DNA from: an uncultured Pseudomonadales bacterium
GTDB lineage: Bacteria > Pseudomonadota > Gammaproteobacteria > Pseudomonadales > Azotimanducaceae
Assembly (NCBI GenBank): GCA_905182095.1
Contig: CAJJAQ010000205.1
Span: 1 to 52,551 of the forward strand
Length of the DNA stretch: 52,551 nt
Direction: 5' to 3'
In this document: positions 1 through 52,551 of the stretch, one piece after another
How the letters are laid out: each line of letters begins with the position of its first letter
Position numbering within the stretch: the first letter of the stretch is position 1
Made by a program: the position numbers and the translations under genes
Notes under the pieces: model-generated
Told to the model about the DNA's origin: nothing
Databases searched by the model: none
The model's input: the letters and a program-made list of their open reading frames with translations, nothing else

Positions 1-1
1 G

Positions 2-148
2 CCATCTAAAACCCACTGCTTGGTTGTTCTAATGGCCCTACAGCAACGTAGGTTTCTGTCGACGGATCTGAATAACGAAGAATGTGATCCACTGGTAAAC
101 AGCGCGTCACGCCTTAAAGCGGCGCTAGGTAAGAAAAAAGAAATTTAA
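2..148 (+). CDS. C-terminal end of an unidentified protein (partial)
   Basis: An open frame runs in from the left edge and stops at a TAA at 146-148, giving about 48 residues that end in a charged tail (LKAALGKKKEI). Nothing in it matches a family I recognise. The charged, helix-like end and lack of internal stops are compatible with the last part of a real gene whose body lies outside the window, but an open frame this short could also be chance. The stretch from 149 to 358 holds no convincing gene, only an A-rich repeat. Confidence 0.35.
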   Translation, partial: PSKTHCLVVLMALQQRRFLSTDLNNEECDPLVNSASRLKAALGKKKEI

Positions 149-223
149 CGCGATGCTCCGTTGGGTTTACGGATTAAAATTTTTCGGTGCCAATGAGAAC
201 AACACTAAAAGACTGTGGGGCCA

Positions 224-259
224 AACTGAAAAGAAAACTGAAAAGAAAACAGAGAAGAA
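224..259. repeat. A-rich tandem repeat, 3 x 12 bp
   Basis: The unit AACTGAAAAGAA occurs twice exactly and a third time with two changes. It lies in the spacer after the partial gene. A possible reading frame across it (153-362) would encode Lys/Glu/Thr repeats but has no family features and no good ribosome site, so I treat this as noncoding low-complexity sequence. Confidence 0.7.
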
Positions 260-358
260 AAAACCAAGAGGGAAATATGAGGCAGAAAATATAAAAAGGA
301 AAAATGTAGCCCCCAACAAAACTTTACGCCCGTGGGGACTCTATCTTGTAACGAGGTT

Positions 359-1066
359 CTAACCGCCCCAACTCTTTAGTCGAACAACAAATGAATCATC
401 TTCAACAGAGCGAATGTCTTTTACGCTGCGAAGAAATTCTGCCCAAGCAGGATCCTTTTGGTTCGCGTCGAACAAGGCAATCATTTCTGCCATGCTATTT
501 GCAGATATAGCCACGCCATGAGTGGTTGCGGCTGTGCCATTGCCCATAGTTTGAAAGATACTTGATGGCAGATTACTCGCGCGCGAAGACATCATTTTAT
601 TCCATGCCGCAACATAAGTTGCAGGGTCCTCAATGTTCATTAAAATGAAGCGAGTCACCGGATTGGCTGAAGTAATTGCATCAGCAGAACCGGCAGTAAT
701 GTTCGTTGAGCGAAACATAGTTTGGCTAACTTGGGTTGCTGCCTTGCTCATTGCCGCCTGGAACGTCGCCCAGTCTTTGGAGCCTTGGTTCAAAGCACGC
801 CCTGCGTCCATTTCGGCACTTGATGCGTATGACACTGATAACGAATGAGTTGCCGGGTTAGTGCCGTTTGCAAGCATCTGCGACAAAGTGACTGAGGTTA
901 GGCTCTTCTTCCCAGTCGGTGAGTTTCGATAGTTATCCAGAGCTGCGACAACTGCCGCAGGATCGTTGGCTTTAATCTGATAATAAATACCAATCCGCGC
1001 CTCTGCTGATGCAGATTGCGCAAGAACAAGAAGCAGCATAGAGGCTGCAAATATTATGCGTTTCAT
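359..1066 (-). CDS. Secreted protein with two related alpha+beta repeats, function unknown
   Basis: 235 residues with a clear Sec signal peptide (Lys-Arg then a Leu-rich core, likely cleaved after SASA near residue 21), so it is probably periplasmic or exported. The mature part is an internal duplication. Residues about 27-105 and about 137-215 share the pattern 'D-P-A..V-A-A' near the start, 'NGT..ATH..S' or 'NGTAATTHGVAIS' in the middle, and 'W..F...M/V' near the end. Each half resembles a dimeric alpha-beta barrel unit, so the protein may form an intramolecular dimer. That fold is an inference from pattern, not a family match. It has no close neighbour on its strand, and no catalytic residues are evident. 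Confidence 0.75.
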   Translation of the reverse strand: MKRIIFAASMLLLVLAQSASAEARIGIYYQIKANDPAAVVAALDNYRNSPTGKKSLTSVTLSQMLANGTNPATHSLSVSYASSAEMDAGRALNQGSKDWATFQAAMSKAATQVSQTMFRSTNITAGSADAITSANPVTRFILMNIEDPATYVAAWNKMMSSRASNLPSSIFQTMGNGTAATTHGVAISANSMAEMIALFDANQKDPAWAEFLRSVKDIRSVEDDSFVVRLKSWGG

Positions 1067-1284
1067 TGAAATGTCCCTTTTTATTATTGTTTTAGGTGCA
1101 CAGGAGTATTGAAGACTTAGCCGCGTTGGTCAACAAATGTACAGCTTTGATTGCGCGCGTCTAAAATCCTCAAATTAGGCTTTGCAACAAATAAAGGAAC
1201 AGGGCACTTCAGCAAGCGCCCACAGGTCTGGAAGACAAAACCCACCTATAAACGAAAGGTGCTCAAAGGAAATTTTACAGCGAC

Positions 1285-2139
1285 TTAGGAAGTGCTGGAC
1301 ATCAACAAATCTAAGCGGCTGGCCAGTTTTTCCAGCGATCCTGCAAAAACAGGCACCACCAATTGATCAGTGCCTGCTGCAGCATAGGCGGCAATTGTCT
1401 CAGGGTTTACTGGATGACGGTTTGGCCCAACGATAAGCTGAATATCGCGTCGAGACCGGCCACTGGCAGCCAAGGCAGCATCAAGCCCCGGCAGCCGCTC
1501 AACTAACGCCTCGGGCGTTAAATCATATCCGTACCAACCATCACCAATGCGCGCAACCCGCCTTAACGCAGGGTCAGACTCGCCACCAAATATAATCGGT
1601 GGATAGGGTTTTTGCACAGGTTTCGGATTGAAATGACATGGCGCTAACTCAACGGTTTTACCGGAGAACTCGGAAATGCCCTCAGACCAAAGCGCGCGCA
1701 TGACCATAATATATTCTTCGGTCCGAGAGGCTCTAGTAGAAAAATCCATGCCCAGACTGTCGAACTCTTCCTTGAGCCAGCCAATGCCGACACCAAAGTC
1801 CACCCTACCACCAGATAAATAATCTAAATCAGCGACCATTTTTGCGGTATACACCGGTTGTCGTTGGGGCACCAAGCAAATACCAGTGCCTAATCGCACG
1901 CGCTCGGTGTGAGCGGCAATAAAGGTTAGTGCCGTGAAAGGGTCCAGAAGACCTTCAGGATTACCGGGAATACGGCCATCGTCCGCGTAAGGATAGGTAG
2001 ACGCATAGTCTGGATAAAACAGAACGTGCTCTGGCACCCATATGCCATGCACACCTTTGGCTTCGACCATTTGCACTGCATCTTTTATAAACCCAACCGG
2101 CGTCTTCTCATTAAACGCCATAGCGACACTAATTTTCAT
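1285..2139 (-). CDS. LLM-class F420-dependent oxidoreductase (bacterial luciferase-like)
   Basis: 284 residues from the ATG at 2139, which has a strong ribosome site (GAGAGGGA) just upstream; a longer reading to 2169 adds ten residues with no such site. The TIM-barrel luciferase-like family is shown by an N-terminal MKISVAMAF strand, 'RVRLGTGICLVPQRQP', 'GRVDFGVGIGWLKEEF' and 'PPIIFGGES'. The family uses reduced flavin (FMN or F420) for monooxygenation or hydride transfer; the substrate cannot be told. The gene lies directly downstream of an alpha/beta hydrolase on the same strand, 115 bp apart, so they may be co-transcribed. Because gammaproteobacteria rarely use F420, FMN is the likelier cofactor. 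Confidence 0.85.
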   Translation of the reverse strand: MKISVAMAFNEKTPVGFIKDAVQMVEAKGVHGIWVPEHVLFYPDYASTYPYADDGRIPGNPEGLLDPFTALTFIAAHTERVRLGTGICLVPQRQPVYTAKMVADLDYLSGGRVDFGVGIGWLKEEFDSLGMDFSTRASRTEEYIMVMRALWSEGISEFSGKTVELAPCHFNPKPVQKPYPPIIFGGESDPALRRVARIGDGWYGYDLTPEALVERLPGLDAALAASGRSRRDIQLIVGPNRHPVNPETIAAYAAAGTDQLVVPVFAGSLEKLASRLDLLMSSTS

Positions 2140-2254
2140 TGTTCCCTCTCCCAAAGGTAAAAACATCACACAGGGTGGGCTGTTGCTCCGACAGAAGCAA
2201 GCGCACTCACACGCGCCCTGCGCTCCTCATTAACATTGAAGCGCTAAAAAACTG

Positions 2255-3133
2255 CTAGTTTGCAGCAGCACCGGCCTTAATAAAATCCACCACCAAACCG
2301 GGATCTTGCATAGCAATAAAGTGAGTTAACTCGGGCAGTAAAACATCTTGTCCATGCTGAAACTGATGGGCCAATTCTGGCCAAGTGGGCGATGCTGAAA
2401 AATCCATCTCTTGGCTTGTTTCATCCCGAGGATTTGCTCGCAATACAACCACTGGGGTGCTAATTGTTGAAATCAGCGGATATATATTTTCATCAAATTC
2501 CGCCATGTATACCGACGCTTCTACTTCGGGCGGGCAGGCCAGTTCTAGGCCCTGGTTAGCGGAAGGCAAAAGACCGTACTCGCAATAGTCAGTAAAAACT
2601 TGCGGGTCCCAGGTCACGTAGGGCGCACGCTCGGCATACCTACTGTGCATATCCGCAACCGTCGCAAAATGGCTTCGTCGACGTGCTACAGGATGTTCAG
2701 CAACTGAATCGAACTGATGCTTAGTGCTGTTCTTAAACGCCTCTGGAGACAAAATGACCGGATCAACTAACACCAGATGTTTGAAGTGTTTCGCTTGATG
2801 GCCACAGGCGTGCACAACACAGTGACCGCCCATGGAGTGACCCACACCAATGGCGTCTTGCAGATCAAGCATTGCGCACACCTGAAGTAAGTCATTACCA
2901 AACTGAGGCCAGCTATAGGGGGGAACATTTCCGGACCGCCCATGACCGCGCATATCCACGGCAAAAATATGCCAATCCTCAGGCAACCCTGCAACCACTT
3001 GATCCCAACAACGCGCATGAAAGCCGGTCGCGTGGACTAGCAGAACCTGCTGGCCGCCGGGAGCGCCCCATTCAAATACAGATAAATCAACATCAGGCAG
3101 ATTAAGGGTCATTTGCTTTGGCGAAGCTGGCAT
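2255..3133 (-). CDS. Alpha/beta hydrolase
   Basis: 292 residues. The nucleophile elbow GHSMGG places the catalytic Ser at about residue 100, and 'LTHFIAMQDP' near the C terminus gives the His at about 271. The acid is probably an Asp after the 'PVVVLRANPRDE' strand. The oxyanion region is 'HATGFHARCWD' (about 34-44), and 'FAVDMRGHGRS' is the usual strand-4 signature. There is no signal peptide, so it is cytoplasmic. Such proteins hydrolyse esters, C-C bonds or epoxides; nothing here fixes the substrate. It stands upstream of the LLM oxidoreductase on the same strand and divergent from idi. Confidence 0.88.
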   Translation of the reverse strand: MPASPKQMTLNLPDVDLSVFEWGAPGGQQVLLVHATGFHARCWDQVVAGLPEDWHIFAVDMRGHGRSGNVPPYSWPQFGNDLLQVCAMLDLQDAIGVGHSMGGHCVVHACGHQAKHFKHLVLVDPVILSPEAFKNSTKHQFDSVAEHPVARRRSHFATVADMHSRYAERAPYVTWDPQVFTDYCEYGLLPSANQGLELACPPEVEASVYMAEFDENIYPLISTISTPVVVLRANPRDETSQEMDFSASPTWPELAHQFQHGQDVLLPELTHFIAMQDPGLVVDFIKAGAAAN

Positions 3134-3285
3134 ATTTCAAACTCGAATGAACTACAAAAAATCGGGCGTAAGCTACAAAAATTACCCCAACGGAGCTAGA
3201 TATCTTAGGCGAAAGCTGCACAAAGCGTTACACTAGAAATCTGTACAATAGTGTACTAGCGAATATTCCTTCAGCGACGAAAATC

Positions 3286-3861
3286 ATGACAGACCAAATC
3301 AACACAAGAAGCGAAATAGTTTCAGACGAAGCAGAGTTACTCATCCTCGTTGACAGCGAAGACCAGCCTGTTGGCGAGCTTGACAAAGCCGCCTGCCACA
3401 ACGGCGATGGCAAACTGCACAGAGCTTTTTCACTCTTCATTCTCAACAGCAAGGGTCAAATTTTGCTGCAAAAGCGCGCAAAAAATAAGCGTTTATGGGG
3501 CGGCTATTGGTCAAATTCTTGCTGTTCACACCCAAGGGTTGGCGAGTCCATGGCCGATGCCGTAATACGCCGTAGCGAACAAGAGCTTGGCATCACAGTG
3601 AATGCAAAGTTTGTCTACAAGTTTGAATACTCGGCCCAATTCGGCGATATGGGTAGCGAACACGAACTGTGTTCAGTTTATGTTGCACAAACCGAAGATG
3701 AACCAACATTCAATACCGAAGAGATCAGCGCCTGCCGCTGGGTTTCTCCAGCCAAACTAGCTAAAGCACTCGTGGACAATGCTGACCATTATACGCCTTG
3801 GTTAAAATTGGAATGGGAAACCTTGCGCACAGATCATAGCAACGTACTCAGAGCATCTTAA
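3286..3861 (+). CDS. idi: Isopentenyl-diphosphate delta-isomerase, type I
   Basis: 191 residues with the Nudix-like IDI fold. The 'WSNSCCSHPRVGE' segment holds the catalytic Cys (about residue 80), 'HRAFSLFI' supplies a metal-binding His, and 'SEHELC' gives the Glu residues (125, 127) of the metal and active site. It interconverts isopentenyl and dimethylallyl diphosphate for isoprenoid synthesis. It is a stand-alone gene, divergent from the alpha/beta hydrolase with 152 bp between them. Length and motifs are complete. Confidence 0.95.
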   Translation: MTDQINTRSEIVSDEAELLILVDSEDQPVGELDKAACHNGDGKLHRAFSLFILNSKGQILLQKRAKNKRLWGGYWSNSCCSHPRVGESMADAVIRRSEQELGITVNAKFVYKFEYSAQFGDMGSEHELCSVYVAQTEDEPTFNTEEISACRWVSPAKLAKALVDNADHYTPWLKLEWETLRTDHSNVLRAS

Positions 3862-3983
3862 ACTTATCGCAGAACGCAAATAGAAGCCGAAGCAATCACG
3901 GCCTAAACAAGGGTCTGTTTCTACTTATGCTGCGGCTATCACTACCCCGCTAATTCGGCTTTAACATCAGTGGCGTGAAGCAC

Positions 3984-4544
3984 CTAAACTCGCCTCAATC
4001 TTTGCCACCGGCCTTTAGGTAGGGTAACGCGGATGGCATCGTCAAGGTTTACCAACCCGCCCCGTACCACTCTGGCCATAATGCCGGCTTTACGAATAAG
4101 ATTGCCGGCAATATCCGTATCTACGACCGCTGCCATTAACCCTTGTTGATAATCATCTAATTGTTTACACGGATTTCTTAAACCAGTGATCTGCACTTGC
4201 GCCTCCACGCCAACGGTGAGCAAAGTACCTAACGGCAAGCTCAGCAAATCTATGCCAATGGTGGTGAAATTTTCCCCCATAGTCCCTGGGTTCACAGCAA
4301 AACCCTGCGCGCGTAGTTGCTGAAGAAGTTCAAAATGCAAAAGGTGTACTTGACGAAGATTAGGTTGTGTCGGATCGGCTTTGACTCTAGACCGATGTTG
4401 GACGGTGACTGCGCTATGCACATCACCCTCAAGACCAAGCCCTTGAAGCAAGCGCACCTGACTAACAGGCGTTTTACTAAAGCAATGCTCCCGGCTAATA
4501 CTGATTCCGATAAGCGAGCCCATTGTGTCAGAGGGTTTTTCCAC
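3984..4544 (-). CDS. MOSC domain protein
   Basis: 186 residues of MOSC (molybdenum cofactor sulfurase C-terminal) fold, seen in 'GLGLEGDVHSA', 'PGTMGENFTTIGIDL' and the conserved Cys in 'GLRNPCKQLD' (about residue 126). MOSC proteins bind sulfurated molybdenum cofactor or move sulfur, and some reduce N-hydroxylated compounds. The frame begins with GTG immediately after the TAG of the upstream crotonase gene, so the two are likely translationally coupled. An in-frame ATG seven codons later (4523) is an alternative start, and neither has a strong ribosome site. Confidence 0.85.
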   Translation of the reverse strand: MEKPSDTMGSLIGISISREHCFSKTPVSQVRLLQGLGLEGDVHSAVTVQHRSRVKADPTQPNLRQVHLLHFELLQQLRAQGFAVNPGTMGENFTTIGIDLLSLPLGTLLTVGVEAQVQITGLRNPCKQLDDYQQGLMAAVVDTDIAGNLIRKAGIMARVVRGGLVNLDDAIRVTLPKGRWQRLRRV

Positions 4545-5285
4545 CTATTTCATCGATTGCGGCTTCAGACGCACTCCCGCTGTTGCGGCAGTGTGCAGGT
4601 CAAACCACTGGTCAGCAGTTTGCCCCAAACGTGCGCGCATACCCCGCTTGATTTTTGCTGGTGCGCCCGCTGGAAAATCTGCAAAGCGTGCACAAATAGC
4701 GCCAGCTGTTTGCACAATTTGATCATCATTAACACATTGATTGGCAAGGCCCAATCGCAGCATATCTGAACCGTTCAATCGATCTCCAAGCAATACAACT
4801 TCAGCGATCACCGCTTCACTGTGGCGCAAATTCAGCCAGGCAAGGTTGTAGGGCGCTGCCATACCAATCTGCACCTCGCCCACTTGGACAAAAGACTGTT
4901 CGCCCACCACCAAATAGTCGCAGGCCAGAGCTAACGCCGCACCACCATTTATGGCATACCTCTGCATGGCACCAACAATTGGTTTGTCGCATTGAAATAA
5001 TGCTTTATGCGCGCCACGCCAAATTGCTTGAAAATCAGCCAGCCACTCTGGCTCTGGCGTAGCGTTAAAGGCACCCAGGTCTAAACCAGAACAAAAGGCG
5101 CCACCCTCGCCACGAAGCATAATTGCCTGTACCTGTTGATCCGCATTTAGGGCATTAATGCTTTCTGCGAGAGCAATACCTAAAGGCCCAGTAATGGCAT
5201 TTTTGCGAACAGGTCGATTCAATACGACTTCGGCCCATACACCCCCTGCTTCGGTAGTAAACTTATTGACTAAAACCTCTTTCAT
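4545..5285 (-). CDS. Enoyl-CoA hydratase/isomerase family protein
   Basis: 246 residues of crotonase fold. Oxyanion-hole segments are 'GGAFCSGLDLGAF' (about 61-73) and 'AINGGAALALACDYLV' (about 111-126). The ATG has a good GAGGGG site. In classical hydratases the second segment reads GGG-x-E-L, and that Glu is one of two catalytic acids. Here the position is Ala, while a Glu remains in 'VGEVQIG' (about 137). This points to an isomerase, thioesterase or other acyl-CoA chemistry rather than standard hydration. It lies directly upstream of the MOSC gene with no gap. Confidence 0.88.
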   Translation of the reverse strand: MKEVLVNKFTTEAGGVWAEVVLNRPVRKNAITGPLGIALAESINALNADQQVQAIMLRGEGGAFCSGLDLGAFNATPEPEWLADFQAIWRGAHKALFQCDKPIVGAMQRYAINGGAALALACDYLVVGEQSFVQVGEVQIGMAAPYNLAWLNLRHSEAVIAEVVLLGDRLNGSDMLRLGLANQCVNDDQIVQTAGAICARFADFPAGAPAKIKRGMRARLGQTADQWFDLHTAATAGVRLKPQSMK

Positions 5286-5359
5286 GACTGCCCCTCTACT
5301 CTGTTAACCTGTTTTTTAGCAAAAAAAGCCTCTCAAACCAAACGCTTTCACCCGGCAAC

Positions 5360-6271
5360 CTAAACAAGCAAAAGAATGCCCAAAAGCAGCAAAAACATGC
5401 CTATCATCTCGCGAATTCTAATGCGCTCACGCAAAAAGAAAACAGATGTAACCAAGGTAAACAACAATTCCACCTGACCTAACGCTCTGACTATTGCCGC
5501 GTTTTGTAAAGACATGGCCGTAAACCAACAAATAGAACTAACGCTACCAATCAGCCCAACCCACACGGCGATGGGCCAACTGCGAGTAACCTTTTTAATT
5601 TGCGCCGGTTCCCTCAGAGCAAGATACATGCCCATCAGTAACGTCTGCAAGGTAAGGGTAACGGCAAGGGTAAAACCAGCGCGCTCAGCCAAACCTAGAG
5701 CGGGCGCAGAACTACCCGGCATACTGGCGTCAACGTCTACACTCAACGCCAAACTTGCGCCGCGAAAACACACCGCGCACAGCGCAAAAGCAGTGCCCGC
5801 CAGCACGCCATACCAAACGCTGGCATCACCCTGCAAAAAATCCTTGGTGCGAATACTGCCCGAGAGAAAGAACACGCCAATCAAACTCACCGCAATACCC
5901 ACTAATGCTAAGCCAGATACTGCGTCGCCCAAAATGATCAAACCCAAAAGCGCTGCCTGCACTGCCTCGGTCTTACTCAGGGCAGTACCCACGGCGAAAT
6001 GCGAGCCACTTACTGCTGCCACTAATGCTGAAGTGGCAATGATCTGCATAACTGCGCCAACCGTTACATAAGCCAAAAAAGCCAAATTTAGGTCGGGGAA
6101 ACGGCCCTCCCAGATATAGGCAACATATATCCAGGCAAATGGAATGGCGTAAACAAAACGCACGTAAGCTGCGCCATTGACAGATAACTCTCCCGTTAGG
6201 CGTTTTTGCAACAACGAACGCAAGTTCTGCAAAAAAGCACCGGCGATTGTTAAACCAATCCAGAGTTCCAT
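5360..6271 (-). CDS. EamA/DMT-family transporter
   Basis: 303 residues, about ten hydrophobic segments in two repeats of five, as in the drug/metabolite transporter superfamily. Segments near residues 85-105 (GSHFAVGTALSKTEAVQAAL) and 255-290 have the helix-turn pattern of EamA domains. It is an inner-membrane exporter or permease of unknown substrate. Its ATG overlaps the TGA of the MATE gene by one base, so the two are very probably co-translated and may export related compounds. Confidence 0.88.
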   Translation of the reverse strand: MELWIGLTIAGAFLQNLRSLLQKRLTGELSVNGAAYVRFVYAIPFAWIYVAYIWEGRFPDLNLAFLAYVTVGAVMQIIATSALVAAVSGSHFAVGTALSKTEAVQAALLGLIILGDAVSGLALVGIAVSLIGVFFLSGSIRTKDFLQGDASVWYGVLAGTAFALCAVCFRGASLALSVDVDASMPGSSAPALGLAERAGFTLAVTLTLQTLLMGMYLALREPAQIKKVTRSWPIAVWVGLIGSVSSICWFTAMSLQNAAIVRALGQVELLFTLVTSVFFLRERIRIREMIGMFLLLLGILLLV

Positions 6272-7653
6272 CAGCGCGCCTGCTGTGAAGGCAGCGCCTG
6301 ATGCACCGCTATCTCGCGCCGAGACACCCTATTAAATCGATAGAGCAAAAGTATTGCGGCGCAGGTTAAACCCGTGGCCATGCCAATCCAGTAACCGTAC
6401 ACACCAAAATCTAAGGCTTCGAAATAGCCGAATCCTAGGATCCAAGCAACAGGAAACCCCACTACCCAGTAACATATTAGGGCAATCAAAAAAGGTGCTC
6501 TTGTGTCCTTGTAGCCCCTCAGTGCGCCCATACCAATTACCTGTAGATCATCGGATAACTGAAAAAATGCAACGATGACTATTAACCCTGTCGCGAGCTC
6601 CACCACAGATACCTCTGTAGAATATAGGCTGACAATAAATTCCCCACCTAACAACAATGAAGAGACAGCAAAAAGTGCGAATACAAAACCTGCACCCACT
6701 GCCACTAAACCGCTGCGGCGAGCGGCAACGTAATCTCCAGCGCCAACGTTGTAACCCACGCGAATTGAAGTCGCCATACCCAGCCCCAACGGAATCATAA
6801 AAACTAGGCCAGACACGTTATTGACAATCTGATTAGCCGCCACGGTCTCTACGCCCAGGCGGCCGATTAATAGGGTGACGGCGGAAAATATACTGAACTC
6901 AGCAAAGGTTGAAAGACCAATTGGCAGACCCAACCGAACCAAGCGCTTAATCTCGATAGTGTCAGGCCAAGAAAACTCGGCAAATACGTTGGTTACTTTC
7001 ACTCTAGAAAACTGCACAACGCAAATAATGGCAATAAATTCAAAGGCCATCACAACAGAGGTCGCCCAACCACAGCCCTCGCCCCCCATAGCCGGCAAAC
7101 CCATACCGCCGTGGATAAACCAATAATTCAGCGGAATTTTGAGCAAAAAAGCAGAACCGGCAATGAGCATTGCAGGGGTGGTCCAGGACGTACCTTCACA
7201 CAGGTAGCGCAGCACAAAGTAACCCAGCACCGGCAAAACACCCCAACTAACCGCTTTCACATAAGCCATAGTTATGGGAATGGCTAAGGGATCAACACCA
7301 ACAAAGTGATACATGGGTTCCAGGTTATGCAGCAGGATCATCATGGCAACACCGCAGAAAAACGCTATCCACAGCGCCTGACGCACTACGGCGCCAGCCT
7401 CGCGCACCCGACCACCACCATGCAATTGAGAAACCGTGGGGGTAACCGCCATAACAATGCCAGCAATTAGCATCAGTACCGGCCAAAAAATGACGCCTCC
7501 GAGCGCAACACCAGCCAGTTCAACGGAACTGACGCGCCCGGCCATGATTGTATCTAGTACACCCAGGCCCATTTGGGCTAGCTGTGTGATCACCAAGGGC
7601 AAGGCTAAGCCGGTCAGCTTTTTCAACTCTGTCGTCACCACTGCCCGATCCAT
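6271..7653 (-). CDS. MATE-family efflux transporter
   Basis: 460 residues with about twelve hydrophobic helices in two MatE halves. Family signatures include 'PLVITQLAQMGLGVLDTIMAG' at the N terminus (a NorM-like first helix) and 'ANQIVNNVSGLVFMIPLGLG' at the start of the second half. It is a Na+ or H+ coupled multidrug exporter of the inner membrane, substrate unknown. It is first gene of a pair with the EamA transporter and divergent from the rubrerythrin operon across a 291-bp spacer that holds the Fur-like and OxyR-like sites described here. Confidence 0.93.
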   Translation of the reverse strand: MDRAVVTTELKKLTGLALPLVITQLAQMGLGVLDTIMAGRVSSVELAGVALGGVIFWPVLMLIAGIVMAVTPTVSQLHGGGRVREAGAVVRQALWIAFFCGVAMMILLHNLEPMYHFVGVDPLAIPITMAYVKAVSWGVLPVLGYFVLRYLCEGTSWTTPAMLIAGSAFLLKIPLNYWFIHGGMGLPAMGGEGCGWATSVVMAFEFIAIICVVQFSRVKVTNVFAEFSWPDTIEIKRLVRLGLPIGLSTFAEFSIFSAVTLLIGRLGVETVAANQIVNNVSGLVFMIPLGLGMATSIRVGYNVGAGDYVAARRSGLVAVGAGFVFALFAVSSLLLGGEFIVSLYSTEVSVVELATGLIVIVAFFQLSDDLQVIGMGALRGYKDTRAPFLIALICYWVVGFPVAWILGFGYFEALDFGVYGYWIGMATGLTCAAILLLYRFNRVSRREIAVHQALPSQQAR

Positions 7654-7774
7654 CGCATTTACTCAGTTTACTGGCATCAAAAAAAAGCCCATTACGCCAA
7701 GCATTGTACAGGTGGACTCACAGGGAGACAGCGCCTCATTCTTTATTAGAAGTGGGCGGATGGGCGTCCGAAAT

Positions 7775-7793
7775 GGGAATCATTATCATTGAG
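7775..7793. promoter_or_regulatory. Fur-box-like site
   Basis: The stretch GAATCATTATCATTGAG within 7775-7793 reads on the other strand as AATGATAATGATT, which is the core of the Fur consensus (GATAATGATAATCATTATC). By eye 13 of 19 positions fit in one alignment. It sits between the divergent MATE and rubrerythrin genes. Iron control of a diiron-protein operon would make sense, but this is a motif match only. Confidence 0.5.
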
Positions 7794-7810
7794 GAAAGTA
7801 ACTAAGAATT

Positions 7811-7843
7811 GATCATTGATAGGCAAAACCTATTACAATGATC
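7811..7843. promoter_or_regulatory. Inverted repeat with OxyR-like core
   Basis: GATCATTGATAGG on the left is mirrored by CCTATTACAATGATC on the right, with a CAAAA centre and two extra bases in the right arm. The core, 7819-7833, is ATAG-N7-CTAT, the spacing of the OxyR consensus (ATAGnTnnnAnCTAT), with one of the defined positions different. It lies about 64 bp upstream of the start predicted from the -10 at 7878, the usual position for OxyR activation. An oxyR gene is found 2.6 kb away. Confidence 0.55.
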
Positions 7844-7877
7844 TAAAGTTTCAAATAGAAATGAAAACCTAGATATC

Positions 7878-7883
7878 TATACT
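7878..7883 (+). promoter_or_regulatory. Likely -10 element of the rubrerythrin operon
   Basis: TATACT, one base from the sigma-70 consensus, lies 61 bp upstream of the rubrerythrin ATG. No good -35 is found 16-18 bp before it (ATAGAA at 7855), which would fit a promoter that depends on an activator such as OxyR bound at 7819-7833. Confidence 0.4.
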
Positions 7884-7944
7884 AGGCCCCAGTCACCAAG
7901 CCTTAGGCTTGTACTTACTCAACTAAGACGGAGTTCATGTAATC

Positions 7945-8361
7945 ATGGAACTAAAGGACAGCAATACATTGCAAAACCTTAAGGACGCCTTTGCTGGAGA
8001 ATCTCAAGCAAATCGTCGTTACCTATACTTCGCAGCAAAGGCTGATATTGAAGGCGAGAACGATGTCGCAACAGTATTCCGCTCAACTGCGGAAGGCGAA
8101 ACTGGGCATGCCCACGGACACCTAGAGTACATGGAAGCAGTTGGCGACCCAGCTACTGGCTTACCAATTGGTTCTACATCTGACAACCTCAAAGCGGCTG
8201 TCGCTGGCGAAACCCACGAGTACACAGACATGTATCCGGGAATGGCTAAGACAGCTCGCGACGAAGGCTTTGATGAAATCGCCGATTGGTTTGAAACCTT
8301 AGCAAAAGCTGAGCGTTCACACGCCAACAGATTTCAAAAAGCGTTGGATGCGATGGACTAA
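7945..8361 (+). CDS. Rubrerythrin-family diiron protein without rubredoxin domain
   Basis: 138 residues, four-helix ferritin-like fold. The diiron ligands are visible as Glu19 (GES), Glu52 and His55 (GETGH), Glu89 and Glu92 (GETHEY), Glu123 and His126 (AERSH). The usual C-terminal rubredoxin domain with its CxxC pairs is absent, so electrons must come from another protein; the Fe-S oxidoreductase encoded next is an obvious candidate. The family reduces hydrogen peroxide. It is first gene of a three-gene block with the CCG Fe-S protein and DUF3501, although a terminator-like hairpin follows it, so it may be the most highly expressed part. Confidence 0.93.
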
Positions 8362-8382
8362 CCGATATTCGTCGGATGTTCT

Positions 8383-8410
8383 AAAAGGGGCTTAATCGAG
8401 CCCCTTTTTT
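8383..8410 (+). terminator. Rho-independent terminator after rubrerythrin gene
   Basis: Stem AAAAGGGGCT / AGCCCCTTTT with a TAATCG loop, followed by a T run to 8410. It lies 21 bp after the rubrerythrin stop and before the Fe-S protein gene, so it may be a partial terminator that sets different expression levels within the block. Confidence 0.85.
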
Positions 8411-8461
8411 ATGTCAGCAAAACAGCATAGACCCTGTCAATGATGAGAATAGAGAAATTCA

Positions 8462-9790
8462 ATGAGTACACGTGAAGGTAGTTTAGAAGCCCCAGATCGC
8501 CAACCATTAGACTGGCAGAACCCTGAGTTCTATGACAAAGATTCATTGCACAAGGAAATGGAACGCGTTTTTGACATCTGCCATACCTGCAGACGTTGTG
8601 TCAGTCTGTGTGATTCTTTCCCAACTCTTTTTGATTTGGTCGATGAATCGGAGACCTTTGAAGTCGACGGCGTAGACAAGGCCGACTTCAACAAAGTTGT
8701 CGATCAATGCTTTCTTTGCGATCTTTGCGCCGAGACCAAATGCCCCTACCTACCCCCTCACGAATGGGCATTAGACTTCCCACATTTAATGCTGCGTGCC
8801 AAAGCACAAAATTTTGAAAACAAAGACACTAAGTGGCGAGATCGGATCATTACTTCTACCGATCCCATTTTTGATGCTATATCGACTCCGGGTATAGCCC
8901 AGATGGCTAATGCGGCAGCAAATTCAAAGCCTTTACGTAAAGCAGGTCAGGCGTTGTTTGGTATACATCAAGATGCTCCGTTGCCTACGTTCATACCTAA
9001 GCCTTTGACAGAGTCTTTAGAGGGCTATATCGGTGATCATGCCCAAGTTACTTCAAGCGAAAAAACCACCGGTAAAGTAGCCATCTTCGTGACTTGCTAC
9101 GGCGATCACAACGAACCGCAAATGGTGGAAGACCTGATCGCGGTGCTCAACCACAATGGCGTACCGGTAAAAATACTCCAAGACGCTAAATGCTGCGGTA
9201 TGCCGAAGTTAGAATTGGGAGATCTGAAAAAAGTCGAGAAAATGAAGGATGCGAACATCCCAGTTTTCCAGCAAGCCATTGCAGAAGGTTACGACATCAT
9301 CGCGCCCATTCCCTCTTGCGTCTTAATGTACAAGCAGGAGTTACCTTTGATGTTCCCTGGCCACACTGACGTAGCCAATGTAAAAGCGCATTTTTTCGAC
9401 CCTTTCGAATACCTGATGCTTAGACACAAAGCCGGCCTTATCAAAACTAAATTTACAAAGCCGTTAGGCAAAGTCGCCTACCATGTTGCCTGCCATCAAC
9501 GGGTACAAAACTTTGGTATGAAGACCCGTGATTTCTTGAAACTCATACCGGACACAGAAGTCACTGCCATTGAGCGTTGCTCAGGTCATGACGGTACTTA
9601 TGCGGTAAAAGCAGAAACTTACGACAAGGCAAAAAAGATAGCCAAGCCGGTTGTAAAGCGTGTTATCGACAGTGACCCAGATGAATTCGGTTCGGATTGT
9701 CCTATGGCTGGTCGTCTAATCGCAGAAGGCGTAGAAAACGGCGAGGCCAAGCACCCTGTAAGCATGGTTCGACAAGCCTACGGCATTTAG
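8462..9790 (+). CDS. Fe-S oxidoreductase with two 4Fe-4S and two CCG domains (GlpC/HdrD-like)
   Basis: 442 residues. Two ferredoxin-type clusters are bound by C40-x2-C43-x2-C46-x3-C50 and C83-x2-C86-x2-C89-x4-C94. Two cysteine-rich (CCG) domains follow, with C212, the C244-C245 pair in 'KCCGMPKL' and C286, then C344, C373 and C413. In the second domain the usual CCG reads CSG. The architecture is that of GlpC and heterodisulfide-reductase D subunits, which pass electrons between a flavoprotein or quinone and a partner. Between rubrerythrin and DUF3501 it most likely delivers electrons to the diiron site. No membrane helix is seen. Confidence 0.9.
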   Translation: MSTREGSLEAPDRQPLDWQNPEFYDKDSLHKEMERVFDICHTCRRCVSLCDSFPTLFDLVDESETFEVDGVDKADFNKVVDQCFLCDLCAETKCPYLPPHEWALDFPHLMLRAKAQNFENKDTKWRDRIITSTDPIFDAISTPGIAQMANAAANSKPLRKAGQALFGIHQDAPLPTFIPKPLTESLEGYIGDHAQVTSSEKTTGKVAIFVTCYGDHNEPQMVEDLIAVLNHNGVPVKILQDAKCCGMPKLELGDLKKVEKMKDANIPVFQQAIAEGYDIIAPIPSCVLMYKQELPLMFPGHTDVANVKAHFFDPFEYLMLRHKAGLIKTKFTKPLGKVAYHVACHQRVQNFGMKTRDFLKLIPDTEVTAIERCSGHDGTYAVKAETYDKAKKIAKPVVKRVIDSDPDEFGSDCPMAGRLIAEGVENGEAKHPVSMVRQAYGI

Positions 9791-9863
9791 TTAGTTGGAA
9801 CCCGAACTCAACATTTAAAAATATCAGCGCTGAACGTTTTCTTCAGCGCCTCAAGGATAGAAA

Positions 9864-10442
9864 ATGAAATTGACCCGTGAAGACCTTTGGTCCTTAGAAG
9901 AATATGCACAGAAGCGAGAATCTTTTCGCAAAGAAGTTATCGCGCACAAAAAAAGTAGAAGTGTAGCTTTGGGACCCAATGCCACGCTGTATTTCGAAGA
10001 TCTGCTGACTATGCGCTACCAGGTTCAGGAAATGTTACGTGTAGAGCGCATTTTTGAAACCGCAGAAATTGAAGAAGAATTGGCTTCTTATAATCCGTTG
10101 ATTCCTGACGGCAGCAATCTTAAAGCAACTTTTATGATCGAGTATGGCGACGCCGAAGAACGTAAAGTAGCGTTGGCAAAAATGGGTGGCATAGAACTCA
10201 CGGTTTGGGTTCAAGTGGACGGCGGTGAAAAAATCTACGCCATAGCGAACGAAGACATGGATCGTACAAGAGATGAAAAAGCCGCAGCAGTACACTTCAC
10301 GCGCTTTGAGCTGAGCGCGGAGAATGTCGCTGACTTAAAGAGTGGCAAGCCGTTAACCATGGGTATCGATCACGCTAGTATCCCTTGCGTCATAGCAGTT
10401 GAAGGCGCAATCAAAGAAGCACTGCTGGCCGACTTTCACTAA
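9864..10442 (+). CDS. DUF3501 family protein
   Basis: 192 residues matching the DUF3501 family as I know it: 'LTREDLWSLEEYA' at the start, 'SVALGPNATLYFED', 'YNPLIPDGSNLKATFMIEY' and 'GMDHAS'-like 'GIDHASIPC' near the end. No function is established. In many proteobacteria the gene follows a rubrerythrin and an HdrD/GlpC-like Fe-S protein, exactly as here, so a role in the same peroxide-related electron path is the natural reading. It has no signal peptide, no membrane segment and no cysteine cluster, so it is more likely an assembly or regulatory partner than a redox carrier. Confidence 0.9.
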   Translation: MKLTREDLWSLEEYAQKRESFRKEVIAHKKSRSVALGPNATLYFEDLLTMRYQVQEMLRVERIFETAEIEEELASYNPLIPDGSNLKATFMIEYGDAEERKVALAKMGGIELTVWVQVDGGEKIYAIANEDMDRTRDEKAAAVHFTRFELSAENVADLKSGKPLTMGIDHASIPCVIAVEGAIKEALLADFH

Positions 10443-10466
10443 AGCCAAAGTCCGCTAGCTTTTATC

Positions 10467-10500
10467 GCTGGGCTAGACTCTTCTAGCCCAGCCCACTTTT
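10467..10500. terminator. Terminator between DUF3501 and oxyR
   Basis: A perfect 11-bp stem, GCTGGGCTAGA / TCTAGCCCAGC, with a CTCT loop lies between two convergent genes. A short T run (CTTTT) follows on the plus side. It can serve both directions. Confidence 0.75.
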
Positions 10501-10515
10501 ATCCCCAACCAACCA

Positions 10516-11442
10516 CTAGTTTAAACTGGCATGTAGTACTTTCGCCAAGTCAGCCAGTAACTCTGCCCTCGTCGATGTCCCACGCCAACAAAATCCCAAG
10601 GTTCTGTAAGGCAGGTCATCTTTGATAAACGGAATGTAGCGCACATTACCTCGAGCACCATCAGCAGCCTTGTCACTTTCACCCCTGTCATTTGCCGGCA
10701 CTGCAAATTCCGGCATCAATGTTACCCCCATACCTGCGCCGACTAACTGCCTTAAAGTCTCTAAACTCGTGGCACTGTAGCTTTTACTTTCGACACCACG
10801 GTGGGCGTGACAAACCGCCAGCGCCTGGTCGCGCAGACAATGACCGTCTTCCAGCAACAGTACTGATTCGCCCTCCAAATCTCCCGGCGTCACAATTTTG
10901 TATTCAGCTTTTGGATGATTTTCACCAACTGCCAAATAGAAGGGCTCGGCATAAAGTTCAAATTCTTCAATGTTGTCATCGTGCAAATCAGGGATTGGAA
11001 TAGCCAATAAAATCGCATCTAGGTCGCCTCTTTTTAACAGCCTAGTAATGTGCGAGGTCTGACCTTCTGTCAGCTGCAATTGTAAATTAGGAAAGGTCTC
11101 TTTAATTGGGCCAAGAATTTTGGGTAATAAGTAAGGGGCAATAGTTGGAATAATTCCCACTCTAAGCTCACCGCCCAAAGGATCTTGTAATTGCTCCGAG
11201 AGCGCCAACAACGTATTTACTTCAGACAATATGCGTTGTGCCTGAGCGACGATTTGCTCGCCTTCTGGCGACAGCATCACTCGCCTGTTGGTGCGCTCAA
11301 TGAGCATAACCCCCAGAGTCTCTTCCAGCTTTTTCAACTGAGTAGACAACGTCGGCTGGCTGACAAAACACGCCTCAGCCGCACGACCAAAGTGTCGGTG
11401 TTCAGCGACCGCAACCAAGTAGCGTAAGTCTCGAAGATTCAT
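10516..11442 (-). CDS. oxyR: Hydrogen peroxide-sensing LysR-type regulator OxyR
   Basis: 308 residues. An N-terminal winged helix-turn-helix (1-60, 'HFGRAAEACFVSQPTLSTQL') is followed by the sensor domain. The redox motif 'EDGHCLRDQALAVC' puts cysteines at 202 and 211, the same eight-residue spacing as Cys199 and Cys208 of E. coli OxyR, so disulfide switching is expected to be intact. It is convergent with the rubrerythrin operon and follows a cytochrome c5 gene by 24 bp on its own strand. The OxyR-like site at 7819-7833 makes the rubrerythrin operon a likely target. Confidence 0.95.
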   Translation of the reverse strand: MNLRDLRYLVAVAEHRHFGRAAEACFVSQPTLSTQLKKLEETLGVMLIERTNRRVMLSPEGEQIVAQAQRILSEVNTLLALSEQLQDPLGGELRVGIIPTIAPYLLPKILGPIKETFPNLQLQLTEGQTSHITRLLKRGDLDAILLAIPIPDLHDDNIEEFELYAEPFYLAVGENHPKAEYKIVTPGDLEGESVLLLEDGHCLRDQALAVCHAHRGVESKSYSATSLETLRQLVGAGMGVTLMPEFAVPANDRGESDKAADGARGNVRYIPFIKDDLPYRTLGFCWRGTSTRAELLADLAKVLHASLN

Positions 11443-11466
11443 ATAGCGTTTTTCCTAATGGCCAAT

Positions 11467-11841
11467 TTATTCCGCAGGAAGCGGCTGCGCTCGTTCAATC
11501 ATATAGTCTACTGACTGGGAAAGTTCCTCATCGGTGCAGCTATAACATAATCCACGAGCAGGCATACCCGGCGCCAACCCATTCACGGTAGATGCCAATA
11601 ACAGCGCTTTGCCTTTAGCAATACGCGGCCGCCATTCGTCTACATCACCCAGCCGAGGCGCGCCGCTTATGCCAGCATTGTGGCAAGAATAACAATAATC
11701 GTTGTACACAGCCTTACCCGGGTGACTTGGGCCACTTTGTGCCGCACTAGCGCCACCGTCAGTACAGCCGGTAGTGAAAAGTAAGCTGCCAGAAAGCAGC
11801 AAAACGACCGGTAGCGAGCGTTGGGAAAAAGATTTATTCAT
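11467..11841 (-). CDS. Cytochrome c5-family lipoprotein
   Basis: 124 residues. A lipoprotein signal ends in LFTTGC with the lipidated Cys at 26. The haem site is C50-YS-C53-H54, the likely axial ligand is Met93 in 'PGMPARG', and a second Cys pair, C99 and C102 ('GLCYSC'), is typical of cytochrome c5. It is thus a membrane-tethered monohaem electron carrier in the periplasm. Its stop lies 24 bp before the oxyR start, so the two may form an operon, linking a respiratory carrier to the peroxide regulator. Confidence 0.9.
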   Translation of the reverse strand: MNKSFSQRSLPVVLLLSGSLLFTTGCTDGGASAAQSGPSHPGKAVYNDYCYSCHNAGISGAPRLGDVDEWRPRIAKGKALLLASTVNGLAPGMPARGLCYSCTDEELSQSVDYMIERAQPLPAE

Positions 11842-11936
11842 TATATTTCTGCTCCAAGCAAAAAATTGTAAAACTGAAAGTGGCTGAATTATTATTTAAT
11901 TTGAGTACGCCCCAAACTTGTACAAAAGATCCGTAC

Positions 11937-12001
11937 TCAAGGCCCACGCATAAAGCCTATACAAAAGGCTTATGCAATAGGCTTATGCAAAAGGCTTACG
12001 C
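11937..12001. repeat. Tandem array, 5 x 13 bp, decaying
   Basis: Three good copies of AAAAGGCTTATGC (11963-12001, one or two changes each) are preceded by two weaker ones in register (9 and 8 of 13 matches by eye). The array lies about 70 bp past the stop of the minus-strand amidase gene. On that strand each good unit contains TAA. Confidence 0.75.
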
Positions 12002-12069
12002 ACTGGTCCATGTGGAATCAGCTCTACTCGACAAAGTTAGATAAAGCGTTAGCTCACTAGCAACAGCCG

Positions 12070-12852
12070 TCAATAGAGACTAAATTTGTCCGCATCTAGG
12101 GTCACAGGAAAAGCGCCACGCAGAGCCGCAAGCTCGGCTAAATCCAAGGTCTGTGTAATGATCCGTTGCTTGCCTACATCAACTTCAGGATCAACAAGTA
12201 CCTTGCCGTCGCCATGATATACCGCGCTGCCACCGCCATAAACAATACCAGCGCCATCGGTACCAATAATATTTACGCCAGCACAAAAAGCCTGATTTTC
12301 CACAGCCCTTGCGCGCAGAAGTGTCTGCCAAATATCTCGCCGGGCTTCGGGCCAATTAGCCACGCACAACAACAAATCGTATTCCCGGTCATTACGCAAC
12401 CACACCGGAAAACGCAGGTCATAACAAACCGACAGGCAAATCCTCCAACCTTGAAAATCTACCACCGCCCGCTGCTTGCCCTGGCTGTAATACTCGTCTT
12501 CTCCGGCCATACGAAACAAGTGGCGCTTGTCGTAGACATGTATCTCACCATCTGGCTGAACCCACAATAAGCGGTTAAAAAACTGCCCATGCTCTTCTAT
12601 AACTAAACTACCGCACAGTACTTTCTCACGCTCACGAGCTTGCGTTAGCATCCAGTTAACGGTTTCGCCATCCATGGTTTCTGCAACCGTTGCTGAGTCC
12701 ATAGTAAAACCTGTGCTGAACATTTCTGGCAGCACCACCAGCTGCGATGAAGAAGGCACTTGACCTAGCAGCGTTGCAAAATGCGCTCTATTAAGTTTTG
12801 GTGCATGCCAATGCGTGGCTGTTTGCAGTAACGTCAGGGTTAAAGTTTGCAT
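12070..12852 (-). CDS. yafV: Omega-amidase / nitrilase-family hydrolase (YafV-like)
   Basis: 260 residues of the carbon-nitrogen hydrolase fold with the full triad: Glu43 (LPEMFSTGF), Lys109 (YDKRHLF) and Cys143 (VCYDLRFP). The 'CYDLRFPVW' and 'EMFSTGF' forms fit the YafV/NIT2 omega-amidase group, which hydrolyses alpha-ketoglutaramate or alpha-ketosuccinamate. The gene overlaps the 3' end of an aminotransferase gene by 13 bases. The pair fits the glutamine transaminase/omega-amidase route, in which a 2-oxo acid such as the methionine precursor is aminated by glutamine and the resulting ketoglutaramate is made irreversible by hydrolysis. Confidence 0.9.
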   Translation of the reverse strand: MQTLTLTLLQTATHWHAPKLNRAHFATLLGQVPSSSQLVVLPEMFSTGFTMDSATVAETMDGETVNWMLTQAREREKVLCGSLVIEEHGQFFNRLLWVQPDGEIHVYDKRHLFRMAGEDEYYSQGKQRAVVDFQGWRICLSVCYDLRFPVWLRNDREYDLLLCVANWPEARRDIWQTLLRARAVENQAFCAGVNIIGTDGAGIVYGGGSAVYHGDGKVLVDPEVDVGKQRIITQTLDLAELAALRGAFPVTLDADKFSLY

Positions 12853-14054
12853 AAAATCTCTGCTGCTCGTTGTAACGTTTCATCGTCTTTGGCAAAACAA
12901 AAGCGCAACGCTTTGTGGGTACAGTTCTGAGGGTTTTGATAAAAAACTGAAATGGGTATAGAGGCAATTCCCAGCTCTTCAGTCCAACGCTTTGCCAATG
13001 AATGATCAGGCTCATCGGTAATCTCAGAGTAATCCAGCAACTGAAAGTAAGTACCCGTCGAAGACTTAACTTTGAACTTAGAGGGCGCCAACAAATCACA
13101 AAAGAGGTCTCGTTTAGCCTGATAGAAGTCTGCTAACTGCAAATGATGTTCGGGGTGTGCTTGAAGAAAATCAGCAAGACCGTACTGGACCGGGGTGTTC
13201 ACGGTAAACGTCACGTATTGGTGAATACGCCGAAATTCTAAGCTCAGCAGTTCAGGTGCAATACAATATCCAACCTTCCACCCGGTCACATGATAAGTTT
13301 TGCCAAATGAAGAGATAACGAAGCTGCGTGCGTACAAATCATCATAGCGACACAAACTGGTGTGCGCGTGTTGATCAAATACCATGTGCTCGTAGACCTC
13401 ATCACCGATGAGATAAATATTTGTATCCGTGACCAATTCACGTAATTGCTGTATGTCGGCTTCCGCCCAGACGGACCCTGTGGGGTTATGCGGAGTATTA
13501 ATAATGATCAGCCGAGTACGTTGCGTAATCGCCTCTTTCACTCGTTGCCAGTCCACGCAAAAAGATGGCTCGGTGAGCGGAATATGCACCGGCACGCCAC
13601 CCTGTAGTCGAATCACTGGGTCGTAGCTGTCATAAGCAGGGTCAAAGACGATGACCTCATCACCACTGTGTACGACACTGGCAATGGCGCAAAAAAGCGC
13701 TTCAGTTGCCCCAGCGGTAACGGTAATTTCTTTCTCCGGGTCGCACTTCAAAGCGTAAAGGTCTGCTACCTTTTGAGCGATGGCCTGTCGCAATGGTGCA
13801 ACACCCATCATGGGCGGGTACTGGTTAAAGCCATGAGTCAGATAATAATTTACCCGTTCTAGTAACTCTGGCGGGCCATCAAAGTCCGGAAATCCCTGGG
13901 ACAAGTTGAGGGCCCCATGCGTTTGAGCCAGCGCGCTCATAGTGGTAAAAATCGTTGTGCCTACGTCTGGCAGTTTACTGACGGGTATCGGTCCCACTGG
14001 GCTAGGTCCAGCAGAATTGGTCACAACGGTGGTATTAGCATAGGAAGAACTCAT
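12840..14054 (-). CDS. Class I PLP aminotransferase (methionine/glutamine transaminase-like)
   Basis: 404 residues. The PLP Lys is K252 in 'SSFGKTYHVTGWKVGY', Asp218 in 'GDEVYEHM' pairs with the cofactor ring, 'NTPHNPTG' is the usual loop, and 'LSQGFPDF' is the N-terminal substrate segment. The sequence resembles YbdL/KAT-type enzymes that transaminate methionine, glutamine or kynurenine. An N-terminal extension of about 25 residues before the conserved start is Ser/Thr/Pro-rich, so a later start is possible, although the ATG at 14054 has a GGCGGG stretch nearby. It overlaps the omega-amidase gene and is divergent from the ArsR-methyltransferase/ahcY pair, so both may belong to sulfur amino acid salvage. 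Confidence 0.88.
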   Translation of the reverse strand: MSSSYANTTVVTNSAGPSPVGPIPVSKLPDVGTTIFTTMSALAQTHGALNLSQGFPDFDGPPELLERVNYYLTHGFNQYPPMMGVAPLRQAIAQKVADLYALKCDPEKEITVTAGATEALFCAIASVVHSGDEVIVFDPAYDSYDPVIRLQGGVPVHIPLTEPSFCVDWQRVKEAITQRTRLIIINTPHNPTGSVWAEADIQQLRELVTDTNIYLIGDEVYEHMVFDQHAHTSLCRYDDLYARSFVISSFGKTYHVTGWKVGYCIAPELLSLEFRRIHQYVTFTVNTPVQYGLADFLQAHPEHHLQLADFYQAKRDLFCDLLAPSKFKVKSSTGTYFQLLDYSEITDEPDHSLAKRWTEELGIASIPISVFYQNPQNCTHKALRFCFAKDDETLQRAAEILCKL

Positions 14055-14134
14055 CTACGCCCGCCTTTACGTTGGCATTGTAAAATTTTTAACATCACTT
14101 CTTCTCTTATGACAAACAGACTACCAACCAGAAC

Positions 14135-14228
14135 GACAATCAGAGCGACAATCAGAGCCACAATCTAGATTCCTTTTTTGTAAGGTCTTTTGCATGTTCT
14201 TTAACCTTGTCTTTAGCCTTGTCTTTAG
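14135..14228. repeat. Two short 12-bp tandem repeats in the intergenic region
   Basis: GACAATCAGAGC is repeated from 14135 (two full copies and a partial third), and CCTTGTCTTTAG is repeated twice at 14205-14228. Both lie in the 373-bp spacer between the aminotransferase and ArsR-methyltransferase genes. Apart from these and the palindrome at 14313 I see nothing else in that spacer. Confidence 0.65.
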
Positions 14229-14312
14229 ACTGAGTGTTCGGCCCATTTAAGCGCCGAAAAGGAACAAACACCATACCGAGCCACAGCTAGTTTCGCACAG
14301 GAACAGTGAAAA

Positions 14313-14338
14313 CAAATATCAAAATATTTTGATATTTG
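14313..14338. promoter_or_regulatory. Perfect 26-bp palindrome, likely ArsR-type operator
   Basis: CAAATATCAAAAT followed directly by its reverse complement. AT-rich palindromes with ATATCAA...TTGATAT halves are the usual targets of ArsR-family dimers. It lies 90 bp upstream of the ArsR-methyltransferase gene, whose own HTH could bind it, and 259 bp upstream of the divergent aminotransferase gene. This suggests autoregulation and possibly shared control of both directions. Confidence 0.7.
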
Positions 14339-14427
14339 AAAAAACCTTGGTAGCATGCGCTCCGCACACCGTCCCATGTGTTGGCAGTAAATAAATTTCC
14401 TACAATTTTCAGCAGAGAAATGCTTTT

Positions 14428-15477
14428 TTGCAATCTAATATCGCGCCATTCAATACAGCAAGCCACGCTGCTACAGAACCTGCTGAGTTAGACATCGTGG
14501 CTATGGCGAAAGCCATAGGGGACGACCTTAGAGCAAACATTTTGCGAGCATTAGCCCGGGATTCATTTGGTGTCATGGAGCTGTGCAAAATTTTTACTGT
14601 GGCGCAGCCCGCACTAAGCCACCACCTAAAAATTCTCAAACAAGCTGGCTTAACCAATTCTAGACGCGAGGGCACCAGTGTTTTTTATCAGCGTGCCGGG
14701 TTCCCTGCCCAGTCGCTTCCGGCAGCATTATTTAATGCGCTTGACCAAACCCCACTGCCAACTAGGGCGCTAGCTAAGGTGGATGAGATCTATACTGAAA
14801 GGGCACAGCAGAGCGCATCGTTTTTCCACAACAATGCTGACGTCCTTGATCACCAAAGTGAGCTGATCTGTCCATCCGAGGTGTTCATTCCCTATGTTGT
14901 GGAGACAATAGCCGAACACAACGCATCGTCTAGACAGGCAGCAAATAAAGTCGCCAAGCTCAACACCACTACTTTGCTCGAAATTGGCCCTGGCGATTGC
15001 ACGCTACTTGCCGCCTTAGCGTCACAGTTTGATCAGGCCATTGGTATAGACAGCAGTCAATCCATGCTCAATGCTGGGTTAACCCAACTCGAACAGAATA
15101 CAACTGCAAACACACAAAATATTACTCTTGAAAAGAAAGACTTTTATCAACTGCCCAACAGCGCAGAGTATGACGTCATCGTCGCCGCCATGGTGCTCCA
15201 CCATATGCCCTCACCGGATGCATTTTTCAAGCAAGTAAAAAAACTTTTGCGGCCCAATGGTTTGCTCGTATTAGCCGAGTTGTGCCCGCACACCCAAGAA
15301 AAAGCGAAAACCCTCTGCGGTGATTTTTGGCTTGGCTTCGCACCCGAAATTTTGCAAGAACACGCCGCAAAGAACGGCTTGCAAGTGAAAGCCCAACAAT
15401 ACCTTGCCCAGCGCAACGGCTTTCGCGTGCAAATACCCAGTTTCGAATTAGTAACATCCAAACCTTCCCTATCTTAA
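14428..15477 (+). CDS. ArsR-family regulator fused to SAM-dependent methyltransferase
   Basis: 349 residues. A winged helix (about 25-90) includes the recognition helix '[13 protein letters not shown]' and the wing '[12 protein letters not shown]'. It is followed by a class I methyltransferase domain with motif I '[11 protein letters not shown]' (184-194) and '[12 protein letters not shown]' (252-263). No metal-binding Cys cluster is seen, so SAM or SAH is a likelier signal than a metal. It stands 10 bp upstream of ahcY, an arrangement common in proteobacteria where such ArsR proteins repress SAH recycling. The start is TTG; an in-frame ATG at codon 27 would cut into the conserved helix, so TTG is preferred. 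Confidence 0.87.
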
Positions 15478-15487
15478 GGAGATAGCA

Positions 15488-16849
15488 ATGTCAGATTACA
15501 AAGTAGCCGATATGGCTCTGGCCGAATTCGGTCGTAAAGAAATCACTCTAGCTGAAGCCGAAATGCCTGCACTTATGGCACTACGCGAACGCTATGCCGC
15601 AACCCAACCCTTAGCAGGCGCTAAGATTATCGGCTGCATCCACATGACCATTCAAACAGCTGTGCTTATCGAAACACTGATCGACCTAGGTGCAGAAGTT
15701 CGTTGGTCCTCGTGCAATATCTTCTCAACCCAAGACCACGCAGCAGCGGCAATGGCAGCAGCCGGCATTCCTGTATTTGCTTGGAAAGGTGAAACCGAGG
15801 AAGAGTACGAATGGTGTATAGAACAAACAATCCTTAAAGATGGCACCCCATGGGATGCCAACATGTTGTTAGACGACGGCGGCGATCTGACAGTAATCAT
15901 TCACAAAGAATATCCGGCGATGCTAGAAAAGATTCATGGCATCAGCGAAGAGACCACTACAGGCGTACACCGCCTTTACGAAATGATGCGCGATGGTGAG
16001 CTTAAAATACCTGCGATCAACGTCAACGATTCTGTCACTAAGTCTAAGAACGACAACAAGTATGGTTGCCGTCACAGTTTGAATGACGCCATCAAGCGCG
16101 GCACAGACATGTTAATGGCTGGCAAACGCGCTCTTGTTATCGGTTATGGTGATGTAGGTAAAGGCTCTGCCCAAAGCTTACGTCAAGAAGGCATGATCGT
16201 AAGGGTTACCGAGGTCGATCCAATTTGCGCAATGCAAGCCTGCATGGACGGCTACGAAGTTGTATCACCGTATAATGGCGGCAAGAACACCGGCAAAGTA
16301 GCAGACATAGACATGCGTTTACTGCAAGACACAGACATTGTTGTGACCTGCACAGGTAACGCAAATGTGTGTGACGAAGCAATTCTGCGGACTGTTAAAG
16401 CAGGCGCAGTTATCTGCAATATCGGTCACTTCGACAACGAAATTGACACCAACTTCATGCGCGAAAATTGGACTTGGGACAAGGTCAAAGATCAGGTTCA
16501 CATGATCCACCGTTCAGAGACTCGCGGCGACTACCTGATCCTGTTATCAGAAGGTCGTTTGGTCAACTTGGGTAACGCTATGGGTCACCCATCGCGGATC
16601 ATGGACGGTTCATTTGCCAACCAAGTACTGGCGCAAATGTATCTGTTTGAGCAAGCATGGTCAGATCAGCCAGCGAACCAGCGTCAGCCAATTAGTGTTG
16701 AAGTACTGCCAAAGAAACTAGACGAAGAAGTGGCAGAACTCATGGTTGCCGGCTTCGGCGGCGTTATGACACGCCTGACCAAGTACCAAGCAGACTATAT
16801 TGGTGTTGGCGAAGAAGGTCCGTTTAAAGTTGAAAGCTACAAGTACTAG
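15488..16849 (+). CDS. ahcY: S-adenosylhomocysteine hydrolase
   Basis: 453 residues, complete. NAD-binding '[13 protein letters not shown]', substrate segments 'DDGGDLT', '[20 protein letters not shown]' and 'GHFDNEID', and a C-terminal KVESYKY tail match the family. It splits SAH into adenosine and homocysteine and so relieves product inhibition of methyltransferases. The ribosome site AAGGAGAT is strong. It is the second gene of an operon with the ArsR-methyltransferase. A hairpin with a short T run follows at 16893. Confidence 0.97.
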
Positions 16850-16892
16850 CGCTTTCTTCAAGCCCTTCCATTAGGGCCAAAAAGACCACTCT

Positions 16893-16925
16893 CCTATCAG
16901 TTGGCTAAGGCCAGCTGATAGGTTT
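16893..16925 (+). terminator. Terminator-like hairpin after ahcY
   Basis: Arms CCTATCAGTTGGC and GCCAGCTGATAGG pair over 13 bp with one G-U and a TAAG loop, followed by TTT. It lies 43 bp after the ahcY stop. The rest of the 353-bp spacer up to tesB holds only the degenerate repeat at 17147. Confidence 0.7.
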
Positions 16926-17146
16926 GCCTCTACCCACTCTGTGCGCGGGGAGCTAGCTGTCCAAGCTGTCCTAACCCAGCCGATATGTTAAAAAGCACAG
17001 CAATTGAACTGACAAGAACTAGCCGGCCTCTACCCGACTTGCCACCCCAGCAAGTACCTTTGAAACGACACTGATGAAATTAAGTAAAAGCTGTTAAGCA
17101 GCCGCTTTACTGAGTGAGTCAGACCGCGTATTGTCCGCGCGACCCA

Positions 17147-17202
17147 GCGTTACAACCCCAATCTTAGAAACCCTATCTTGGAACTCCTGTTTTAGAACCC
17201 TT
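17147..17202. repeat. Degenerate 14-bp tandem array ending at the tesB start
   Basis: Four 14-bp units in register. ATCTTAGAAACCCT and ATCTTGGAACTCCT share 11 of 14 bases and the outer copies are weaker. The array ends at the base before the tesB ATG, which argues that the longer reading from a TTG at 17131 is noncoding repeat rather than protein. Confidence 0.5.
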
Positions 17203-18060
17203 ATGCAACCACTGAATAAAATTTTAGAAACTCTCGATCTCGAAGAAATTGAGTTGAATCACTACCTTGCCACCAGCCCCAACGAAGGCTGGCAGCGTGT
17301 TTACGGCGGCCAAGTCATCGGCCAGGCCTTAGTAGCGGCCTCACGCACCGTAGACGAAGATCGGCAAGCCCACAGCCTGCATGGATATTTCCTCAGGGCT
17401 GGCGATAAAGATATCCCCATTTTGTATAAGGTCGACCGCATTCGTGATGGTCGAAGCTTCACGACACGGCGCGTGGTCGCAGTACAAAAGGGTAAAGCCA
17501 TCTTTACCATGTCGATCTCCTTCCAGGTTGCCGAAGAGGGTTTGTCTCATCAATTTCCAATGCCTTCTACCCCTAAGCCGGAAGATCTAAAGGACGAAGA
17601 CGAGCTGCGCAGAGAGCAGGCACAAGCATGGCCCGCAGAATTTCAGGAATCTTTTACCGGTTCATCTGCCATACAAATGAAGCATGTAGAACCTACAGAC
17701 CTGCTTAACCCAAAGCCTGCTGAACCAATTCAACGTTGCTGGATGAAGAGTGGTCAAAAGTTACCGGATGACCCTCGCTTACATCAATGTGTACTTGCCT
17801 ACCTTTCTGATTGGTCCCTACTAGATACCGCCGCACGCCCACACGGCGTGAGCTTTATGCAAGACAACGTACAAGTCGCAAGCCTAGACCATGCTATGTG
17901 GTTCCACCGCCCTTTTAGAGCCGATGAATGGCTCCTGTATGACCAAGACAGCCCAACTGCCAGTGGTGCCAGAGGCTTTAATAGAGGTCTAATTTATAAT
18001 CAAGCAGGAGAGTTAGTGGCATCTACTACCCAGGAAGGGTTGATGCGCGTACATAAATAG
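17203..18060 (+). CDS. tesB: Acyl-CoA thioesterase II
   Basis: 285 residues from the ATG at 17203, almost the same length as E. coli TesB (286). It has two hotdog domains: 'GWQRVYGGQVIGQALVAA' and 'GYFLRAGDKDIPILY' in the first, and 'LSDWSLLDTA', 'SLDHAMWFHRPF' and 'ASTTQEGLMR' in the second, the last three carrying the Asp, His/Thr and Gln positions of the active site. It hydrolyses acyl-CoA esters in the cytoplasm. A longer frame from a TTG at 17131 is rejected because the added residues are encoded by a tandem repeat. Confidence 0.93.
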   Translation: MQPLNKILETLDLEEIELNHYLATSPNEGWQRVYGGQVIGQALVAASRTVDEDRQAHSLHGYFLRAGDKDIPILYKVDRIRDGRSFTTRRVVAVQKGKAIFTMSISFQVAEEGLSHQFPMPSTPKPEDLKDEDELRREQAQAWPAEFQESFTGSSAIQMKHVEPTDLLNPKPAEPIQRCWMKSGQKLPDDPRLHQCVLAYLSDWSLLDTAARPHGVSFMQDNVQVASLDHAMWFHRPFRADEWLLYDQDSPTASGARGFNRGLIYNQAGELVASTTQEGLMRVHK

Positions 18061-18156
18061 ACGTCGATAGTCCGATCCACGAGCACTTTAAGTGCTCTCG
18101 ACTTAGCGTTAGCCTTGCAGCGGTTTTCTAGTTATTTGGGCAAATGCTCTATAAAG

Positions 18157-18210
18157 GGCCTTTAGGAAAAGGCCTTTAGAAAAAGGCTTTAGAAAAGAGC
18201 TTTAGAAAGG
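18157..18210. repeat. Tandem array, 4 units of 13-14 bp
   Basis: GGCCTTTAGGAAAA, GGCCTTTAGAAAAA, GGCTTTAGAAAAG and AGCTTTAGAAAGG follow each other without gaps between the convergent tesB and AhpD-like genes. On the minus strand, downstream of the AhpD-like stop, each unit contains TAA. Confidence 0.75.
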
Positions 18211-18226
18211 AGTTTTTTGCAGAGGT

Positions 18227-18254
18227 CTTTTCCGAAACGAATTTTTCGGAAAAG
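18227..18254. terminator. Hairpin between convergent genes
   Basis: CTTTTCCGAAA and TTTCGGAAAAG form a perfect 11-bp stem with a 6-base loop. It stands 33 bp beyond the AhpD-like stop on the minus strand. The arms themselves end in A/T runs, so it may terminate either direction, but there is no long T tail. Confidence 0.5.
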
Positions 18255-18286
18255 TTATTCTTGAGGGGAGCTAGTTTTTGGGGAAG

Positions 18287-18859
18287 CTATTTCTTAGGGA
18301 AAGCAAGATTCTGCCAAAGATCTTGGTAATCATAGTCGGTCTGTAGAGCCAAATTCAGGCGATTATAAGCACCAAAATCGCTAACAATATGTGTCACCTG
18401 AACAATTCCCTTGTCCGTTAAACCCACACTGCGTAAACCCTCTATATCAGCATCCGTTACAGCTGCCGGTTCGTCATTGACCTTGAGCGCATAGTCTAAT
18501 ATTTGCTTCAAGCGTTTATTGCTGACGCTGTCGGTACCCTTCTGCAAAAGTTCACTGACCAAATCTTCTGACTCACCCAGCCCATGATTGAGAATAGTGC
18601 AAAATGCTGCTGTGCAATAGGCGCAACCATTGCGCTGAGAAACCAAAATACCAATGTGCTGAATTTCTGCCATTTCAAGCTCACCCGCTTCCCACAGCAC
18701 TTTGGTCGCGCCGAGTTTAGCGGTGAAAAATTCAGGAAAATTCAGTTCGACAAAAAAATGGTTAGGGACACTGCCTTCCATTTGCGTGACCCAGTCGAAG
18801 ATTCCCTGCACCGCAGGATCATCAACTTGATCTGGTTTAGCAATTTTAACTCTAGCCAT
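18287..18859 (-). CDS. AhpD-like / carboxymuconolactone decarboxylase family protein
   Basis: 190 residues of the AhpD-like all-helical fold. The redox pair is C79-AY-C82, followed by Phe86 and Cys87. In AhpD-type peroxidases the motif is CxxCxxxH, so here the proton-relay His is replaced by Phe, which argues against classical alkylhydroperoxidase activity. The family also includes gamma-carboxymuconolactone decarboxylases and proteins of unknown role. It follows the 803-residue TonB receptor gene on the same strand, 175 bp downstream across a tandem-repeat region. A second member with an intact motif is at 39551. Confidence 0.85.
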   Translation of the reverse strand: MARVKIAKPDQVDDPAVQGIFDWVTQMEGSVPNHFFVELNFPEFFTAKLGATKVLWEAGELEMAEIQHIGILVSQRNGCAYCTAAFCTILNHGLGESEDLVSELLQKGTDSVSNKRLKQILDYALKVNDEPAAVTDADIEGLRSVGLTDKGIVQVTHIVSDFGAYNRLNLALQTDYDYQDLWQNLAFPKK

Positions 18860-18934
18860 TTCCTTTCCTTTACCGAAAATTTTGGCGCCTTACGGCGCCG
18901 TCATAAAGTTTAGCCTTGAGGTTCAGTGCTAAAG

Positions 18935-19038
18935 CCTAGTCCTATGGCATAGTCCTAATACATAGTCCTAATACATAGTCCTAGAAAATAAGTCCTAAAA
19001 CTTAACCCGAGAACTTAACCCGAGAACTTAACCCCTAA
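18935..19038. repeat. Compound 13-bp tandem array overlapping the TonB receptor stop codon
   Basis: Two adjoining arrays. CATAGTCCTAATA occurs at 18948, 18961 and 18974, with a weaker copy at 18935. ACTTAACCCGAGA occurs at 19000 and 19013, with a third copy at 19026 that ends inside the stop codon region of the receptor gene (TAG at 19037-19035). On the receptor's sense strand every unit carries TAA or TAG. The array fills most of the spacer before the AhpD-like gene. Confidence 0.8.
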
Positions 19039-21446
19039 TTAAAATCGCGTCTAAGTTCTATGCGCCATTCTCTGCCGCGGTCAAACAAACCTTCGAAGGA
19101 TTGAAAAGCAGTACCATAGACACCACTGATGAGATAATCGTCGTCAGTAAGGTTACGTCCAGACAAAGTTAACAACCAATCATCATCAGCGCTTATCCAA
19201 CGCACGCTGGCATCTATAAGCTGCACCGAATCCGTCTCTAGTATCGGTGTATTAAATGCATCATTAAAGGTGTTAGAACGATAACTCCAGTCGGCGCGCA
19301 CAATCACTGTACCTCTATCGCCAAACTGTGTTTCTTTAGAAAGACCAAGGCTAGCTGCAAATTCGGGTACACGTTCAAATTCGAAGGCATCACTGATCAA
19401 TGTGATATTGGTATCTATTTGCTGATAGTTGGCGTCAAGATAAGCAAAGCTACTTTCTACTAACCAGCCCGCACCAGGAGAAAGCAAGGCCTCCAGCTCT
19501 AAACCCTCAATGGTTGCAAACCCAAGGTTACGTGTTACCGGTGCAACGCTGTTAAATACTTGAACCTGCAACTCTTTATAGTCAGTACTAAAGAGCGCTC
19601 CATTAATGCGTACTTTGCCGTCATTAAAAGTTGCCTTAAAACCAACCTCGTTTACTTCTGCAAATTCTGGGTCGTAGGTAGGGATCAGATCTAAATCAGC
19701 TGTGCCGGCTGGCGCTGTGAAGCCTGCAACAACGGGTGGAAAAACTCGTTGGGTAAACCCACCAGATTTAAAACCTTCGGAATAATTGTAGTAGATGAGT
19801 AAGTCATCCGACAGGTCATGTGACAGATTCACCAATGGGGTGAACTCAGAGATATCAATTTTCTTTTCTAGCAGCGGTAGAATGCGCTCACCAGATTGCA
19901 AAAATGGCGCGTCCAAAGCCGCTAACGGGTTGCCCGCAGGAACCTGCCGACTAATTCCAGCGTAATAGTTTTGGAATATAATTTGGTCCGGCGTGAAAGA
20001 CTTTTGCTCGTCGGTATATCTACCGCCTAAGGTGACGTGAAATTCAGGAGTGACATCATAAGTCAGTTGCGCAAATGCGGCCCAAGCTTCGTTATCAAAG
20101 TCGCCACCTGAACGGAAATTAGAAACCGTGAAATCTAAGATATTCGTATTTGTGCCGTCTTCAGAAAAATAGTACAGACCAGTAACCCACTGCATTTTAT
20201 CGTGGCTGCCGACAAGTTGAATTTCTTGCGTAACCTGATCTTGTTCAAGGACATCAGAAAACTGGGATATACGATGAGGAGAGTGATCGCCATCACGAGC
20301 AAATTCAGCATCCAGCTGACGCACAGCTGAAATTGATTTCAATGATAGTACTTCGTTTATATCGTAGTTCAAGGTAACGGAGGCACCGAACGTATCGTTT
20401 TCTGAGAATGCAGGCGCTGTACCTTCGTCAGTACCGTCTTTGCCAACGTAACGACTGTCGTAGCAATTGGCGCTAGCTGGATTAGATGTCACACCAACAC
20501 CAGCGGCATCAGTTACGGCGCAAGGTTGTCCCGGCGCTAATGCCGCCGTGGTGACGTTATGAATAAAGGCCATCGGCGGAGGTGGAGCTAATACAACACC
20601 ATTGAGCTGACTCAAATCGGTGAAATCAATGCCTATTAACTCCATCGCAGGACCGTGTTCGCGGTCTTTCGAAGCGTCTACATTTAACTGTGCCGAGAAA
20701 GCTTCTGAAGGCTCCCAGTTCACAGCAAGTCGCGCGGCTTTTGTGTCGTCGTTACCTAAATCAATACCATCAGTCCGAGTCACATAGCCATCTTGGGTAA
20801 AGTTGGCTAGCGTTAAGCGCGCTGCTACGGTCTCGCCAAAAGGCGTTTCCAGCGACGCTTTAAAGTTAGACAACTTGTCAGTACCAGCACTGTAGGCCAA
20901 GCTACCCGTACGCTCACCACCTACTTCAGGTTTGATGGTGGTAACTGATATAGCGCCGCCAATTGTGTTGCGCCCAAACAGAGTGCCTTGTGGGCCACGC
21001 AGTACTTCTAAACGCTCAATATCAACCAAGTCTAAAATCGCGCCAACAGAGCGAGCAATGTAGACCCCGTCAACATATAGCCCGACACCAGGCTCTGTGG
21101 TTGGCAAAAATTCTTTTTGCCCAACGCCACGCAAATAGATTGCCGCAGAATTAGACGCGCCACCAAAACTCGGGTTATTTTCCAAAGTTAAACTTGGCAC
21201 AAAACGAGAAATTTCGTCTAACGTGGTAATACCACGGTAATCTAGGGCATCACCGGTATATGCAGAAATGGCAATCGGTGCATCCTGCAACCCTTCTTCG
21301 CGACGACGAGCGGTCACTACCACTTCTTCAATCACCGCATTAAAACCAGAACTACGCTCCGGCGTTTCGTCCGCTAAGGCGACATTAGCCGCAACCGATG
21401 AGACCAAAGCTATGGCAACCGCAAAGCCGCTTTTATTCATTTTCAC
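19035..21446 (-). CDS. TonB-dependent outer-membrane receptor
   Basis: 803 residues. It has a signal peptide ending ANVALA, a TonB-box/plug start 'IEEVVVTARRREEGLQDAP', plug features 'VPGLYVDGVYI'-like 'GVGLYVDGVYIARS' and 'RLEVLRGPQGTLFGRNTIGG', and a beta barrel ending 'EWRIELRRDFN' with a terminal-strand aromatic pattern. It imports a large or scarce substrate across the outer membrane with TonB energy. It belongs to the FecA/CirA-like catabolic group common in Sphingomonadales and marine gammaproteobacteria; the substrate is unknown. An extracellular loop near residue 305 has two Cys (GQPCAV, SANCYD) that may form a disulfide. The first codon is GTG with a GGGA site; an ATG two codons on is an alternative. 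Confidence 0.93.
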   Translation of the reverse strand: MKMNKSGFAVAIALVSSVAANVALADETPERSSGFNAVIEEVVVTARRREEGLQDAPIAISAYTGDALDYRGITTLDEISRFVPSLTLENNPSFGGASNSAAIYLRGVGQKEFLPTTEPGVGLYVDGVYIARSVGAILDLVDIERLEVLRGPQGTLFGRNTIGGAISVTTIKPEVGGERTGSLAYSAGTDKLSNFKASLETPFGETVAARLTLANFTQDGYVTRTDGIDLGNDDTKAARLAVNWEPSEAFSAQLNVDASKDREHGPAMELIGIDFTDLSQLNGVVLAPPPPMAFIHNVTTAALAPGQPCAVTDAAGVGVTSNPASANCYDSRYVGKDGTDEGTAPAFSENDTFGASVTLNYDINEVLSLKSISAVRQLDAEFARDGDHSPHRISQFSDVLEQDQVTQEIQLVGSHDKMQWVTGLYYFSEDGTNTNILDFTVSNFRSGGDFDNEAWAAFAQLTYDVTPEFHVTLGGRYTDEQKSFTPDQIIFQNYYAGISRQVPAGNPLAALDAPFLQSGERILPLLEKKIDISEFTPLVNLSHDLSDDLLIYYNYSEGFKSGGFTQRVFPPVVAGFTAPAGTADLDLIPTYDPEFAEVNEVGFKATFNDGKVRINGALFSTDYKELQVQVFNSVAPVTRNLGFATIEGLELEALLSPGAGWLVESSFAYLDANYQQIDTNITLISDAFEFERVPEFAASLGLSKETQFGDRGTVIVRADWSYRSNTFNDAFNTPILETDSVQLIDASVRWISADDDWLLTLSGRNLTDDDYLISGVYGTAFQSFEGLFDRGREWRIELRRDFN

Positions 21447-21577
21447 AAGGCATTCCCTTTCTATTTTTCTATCTGTATTACCGCGTATAAGATCTTATTT
21501 CGCGAGCCTAACTTGGCCAAACCCGCAGGCATTTAACAAAATTTCATGCGACAACTTCGTACGACTGCTTTAGCCAA

Positions 21578-21642
21578 CTATTTCACCTAACTATTTCACC
21601 TAACTACGTCACCTAACTACGTCACCTAACTACGTCACCTAA
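21578..21642. repeat. Tandem array, exactly 5 x 13 bp
   Basis: Two copies of CTATTTCACCTAA are followed by three of CTACGTCACCTAA with no gaps. It lies between the TrpB2 stop and the TonB receptor start, both on the minus strand. On that strand each unit contains TTAG. Confidence 0.92.
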
Positions 21643-21690
21643 TTAAGAAGCTGGTCGTCTCGCTGATTTTGCCAATTGCCCAACAACGCT

Positions 21691-21730
21691 TTCTAACTTT
21701 TTCTAACTTTTTCTAACTTTTTCTAACTAT
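21691..21730. repeat. Tandem array, 4 x 10 bp, at the TrpB2 stop codon
   Basis: Three exact copies of TTCTAACTTT and a fourth, TTCTAACTAT, whose end contains the TAG stop of the minus-strand TrpB2 gene (21729-21727). Read along that gene, TAG recurs every 10 bases and so appears in all three frames soon after the true stop. Confidence 0.92.
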
Positions 21731-23088
21731 GCAATAACTGGCACACTTCTCATGGCTTCAGCAATCTGTGCATCAGACAGGTCTAAGTCGTGCATTTCGC
21801 CATTCATGTACTTATCGTAAGAGGCTAGGTCAAGATGACCATGGCCACAAAGTGCAGTGAGAATTACTTTCTCTTCCCCTGATTCTTTACAAGCCAATGC
21901 TTCGCGAATGGCTGCAGCTAAGGCATGAGTAGGCTCCGGCGCAGGAACAATGCCCTCTGAACGAGCAAACTGTAACGCACTAGCAAAACACTCAGTCTGA
22001 GGAATGGAAATCGCTTCAACTAAGCCCAATTCATAGATATGGGACACCAATGGCGCCATACCGTGGTATCTAAGACCACCCGCATGAATTGCCTCTGGAA
22101 TAAATCCGTGGCCCAAAGTGTGCATCTTCATAAGCGGCGTCAACCCAGCTGTGTCGCCAAAGTCATATCGATACTCACCTTTTGTTAGGGTCGGGCAAGC
22201 TGTGGGTTCAACGCAGCGGATCGTAGGATTCATCTTGCCGGCCATTTTCTCACGCAGAAAAGGAAAAGCTAGGCCACCAAAGTTAGAACCACCACCTGTA
22301 CAGCCCACCAATACATCTGGCGTTTCGCCTACTTTAGCTAATTGCAGCAAAGCTTCTTCGCCAATAATGGTTTGGTGCAAAAGTACGTGATTTAAAACAC
22401 TGCCCAAGGCATAACGAATGGTTGGATCTTTCACCGCCTCGCTGACCGCCTCGGAAATGGCGATACCAAGAGATCCAGGGTGATCCGGATCTTGGGCCAG
22501 TAAAGAGCGACCAAATTCCGTAACTGTGGAAGGACTCGGATGCACTTTGCCACCCCAGATTTCCATCATGGTGCGACGATAAGGTTTAGCCAAGTAAGAG
22601 GCTGCAACCTGCCAAATTTCACATTCCAAACCAAACTGCGCGCAAGCAAAAGCCAAAGAGCTTCCCCATTGGCCGGCTCCGGTTTCTGTGGTTAGTTTAC
22701 GTACGCCTTCTTGGGCGTTGTACCAAACCTGAGGTACCGCAGTATTCGGCTTGTGCGAACCTGCAGGGCTTACGCCTTCGTACTTATAAAATATCTTCGC
22801 CGGTGTATCGAGTAACTTCTCTAATCTACGCGCCCGAAACAGAGGGCTAGGTCGCCATAAGCGATACACGTCCAGTACTTCGCCGGGGATATCAATATAC
22901 CGCTCTGTAGACATTTCTTGAGCAATCAATGCCTTGGGAAACAGCGGCGCAAAATCTTCCGCAGTGGCAGGTTGATGGGTGCCTGGGTGCAAAGGCGGCG
23001 GCGGTGGTTCTGGCAGGTCTGCCACGATGTTGTACCACTGTGTGGGCATCTCATCTTCTTCTAGCAAGATCTTCGTATAGTCACTCAT
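21727..23088 (-). CDS. trpB: TrpB2-type tryptophan synthase beta-like protein
   Basis: 453 residues from the ATG at 23088 (GGAT eight bases upstream); an upstream extension to 23184 lacks a ribosome site. Fold type II PLP enzyme: Lys113 in '[12 protein letters not shown]', the phosphate cup '[11 protein letters not shown]', and '[14 protein letters not shown]' typical of TrpB. Length and the N-terminal '[12 protein letters not shown]' mark the TrpB2 subgroup, which usually works without TrpA and makes tryptophan from indole and serine. No trpA is nearby. It sits between two TonB-dependent receptor genes, an unusual place for an amino acid enzyme, and may scavenge indole. Confidence 0.93.
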
Positions 23089-23686
23089 CGATATATCCAA
23101 ATAAAAACAGCCGTTAAGGCATAAAAACTCGTCCCCGAAAGGCGACATCATATTGATACCTATGAGGAAAGAAAAGCGCCTCAATAAGGATCAGAAAAAA
23201 GCAGCTGATAGGGCAAAACAAATCCAGCTACGGGGGGGAATCTCGCAACCTGACGGGCGGCCACAAAAACAGCTGTCTCGCCGGCGCTAATGGTGGCTTA
23301 TTAACAACAAATCTGCCACTCCCACGATGTAAAACAAGGCAAACTTAGGCGAATAATGGGTTTAAAACCTATAGAGGCAACGAATATGGGTGAATAACCA
23401 TAATACATCAAACCACTGACACCTTTGACCTAAGTACCGTGAAGAAATTCCCGGAGACAATATTGCCAAAACCGCACACTTATCTCGCGAAAAACTACCG
23501 CTCATCGCCCATTCGCTACGCTTAACTTTCTCTGAGCGTACTTTTCAGCAGAACACGCAAAGACTCCCAGTCAATCTCTGAAGCTGCTCCATCTTTGCAC
23601 CAAAAGAGTCGGGGCAGTTCTTCAGTTAAAAATTTTCGTGAAGCAAAAACGTAAATTTGCATCCACAATTGTGAGCGAGGAAAGAA
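23089..23686. other. 598-bp divergent spacer, no gene seen
   Basis: This separates the TrpB2 gene (minus) from the 923-residue TonB receptor (plus) and must hold both promoters. I looked for riboswitch-like boxes, Fur-like sites and strong hairpins and found none that stand out. An imperfect AT-rich inverted repeat (AAATTTTCGT and ACGTAAATTT, around 23627-23656) lies just upstream of the receptor's ribosome site. Confidence 0.6.
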
Positions 23687-26458
23687 ATGGTTTTTAAAGA
23701 CAAATGGATGGCGATTGCCACTACTGCAATCCTAGCAACAACAGCATTAACCACCCAACAATTACACGCTGAGGGTCGAGTCATTGAAGAAGTTTTGGTT
23801 ACCGCTGAAAAACGCGAATCGACCGTATCAGATACTTCTATTTCCATTACGGCCTTTGGACAGTCTCAACTAGAAGACTTTGGCATCCAAGGCGCAGATG
23901 AGTTGGTTAACTTTATCCCTGCAACCACCCGAGACAACTACGATATTCGCATCCGCGGCGTGGGACGAAATTTCCGATCCTTAGGCGGTGATCCTGGTGT
24001 AGCCACTTACTACAACGGCATTTATTCCGAAGATTTTGGTATTGCTTCATCAGAAAACGGGCTCTACGACGTTGAACGTGTGGAAGTACTACGTGGTCCG
24101 CAAGGCACCCTTTATGGACGCAACTCCATTGGCGGCGCGCTTAACTACATTACCAATAAACCCAGCAACGAATTTGAGGGCGAGTTTAGAGTGGCCGCTG
24201 GTAACTTTGGTTCACAAGAATACTACGGCGTGCTTTCCGGTCCTATAGTCGAAGATAAATTGGCTTATCGATTGGTTGGCGTAAAACGTGACAGAGATGG
24301 GTCTATTGACGGTCAGAACGGTTCTGAAGAAATTAATACCATCGACGACCAAAACATCTCCTTTGCCGTGGAATGGAACATTGCTGAAAATTGGCAGATG
24401 AACGTACGCTGGAATGATAGACAATCGGACAGAGTTATTGGCCAAAACTTGGTTGTAGCAGATGGTATTGCTGGACAACGAGGTGTTCGCGGCACAAGCA
24501 GTTTCGCTCGTGGATTAAGACTCACGGACGGCTCAACTCCGGGAGAATACATCTTTTCTCACCCTGTAACAGGGGTGCAAAGCTTTGGTCTACCCGTACG
24601 ACCCGGTGTTGACTTTGCAGCATCCAATGCACCTAACCCTGCATTTGGTGCCACTGGTTTAACCCTCAATCGCGACTTGAATGATTTAGACAACTCAATC
24701 GCCACCAATAATGCAAACGATGAAGAATTTGTTCAGCAAGGTGTACAGTTCGATTTAAACTGGGACATCAGCGACACTGTTTCACTTAAGTACCTAGGTG
24801 GCTGGCAGGATTTCGATTATACCTTTGACATTGATTACGACTATACAGACGCAGCATTTTCACAACCTCGGCAAACAGTACTTGAGGCTGTTGAAACCTC
24901 GTCTCACGAACTACAGTTGTTGTGGCAGATTGGCGAACGCCTAGAAATGACCAGTGGCCTCTATGCTTTCAATTCAGATCGTCTACAAAACTTTGCGTTC
25001 AGAGACAACGAGCGTTTCGTAACACCCTATAACTATGGCAATCTACTCGGCTTTGCTTTAGCCAGCGGCGCCAATCCTGAACATCAAAGACTGGGCAGTA
25101 CTGGTGGATTTGGCGTATGGCAGGGAGACCCCGGCGGCGCTTCATACGAATATTTCAATAATGTGGTTACAAAAGCCCTAGCAGCTTATACCCAGGGCAC
25201 CTACACGTTTGATGAAAATTGGGCATTGACCGTAGGTGTGCGCTGGGCCAAGGACGACAAAAGCGCTTCTGAAAATCGCACAGGCTACTTCGAAGGCGAC
25301 ATAAGCAGCTCCGGCAATTTCGCCGGCTTGGGCCCAGCCTTAATTGGCCAATGTAACGCTGCTTTCGGCACTGACTGCAGTGCCCTGGGCCTCACGCCTC
25401 TGGCCATTGCCAATATCTTCGCTGGCGCAGCCACACCCACCTTCGACCCAACAAATCCGATATCCCCAACATGTGCACTTGGCAGCAGTAATTGCGCTAC
25501 GCCATTATTGCTGCAAGGTATTCCATTTTCTTTTGCTGACCAAGCTGCTGATGAAGATGACTGGGGCGACGTGTCGTTCCGAGTGAACCTAGATTGGACA
25601 CCCAGCGAAGATACATTGATCTACGGATCTGTAACTACAGGCTATAGAGCAGGCGGATACTCCTTGGGTATTGGTGACTCGCGCGCCGTGGGCGAACTGC
25701 TAACTTATGACCAAGAAGAAGTGGTTGCTTACGAACTGGGCTACAAGGGCACTTTGTTAGATGGACAACTACAAGTTAACGCTTCAGCGTACATCTACGA
25801 TTATTCGGACTATCAGGATCGAATCGAGATTTTCAACGGCCAAACTAATACAGCTCTAGATCAGGTGATTAACGCCGATTCCGCTATAAATTCCGGCTTA
25901 GAAGTAGAAGTCACTTGGCTAGCCAGCGATGCACTAACAATCGGTGGTAACGCCAGCTACACAAAGGCGGAATACGATTCCGATCTCTTTGTTTTAGAAG
26001 ATGACAACCCAGCTTACCCAACAAGTATTTTCAGCGACTTCAGTTTTGATACCGCAAACCCGGGTGCAGATAACTTTTTGATACGCAACTACAACGGCAA
26101 TGCACTGAAACGTATTCCTGAGTGGAAGGCGACAATCTGGGCCTCCTACGAATGGCAATTCAGTGAAAGCTCCTTAACGGCTGGAGCCGTATATGCCTAC
26201 ACGGGCTCCTACTATTCCTCGGGTGTAGAGCGGACACTGGACGAAGTGCCAGAGCGGACTCGCATAGATTTGTCGCTAATATGGCGTGATTCGTCTGAGA
26301 ACTGGACCGTGAAGGGCTTTGTAGACAATGTCACCGATCAGGTTTATGCCAGAGGCCTAGATACACCAACAGAGGCAAGAGACTTCCGTCTTGTTGCAGA
26401 ACCCCTCTACCCACGCTACTACGGAGTGGATGTGACCTATAGGTTTGGCGCGCACTAA
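23687..26458 (+). CDS. TonB-dependent outer-membrane receptor
   Basis: 923 residues. Signal peptide of about 28 residues (ends QQLHA), TonB-box region 'VIEEVLVTAEKRE', plug motifs 'DVERVEVLRGPQGTLYGR' and 'NSIGGALNYITNKP', then a large barrel ending 'YYGVDVTYRF' plus GAH, three residues longer than the usual terminal Phe. A ribosome site GAGGAAAG precedes the ATG. One long extracellular loop (about residues 553-610) holds four Cys ('GQCNAAFGTDCSALG', 'PTCALGSSNCAT'), suggesting two disulfides. It is of the same broad type as the 803-residue receptor on the other side of TrpB2. The substrate is unknown. Confidence 0.93.
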   Translation: MVFKDKWMAIATTAILATTALTTQQLHAEGRVIEEVLVTAEKRESTVSDTSISITAFGQSQLEDFGIQGADELVNFIPATTRDNYDIRIRGVGRNFRSLGGDPGVATYYNGIYSEDFGIASSENGLYDVERVEVLRGPQGTLYGRNSIGGALNYITNKPSNEFEGEFRVAAGNFGSQEYYGVLSGPIVEDKLAYRLVGVKRDRDGSIDGQNGSEEINTIDDQNISFAVEWNIAENWQMNVRWNDRQSDRVIGQNLVVADGIAGQRGVRGTSSFARGLRLTDGSTPGEYIFSHPVTGVQSFGLPVRPGVDFAASNAPNPAFGATGLTLNRDLNDLDNSIATNNANDEEFVQQGVQFDLNWDISDTVSLKYLGGWQDFDYTFDIDYDYTDAAFSQPRQTVLEAVETSSHELQLLWQIGERLEMTSGLYAFNSDRLQNFAFRDNERFVTPYNYGNLLGFALASGANPEHQRLGSTGGFGVWQGDPGGASYEYFNNVVTKALAAYTQGTYTFDENWALTVGVRWAKDDKSASENRTGYFEGDISSSGNFAGLGPALIGQCNAAFGTDCSALGLTPLAIANIFAGAATPTFDPTNPISPTCALGSSNCATPLLLQGIPFSFADQAADEDDWGDVSFRVNLDWTPSEDTLIYGSVTTGYRAGGYSLGIGDSRAVGELLTYDQEEVVAYELGYKGTLLDGQLQVNASAYIYDYSDYQDRIEIFNGQTNTALDQVINADSAINSGLEVEVTWLASDALTIGGNASYTKAEYDSDLFVLEDDNPAYPTSIFSDFSFDTANPGADNFLIRNYNGNALKRIPEWKATIWASYEWQFSESSLTAGAVYAYTGSYYSSGVERTLDEVPERTRIDLSLIWRDSSENWTVKGFVDNVTDQVYARGLDTPTEARDFRLVAEPLYPRYYGVDVTYRFGAH

Positions 26459-26477
26459 AAATGGAGCCAAGCACTGA

Positions 26478-26504
26478 AGCCTGCCTTTTGGCGGGCTTTT
26501 TTTT
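26478..26504 (+). terminator. Rho-independent terminator after the TonB receptor
   Basis: Stem AGCCTGCC / GGCGGGCT (one G-U pair) with a TTTT loop, followed by eight T. It lies 20 bp after the receptor stop and separates it from the DUF3604 gene. Confidence 0.92.
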
Positions 26505-26656
26505 GCTAATATTTTTTTCAGAAACTGGCAATTTTCACTGCAAATTACCAAGGTTCGGTGTTTACCTGGTTGCGCCATTGCTTCAATTCAATCCATGCAC
26601 TGCAATTGCCAATGGTGTAATTTATGGCTGGGGATCAAAAAAAGGGGAAATTACAG

Positions 26657-28684
26657 ATGAAAAATTTATACCGCCTGCTAACAGCCGCCAGCATAATTGT
26701 TTTAACAACATTATTAGTTGCCTGCTCTAGCCCAAAAGACATAAAACCGACTACAGCAGACACCCATAACGAAACAGCAGTGGTAGCGCCCAGATTTAAC
26801 GCGCCCAGCCTTGTCATGCCCAAAGACACCATTATCGCAGAACCTCAAGCCAACGCTTACCGCGACGCCTATTTTGGCGATCTGCACGTACACACAGACT
26901 ACTCGTTTGATGCCTACGCTTTTGGCACTGTAGCCACGCCCTATGACGCCTATAGATACGCTCAAGGCGAAGCCATCGCCCACCCAGCAGGTTTCCAAGT
27001 ACAACTGGGCCAGCCGTTAGATTTTTATGCCGTTACAGACCACGCCATGTTTTTAGGCGCAGTCAAAGCCGCGGCCAATACCACCACCGAGTTTTCTAAA
27101 GAACCTCACGTACAAGATCTGCATAACATCAATACGCCAGATAATCTGAACCTTGCAAGCCTGCCTCAGCGTGTGAAAGCCTTTAGCACTTTTCTCCCAG
27201 ATACTCTAAATAGAATTGCCAGTGGTGACACAGACGTGGCCATTGTGAATAAAATTGCCAAAGACGCCTGGGCGGACATTGTCCAAGCAGCCCAAGCGAA
27301 CAATCGCCCAGGGGAATTTACAACCTTCGTTGCCTATGAATACACCTCGTCTACAGACGGGCGCGGCAATCTGCACCGTAACGTCATTTTCAGAGATTCA
27401 GATAAACTACCTGCACTGCCCTTCTCGCGCTTTCATAGCCAAAATCCAGAGGGCCTGTGGGATTGGATGGACGGCCTCAGAGCGCAAGGCATAGAAACAC
27501 TCGCCATCCCCCACAACTCCAACGGTTCAAACGGCGCAATGTTTCAAATGGTTGACTGGGCCCGCAACCCAATTGATGAAACTTATGCCCAACGCAGAAT
27601 TCGCAACGAACCCCTGGTCGAAATAACTCAGGTCAAAGGCACGTCAGAGACACACCCACTGCTCTCACAAAATGACGAGTGGGCGAACTTTGAAATAATG
27701 CCGTATAGAGTTGCCACCACCATAGCCAGCCAACCAGAGGGCTCTTACGCACGACAAGCGCTACTAAACGGCATGACCTTGGCCGACCAAGGTTTAACCA
27801 ATGCCTATCAATTTGGCTTTGTCGGCGCATCCGACACCCATACAGGGGCTGCATCACTAGATGAAGAAAACTACTTCTCCAAAGTGGGCTTGTTAGACGC
27901 AGACGGCAGTCGCCGTGGATCTCAGCCGCTGACCGCAGGCGATGCTGAAATCATCAAAGCCGCTGGTCGCGTTGAAATTAAACAAATTGGCGGCAAACAA
28001 TATGCTACCGGCGCATATGAAACTTGGGGGGCATCTGGTCTTACTGGGGTCTGGGCAGAGGAAAACACACGGGATGCGATTTATCGCGCATTTAGGCGCA
28101 AAGAAACTTTTGCGACATCTGGGCCCAGAATGAAGGTTCGGTTATTCGCCGGTTATGATTTCGGCGGCAACACCCTCAATGACACAAATGAAGTAGCCGC
28201 AGCCTACGCCAACGGCGTGAGCATGGGCTCAGAACTATTAGCCAACCGTGACCAAGCGCCAACGCTGTTAGCCCACGCCTCCCAAGACCCAAATTCAGCG
28301 CCGCTGCAACGCTTACAGATCGTAAAAGGTTGGACAGTGGACGGCGAACACAACGAGCAGGTTTACGATGTTGCCTGTTCCGACGGCGGCTTGGTGGATG
28401 CAGCTACTCATCGTTGCCCGGACAACGGCGCCCAAGTAGATCTAAACAACTGCGCCATAAGCAGCAATTTGGGCGCAGCAGAGCTTAAAGCTAACTGGCG
28501 GGATCCAGAATTCGATCCAGAGCACAGGGCGTTTTACTATGTCCGCGTGCTCGAGAACCCAACTTGTCGATGGTCAACTTGGGATGCGATCAAAGCTGGT
28601 GCAACCCCACGCTCAGATTTGCAAGCGACCATTCAAGAAAGGGCATGGTCGTCTGCTATTTGGTTAGTACCTAACGCTGGTTAG
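26657..28684 (+). CDS. DUF3604 lipoprotein (PHP-like metal-dependent hydrolase fold)
   Basis: 675 residues from the ATG at 26657, which has AGGGGA nine bases upstream; a longer frame from 26624 adds 11 residues that disturb the signal peptide. The signal ends LLVACSS, so the protein is a lipoprotein (Cys23). 'YFGDLHVHTDYSFDAY' near residue 74 carries the HxH metal motif of PHP-type domains, and 'TDHAMFLG', 'GASDTHTG' and 'EETFATSGPRM'-like 'KETFATSGPRMKVRLF' are DUF3604 landmarks. Function is not established; a periplasmic phosphoesterase or similar hydrolase is plausible. It follows the TonB receptor after a strong terminator, so it probably has its own promoter. Confidence 0.92.
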   Translation: MKNLYRLLTAASIIVLTTLLVACSSPKDIKPTTADTHNETAVVAPRFNAPSLVMPKDTIIAEPQANAYRDAYFGDLHVHTDYSFDAYAFGTVATPYDAYRYAQGEAIAHPAGFQVQLGQPLDFYAVTDHAMFLGAVKAAANTTTEFSKEPHVQDLHNINTPDNLNLASLPQRVKAFSTFLPDTLNRIASGDTDVAIVNKIAKDAWADIVQAAQANNRPGEFTTFVAYEYTSSTDGRGNLHRNVIFRDSDKLPALPFSRFHSQNPEGLWDWMDGLRAQGIETLAIPHNSNGSNGAMFQMVDWARNPIDETYAQRRIRNEPLVEITQVKGTSETHPLLSQNDEWANFEIMPYRVATTIASQPEGSYARQALLNGMTLADQGLTNAYQFGFVGASDTHTGAASLDEENYFSKVGLLDADGSRRGSQPLTAGDAEIIKAAGRVEIKQIGGKQYATGAYETWGASGLTGVWAEENTRDAIYRAFRRKETFATSGPRMKVRLFAGYDFGGNTLNDTNEVAAAYANGVSMGSELLANRDQAPTLLAHASQDPNSAPLQRLQIVKGWTVDGEHNEQVYDVACSDGGLVDAATHRCPDNGAQVDLNNCAISSNLGAAELKANWRDPEFDPEHRAFYYVRVLENPTCRWSTWDAIKAGATPRSDLQATIQERAWSSAIWLVPNAG

Positions 28685-28748
28685 CCGCCAAACTTACGCC
28701 AGCCAATTGCGAGCACAAGCGCTGATCGCAAACAATGCCAACAAATAG

Positions 28749-28776
28749 AGCCCAACCCTTCGTGTTGGGCTTCTCT
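28749..28776 (+). terminator. Terminator-like hairpin after DUF3604
   Basis: AGCCCAAC and GTTGGGCT form a perfect 8-bp stem with a CCTTCGT loop, followed by a T/C-rich tail (TCTCT). It lies 64 bp after the stop. The 325-bp spacer from here to the first GST-like gene otherwise holds the leader at 28949. Confidence 0.75.
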
Positions 28777-28948
28777 CACCCCCTACACCATTAAGACTTT
28801 CAGCAAGCTTTATTTGAGGCCTGCTTTACCTGCCTAAAGCACACCCCGCATTCGGCTAAACCATTACCATTAAAATATTGCTTAATGTCCGTATTGTTTT
28901 TACAGTCAAGTGGCCGCAAAGAATAAATAACTTTGCTCTACAACAGAT

Positions 28949-29000
28949 CAACAATAAAAAGGAAATAGTGGCTCAACAGAGGCCGTGAAATTTCTATGAG
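28949..29000 (+). promoter_or_regulatory. Conserved leader of GST-like gene 1
   Basis: This contains GAAATAG, then a small hairpin TGGCT-CAACAGA-GGCCG (28969-28985) and the box AAATTTCTA (28988-28996), ending nine bases before the ATG. The same order, loop sequence and box recur before the two following paralogues (30130-30157 and 31266-31293). The 5' part is less like the other two leaders. Confidence 0.65.
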
Positions 29001-29009
29001 CTACTCTAT

Positions 29010-30029
29010 ATGCTTTATATATCCACCTTAGCCGTTACTGGAATTTTAATAACAGCATTAATCTACCGCAAATTTTTTAGTTTGAGGGGGGCGAGAATTC
29101 CCGATGTACTAACTAGCGCATACGCGTTGGTACCGAGATATCATGCTCAAGAGTGGGAGCTCTACAACAACGACTTCGCCGCAAATTCAAGAAAAGTCCG
29201 AGTCTGTTTGGAAGAACTAGGAATATCTTACACGAACCACCCCATAGATATGATGAACCCTAAAACAATCAAGAACATCCCAAAAGATGTTTTGGCGGCA
29301 ATTCCCAACAACCGTCTGCCGATTCTCCGCCATAAAGATCGACTAATCTTCGGTTACAAGCAACAGATCGAATACATGATCGATCAGCCAATATGCGCAC
29401 AACGATTGCTCCCTGCAAAAGAAAATGAAAACCAGCGGCTGGAAAGTTGGCTAGAGCTAACATCACGTTTTGATCAAACGGTGCTCTTACCCAGTCTAGG
29501 GTCTACCGGCAACGCACTCTATGCCATTTCATTGCCGTTATTCAGCGCGCTTATAGCGGAGGCAAATAACCTAATGGTGATAAAAAGTTTTTGGCGGAAC
29601 CGATTTATGCGAAGACCTCTCCTCACTCCAGCTCTACAATTTCGCAATTTCGCCAGCATCACAGCAAACCCAAAATTCATGGACTTATTCGAACAGGCCA
29701 AAGAGTCCATGGAGAATTACCTCGACGAAGCTGAAAACAGCTTGGTCGAACACGGGGAAAGTTGGCTCATCGGAGAAACTTTCTCTCAGATTGACATAGA
29801 AATGATGGTGCTGCTGGATCGCCTTAGGTCACTGACTATGTTGGAAGATCTATTGAATGCACGACGCCCTCAGCTAAGTCTATATTGGCAGAGGTTATCT
29901 GCAAGACACAGTTACAACGCTGCCCTTACAAAATTCGACAGGAGAAATATCAAAGCCGCAACTATGAAAATATTGGCAACAAGGACGACCAATAAAGAAT
30001 TTGATGAACTACTAAGAGTGAATCACTGA
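29010..30029 (+). CDS. Membrane-anchored GST-like protein, paralogue 1 of 3
   Basis: 339 residues. An N-terminal hydrophobic helix (about 2-20, then Arg-Lys) anchors the protein in the inner membrane with the bulk probably cytoplasmic. A thioredoxin-like GST N domain starts at 'EWELYNNDFAANSRKVRVCL' and has 'NNRLPILRHKDRLIFGYKQQIEYM'-type strand-helix with a likely cis-Pro. A helical C domain follows with 'GESWLIGETFSQIDIEMMVLLDRL'. The ES pair that binds the glutathione gamma-Glu in most GSTs is replaced (FGYKQQI), so glutathione use is uncertain. It ends 'FDELLRVNH', shared with both neighbours. Most divergent of the three. Confidence 0.82.
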   Translation: MLYISTLAVTGILITALIYRKFFSLRGARIPDVLTSAYALVPRYHAQEWELYNNDFAANSRKVRVCLEELGISYTNHPIDMMNPKTIKNIPKDVLAAIPNNRLPILRHKDRLIFGYKQQIEYMIDQPICAQRLLPAKENENQRLESWLELTSRFDQTVLLPSLGSTGNALYAISLPLFSALIAEANNLMVIKSFWRNRFMRRPLLTPALQFRNFASITANPKFMDLFEQAKESMENYLDEAENSLVEHGESWLIGETFSQIDIEMMVLLDRLRSLTMLEDLLNARRPQLSLYWQRLSARHSYNAALTKFDRRNIKAATMKILATRTTNKEFDELLRVNH

Positions 30030-30072
30030 CAGGAAATTAATGGAGCTCATCACTGCTTTGCATTATTGGGCA

Positions 30073-30157
30073 AGCGCAAATAAGACTATAGCTTTACCGC
30101 AACATTGATAAATAATAACAACGAAATAGCGGTTCAACAGAAGCTATAAAATTTCTA
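30073..30157 (+). promoter_or_regulatory. Conserved leader of GST-like gene 2
   Basis: GCGCAA, TTTACCGCAA, AATAATAACAACGAAATAG, then hairpin CGGTT-CAACAGA-AGCTA (30130-30146) and AAATTTCTA (30149-30157). It aligns with the leader of paralogue 3 along about 85 bases. Compared with the other copies the loop is invariant, while stem bases change in ways that mostly keep pairing, including G-U. The box is followed by AGGGC, the likely ribosome site. Confidence 0.68.
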
Positions 30158-30170
30158 GGGCAAAAAGACT

Positions 30171-31172
30171 ATGTTGACAATAATCATTCCACTCCTTGCT
30201 GGAATATCACTAACCGTACTCGTCCTAATTCTTTTACAAAAGAGACGTCCAAGAATTCAAGCGATACTTGCCAGTGAAAATGCGACTTCAGCCCTGCCCT
30301 ATACTCACGAATGGGAGCTGTACCACAACGCATTAGCCCCATCGCAAAGAATCTGCGTGGGCCTGGCGGAACTAAACATTCCCTATAAAAGCTATTACAT
30401 CACAATGGAATCTGACTCACGCGATGCAATTCCAACCCACATCATGAAAGAGTTACCCAACCACCAGCTACCAATGCTGCTTCACAATGGCAGGGCCCTT
30501 TACAATTCTCGAAAGCAAATGAAATATCTAATTGCCCAACAAGCAGCAAACGGCCAAATGATACCTGCGGCGGCCGACGAAAAATCGAGGCTTGAGGAAT
30601 GGTTAAGCAAAACGTCTGATTTAGATGATGATGAATTCCAGCTAAAGCCGGGCAACGAAATTTTCACCATTGCTTTACCACTGTGGGCCGCAGCTTTAGA
30701 GCAAGTAAGTTATCGCAGGATGGTAAAGACATTCTTGTTTAATCGTTTTGCACGAAAACCCATTAGAGCTACAGCCATAAGAACACTGAAGTTACTATCG
30801 GTGTTAGAAAACCCAAAATTAAATGATGCATTCGAAACAGCAAAAGAGACGATTGAAGCCCAGCTCGATGAGATCGAATATTCCTTGGTGAAACACAAAG
30901 GACCCTGTATTACTGGAGAGACATTTACTCAAATAGATGTCGAAACAATGGTGTTACTAGACCGACTTAACTTAATGACTATGTTAGAGGACCTCATGAA
31001 TTCTCACCGCCCGAACCTTCGCCTCTACTGGGAAAATTTGCAGCCTAGGCCAAGCTATAAGAAAGCAATCCTAAGCTACAGGAGACCCGACATAAAAGCC
31101 GCCAGGCTAAAAATATTGGCAACCAGAGAAACCAACAAAGGTTTTGACGAAATGCTTAGAGTGAATCACTAA
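30171..31172 (+). CDS. Membrane-anchored GST-like protein, paralogue 2 of 3
   Basis: 333 residues. One N-terminal membrane helix (about 2-22, then RRPR), a GST N domain from 'HEWELYHNALAPSQRICVGL' with 'NHQLPMLLHNGRALYNSRKQ' carrying the likely cis-Pro, and a helical C domain with 'ITGETFTQIDVETMVLLDRL'. The glutathione-binding ES pair reads NS. The tail 'ATRETNKGFDEMLRVNH' is nearly the same in all three copies, suggesting a shared interaction or sorting role. Close relative of paralogue 3 in both protein and leader. The leader makes it likely that each gene has its own 5' end or a processed one. Confidence 0.82.
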   Translation: MLTIIIPLLAGISLTVLVLILLQKRRPRIQAILASENATSALPYTHEWELYHNALAPSQRICVGLAELNIPYKSYYITMESDSRDAIPTHIMKELPNHQLPMLLHNGRALYNSRKQMKYLIAQQAANGQMIPAAADEKSRLEEWLSKTSDLDDDEFQLKPGNEIFTIALPLWAAALEQVSYRRMVKTFLFNRFARKPIRATAIRTLKLLSVLENPKLNDAFETAKETIEAQLDEIEYSLVKHKGPCITGETFTQIDVETMVLLDRLNLMTMLEDLMNSHRPNLRLYWENLQPRPSYKKAILSYRRPDIKAARLKILATRETNKGFDEMLRVNH

Positions 31173-31210
31173 CAGAACATTCATATAGCTAATTCTCAGC
31201 ATCTCAAGGG

Positions 31211-31293
31211 CGCAACCAAACCTGCAGTTTTACTGCAATCCGGACCAATAATAACAATGAAATAGCAGCTCAACAGAAGCTGAAAAATTTCTA
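31211..31293 (+). promoter_or_regulatory. Conserved leader of GST-like gene 3
   Basis: GCGCAA, TTTTACTGCAA, AATAATAACAATGAAATAG, then hairpin CAGCT-CAACAGA-AGCTG (31266-31282, five perfect pairs) and AAATTTCTA (31285-31293), followed by AAGAGC as a possible ribosome site. This is the best-paired of the three hairpins. Confidence 0.68.
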
Positions 31294-31306
31294 AGAGCAC
31301 CAGCAT

Positions 31307-32320
31307 ATGATTGAAATAGTAGCATTAACGGTTATTGGAATATTGCTAGCAGCATTACTGTTATTTGTACGCCTTCAGAGAATAAACCAAGGAATCCGCA
31401 AAATACTTACGGGAGCAAAAGAAGGCGAAACTCTGCCGCATACTCACGAGTGGGAGCTCTATCATAATGAACAAGCCCCATCGCAAAGAATTCGTACTTG
31501 CCTAGCGGAGTTGCAGATTGCCTATAAGAGCCATGAGGTACGCATAGCAACTGACATCAAAAATAGTGTTTCAACCGATTTCATGAAGCGGTTGTCCAAT
31601 TTTCAATTGCCACTGCTGCTTCACAACGGCCGCGCAATCTATAATTCGCGGCAGCAAATCAGCTACCTAGTAGCCCAACATGCACAGGGGGCGAAACTGT
31701 TACCCGCCACTGATGAAGAGAAAACTAGGTTTGAATACTGGCTGAACAAACTATCAGGCCGTGACGAGAACGATTTCTCACTGGCCGGCAGCGCCAGTGG
31801 TAACGAGCTATTTACCATAGCACTGCCGGTTATGGGCGCATTTTTGGAGCACTTAAAGGCCAAGTTGCTGTTAAAAATATTCATACTTAATCCGTTTTTT
31901 CGCCAACCTTTAAACAGCCCGGCCCTGAGAGCGCTTAATACGCTGTCTATACTCGAAAACCCTGTGCTAACCGAAGCGTTTGAAACTGCGAAAGAGATCA
32001 TTGAAGACCAACTTGACGAGGCTGAACGCTCACTGAAAACACACGGCGGCTGCTGGGTAATTGGCGCAACATTCTCGCAAATAGATATCGAAATGATGGT
32101 TCTACTCTACCGACTTAAGCAGGTCACGATGCTAGAAGACCTATTGCAATCTGGTCGCCCTAACCTTGCCATTTACTGGGATAGATTAATCTCTAGACCC
32201 AGCTACAAGATCGCTCTCGTTAACCACACGCGCTCGGCCACCAAAGCAGCGACGAAAAAAGTCCTAGCCACAAGAGCAACCAACCTGGAGTTTGATGAGC
32301 TTTTTAGGGTGAATCACTAA
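31307..32320 (+). CDS. Membrane-anchored GST-like protein, paralogue 3 of 3
   Basis: 337 residues. Membrane helix at about 3-21, GST N domain from 'HEWELYHNEQAPSQRIRTCL' with 'NFQLPLLLHNGRAIYNSRQQ', and a helical C domain containing 'VIGATFSQIDIEMMVLLYRL'. The tail is 'ATRATNLEFDELFRVNH'. The N-domain motif APSQRIR resembles the Ser/Cys-GST start, but the ES pair is NS as in paralogue 2. Three tandem copies with kept protein ends and leaders imply recent duplication and selection for dosage or for divergent substrates. It converges on the soluble GST gene at 32368. Confidence 0.82.
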   Translation: MIEIVALTVIGILLAALLLFVRLQRINQGIRKILTGAKEGETLPHTHEWELYHNEQAPSQRIRTCLAELQIAYKSHEVRIATDIKNSVSTDFMKRLSNFQLPLLLHNGRAIYNSRQQISYLVAQHAQGAKLLPATDEEKTRFEYWLNKLSGRDENDFSLAGSASGNELFTIALPVMGAFLEHLKAKLLLKIFILNPFFRQPLNSPALRALNTLSILENPVLTEAFETAKEIIEDQLDEAERSLKTHGGCWVIGATFSQIDIEMMVLLYRLKQVTMLEDLLQSGRPNLAIYWDRLISRPSYKIALVNHTRSATKAATKKVLATRATNLEFDELFRVNH

Positions 32321-32367
32321 CACGGGCAAACGAGTAATCAGGAAAACTCATAAAGCCGGCAGAGCAA

Positions 32368-33228
32368 CTAAAACTCGGCTATGTGACTCAGGGTTGTACC
32401 CGTAATCAACTGCATCAGTTGCATTGCCGAGGTAATCATTTTCAACGATGTTGACACCTGCACCTCACTGGCAAATTCGGGTTTCAATAACAAGTGCGCG
32501 TACCAGATTGCTACCTTTGGATGCAACTTCGCAAAGGGATACCCGGCCATGGAGAGTCGATGGGTATATATAAACCAAGCGACATCTAACAACGTCACTT
32601 TACCGCCAGACAAATAGCGATTATGGGTTAGCCGTTGCTCGAGCAGTTCGTAGGCCGCAAAAAAGTTCTGCGTCGCTTCATTAGCACGACGATCAGGAAT
32701 ACCTTCAGCGGCATAAGTGCGCCAAAAGCTCAACTCTATATCTTTTCTCGCGTCCGTCTCACCATTAATAATATTCTCAGATTGCTCATATAAACTGAGT
32801 GCCTCTGGACGTTTACGGGCCAAAAATCCAGGCACGACAAAACGCAAGGTCAGCGAGCGCAAATCTAAGTGCAGCTCATTTTCTTCAGCCAAGCCAGCGA
32901 GGATGTCTTCGCGATCATCGTCAGGAATTAACTTCAACTCGGAAAAGGCTTCATCTAGGTAATCTAGTATGTCATTGCTTTCGATATGCACTTCACCGTC
33001 ATGCACCAATACAGGTACTAAACCTCTTGGATTAACACCCAAAAACCAGGGCTTATAGTTGTCTTGCTGGGCCAAATTAAGGGGGTGAGAAATCCAAGAA
33101 ATGCCTTTCAAGTTCAAAAAAATACGTGCTTTTTGCGAGCATGCAGAATCCGAGAAATGTATTAAATGTACACCTTCCCAAGCCAATATTTCTTTAGTTT
33201 GAATTTCCTCAGCAACTAACTGAACCAT
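32368..33228 (-). CDS. Glutathione S-transferase family protein, soluble
   Basis: 286 residues. Thioredoxin-like N domain 'HLIHFSDSACSQKARIFLNL' (about 22-41), followed by 'GLVPVLVHDGEVHIESNDIL' with the cis-Pro and the ES pair that binds glutathione, then a helical C domain with 'GGKVTLLDVAWFIYTHRL'. No membrane helix, so cytoplasmic. Here, unlike the three anchored paralogues beside it, the glutathione-binding residues are intact. It is convergent with paralogue 3 (47 bp between stops). The substrate is unknown. Confidence 0.88.
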   Translation of the reverse strand: MVQLVAEEIQTKEILAWEGVHLIHFSDSACSQKARIFLNLKGISWISHPLNLAQQDNYKPWFLGVNPRGLVPVLVHDGEVHIESNDILDYLDEAFSELKLIPDDDREDILAGLAEENELHLDLRSLTLRFVVPGFLARKRPEALSLYEQSENIINGETDARKDIELSFWRTYAAEGIPDRRANEATQNFFAAYELLEQRLTHNRYLSGGKVTLLDVAWFIYTHRLSMAGYPFAKLHPKVAIWYAHLLLKPEFASEVQVSTSLKMITSAMQLMQLITGTTLSHIAEF

Positions 33229-33449
33229 TATTGATCTCTCCGACGTCGAATAGCGTCTAAATAGTAAGCCCGCACTTTAATGAAAGCAGGTTCAAGCTAA
33301 AGTCAATTTATGCCTTATCAGCGCTGCTAGCAAGCTATGCTGGGCTTGGCTAAAAGTGCGGCCAATCATCAGCGTAAAATTTGCTCGAAAAGATCAAACC
33401 CTGAGGTAGTATTAAGTATTAATACGTCCACATAAAACAAGGAAATTCC

Positions 33450-34544
33450 ATGAAAGCAGCCATTATGCGCAATGCTAAGATCATAGTAGATGAGATGGCA
33501 ACTCCTGTGCCTAGCGAAGGTGAAGTACTTGTCAAAACTTTGGCTTGCGGGATTTGCGGCTCAGATTTACACGCTCTTAAACACGGCCATAAGATGGTGC
33601 AAACCTCCATAGAAACAGGCGGTTCATTTGCAATGGATTTGAGCAAAGACATTGTAATGGGTCATGAATTTTGTGCAGAAATCCTTGAGCACGGTCCAGG
33701 CACCCACCACAACTTCAAGGCAGGAACCCGTGTTTGTTCTTTTCCAATGACAGTGCATAACGGCGAGCCTTCCACTGTGGGTTACTCCAACTTGGTACCC
33801 GGCGGCTACTCCCAGAACATGGTGCTCACGGAATCTATGCTACTGGCTGTACCTAACGGCCTAGCAACCCAACATGCCGCATTAACAGAACCCATGGCTG
33901 TGGGTTTGCACGCTGTGCGCATGGCTAGGTTAAACAAATCAGAAATACCCTTAGTCATCGGTTGCGGCCCCGTAGGGTTAGCGGTGATTAGCGCCCTGAA
34001 GCAGATGGGCATTGGTCCCATAATCGCTGTAGATTACAGCGTCAAACGAAGACAATTGGCTGAACTTATGGGCGCAGATCAGATCCTAGATCCAAGCAAA
34101 ACCTCGCCTTATGAAACATGGGCTGCGTTAGCCCAAAAGGATGTAAACGGAAACCCAATGCCTGTAGAGCCATTCTCTGGCCAATCTTTCAGAGAAGGTG
34201 TGTTTTTCGAATGCGTGGGTGTACCAGGAGTCATTGACCAAATTATGGCGGGAGCGAAAAAAGGCTGCCGCATAGTGGTCGTCGGAGTGTGCATGGAATC
34301 TGATCAAATCAGGCCCTTGGTCGGCATCAATAAAGAACTCAACTTACAGTTTGTGCTGGCGTACACACCCGAAGAGTTCGCGCAGACACTACACAGTATT
34401 GCCGAAGGACATGTCGACGTAGCGCCACTTATTACCGATACCGTAGGCTTGGACGGTGTAGCACAGGCCTTCGAAGATTTAGCCAACCCCGAATTACACG
34501 CAAAAATATTAGTCGATCCCACAATAGGCAGTGAAAGTCACTAG
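33450..34544 (+). CDS. Zinc-dependent alcohol dehydrogenase (MDR family)
   Basis: 364 residues. Catalytic zinc ligands are Cys36 (CGICGSD), His72-Glu73 (GHEF) and probably Glu147 (TEPMA). The dinucleotide fold begins 'VIGCGPVGLAVI' and Asp195 after the second strand favours NAD over NADP. The four-Cys structural zinc lobe is missing: the region about 90-115 has a single Cys. Its last stop is 9 bp before the methyltransferase gene, so the two form an operon. Substrate unknown; an alcohol or polyol oxidised in catabolism. Confidence 0.92.
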   Translation: MKAAIMRNAKIIVDEMATPVPSEGEVLVKTLACGICGSDLHALKHGHKMVQTSIETGGSFAMDLSKDIVMGHEFCAEILEHGPGTHHNFKAGTRVCSFPMTVHNGEPSTVGYSNLVPGGYSQNMVLTESMLLAVPNGLATQHAALTEPMAVGLHAVRMARLNKSEIPLVIGCGPVGLAVISALKQMGIGPIIAVDYSVKRRQLAELMGADQILDPSKTSPYETWAALAQKDVNGNPMPVEPFSGQSFREGVFFECVGVPGVIDQIMAGAKKGCRIVVVGVCMESDQIRPLVGINKELNLQFVLAYTPEEFAQTLHSIAEGHVDVAPLITDTVGLDGVAQAFEDLANPELHAKILVDPTIGSESH

Positions 34545-34553
34545 GAGTGCACA

Positions 34554-35414
34554 ATGACCAACAGCAGTGATAAGAGCGATGGCAGCAATGCTGAGCAAAT
34601 CAAATACTGGAACGCTAAAGCAGGTGCCATATGGGTTGCACAACAAGCGCACTTGGACCATTTGCTCGCGCCACTTTCAGAAGCTGGACTTGCTGCTGCA
34701 ACATTTGCCGCCCATGAATCTGCGCTAGATATTGGCTGTGGCTGCGGAGATACCAGTATTGCTTTAGCGCAGAGCCAAAGTACCGGTTCAGTGACCGGAT
34801 TAGACATTTCAGCGCCTATGTTGGCCCATGCGCGGGTTAGAGCTGAATCATTACCCAATGTTACTTTTGCCCAAGCCGATGCTGCGGAAGCGGATTTTGC
34901 TGGTCAATACGACTTACTGTTTTCACGCTTTGGAGTCATGTTTTTTTCCGACTCCGAAGAAGCCTTCACAAATCTGCGCAAGGCACTTAAACCCACCGGG
35001 CGTATGGTCTTTGTGTGCTGGCAACCGCCCAGTGAAAATCCATGGATGTCTTTAGCTGGTAAAGCTGTACAACCCTTCATGCCGACCGCTACAACACCGC
35101 CCAATCCGCACGCGCCCGGCCCCTTCGCATTCTCCGATCCTGCTCACGTACTTTCTATACTCACTAACGCGGGCTTCACTAACGTGCAGATTGAGTCTTT
35201 TAATACCCCATTACACATAGCAGATAATTTAGATGATGCCTTGTACTTTCAGACCCAAATAGGACCAGCCGCCAACGCCGTGGCGACACTGGAAGGCGCG
35301 GAAAAAGACAAAGCTTTGGATGCAGTAAGAGAAATGTTCCGGCCGCATATGACCAGTGAAGGTTTAAATCTAGAGGCCGCTGTTTGGATAGTCAGCGCCG
35401 GTAACGAGGCCTAG
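34554..35414 (+). CDS. Class I SAM-dependent methyltransferase
   Basis: 286 residues. Motif I 'ALDIGCGCGDTSIAL' (about 57-71), acidic strand end 'VTGLDISAPMLAHAR', 'VTFAQADAAEADF', and 'YDLLFSRFGVMFFSD' as motif II. It resembles UbiE/type 11 methyltransferases. It follows the alcohol dehydrogenase gene by 9 bp and is almost certainly co-transcribed with it. The methyl acceptor is unknown. Confidence 0.9.
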   Translation: MTNSSDKSDGSNAEQIKYWNAKAGAIWVAQQAHLDHLLAPLSEAGLAAATFAAHESALDIGCGCGDTSIALAQSQSTGSVTGLDISAPMLAHARVRAESLPNVTFAQADAAEADFAGQYDLLFSRFGVMFFSDSEEAFTNLRKALKPTGRMVFVCWQPPSENPWMSLAGKAVQPFMPTATTPPNPHAPGPFAFSDPAHVLSILTNAGFTNVQIESFNTPLHIADNLDDALYFQTQIGPAANAVATLEGAEKDKALDAVREMFRPHMTSEGLNLEAAVWIVSAGNEA

Positions 35415-35452
35415 TGCCGTTGGCAAATGATGTGTTTCATCGCTCTGTTTGT

Positions 35453-35495
35453 GAGGGGCAGTAACCCCTCGCAGCAAAATAGCCAAACTGCGAGG
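35453..35495. terminator. Two mutually exclusive hairpins between convergent genes
   Basis: GAGGGG-CAGTAA-CCCCTC (35453-35470) and CCTCGCAG...CTGCGAGG (35467-35495) share CCTC at 35467-35470, so only one can form at a time on a strand. They lie between the methyltransferase and malic enzyme stops. There is no T run, so terminator function is probable from position only. Confidence 0.5.
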
Positions 35496-35511
35496 TACTA
35501 CATACTTAGAA

Positions 35512-36792
35512 CTACCGGTTAGCGGCTGGAAAAATATCCTGCACTGAAGTTAAAGGATAATGCTCAGGATAAGGTTTCCCTGCGACGCCGCTATCAATTG
35601 CCGCCTGTGCAACAGCCGCAGCCACATCACTGAGTAGGCGTGGATCAGTAGGCTTGGGAATAATATATTCCGAGCCAAATGCCAGTGACTCCAAACCATA
35701 AGCGTCTAGTACTTCTTGCAACACCGGCTGGTGAGCAATTGCTGCAATTGCTTTCACAGCAGCCACCTTCATTGCATGATTTATATCACTCGCTCGAACA
35801 TCCAGCGCACCGCGAAAAATAAACGGAAAACACAGCACATTATTTACTTGGTTCACATAGTCAGAACGCCCTGTTGCTAGAATAACGTCTGGCCGCAGTT
35901 GGCGAGCTAACGAGGGGGCAATCTCCGGGTCTGGGTTGGCACAAGCAAAGACTATGGGATTCTCAGCCATGGACGTAAGACCTTCAGCCGATAATAAATT
36001 CGCACCAGAGAGGCCCAAAAATACATCGGCGCCTTCCAGCGCATCTTCCAGAGTTCTGTGATTGGTCTCTAAAGCAAAAGCCTGCTTTGTTGGTGTGAGT
36101 CCTTGCCGCTGAGCATGAATAACACCTCGGCTGTCTACCACTAGCAAATTTTCTTTTGTCGCGCCTAAAGACAGCAACAAATTGCAACAAGTTATTGCTG
36201 CTGCTCCCGCACCCATACAAACAAAGCGCGTGTCTTTGATATCACGTTCGGTGAGCACTAACGCGTTAAGCATACCGGCAGCAGTTACAATGGCGGTGCC
36301 ATGTTGGTCATCGTGAAACACCGGAATAGAGCAACGTTGTTTTAGCTCCTGTTCTATTGCAAAGCATTGCGGTGCCTTAATATCTTCTAGGTTTATACCA
36401 CCAAATGTATTGGCTATTCGCGCCACGGTTTCAATAAACTCTTCCGGCGTTGCGACGTCTACCTCAATGTCGACAGAGTCAATTCCAGCAAAGCGCTTAA
36501 ACAGCAAAGACTTACCTTCCATGACTGGTTTACTGGCAAGGGGTCCTAAATCGCCCAACCCAAGAATCGCCGAACCATCGCTGATCACGGCAACCAAATT
36601 TCCTTTCGCGGTATAGCGGTAGGCGTTTTGCGGATCTTCCGCTATCGCGCGAACCGGCTCAGCAACACCTGGACTGTAAGCCAGCGCCAAGTCGTACTGA
36701 GATGATGCCGATGTGGTAAGACTCATTGCTACCTTACCCGGCTGCGGATACTCGTGATAATCCAAGGCGGCCTTGCGAAATTCGTCAGTCAT
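35512..36792 (-). CDS. Malic enzyme (NAD(P)-dependent), short form
   Basis: 426 residues. 'YSPGVAEPV' and 'DGSAILGLGDLGPLASKPVMEGK' (split here by position, about 39-94) are malic-enzyme landmarks, 'FHDDQHGTAIV' binds the divalent metal, and 'FVCMGAGAAAITCC' is the nucleotide fold. It oxidatively decarboxylates malate to pyruvate. Proteobacterial MaeB-type enzymes usually have a C-terminal phosphotransacetylase-like domain (about 750 residues in all); that domain is absent, leaving a catalytic core like those of Gram-positive bacteria. Confidence 0.93.
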   Translation of the reverse strand: MTDEFRKAALDYHEYPQPGKVAMSLTTSASSQYDLALAYSPGVAEPVRAIAEDPQNAYRYTAKGNLVAVISDGSAILGLGDLGPLASKPVMEGKSLLFKRFAGIDSVDIEVDVATPEEFIETVARIANTFGGINLEDIKAPQCFAIEQELKQRCSIPVFHDDQHGTAIVTAAGMLNALVLTERDIKDTRFVCMGAGAAAITCCNLLLSLGATKENLLVVDSRGVIHAQRQGLTPTKQAFALETNHRTLEDALEGADVFLGLSGANLLSAEGLTSMAENPIVFACANPDPEIAPSLARQLRPDVILATGRSDYVNQVNNVLCFPFIFRGALDVRASDINHAMKVAAVKAIAAIAHQPVLQEVLDAYGLESLAFGSEYIIPKPTDPRLLSDVAAAVAQAAIDSGVAGKPYPEHYPLTSVQDIFPAANR

Positions 36793-37015
36793 TGTTTTTC
36801 CTGTGGGGCTGAATACGTGAAAAGGTGCTATTGCCGGAGCAGCGCATCATATAGATTTATTACGCTGTCAGAGAAGTTTTTCGCTGATTTCCAAAAAAAT
36901 CGGGCCTTTTAAATGCAGCTAAAGTCGCTCCCAACTTTTATCAGGCCTTTGTCATAATTAAGCACAACGCGTTGACCCGACCAGCCGTAACGACCTGCGC
37001 CACTCGCTTGGACCA

Positions 37016-38629
37016 TCATTGAGCATTCGATGAATATCTGTCTTCGCCTAAACTAGCGAAATAGTCTTGTAGGGGCTTAAATTCAGCGCACAGCCTTTTG
37101 AAATCTTCGCTCTTTAAAACTAATACCACACCATCTTCTTTGGCCACCACCTTGCCGGTTGTAGCGATTTCTTTTTGCAAGATACGTTCACCCCAATGAT
37201 CACCGGGCAAATATTCCTTAAGCAAACACTGCCCAGAGTCGTCCACCACCTCCATCACGAAGCTACCCGTAACTACGGTATAAAAACCCTGAATCACTTC
37301 GCCGGGCAAAAATACAACTTCACCCTTGGCGTAATGGATGTAGTCGGTACCCGGAGACTCTGCATGGGCCATCTGTACGATTGTCCTTGGCATGAAGTAG
37401 TCAAACAACCAATTCAAGGCAACCCGAAGCCGCGTAGAAAATCCCGGTAGCATGCCAATATATAAACCGCGCCACATAATCCACGCCAACAAACCCGTTA
37501 AAGAGAAACCGAAAATTGTTGCCACAGCTCTATAACTACCCAATGAAGCAAGAGCCCCAAGTGGACGGTAATGGAAATGTTGTAGTGATTGACCAGTGAC
37601 TTTGGCAAGAATGTTTTTAGCCAAAAATTGCGCCTCGCGCACAGCAAATTGCGCAGTAGGCGGTGCATAGGTAGATAGATCTGTTAGCTTGCCATTTGCT
37701 TCCATGGGTATCAAAGCGGCATCACCCAAGGCCCAAACATTGTCTAAGTCGACGACTTCTAGATTAGCGTTAACAGGGATTTTGCCTTTAACAAGCTGCA
37801 AGTCCAATGACCTTAAAAAACCAGACGGTCCGTTGCCAATGGTGGTCACGGTGGTCATGCATTGAATAGATTGTCCGTCTTGGGTAGCCAATGACATTGC
37901 CGTAGCTGAACTTATGCCGGTTTTAAGCCGCACCTCTACACCAGCACGAATGAGAGATTGCACAGCATACTCGCTTAACTCAGGCTGCATTTCAGGCAAC
38001 AATCGATCACCGCGCTGGATAAGAATCGGTTTAATCTCCTCCGGCGCAATATTGGGATAATGGTGCAGCGTGCGTCTTATCATTTCCACCAGTTCACCCA
38101 TGGTCTCGACGCCAGAGAAGCCGCCACCAGCAACAACAAAAGTCAGTGCTGCCTTTTTCAGTTGTGCATTTAGAGTGATATCGGCCAACTCCAAACACTG
38201 AATCACATGATTGCGCAGCCGTTGAGCGTCGGCTAAATCGTTCATGGTCATGCTGTGTTGCGTAAAGCCAGGAAACATCGATAGGTCCGTAACCTGGCCA
38301 GTGGCGATAACGACATGATCGTAAGGTACTTGAACCACAACCGTCTTACGTCCCTGAAGCACAGTGATTACTTTTTGCGCAAAGTCGATGCTTTTTACTT
38401 CGGCTAGCCGAATCTTTACCTGGGGCAACATCAGTCTCAGGGGGGTCACTGCGTCTTGGGCATTTAGTGTGCCGGAAGCTATTTCGGGCAACAGGGGTTG
38501 AAAAACAAAATAGTTACGCTGGCTAATCAGTTCTACTTCTATTTCTGCAGCGGCGTATTTGTGTAAATACTTAGCCGCAAAGCCACCGCCAAAACCACCG
38601 CCAATAATGACAACTTTGCTTTTCTTCAT
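37016..38629 (-). CDS. Type II NADH dehydrogenase fused to cyclic-nucleotide-binding-like domain
   Basis: 537 residues from the ATG at 38629. FAD-binding 'VVIIGGGFGGGFAAKYL' (6-22), NADH-binding 'VVAGGGFSGVETMGEL' (165-180), 'VWALGDAALIP' for FAD, 'APPTAQFAVREA' near the quinone site, and a hydrophobic segment at 372-393, all as in NDH-2. From about 430 to 515 follows a cNMP-binding-like beta roll ('GEVIQGFYTVVTGSFVMEV', 'YLPGDHWGERIL'). The usual Arg of the phosphate cassette after the Glu is not visible, so cAMP binding is uncertain. It may be a regulated, non-proton-pumping entry of electrons into the quinone pool. Confidence 0.9.
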   Translation of the reverse strand: MKKSKVVIIGGGFGGGFAAKYLHKYAAAEIEVELISQRNYFVFQPLLPEIASGTLNAQDAVTPLRLMLPQVKIRLAEVKSIDFAQKVITVLQGRKTVVVQVPYDHVVIATGQVTDLSMFPGFTQHSMTMNDLADAQRLRNHVIQCLELADITLNAQLKKAALTFVVAGGGFSGVETMGELVEMIRRTLHHYPNIAPEEIKPILIQRGDRLLPEMQPELSEYAVQSLIRAGVEVRLKTGISSATAMSLATQDGQSIQCMTTVTTIGNGPSGFLRSLDLQLVKGKIPVNANLEVVDLDNVWALGDAALIPMEANGKLTDLSTYAPPTAQFAVREAQFLAKNILAKVTGQSLQHFHYRPLGALASLGSYRAVATIFGFSLTGLLAWIMWRGLYIGMLPGFSTRLRVALNWLFDYFMPRTIVQMAHAESPGTDYIHYAKGEVVFLPGEVIQGFYTVVTGSFVMEVVDDSGQCLLKEYLPGDHWGERILQKEIATTGKVVAKEDGVVLVLKSEDFKRLCAEFKPLQDYFASLGEDRYSSNAQ

Positions 38630-38957
38630 ACTCGTTTCATTTCCAAGCCTGTTGGCACAAACATATGCATTAACGATGACGGTTGGTGAATTAAAATTTC
38701 GCAAGCATTAAGCAACAGATCAGCAAAAACTAAGCATAGAACAGGCCGCACGTAGCTTTTTCTCTGACGAAGTCGAATATATAGGTCATACCCGGGCGGA
38801 AAAACACTTCTTTGGAGCGATGATTTCCAACTCAGAGCGACTACCGAGCAACCTATGATGCCTACCGGTGGTCGATCAACGGGTGAACTTACCCAGTGCT
38901 ACCTTATAAATTAGAAGCCGTTCGATTCATTGTTTTAGTGAGTTTTGCTGTCATGCT

Positions 38958-39485
38958 ATGGTGGAGAAAAGGGATTTTTCAGTGCACATATCGGGTAACG
39001 AGGGTTGGCTAGAACTTGCAGATACTGGAGCGATTACAGTTAATTTCCAGCGTGCGTTTAAAACCACAGGAGATAACCTATGGAATGTGCTCACCAACCA
39101 AAAAGAATTGCAGCGGTGGTCTCCGGGTTTCAAATTTGCCCCTAAATTGGGAGGTAAATACGAATTATGGTTCGAAGAAGAGCCCTCCGGGCCACCGCAT
39201 ATCCAAGGCGAAATCGAAGCATTTCGAGCACCCAATCTGTTACAGCTAGGCAGTATTATATTTCGGCTTGAAGCAACCGCTGACGGCTGCCAACTAAAGT
39301 TTACCGATTCTCTCGTGTTCAGAGATAACCTAAGCAAACTAGCGGTGGCATTAACTGTGCTTGCAGGTTGGCACCGTTATTTAGACCTTCTTGAACAAGC
39401 ACTGAGCCAAGAGTTTGTAGAGCAAAATATCGCCGAACCCAACTACTCAGCGATCGCCTTTGCTGGCAGACATTTAGTCACTTAG
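38958..39485 (+). CDS. SRPBCC-family protein
   Basis: 175 residues. The pattern 'VNFQRAFKTTGDNLWNVLTN' followed by 'LQRWSPGFKFAPKLGGKYEL' and a final long helix from about 133 is typical of the START/AHSA1-like helix-grip fold that binds hydrophobic ligands. No function can be given. No clear ribosome site precedes the ATG. The 328-bp spacer before it, divergent from the NDH-2 gene, shows nothing else that I recognise. It converges with the AhpD-like gene at 39551. Confidence 0.8.
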   Translation: MVEKRDFSVHISGNEGWLELADTGAITVNFQRAFKTTGDNLWNVLTNQKELQRWSPGFKFAPKLGGKYELWFEEEPSGPPHIQGEIEAFRAPNLLQLGSIIFRLEATADGCQLKFTDSLVFRDNLSKLAVALTVLAGWHRYLDLLEQALSQEFVEQNIAEPNYSAIAFAGRHLVT

Positions 39486-39550
39486 CGCCACAACAAGCAC
39501 CTGCCACAGCGCACTGTCAGCCAGTACGCAAACATTACGGTTAAACATAC

Positions 39551-40114
39551 CTAGCGATGTTGCCCGTGATATTCGTCATTCGGGCGCATATCCGTTGCGC
39601 TGGCAACTCGATTGGTCATATTGAAGAAGGCTGCGACATTGGCGATATCCCAAATATCACGATCAGTAAAACCAACATCGCGCAGAGCTTGACGATCAGC
39701 TTCTTCAACTTTGTAACTCTCAACAGTAATTTGCGCAGCAAAATCAAGCATTGCACGTTGACGCGAATCTAGCTCAGCCACTCTGTAATTCATAACCATC
39801 ATCTCACCAAGTTTGGCGTCACCCGAAAGCGCTCGCACTGCTTCGCCGTGAGCGGTGAGGCAATAAAAACAGCGATTAATGGAGGACACCACTACGGCAA
39901 TCATTTCCCGCTCGAGCTTGCTCAAACCACTGCCAGCTAACATTAGATCGTTGTAGAAACCGGTAAACGCGTTGAGTTTATCAACATCAAAGGCATAGGC
40001 TTGTAGAACGTTCGGCACCATGCCCAATTTGTCCTGACATATATCAAAGTACTTTTGCGTCGATTCGGGCAGCGGGTCGAGCATAGGCAGGTCTAATGCA
40101 GTGGGTTGCGACAT
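39551..40114 (-). CDS. Peroxidase-related AhpD-like protein (carboxymuconolactone decarboxylase family)
   Basis: 187 residues from the ATG at 40114, which has GGAAAT seven bases upstream; the ATG four codons earlier has no such site. The complete motif CFYCLTAH (CxxCxxxH) gives Cys82, Cys85 and His89 in this numbering, as in alkylhydroperoxidase AhpD and its uncharacterised relatives. 'GMVPNVLQAYAF' and 'LSKLEREMIAVVVSSINRC' are family features. Likely thiol peroxidase activity. It is divergent from the aldehyde dehydrogenase gene. Confidence 0.9.
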   Translation of the reverse strand: MSQPTALDLPMLDPLPESTQKYFDICQDKLGMVPNVLQAYAFDVDKLNAFTGFYNDLMLAGSGLSKLEREMIAVVVSSINRCFYCLTAHGEAVRALSGDAKLGEMMVMNYRVAELDSRQRAMLDFAAQITVESYKVEEADRQALRDVGFTDRDIWDIANVAAFFNMTNRVASATDMRPNDEYHGQHR

Positions 40115-40325
40115 GTAAATTTCCATTTTATAAATTAGATAGCGAGTCTTTCACAAAGTGAATCGACAGGAAAGATTCTCGATAAACCAATCTTTAGCAC
40201 TTCCCAATATAACCGTCACGCTACCGCTTAACCTTAGATCAGTACGCCATATCCGGAGAGCTACTCATATCCAATGCCAAGACTTCAAAATACAGCAGAG
40301 ATACTTTTCCCTAAAGGACCAAACT

Positions 40326-41777
40326 ATGACCATCAGCAACAGTCAACATTTCCCCCTAATGCTTGCAGGTACCCAAGCGCCCAGTGGTGAGTTATCCGTC
40401 AGTTCGCCCTTTAGCCAACAAGTCATTGGTACAGCCGCACAATGCACCAGCACGCACATCGAAGCCGCCCTTGATGCAGCACAGAGGATAGCCCGGAACC
40501 GCATGCAGTGGCTCAGTGTCAGTGAAAGAGTGCGGATATTAGAAAACACGGCTCGGTTGATGCTAGATGACGCTCAGGCCCTCGCAGAAAATGCCGCAGC
40601 GGAGGGCGGCAAACCTCTGACAGATTCTATTGTTGAGGTAACTAGAGCCATTGCAGGCATCAAAATGTGTGTAGAACATATTTCCGCCCAAAGCGGCGAA
40701 GTCGTACCCTTGCAAGAACCCCAGCCAAATACTTTGCGCATTGGCTTTAGCCAAAAAGAGCCTATCGGTGTAGTCGTTGCTGTAAGTGCATTTAATCACC
40801 CGCTCAACCTTATCGTGCACCAAGTTGGCGCTGCTATCGCCGCTGGTTGCCCAGTAATCGTCAAACCCGCAGACGACACGCCCCTATCTTGCCTAAAGTT
40901 TGTGCAACTACTCAGACAAGCAGGTCTGCCGGACGCCTGGGCCCAAGTTGCAATCCCAGACTCTTTGGCTTTAGCGACCCAGTTAGTATGCGACCCGCGC
41001 GTCGCGTTCTTTACCTTTATTGGCAGCGCCAAAGTAGGTTGGATGCTGCGCTCAAAATTGGCTCCAGGCACCCGCTGCGCTTTAGAACATGGCGGCGTCG
41101 CACCTGTAATCATTGATGCCAGTGCAGACCTCAACAAGGCCATCCCAGCGATTTTAAAAGGCGGCTTCTACCATGCAGGCCAGGTCTGTGTATCTGTACA
41201 ACGCGTCTTTGTGGATAAAGCTCTGAGTCAAAATTTCGCTCAAGAGTTGACTAAGCAGGCCCAGCTGTTAGCAGTCGGCGACCCGCTAAATGCAAGCACT
41301 GAAGTAGGCCCCTTGATTAGGCCAGCTGAAGCTCAGCGCATTGACGAATGGGTACAAGCAGCGGTTGCCGGTGGCGCCCAACTTCTTTGTGGCGGCGAAA
41401 TCTTAGCGAATAATTGCTATGCCCCAACAGTACTGTTAAATCCACCACAGGATGCCAAAGTCAGCAGAGAAGAAATTTTTGGCCCGGTTGTATGTATTTA
41501 TGAATACCTAGATCTAGTTGAAGCGATAAAGCACGCCAATGCATTAGACGTAGCATTTCAGGCTGCAGTGTTTGCCCAAGACATAGACAGAGCTATGAAG
41601 ATTTATCATTACATTGATGCCTCAGCAGTAATGCTCAATGACCATACCGCGTTTAGACAGGACAATATGCCCTTTGCGGGTTTACGCCACTCTGGCTTAG
41701 GCGTGGGTGGTATTGGGCATACTATTGACGATATGCAAATAAGCAAAATGTTGATTATGAAGTCACCCCTGAACTAA
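40326..41777 (+). CDS. Aldehyde dehydrogenase family protein
   Basis: 483 residues from the ATG at 40326 (AAGGA eight bases upstream); a longer frame from 40158 adds 56 residues of non-family sequence. Catalytic Cys288 ('YHAGQVCVSVQRVF'), Glu254 ('CALEHGGVAPVII'), Asn157 ('SAFNHPLNL') and cofactor Lys180 ('VIVKPADDTP') are all present. It oxidises an aldehyde to an acid with NAD(P). Length is normal. Neighbours give no clear substrate. Confidence 0.95.
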   Translation: MTISNSQHFPLMLAGTQAPSGELSVSSPFSQQVIGTAAQCTSTHIEAALDAAQRIARNRMQWLSVSERVRILENTARLMLDDAQALAENAAAEGGKPLTDSIVEVTRAIAGIKMCVEHISAQSGEVVPLQEPQPNTLRIGFSQKEPIGVVVAVSAFNHPLNLIVHQVGAAIAAGCPVIVKPADDTPLSCLKFVQLLRQAGLPDAWAQVAIPDSLALATQLVCDPRVAFFTFIGSAKVGWMLRSKLAPGTRCALEHGGVAPVIIDASADLNKAIPAILKGGFYHAGQVCVSVQRVFVDKALSQNFAQELTKQAQLLAVGDPLNASTEVGPLIRPAEAQRIDEWVQAAVAGGAQLLCGGEILANNCYAPTVLLNPPQDAKVSREEIFGPVVCIYEYLDLVEAIKHANALDVAFQAAVFAQDIDRAMKIYHYIDASAVMLNDHTAFRQDNMPFAGLRHSGLGVGGIGHTIDDMQISKMLIMKSPLN

Positions 41778-41802
41778 AAAGAGCAGAGCAAAGTTACACA
41801 AA

Positions 41803-41822
41803 AGATCGGCCAATGCCGATCT
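41803..41822. terminator. Hairpin between convergent genes
   Basis: AGATCGGC-CAAT-GCCGATCT, a perfect 8-bp stem with a 4-base loop, between the aldehyde dehydrogenase and amidohydrolase stops. There is no T run, so terminator function is suggested by position and symmetry. Confidence 0.6.
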
Positions 41823-41850
41823 ATCACACCCTAGAAACTAAATTCTGCTT

Positions 41851-43680
41851 TTAGCGCTGGAAGCGAACCTGCCCCGCAACAATGGTCATATCTACCTGGG
41901 TGTCAGGAATCTGCGCCTCAGAGACACTGAGTATATTTTGCGATAGCACCACGATGTCCGCTAGCTTACCTGGCGTCAGAGACCCTTTATGATCTTCTTC
42001 AAAGGCCGCGTAGGCATTATTTATGGTGTAGCTGGCCAAGGCTTCTGTTCTGGTCATAGCTTGCTGAGGATGAAATTTTTTACCGTTATTTGTCATCCGC
42101 GAAACAGAAGCATAAAAAGACGCAATGGGATCAATGGCCTCCACTGGCACGTCGGTGCCATTTGCCACAACCGCGCCGCTATCGATTAAATCTCGCCAAG
42201 GGTATGAAGTCAGCTTTGTTCGCTCTTCGCCTAACCGTGACGGCACCCAGGGACCATCCGACGTACAGTGCACGCCTTGTATCGCAGCAATCACACCTAG
42301 CTCACCAAACCGAGGTACGTCAATCGGATCTATATGCTGAGCGTGCTCTACACGCCAGCGTAAATCTTTGACTAAATTTTGGTCAGGTTTCTGTGCCGTA
42401 CTTTTTCCGTTACTTTCTGTCGTACTCTCTGTCTGACTCTCTGTCTGGCTTTGCGCAGAAATAAAAGCACGTTCGTATAAATCTAAAGTTTCTCGATTGG
42501 CTCTGTCGCCAATGGCGTGGGTATTCACTTGGTAACCATACTTAACAGCCAGCCGAGCAGTCTCCTGAATATCCTCCAGCGTTTCCAGAACCAAACCCGA
42601 GGTGTTCGGCAGATCTATATAGGGTTCTAACAACCATGCCCCGTGAGCGCCTAGAGCGCCGTCGAGCTGGCGTTTAATAGAGCGAACCGTAAGAAAATCG
42701 TTTTCTTCGGCAGGCATTAAATAGGACGGCAGAAGTTGTTTCATTTGCGCATTACTTTCGCCGCGTACCATGACATATAACCTGATGGGCAACGCGCCTT
42801 CGCTTTCTAACTGCTTAAAAAAGTCTATAGTCGCAAAGTCAGCTCCTGCATCTTGGAAAGAAGTCACACCATTAGCAAGGGCTTCTGAACTGGCGAGAAA
42901 AACTTGCTCGCGTTTCAACCGCTCCACTTCTTCAACACTGCGTCGTGATTCATATTCAACACCAGCACGAGCCACCAACCGTTGGGCGGTTTCACGCAAT
43001 AAACCAGTCGCACGACCATTCTCCGCGCGAAGAATTATCCCACCCTCTGGGTTTGCTGTGGCATCAGTAATACCAGCGGCTTGTAGCGCTGCGTCATTCG
43101 CAAAAGCAGCATGGCCGCTAGCATGTCCCAACAGCACTGGATTATTTGGCGATATTAAATTGAGGGTGTTATTCAAAGGCACGCCATCTATCGCGCCCTG
43201 GGGAATGCGCTGCCACTTATCTTGGTGCCAACCACGACCGAAAATCCACTCACCAGGCTCGGCGCTGTCAACCGCAGCCGCTACTCGGCTGACTGCTTGT
43301 TCCCAGTTGGTGATATCTGTCAGATCGAGGATTTGTTTAGAGCGACCAAGGCTCATAAAATGACCGTGTCCTTCTATAAATCCGGGCATAGCGAAGCGCC
43401 CAGCTAAATCAATCACCTGAGTATCGTCATTTATGTATACGCCGATTTCTTCATCACTACCCACCGCAATGATTTCATGTCCTGCAACTGCCAGCGCCTG
43501 CACGTTGCCAATGGCCTCATCAACCGTAGCTACCACACCGTTTTGTAGCACCATGTCAGCGAAAATTTCCGGCTGAATCTTGGACTGGGTTTGAGTCGGC
43601 GCTTCACAGGCAGCCAACACTAAGAGCAAAACAAATGCTGCCATTAAGGGCGCAAAACGAATTAAAAATAAGACGGGCAT
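41851..43680 (-). CDS. Amidohydrolase lipoprotein (YtcJ-like)
   Basis: 609 residues from the ATG at 43680, which has TTTGGAG upstream; an ATG four codons earlier is less likely. The signal peptide ends LVLAACEAP, a lipobox, so the enzyme is tethered to a membrane facing the periplasm. 'PGFIEGHGHFMSLG' carries the HxH metal motif, and later 'NTHAIGDRA', 'RWRVEHAQHI' and 'NGTDVPVEAIDP' supply the other ligands of the YtcJ-type metal-dependent hydrolases. The substrate is unknown. Between about residues 414 and 440 is an insertion rich in Gln-Thr-Glu-Ser repeats encoded by a 12-bp tandem array, not part of the family fold. Confidence 0.92.
   Translation of the reverse strand: MPVLFLIRFAPLMAAFVLLLVLAACEAPTQTQSKIQPEIFADMVLQNGVVATVDEAIGNVQALAVAGHEIIAVGSDEEIGVYINDDTQVIDLAGRFAMPGFIEGHGHFMSLGRSKQILDLTDITNWEQAVSRVAAAVDSAEPGEWIFGRGWHQDKWQRIPQGAIDGVPLNNTLNLISPNNPVLLGHASGHAAFANDAALQAAGITDATANPEGGIILRAENGRATGLLRETAQRLVARAGVEYESRRSVEEVERLKREQVFLASSEALANGVTSFQDAGADFATIDFFKQLESEGALPIRLYVMVRGESNAQMKQLLPSYLMPAEENDFLTVRSIKRQLDGALGAHGAWLLEPYIDLPNTSGLVLETLEDIQETARLAVKYGYQVNTHAIGDRANRETLDLYERAFISAQSQTESQTESTTESNGKSTAQKPDQNLVKDLRWRVEHAQHIDPIDVPRFGELGVIAAIQGVHCTSDGPWVPSRLGEERTKLTSYPWRDLIDSGAVVANGTDVPVEAIDPIASFYASVSRMTNNGKKFHPQQAMTRTEALASYTINNAYAAFEEDHKGSLTPGKLADIVVLSQNILSVSEAQIPDTQVDMTIVAGQVRFQR
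42411..42446 (-). repeat. In-frame 12-bp tandem repeat within the amidohydrolase gene
   Basis: Three 12-bp units (TACTTTCTGTCG, TACTCTCTGTCT, GACTCTCTGTCT on the plus strand) encode the repeated Ser-Gln/Thr-Thr-Glu motif. The unit length keeps the frame, unlike the 10- and 13-bp intergenic arrays of this window. Confidence 0.8.
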
Positions 43681-43771
43681 ACAACACTCCAAAGTAGCGC
43701 GAAAAGTTAACGAGCAGATTTAGCAATGGGTCAAAAAAACTTCAACAAAAACCCACTGAGGTTGGACTAAT

Positions 43772-45226
43772 CTACCTTAACGTATGATCTTTATGTAGTT
43801 CCCATGGGCGGGCCCTTGTAAGTAGCACGTCCAATAAGTTTGCTTGAAAATGTCGATTACCTGTCAAAGAAGAATGTTCTGCACAAAGTAGGAAACTGTA
43901 CGCCAGCGGAAAGTATGAGAATTTATGTCGCGGCGTATGCGGCGACAGAGCGTCACGCGCCAGCAATGAAGGTTTAGTAACTGTACCGTCCCCAGGATCA
44001 TACATAAGATCTTGGTAGTCCACCCCGGGCACCTTTGAGCGAATTTGCCTGGGGCTAAACCGCACCACTCGATTACCAGAGCGATCATTCTCAACCACCC
44101 AGCGCGACGGCGTGGCCGCGCAATTACCACCAAATACAACTAACTTGACAGGCGGATCTAAGGCCTCGGTACAACCACCTTTGCGCTCATCATAGTTTGG
44201 GCAAACAGTAAGAGACCAACTAAATCGGCGTGCTCGTTCGGCATTGTGTGCAAAGTGCTTAGTTAGTCTTTGATAGTAATCTGCGCCATTTTTTTCAATT
44301 ACCCTTTCGCGCACTGCTGGCGAAAAAATATTCCAGCCTAGTTCACGCCAGATTGAGGCATCGAACTGATCAATATCTAAGCGCTCACCGGAGGTGTCAT
44401 AAAGCCAATCAACAATGCGATGAGGAAACAACTGGTAAGTACTGGGCATAGTGGCGACCACTTCTTCAGGAATTCGTCTTAAGCCAACAATCTGACCGCG
44501 TATAAACCCCTCCATAGCAGACACGGAACCCAAATTAGGCGCACCTAACAAAATCATTTTGTTAATAGCTTCTGCGCCGGCCCAAGTAACCTTCAAATCA
44601 TTATCTTGCAGCACATCCTTATCGCCGAAGCGCAAATAATATCGAGCCATCAACCCCCCCATGCTGTGCGCAATCACATCAACTTTAAGTTCCGGATTAG
44701 CGTAGTCGGTACGAATGGCGCGAATAAATTCATGCAGCTTCTTCACCGTATGTACATTGTCCTGACGCCAGTCATAATCGAACACATATAATCGCCGCTG
44801 ACCTGAGCGCGGCGGGCCCGCACCTAAAAGTACTCTTTCGTAGCCAGCGTAATCCACTAAGACGCTCAGCAACTCGCCATAAAAATCTACGCCCAATTTA
44901 CTCTCAGCAATACCCGCTGAAACTAGGCTCTGATGTTGGGGATACTGGTTATCAAAATCCAAAACCAGATCTCGATAACGCCCCAAGGCGACGTCGAACA
45001 AGGAACCTGGCCAAACTTCTTTGCCAGTTTTGGTGTCTACAAGGCGACTGCCCAGCAAGCCTGGAATAATGATCACAGGGGGGTGAATTTGAGTACTCTC
45101 ATGAGCATCTAAAACGTCCAAATAGAGCGCCTCAAAATTTGGCGACAGCACACGACAACCACTTATCGCAAAGATGCAAAAGCAAATCACTATTATCCAG
45201 CAAGCTCTATTTTTTCCAGCGGTCAT
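43772..45226 (-). CDS. LCAT-like lipoprotein (lecithin:cholesterol acyltransferase fold)
   Basis: 484 residues. Signal with lipobox IFAISGC, lipid Cys at 24. 'VIIIPGLLGSRLVD' (51-64) is the LCAT-type oxyanion region, 'YVFDYDWRQDN' follows, and Ser188 in 'VIAHSMGGLMARYYL' is the nucleophile. 'LMYDPGDGTV' near residue 430 probably carries the catalytic Asp, with a His in 'APRHKFS'-like 'TPRHKF'. It is a membrane-tethered esterase or acyltransferase acting on lipids; the acceptor is unknown. It precedes the amidohydrolase gene on the same strand by 91 bp, so they may be co-transcribed. Confidence 0.87.
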   Translation of the reverse strand: MTAGKNRACWIIVICFCIFAISGCRVLSPNFEALYLDVLDAHESTQIHPPVIIIPGLLGSRLVDTKTGKEVWPGSLFDVALGRYRDLVLDFDNQYPQHQSLVSAGIAESKLGVDFYGELLSVLVDYAGYERVLLGAGPPRSGQRRLYVFDYDWRQDNVHTVKKLHEFIRAIRTDYANPELKVDVIAHSMGGLMARYYLRFGDKDVLQDNDLKVTWAGAEAINKMILLGAPNLGSVSAMEGFIRGQIVGLRRIPEEVVATMPSTYQLFPHRIVDWLYDTSGERLDIDQFDASIWRELGWNIFSPAVRERVIEKNGADYYQRLTKHFAHNAERARRFSWSLTVCPNYDERKGGCTEALDPPVKLVVFGGNCAATPSRWVVENDRSGNRVVRFSPRQIRSKVPGVDYQDLMYDPGDGTVTKPSLLARDALSPHTPRHKFSYFPLAYSFLLCAEHSSLTGNRHFQANLLDVLLTRARPWELHKDHTLR

Positions 45227-45516
45227 TCAGTTGATCTCCAGGTAACCTTTGGGCCAGCGGTTGAAGATGGCAATATTTCCCTTCGGGTAACGCTTTTGCA
45301 TGCTTTTAGCTAGGACAACCCAAGGCAACAACGCCTCGGAAGAATAAAAGACAATAAAATGGAATGATGATTGCTCGCAGCCAAGCGAAACCAGACATAT
45401 GGTTATATAAAACCTACCTAACGTCGCCAAAACCCAAAGATTTTTGTGGCAGCAAATCTCTGCGATACTTTCCAACGGCTAGCCCGCCATGGAAAACGTC
45501 AAAGGGGTAACCTTAT

Positions 45517-46473
45517 ATGCAAAGTAATGAATCGAAAAAAGGGCAAAACCCCGACAATAAGTTTTATTCGATGTTTAGCTGGGTTGTCGCTGCCTACCTT
45601 TGCACACTGACCGCTGCACCAGTAGTGGTCATTTATGCACCGACCCAGCAGCCCTTTAATTCAAGCGCTCTTTACGGATATCGCGGCGACTATCATTATC
45701 TTCTTATTCTCGAGTGCATTTCAAAACTCCAGTTTTTACGCGGCTTATTGGTCGGTGGCGCCGCCACTACTGATGATTTTTTGGATGGTCAGCTATAACG
45801 TATTTGATCCAAGACTAGTGCTCATTTGATTGCTTACTGCGTTGTGGTCTTTACGCCTCACGCATAATTGGGCCAGAGGTTGGCAAGGACTGAAGCATGT
45901 CGATTGGCGTCACGTTGACTTAAAGTCTAAGGCAGGAATATTTTTTCCAATTGTGGGTTTTTTCAGCATTCAAATATTTTCTACGCTACTGGTGTTTATC
46001 AACTGCCTACCCTTTTGGTGACTTGCCAGCTAGGCAGACGCGACACCATACATTGATCCAGTGCTTATGCCCGCAGATATGATATGGTTATCAATAGGTC
46101 TTGGCGCACTGTGGCTCAAGTTTCGAGCAGACAATGTCTTAAGTGAATTTTGCTTAAATCCAAGAATTCGCTGTAAGTCCTAGATTACGACGTTTGAAGT
46201 TGCTGCCGACACCCAAATTATTTGGGCGAAATAGGCTTTTGGTTAGCGTTAGCTATAGCCGGCTATATTGGATTTGGTTCACTTTATGCTTGGCTTGGGT
46301 TCTTTGCGATGGTCATGTTATTCCTTGGTATAAGTATTCCCATGATTGACAAAAGACAACTTGGCAACAAGAAAAAATACGCGCAACACCCTGAGCAAGT
46401 AGCAAGTTTGATGCCCAATTTTGGGGCAAGGGCAGCAAATAGAATATACAACACACGCAAAAAAAAGGCTTAG
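45517..46473 (+). pseudogene. Broken DUF1295 (steroid 5-alpha-reductase-like) membrane protein
   Basis: Pieces of one DUF1295 protein appear in order in two frames. 'MFSWVVAAYLCTLTAAP' up to about 45665 is in one frame. 'ALFTDIAATIIIFLFSSAF' through 'YWSVAPPLLMIFWM' and 'LRLTHNWARGWQGLKHVDW' continue in another, interrupted by TGA at 45827 and again at 46019. 'PNYLGEIGFW' (from about 46210), 'SIPMIDKRQLGNKKKY' and the end at 46473 are back in the first frame. So there are at least two frameshifts and two in-frame stops, plus loss of the region from 46022 to 46205. Members of the family are integral membrane reductases. This copy cannot make a functional enzyme. Confidence 0.9.
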
Positions 46474-46496
46474 AACGCAAGTTCTAGGCCTTTTTT
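46461..46496. terminator. Bidirectional terminator
   Basis: A 16-bp stem, AAAAAAGGCTTAGAAC against GTTCTAGGCCTTTTTT (one G-U type mismatch), with a GCAA loop. The A run and T run give both directions a proper tail. It lies at the end of the broken DUF1295 gene and before the minus-strand monooxygenase stop, and is better preserved than the gene it served. Confidence 0.92.
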
Positions 46497-46523
46497 GCAC
46501 ACCTAGGATTGGTGCAGGTAAAA

Positions 46524-48332
46524 CTACTTGAGCTCTAAACCCTGCATGGAACCTTCTTCGCGCCAGGCATCCAGCACCTTAAAGAACTTCACCGGCCCAG
46601 CGCCATAAGACCCATTTTGCACACTCTTAGGATTCGGTTTGCCTTCATTATTGTAGTAGCCGGGGGTGCAACTGGCCTGAAAACTCTCACTGAGCCGAGA
46701 CAAGGTGACAATTTCTTGCACCCAGGCAGATTCGGCTTCCGCTGTAACTTCCACAGTGTCCGCCTTCGCCTCACTGCAACGGTTCATAATGTAGGCGACA
46801 TGTTTCGCCTGTTCATTCATTGCGTGCGGAAAACTAACGGTAAATCCAGACTGTGCATTACTGATAATGAAGCAGTTAGGGAAGCCTCTGGTTTGCAGGC
46901 CATGCAGGGTGGCGATTCCGTCCTGCCATTTATCTTTTAGGCTCAACCCATCGCGGCCGATCAGATCGTAACCAGAGCGTCGAGTGTATTCAGTGCCCAC
47001 CTCAAAGCCGGTCGCAAAAACGATGCAGTCCAACTCAATTTCTACGCCGTTAGCGACAATGCCATTCTCGGTGATTCTGTCAATTCCTTGACCTTGGGTA
47101 TCAATTAAATGCACGCCGGGTAGGTTAAACGCCGCCAAATATTCATCGTTAAAACATGGACGTTTACAAAACTGGCGATAGTAAGGTTTCAGTGATTCAG
47201 CCGTATTGGGGTCATTCACTAACTCTTCGGCCCTAGCGCGTACTTGCTCCATTTTCTGGAAATCTGCTAGCTCCATCTTCTGCGCAATTTCTTGGGGTGA
47301 AAGACGCGCACCACCTTTGAAATTAACCATGGAGCCAAGATTACGAATAATCTCAGTCCAACCATCGTTAACCATATCGACGTCTGCAAACCCGCCAGAC
47401 ACCAGGGTATTAAAGTTGTCCATGCGTTCTTGCTGCCAACCCGGCTGCAAATTTGCAGCCCACTCTGGATCGGTAGGTCGATTAGCACGAACGTCTACAG
47501 AAGAAGGCGTACGCTGAAAAACATAAAGCTCGTCTGCGCCTTTAGCCAAGTGAGGCACACACTGAATAGCTGTGGCACCGGTACCGATCACACCAATCTT
47601 CTTGCCTTTAAGACCAGTCAAATTACCTTCTGGACCACCACCGGTATATTTATAATCCCAACGACTGGTGTGAAATGTATGGCCCTTATAGTCACTAATA
47701 CCTTCAATGCCGGGCAGTTTAGGACGATTCAAAGGACCATTAGCCATAACCACATAACGCGCGCGCATGCGATCGCCTCTATTGGTTTTCACCGTCCAAA
47801 GCTTAGTTACCTCGTCCCACTCAAGACCTTGTGCCTCGGTTTGAAAACAAGCGTGTTCGTAGAGGTTAAATTTTTCGCCAATTGCTTTGCTGTGAGCGAG
47901 AATTTCCGGCGCATGGGTGTATTTTTCTTTAGGAACAAAGTTCAACTCTTCGCAGAGGGGCAAATAAACATAGGATTCGACATCACAAGCTGCACCAGGA
48001 TATCTATTCCAATACCAGGTGCCACCAAAGTCGCCGCCCTTTTCAATGATACGGACACTGCCAACACCGGCTTCAGTCAAACGAGCGCCGGACAACAAAC
48101 CACCAAAACCGCCACCAATAACAATGACATCTACTTGGTCTTCTAGTGCAGCTCTGGTAAAGCCCTTCTCAACATAGGGGTCGTCTACATAGTGAGAGAA
48201 ATCCCCTACCACCTCTTGATATTGCTCGCTGCCATCGGTGCGCAGGCGCTTGTCTCTTTCAATTCGATATTTTTCTCTCAACTCAACAGGATCAAAACCC
48301 AGTTCATTTAAAGCAGCATTCTCACTAGACAC
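46524..48332 (-). CDS. Baeyer-Villiger-type flavin monooxygenase
   Basis: 602 residues. FAD fold 'VIVIGGGFGGLLSGARL' (69-85), the BVMO fingerprint 'YKGHTFHTSRWD' (215-226, with Tyr at the first position instead of Phe), and the NADPH fold 'IGVIGTGATAIQ' (246-257). 'GGDFGGTWYWNRYPGAACD' is the strongly conserved FAD segment, close to cyclohexanone, phenylacetone and steroid monooxygenases. It inserts oxygen next to a ketone to give an ester or lactone. The start is GTG with AGGAG ten bases upstream. No lactone hydrolase is adjacent, but an alpha/beta hydrolase lies elsewhere in the window. Confidence 0.94.
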   Translation of the reverse strand: MSSENAALNELGFDPVELREKYRIERDKRLRTDGSEQYQEVVGDFSHYVDDPYVEKGFTRAALEDQVDVIVIGGGFGGLLSGARLTEAGVGSVRIIEKGGDFGGTWYWNRYPGAACDVESYVYLPLCEELNFVPKEKYTHAPEILAHSKAIGEKFNLYEHACFQTEAQGLEWDEVTKLWTVKTNRGDRMRARYVVMANGPLNRPKLPGIEGISDYKGHTFHTSRWDYKYTGGGPEGNLTGLKGKKIGVIGTGATAIQCVPHLAKGADELYVFQRTPSSVDVRANRPTDPEWAANLQPGWQQERMDNFNTLVSGGFADVDMVNDGWTEIIRNLGSMVNFKGGARLSPQEIAQKMELADFQKMEQVRARAEELVNDPNTAESLKPYYRQFCKRPCFNDEYLAAFNLPGVHLIDTQGQGIDRITENGIVANGVEIELDCIVFATGFEVGTEYTRRSGYDLIGRDGLSLKDKWQDGIATLHGLQTRGFPNCFIISNAQSGFTVSFPHAMNEQAKHVAYIMNRCSEAKADTVEVTAEAESAWVQEIVTLSRLSESFQASCTPGYYNNEGKPNPKSVQNGSYGAGPVKFFKVLDAWREEGSMQGLELK

Positions 48333-48958
48333 AATTACTAAACTCCTAAGTCTCTCAACACATTTACCAATCTGAAGACAAAGCTAAAAACGACTTACGA
48401 CACTGCGGAAAAACAGTCTGGTAAGTGAACTGATAACTCTGGGCAATAGAAATGGCCTACTCCATAGCTTGGAAAAAGATATCCAAGCAACAAAAAAGCG
48501 ATGATATTATAGGTCTCTGGCGCACAAAAAGGCTACAGCGGCATGGTCACTAAAAAACTCCTGTGCGGATGCATGCGACCAGGTTTTGAGCACTCAATAA
48601 ATAAGCAAAAAACCTGACATGAAAATTTTCTGCAGGGTTTTCGAAGTGTTTAAAGATTATTCAGGCGTTTCTGCCAATAGGAGTGTTGACTATGATTTCT
48701 GGCCCTTTTGCTAAAGAGCACATCCATGAAAGTTTGCGCCTTCGAATCAACAGCAGTATCTAAGGTAAAAGTAACGGCAATATTTACCATCACCACCCAA
48801 TTATATTTGAGGTGTAGCAAAGGAGCTGTGACGAAAACAAGACAGCGAAACTTGAGGTCATAGGAATTTGGATAGCAGCCCTCGACAGCTAATTTGAAAA
48901 AAACAAAGCTGCTTTAAGCATTTTGATATACACCCTCACACGAGCGACATCTAACGAC
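48333..48958. other. 626-bp gene-poor stretch
   Basis: There is no protein of normal length here. It includes the short open frame described at 48692 and an inverted repeat, CAGGTTTT and AAAACCTG, about 20 bases apart around 48590-48616. Together with 49166-49622 it makes the emptiest part of the window and may be decayed DNA. Confidence 0.5.
48692..48763 (+). CDS. Possible 23-residue small ORF
   Basis: ATG to TAA with a strong ribosome site, AGGAG eight bases upstream. The product (begins MISGPFAKEHIHES) is mixed helical and has no known match. It could be a real micropeptide or the remnant of a longer gene; only conservation could decide. Confidence 0.2.
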   Translation: MISGPFAKEHIHESLRLRINSSI

Positions 48959-49165
48959 TTACTGTAGGGTCAAACCTTGTTGCCGCAAAAGTTTTACTTT
49001 CTTTTCACCTAAACGAATACCGCTGCGTTTCTGCGCCAACACCCATATTCCTAACTTATACTTATCGTCACAAATATAGGCTATTGGTACATTGCTGTCT
49101 TTGTTAATGGCAACATACTTTTTTAGGTGTTTAAAACCCTCATTCCATTCTGACTCGCCACCCAT
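48959..49165 (-). CDS. Single helicase-associated (HA) domain protein
   Basis: 68 residues from the ATG at 49165 (AGGGG five bases upstream; the GTG two codons earlier is less likely). The protein is one helicase-associated domain: 'WNEGFKHLKKYVAINKDS', 'NVPIAYICDDKYKLGIWV', 'AQKRSGIRLGEKKVKLL'. Such domains usually stand in tandem after DEAD-type helicases and are thought to bind nucleic acid. Here one domain stands alone, with no helicase nearby, so it is either an independent small DNA/RNA-binding protein or the remains of a larger gene. Confidence 0.75.
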   Translation of the reverse strand: MGGESEWNEGFKHLKKYVAINKDSNVPIAYICDDKYKLGIWVLAQKRSGIRLGEKKVKLLRQQGLTLQ

Positions 49166-49622
49166 AATCACCCCTTAACAAAGAAACAACCTCAAGCAAT
49201 TGGTAGAGCTTTTAAAGCTTTAAACCGCGAACTTACTGTATACGCCAGGGCTGAAGCATATGTAACCAGAATATTTACGACTCGGTTCCCAAAAATTTAC
49301 ATTGCGTTACTTTCCTTCCCAAAGTTAGCGCTTTTATTCCAGAACGAGATAATAGATGAGTTTTTAATGCCAAAAAAACTATAGCTGCGTTTTGCTGCCA
49401 CGCACTTAAACCACATATCGCTGCCCAACTGAAATAGAAGTCAGCGGCAAAATCATTGACCCGCTCAAAAAAGTATATTTAAAGTGTTAGAGTTGCTCGA
49501 AAAACTTTTAGCGTCGGCTAAAAGTTAGTGAACATCGAATGAAGGCACTGAAAAATCGCTAAGGAATAGCATGGGCACCGCGATTGGCACCCATATAGTT
49601 AGAAGGCTCGTTTACTGACGAA
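49166..49622. other. 457-bp spacer with two hairpins
   Basis: No gene seen. AACTTTTAGC-GTCG-GCTAAAAGTT (49503-49526) is a perfect 10-bp hairpin. ATGGGTGCC and GGTGCCCAT (49571-49594, as read on the minus strand, with two G-U pairs) form a 9-bp stem 29 bp beyond the thiolase stop and may terminate its transcription, though there is no T run. Confidence 0.6.
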
Positions 49623-50849
49623 TTACATGCGTTCTATGATAATAGCTGGCGCCATACCGCCAGCTGCACACATAGTTATCATGCCCGTGGACTTATCACT
49701 GCGTTCCAACTCGTCTAACGCGGTACCAATTAGCATGGCACCTGTAGCGCCAATAGGGTGGCCCAATGCAATAGCGCCACCGTTGACGTTAACCTTATTG
49801 TGATCAACACCAAGGTCACGCATAAACTTAACAGGAACCACTGCAAACGCTTCGTTTACTTCAAACAGATCAATGTCACTAAGTGCCATTTTTGCTTTGC
49901 CTAAGACTTTCTTCGCCGCATCGACAGGAGCATTCAAAATATGCTCAGGTGAGTGACCCATGTTTGCCATTGCCTTGATCTTAGCCCGCGGCTTTAGACC
50001 ATGCGCCTTGGCATACTCAGGAGAAGCCAACACGAGTGCACCAGCGCCATCTACTACGCCAGAAGAGCTGCCTGCATGATGCACGTGCTCTATATCTAGC
50101 CCTGGCCAATGCTTGGCCACCATTTCACGGAAAGTCATACCTGAATCGTAAAACGGTAGGTCCATGAAATTGCCGAACACAGGCTGTAGCTTCGCCAAGC
50201 TTTCAATAGTGGTTTGAGGACGAGGAAATTCTTCGTTGTCTAAGGCCAACGTACCATCAGGGCGGTAGACCGGAATAAGACTTTTGGCAAAAGCGCCGGC
50301 TTGCATAGCCAATCCAGCCCGGCGCTGGCTTTCGGCGGAAAATGCATCTAGCTCTAGACGGCTAAAGCCTTCTTGAGTAGCAATAATATCTGCGGCAATA
50401 CCCACATTAGTTTGTGGATGGCGGTCGCGTAAATCCGCATTGTGAGCGTCTAAAGGCGTTGGAATTCCTTCCGCTGCCACGTACGACATCATTTCAACGC
50501 CACCAGCAACAACCAAGTCTTCCATACCAGACATAATGCTGGCAGCGGCCATGTTGACAGCAGAAATACCACCGCCACAAAAACGGTCTAGTGTGACACC
50601 CGACGCCTTAATGGAATATCCTGCGTCTAACGCTGACATACGACCAATACAATTACTCTGCTTTTTCACCTGACTGCTGCAGCTAATGATGACATCGTCG
50701 ATTTCTTCAGTGTTGAGGTTATTTCTCTCTGCAAGAGAGCGTAATACCGTTGAAAGCAACTTCTGAGGATGCATCTCCCAAAGTGCGCCTTTACCTTGCT
50801 TGCCAACACCCCGTGGGGTACGCGCCGCGTCAATAATCCATGCTTCCAT
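49623..50849 (-). CDS. Acetyl-CoA C-acetyltransferase (thiolase)
   Basis: 408 residues. Nucleophile Cys91 ('[13 protein letters not shown]'), His364 ('[15 protein letters not shown]') and Cys394 ('[12 protein letters not shown]') form the full thiolase active site. The ATG has a GGGAGAAG site. It cleaves or condenses acetyl-CoA with acyl-CoA in beta-oxidation or related degradation. No hydroxyacyl-CoA dehydrogenase gene is next to it. Confidence 0.95.
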
Positions 50850-51095
50850 ACTGTCTTCTCCCGCAATTATTCTATAGTCAAAATCTGCCGCCAGAGTTCT
50901 AGGTCACAATGGAACTATGCTTTATGTCGCAACAATAACTTGGTGACACTCCAACGGTGAACAAAGGTTATCACAACATTAGGCAAACTCACTGCTACGG
51001 TTATCGACAAAAAAACGTCGCGCTTTCGTGTATCATCGTCCACGTGTCATTGCCAAGAAAACTTTTCCAATCAATTAGAACATTGCGAGTGGATT

Positions 51096-51371
51096 ATGCA
51101 ATCAGACTTAAACAAGATGTTGAAAAAGCACCAGCAACTCAATCAGCTGGATACGGCTAAAGTTGCGAGCCACATTCAGCGCGAGAGCGATGAGTGGTTT
51201 TACAATACGGTCATGCTCGAAGGCTACGACGTGCCGTTTAAATACGTGCGCAAGAAAGCCTACAAAAGCCTCAAGGGCGCTAGAGTAAATGTGACCTTTT
51301 ACCCAGAAATAGAGGAAGTTGCCGGCATGGACTTTGAGATCATGAAAGTAGTACGCATCCGGCGCGCTTAG
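51096..51371 (+). CDS. Small conserved-looking protein of unknown function
   Basis: 91 residues, cytoplasmic. It has a charged helical start with Gln/Lys, then 'ESDEWFYNTVMLEGYDVPFKY' (split here after 'GYDV'), a basic 'VRKKAYKSLKGARVNVTFYP' and 'EIEEVAGMDFEIMKVVRI'. The compact alternation and the ribosome site GAGTGG suggest a real gene. I do not recognise a family, although I have the impression that it is a widespread gammaproteobacterial hypothetical protein. It lies alone upstream of yghU. Confidence 0.7.
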   Translation: MQSDLNKMLKKHQQLNQLDTAKVASHIQRESDEWFYNTVMLEGYDVPFKYVRKKAYKSLKGARVNVTFYPEIEEVAGMDFEIMKVVRIRRA

Positions 51372-51573
51372 CTAGGGCATTAGAGCTATCGGAATTCTGG
51401 CACAGCGATGCTTTCTCTAAGCCATCTGTGCACCCCATCGCCCACCGCGCCTAGATCCCAAGCGCAAATTTTCTTCGTTGCAAAATCGTTGCTATAAACA
51501 AGTTACAAATTCAACTAGAAGAATATTGAAAAAGTCTCGTACACTCAGACCTTCGAAATACAAGGAGAGCACT

Positions 51574-52416
51574 ATGAGCACACAAGACACCTACGTCCCC
51601 CCCAATGTATGGACTTGGGACCAATCAAGCGGCGGCAAATTTGCCAATATCAACCGTCCAATAGCCGGCGCCACTCACGACAAAGAACTGCCAGTAGGTG
51701 AGCACCCGCTTCAGCTCTACTCCCTAGGTACGCCGAATGGCGTTAAAGTCACCATCCTCCTTGAAGAACTCCTAGCCCTAGGTTTTAGTGGCGCAGAGTA
51801 CGATGCCTTTATTATCAATATCGGCAATGGCGATCAGTTCAGCAGCGGCTTCGTAGCAGCCAACCCGAACTCAAAAATCCCTGCGTTGGTAGATCACAGT
51901 ACATCCCCCACCACCAGAGTATTTGAGTCTGGGGCCATTATGGTTTACCTGGCTGAAAAATTTGGCGCATTCTTACCCACAGAGCCATCACAGCGCGCTG
52001 AGTGTATGTCGTGGTTATTCTGGCAAATGGGCAGCGCCCCTTATCTTGGCGGTGGCTTCGGTCACTTTTATGCCTATGCTCCGGAAAAATACGAATACCC
52101 GATCAATAGATTTGCTATGGAGGTAAAACGCCAGTTGGACGTACTGGACCGTAACCTCGCTGAACGCACCTACCTGTGCGGCGATGACTACAACATTTCG
52201 GACATGGCCAACTATTCTTGGTATGGCAATTTGGTGTTAAACAACATCTACGAGTCTCGAGAATTTCTTGACGTTGCGAGCTACACCAACGTCGCCAGAT
52301 GGGCTACGCAAATTGAAGAGCGCACAGCTGTCCAGCGCGGGCGCAGAGTCAACAGACCTTGGGGCCCTGAAGAAGAACGGGTTACTGAGCGGCACAGTGC
52401 CAGCGACTTCGACTAG
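51574..52416 (+). CDS. yghU: Glutathione S-transferase / disulfide-bond oxidoreductase YghU
   Basis: 280 residues from the ATG at 51574 with a strong AAGGAGAG site; a frame to 51478 adds residues without family character. 'TYVPPNVWTWDQSSGGKFANINRP' opens the protein (positions 5-28) as in E. coli YghU (288 residues), and 'SLGTPNGVKVTILLEEL', 'NPNSKIPALVDHS' and 'FESGAIMVYLAEKFG' form the GST N domain with its Asn/Thr catalytic start. YghU-type enzymes bind two glutathiones and reduce disulfides and some peroxides. Its TAG stop is the first codon of the tandem array at 52414. The remaining 88 bases of the window (52464-52551) show nothing recognisable. Confidence 0.94.
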   Translation: MSTQDTYVPPNVWTWDQSSGGKFANINRPIAGATHDKELPVGEHPLQLYSLGTPNGVKVTILLEELLALGFSGAEYDAFIINIGNGDQFSSGFVAANPNSKIPALVDHSTSPTTRVFESGAIMVYLAEKFGAFLPTEPSQRAECMSWLFWQMGSAPYLGGGFGHFYAYAPEKYEYPINRFAMEVKRQLDVLDRNLAERTYLCGDDYNISDMANYSWYGNLVLNNIYESREFLDVASYTNVARWATQIEERTAVQRGRRVNRPWGPEEERVTERHSASDFD

Positions 52417-52463
52417 ATATAGTTAGATATAGTTAGATATAGTTAGATACAGCTAGATGTCGC
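52414..52463. repeat. Tandem array, 5 x 10 bp, starting at the yghU stop codon
   Basis: Three exact copies of TAGATATAGT begin with the TAG stop itself and are followed by TAGATACAGC and TAGATGTCGC, so the copies decay away from the gene. TAG at the head of every unit puts a stop in each frame within 21 bases of the true stop. Confidence 0.93.
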
Positions 52464-52551
52464 GCCAACGCGGGCCCAGTACCGGGTCCGCTGCTGCCCG
52501 TTGCTCTAACCGACACTGGGCGATATTAGCCGGCAAGCAACGCACAACCCC

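Follow-up and report, generated by a model that had tools for sequence, protein, structure and literature searches.

Three tandem plus-strand genes at 29010-32320 of a marine bacterium, within a 52,551-nt stretch of DNA (the window), encode membrane-tethered proteins resembling glutathione transferases (GSTs). Each start codon is preceded by a leader of closely similar sequence.

Tandem genes for membrane-tethered GST-like proteins

The open reading frames (ORFs) of copies 1, 2 and 3 (29010..30029, 30171..31172 and 31307..32320, all +) encode 339, 333 and 337 aa, respectively. Each protein has the same order of parts, with a hydrophobic helix followed by GST_N, GST_C and a tail with an RVNH end. 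Pfam models GST_N_3 (residues 51-112) and GST_C_3 (230-300) both score above cut-off in copy 1. In copy 2, GST_N_3 (52-126) is above cut-off and GST_C_3 below, and the top GST_N and GST_C models for copy 3 (E 5e-4 to 2e-3) fall just below curated cut-offs. The best 19-residue Kyte-Doolittle window covers residues 1-19 of copy 1 (29010..29066, +; 1.95, with 4 K/R in the following 15 residues), 4-22 of copy 2 (30180..30236, +; 2.94) and 2-20 of copy 3 (31310..31366, +; 2.78). RVNH is encoded at 30015..30026, 31158..31169 and 32306..32317 (+). The N-terminal helix, EWELY motif and RVNH end that a first-pass annotation of this DNA attributed to all three proteins were found in 3/3 ORF translations. 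MAPEG (PF01124), the marker domain of MAPEG membrane GSTs, was absent among Pfam matches of the window copies up to E 1.

A thioredoxin-like GST_N followed by a helical GST_C is the arrangement of the GST superfamily fold, and a profile of five of the eight clade proteins described below matches solved GSTs. Structure prediction, suggested earlier as a check on the fold, twice produced poor models (pLDDT 43 and 48); the second, low-confidence model has the GST-like order beta-alpha-beta-alpha-beta-beta-alpha. Foldseek with this poor model returned query-normalised TM scores of 0.20-0.28 among the matches listed, a weak agreement with the GST fold.

The window copies belong to a clade of eight genes in 4/40 same-genus genomes; the scan of genome contigs confirmed at least two loci. 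Viral origin was rejected: searches of viral contigs turned up no relatives, whether with the proteins or with the exact pattern of the leader. The most hydrophobic stretch lies inside residues 1-22 in 8/8 clade genes. The window proteins are pairwise 43-52% identical, and purifying selection on the clade proteins is supported by dN/dS values of 0.24-0.43 for the three orthologue pairs most closely related to each other. In a protein tree that took in 13/17 more distant proteins, the clade sits on a long branch (1.01 changes per column, its side of the midpoint root), and the G060 protein groups with copies 2 and 3 (support 88/90), a placement that is not significant (AU p 0.096).

Loss of glutathione-site residues and likeness to GDAP1

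In glutathione-dependent GSTs, catalysis relies on a Ser/Cys or Tyr close to the N-terminus, and an E-S pair serves for glutathione. All clade genes (8/8) have lost the S-x-C motif and have another residue in place of the E of E-S, and none has the complete residue set of a glutathione-dependent GST enzyme. The E-S position reads GY, NS and NS in copies 1, 2 and 3, confirming the loss already noted in the first-pass annotation, versus E-S in every more distant family member examined (S-x-C and E-S both kept, 17/17). These residue changes predict a loss of glutathione binding in the clade. Because S-x-C and the E are gone, the clade proteins are most likely non-catalytic, binding a ligand or a partner at the membrane.

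These distant relatives occur in the same genus (L010-L021, L025, L039) and in other genera of the family (L072, L073, L075). They share the domain order of the clade, and 10/17 have an N-terminal hydrophobic stretch above 1.8. Where the open frame of a distant protein has an ATG near its start, the first such ATG was taken as the beginning; among the remainder this ATG falls inside or after the hydrophobic stretch in at least four (L011, L013, L072, L073), and their hydropathy figures therefore say little. They differ from the clade in keeping S-L-C-S-[KM]-K and E-S (17/17), in numbering one or two genes per genome, and in lacking the leader.

GDAP1 is a disease protein, and to our knowledge it has no agreed function. 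GDAP1 entries (8a4j, 8exz, 7aia) were the best PDB sequence matches of the five-protein clade profile (E 9e-13) and of a profile of 12/17 distant members (E 3e-20), for which the lead was narrow (next GST, 4png, at 6e-19). Both clade and GDAP1 present GST-N, a long spacer and GST-C (83 versus 92 residues between matched stretches), and the clade thus has the long insertion of GDAP1 as judged by spacing; likeness to the GDAP1-type insert would be a matter of that spacing. Both also carry a membrane helix, and in both the E-S pair is altered, the alignment giving E-A for GDAP1. The clade loses E and often keeps S, whereas GDAP1 does the reverse. The GDAP1 helix follows the GST domains (PMC10104300), whereas that of the clade is N-terminal, and a C-terminal tail-anchor helix is missing from 8/8 clade genes. 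GDAP1 is reported in the same paper to be nearer to bacterial than to eukaryotic GSTs. Structural work did not find glutathione binding or classical activity in GDAP1 (PMC7873046). One study reports glutathione-conjugating activity for truncated GDAP1 (PMC5107993), which leaves the likeness in lost chemistry itself disputed. GDAP1 is thus an already described GST-like protein that carries a membrane helix and whose glutathione chemistry is under dispute (PMC7873046, PMC10104300, PMC5107993). Of the earlier proposal of an undescribed membrane GST family, the anchor and the loss of glutathione-site residues hold, but "undescribed" was too strong. As bacterial proteins laid out much like GDAP1, with a membrane helix and with the glutathione site lost, the clade gives a simple point of comparison for the function of such proteins.

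Stringent starvation protein A (SspA) has a GST fold, is not known to carry out enzymatic glutathione chemistry, and is soluble. It was the top Foldseek row for the poor model and a weak NCBIfam match, copy 1 scoring 27 bits where the cut-off is 314.

A conserved leader before each gene

The leaders of copies 1, 2 and 3 (28962..28996, 30123..30157 and 31259..31293, all +) are 35 nt long. Each follows the pattern GAAATAG-NN-G-N-TCAACAGA-N-GC-NNNN-AAATTTCTA, which starts at 28962, 30123 and 31259, so the common leader described in the first-pass annotation is real. The pattern matched three times in the window, whereas 100 dinucleotide shuffles gave 0 matches on average; a search of the whole 2.57-Mb assembly that allowed as many as 3 mismatches recovered only the three window sites. 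An A/T-rich 12-mer adjoins leader 1 (28950..28961, +) and precedes leaders 2 and 3 (30111..30122 and 31247..31258, +); it is conserved with the leader, 9-11/12 bases being identical between window copies. Seven leaders are known; they align without gaps, and each ends 13 nt before the ATG (7/7).

Identity is confined largely to this block. Leaders of the window copies share 29-31/35 bases; the bases after the leader share 3-7/13, with 7/13 for copies 1 and 3. Identity in the 5' flank before the 12-mer is 0.61 versus 0.59 shuffled for two pairs, and 0.73 versus 0.60 for copies 1 and 2. Fourfold sites between window copies are only 31-43% identical. The copies are therefore old, and recent duplication, which the earlier annotation had named as a possible refutation, is excluded as the source of the leader likeness. 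That leader conservation far exceeds what duplication age allows is supported by these alignments, as is purifying selection on the 47-nt block (12-mer plus leader), because its flanks are near chance.

The pattern is present in 3/97 genomes, to which comparison added G060. In all, the leader or a diverged counterpart precedes 7/8 clade genes, the G060 leader being the diverged one. The eighth, g17a (G017), a copy 1 orthologue, is intact and has lost the leader; at the 17 distant loci the leader model gave no match up to E 10 (17/17). Homologues lacking the leader, named at the outset as evidence against a shared control element, thus exist outside the clade and once within it, whereas the remaining clade genes keep it. 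A covariance-model search scored 148 first-look candidates in 39/40 genomes. Only the seven leaders, which are the model's own sequences, fell below E 0.27 in the 40 genomes, and a genome-wide regulatory element was rejected within the limits of this search. Rfam 15 gave no match at gathering score in the window and none up to E 5 in 28900-31320, so no known Rfam element was found there. No description of the leader or of the bacterial group was apparent among the open-literature papers listed, most subscription journals being outside this coverage.

Tests for RNA structure in the leaders

A two-part hairpin is possible in leader 1. Beyond the stem reported earlier, GAAAT and ATTTC can form an outer 5-bp stem; this reads GAAGC/GCTTC in G060, with pairing kept. 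The minimum-energy fold of leader 2 lacks the outer stem, and g5b lacks it at 33 nt but has it at 35 nt. In a 61-nt context leader 1 prefers another, longer hairpin in which GUGGCUC pairs with bases just before the ATG. For the second inner-stem pair (columns 9 and 23), copy 1 indeed has G-C, copy 2 G-U and copy 3 A-U, and a G-U form occurs among the variants of four inner-stem pairs.

Selection on RNA structure, for which such variation had been taken as a hint, was not established. Among the six close leaders, pairing was reached by 384/500 shuffles and covariation by 241/500. Adding G060 brought covariation to 2/500, an excess owed to that leader alone, while the count of further pair types in the seven was reached in 52/500. 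Permutation of G060 bases against 5 of the 6 other leaders gave P 0.18-0.32 for pairs and 71/2000 (P 0.04) for energy, and energy z-scores of the 33-nt hairpin are mild (-0.6 to -2.5). The G060 evidence for RNA structure is suggestive only. Pairing with the anti-Shine-Dalgarno sequence is weak in the 7 leader-bearing genes (-1.9 to -4.8 kcal/mol) and falls at about -15 to -8.

Discussion

The array is best read as membrane-tethered pseudo-GSTs that expanded within one lineage and have in common a cis-element under selection. In its full form, as a tandem expansion of GDAP1-like membrane pseudo-GSTs whose cis-element is most likely a 5'-UTR hairpin, we hold it tentatively, at just short of an even chance. 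The helix would tether each copy to the inner membrane and leave its GST part on the cytoplasmic side, as basic residues follow the helix. Having lost S-x-C and the E, the GST-fold proteins would bind a ligand or partner there non-catalytically. Each copy has its own 47-nt cis-element, always 13 nt away from the ATG. As a 5'-UTR hairpin, its 3' arm would abut the weak Shine-Dalgarno region and may tune translation or mRNA stability in all copies alike.

The main rival to a translation-control hairpin is a DNA element, either a hyphenated palindrome (GAAAT-N23-ATTTC) for a dimeric transcription factor or a promoter core common to the three genes. A palindromic operator would resemble a hairpin in sequence, the joint alteration of both half-sites in G060 is equally expected of a dimeric operator, the 12-mer is -10-like by eye, and pairing in the six leaders is no better than in shuffles. 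Against this, the block ends merely 13 nt before the ATG, the G-U forms suit RNA, and the genome has no further copies. Nor was a sigma-70-like promoter found at the leaders, a consensus scan giving 3 in the region versus 6.5 expected by chance. We consider a DNA element possible but on the whole doubtful, and the hairpin is probably to be favoured. Recombination among tandem copies, homogenising leaders and tails that have no function of their own, is rather improbable. Some features speak for it: G005 carries a copy-1-type leader (33/35) before the copy 2 orthologue, for which the best explanation is that an exchange within the leader removed copy 1; g5b resembles copy 3 at the 5' end but in part copy 2 at the 3' end; and the G060 leader is the odd one out despite the protein grouping, itself a non-significant point. 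However, with flanks near chance in most copies (the exceptions being the copies 1/2 5' flank and the copies 1/3 bases after the leader), conversion tracts would need to have ended at identical places each time. The spacing to the ATG is also fixed, and three genomes that belong to different species have kept leaders.

The preferred reading also takes the proteins as non-catalytic. It seems unlikely that they are active membrane GSTs whose glutathione site has changed and which work in detoxification or catabolism. In favour of activity, the GST fold matches, the cis-proline position is P in 8/8, the serine of the E-S pair is present in 6/8, the proteins are under purifying selection, and GDAP1, its site also changed, was reported active in one study (PMC5107993). 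Against it, S-x-C and the E are gone from all eight genes when 17/17 others keep both, and the clade stands at the end of a long branch.

Whatever its role, which is open to direct reporter testing, the leader clearly exemplifies a short non-coding block that has been preserved as almost all of its surroundings changed. A bolder version of the hairpin reading, which we rate as highly improbable, is that the leader is a new RNA element of the 5'-UTR with a narrow distribution. The GST-like proteins, or a partner sensing their ligand, would bind it, so that the family controls its own translation and all copies are tuned together. Were this so, RNA-protein co-evolution would account for the diverged G060 leader, and the longer hairpin that copy 1 can adopt might serve as a second switch state.

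Probable membrane-tethered pseudo-GSTs in tandem

The forward strand of the window, part of a 2.57-Mb assembly, carries three tandem GST-like genes: copy 1 (29010-30029, 339 aa), copy 2 (30171-31172, 333 aa) and copy 3 (31307-32320, 337 aa). Our overall verdict from sequence comparison is that they represent a lineage-specific expansion of membrane-tethered pseudo-GSTs with a common selected cis-element. The proteins are 43-52% identical to one another. As described in the first-pass annotation, each has a hydrophobic N-terminal stretch and a tail ending in RVNH; basic residues follow the stretch, and each protein has GST_N and GST_C matches. The upstream neighbours are genes for a TonB-dependent receptor and a DUF3604 protein, and an opposite-strand GST, a zinc dehydrogenase and a methyltransferase lie 3' of copy 3.

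Protein matches at E 1e-8 or better occurred in 17 of 40 same-genus genomes. Four of these hold a close clade of eight genes: three in the window's genome, two each in G005 and G017, and one in G060, where the end of a contig also carries a distant fragment of 29% identity. Fourteen distant members in thirteen more same-genus genomes, plus three from other genera, make up 17 loci. Across the whole family, 22 of 206 genomes had a protein match at a cut-off of E 1e-15, and all five genomes added by this search have distant members. Local gene order in the close clade, assessed from resemblance to the window genes, is conserved: each of the three relatives has the preceding DUF3604 gene and the following dehydrogenase and methyltransferase, G005 and G017 also have the opposite-strand GST, and G060 shows a mere trace of that GST by eye.

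The proposed loss of the glutathione-binding E-S pair was borne out. S-x-C and E-S residues are retained in 17/17 distant members, whereas in 8/8 close-clade genes the S and C of S-x-C are gone and N, D or G stands in place of the E. The clade genes are not decaying, as their three closest orthologue pairs have dN/dS values of 0.24-0.43. The best PDB sequence match was GDAP1, a GST-like protein with a membrane helix after its GST domains, both when five clade proteins were profiled (E 9e-13) and when 12 distant members were (3e-20, with other GSTs close behind; 4png, 6e-19). Both GDAP1 and the proteins here have a similar long spacer between domains, but the GDAP1 helix is at the opposite end from the N-terminal one of the clade proteins, which we therefore do not file as GDAP1 members. 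The proteins are a novel version of a known type. A structural study describes GDAP1 as not binding glutathione and as having a fatty-acid ligand (PMC7873046), and an earlier study reports glutathione-conjugating activity of truncated GDAP1 (PMC5107993). Two structure predictions were both of low confidence.

A conserved leader of narrow distribution

A 35-nt leader precedes each copy and, by pattern search, occurs nowhere else in the assembly. Among window copies the leaders are identical at 29-31 of 35 bases and the preceding A/T-rich 12-mer at 9-11 of 12, while fourfold-degenerate sites are 31-43% identical and the 13 nt between leader and ATG match at 3-7 positions. Identity over the 58 nt before the 12-mer is 0.61 versus 0.59 shuffled for two copy pairs, and 0.73 versus 0.60 for copies 1 and 2. 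Because the block is conserved while fourfold sites, the 3' 13 nt and most 5' flanks have diverged, about 47 nt (12-mer plus leader) is, on this comparison, selectively kept. The fourfold divergence rules out recent duplication, raised in the first-pass annotation, as the cause of leader likeness.

The leader itself is real and narrowly distributed: its pattern was found in 3 of 97 genomes, and G060 has a diverged leader at the same place (14-16/35 identical to the others). All seven known leaders end exactly 13 nt before the ATG. Leaderless homologues, the other possibility raised against the leader's significance, exist in part, namely the G017 orthologue of copy 1 and all 17 distant loci, where a leader model gave no match up to E 10. 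By eye, the G017 leader was lost through a deletion that lies between two short repeats of GGCCG. A copy-1-type leader in G005 (33/35 to copy 1, 27/35 to copy 2) precedes the copy-2 orthologue (protein 83% to copy 2), so copy 1 was probably lost there by an exchange within the leader. In the protein tree G060 groups with copies 2 and 3, and copy 1 falls outside (88/90; not significant, AU p 0.096), yet no leader is more diverged than that of G060. The pattern suggests concerted change of the leaders in the lineage of the window, either through exchange or because they co-evolved with a binding factor. The second G005 gene is 73-92% identical in DNA to copy 3 over its first 80 codons and 51-70% thereafter, with several 3' windows nearer copy 2 than copy 3, and is possibly a chimera.

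Possible RNA structure or DNA operator

The inner stem proposed earlier does pair, and it can be enclosed by an outer stem, GAAAT/ATTTC (GAAGC/GCTTC in G060). Over seven leaders, 91.4% of cells pair (reached by 5/500 shuffles), four pairs show two-sided changes (10/500) and the covariation score was reached by 2/500 shuffles; the count of further pair types was reached by 52/500, and sliding partners by 1 to 3 columns was worse than the proposed pairing. Pairing and covariation, the signs of the suggested selection on RNA structure, exceed shuffles only when G060 is included; the six leaders without it do no better than shuffles (pairing 384/500, covariation 241/500). With bases common to G060 and each in turn of five of the six other leaders fixed and the rest permuted, at least 8 of 10 pairs arose at P 0.18-0.32; with copy-3-shared bases fixed, energy was as low in 71/2000. 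Leader folding energies are mildly low (z -0.6 to -2.5). Within about 61 nt of context, copy 3 retains the two-stem form, copy 2 adopts another inner helix, and copy 1 forms a different long hairpin in which the nucleotides ahead of the ATG are taken up (z -2.64). Given the six-leader figures, the G060 probabilities, the mild energies and the varying folds, an RNA structure is no more than plausible. The leader could possibly be a palindromic DNA operator instead; G-U forms and the position adjoining the start codon lean towards RNA. Of these two unproven candidate mechanisms, we rank a hairpin that controls translation ahead of a DNA operator.

Neighboring features

The opposite-strand GST (32368-33228, minus strand) is a separate gene convergent with copy 3; it has an E-S pair, and GDAP1 is again its best PDB match. 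A hairpin at 28749-28771, directly 3' of the DUF3604 gene, is terminator-like on the minus strand only, and the upstream unit may end there; five terminator-like sites were found versus 4.8 expected by chance. In G005 the TonB-dependent receptor is divided between two adjoining open frames (L053 reverse complement, 10993/10994). At six of 13 distant members read (L013, L015, L016, L017, L018 and L020), the gene immediately upstream ends in a similar ..FDYWKD..HFTDGDL.NESFG.. stretch and presumably resembles an extradiol-dioxygenase or glyoxalase-type protein.
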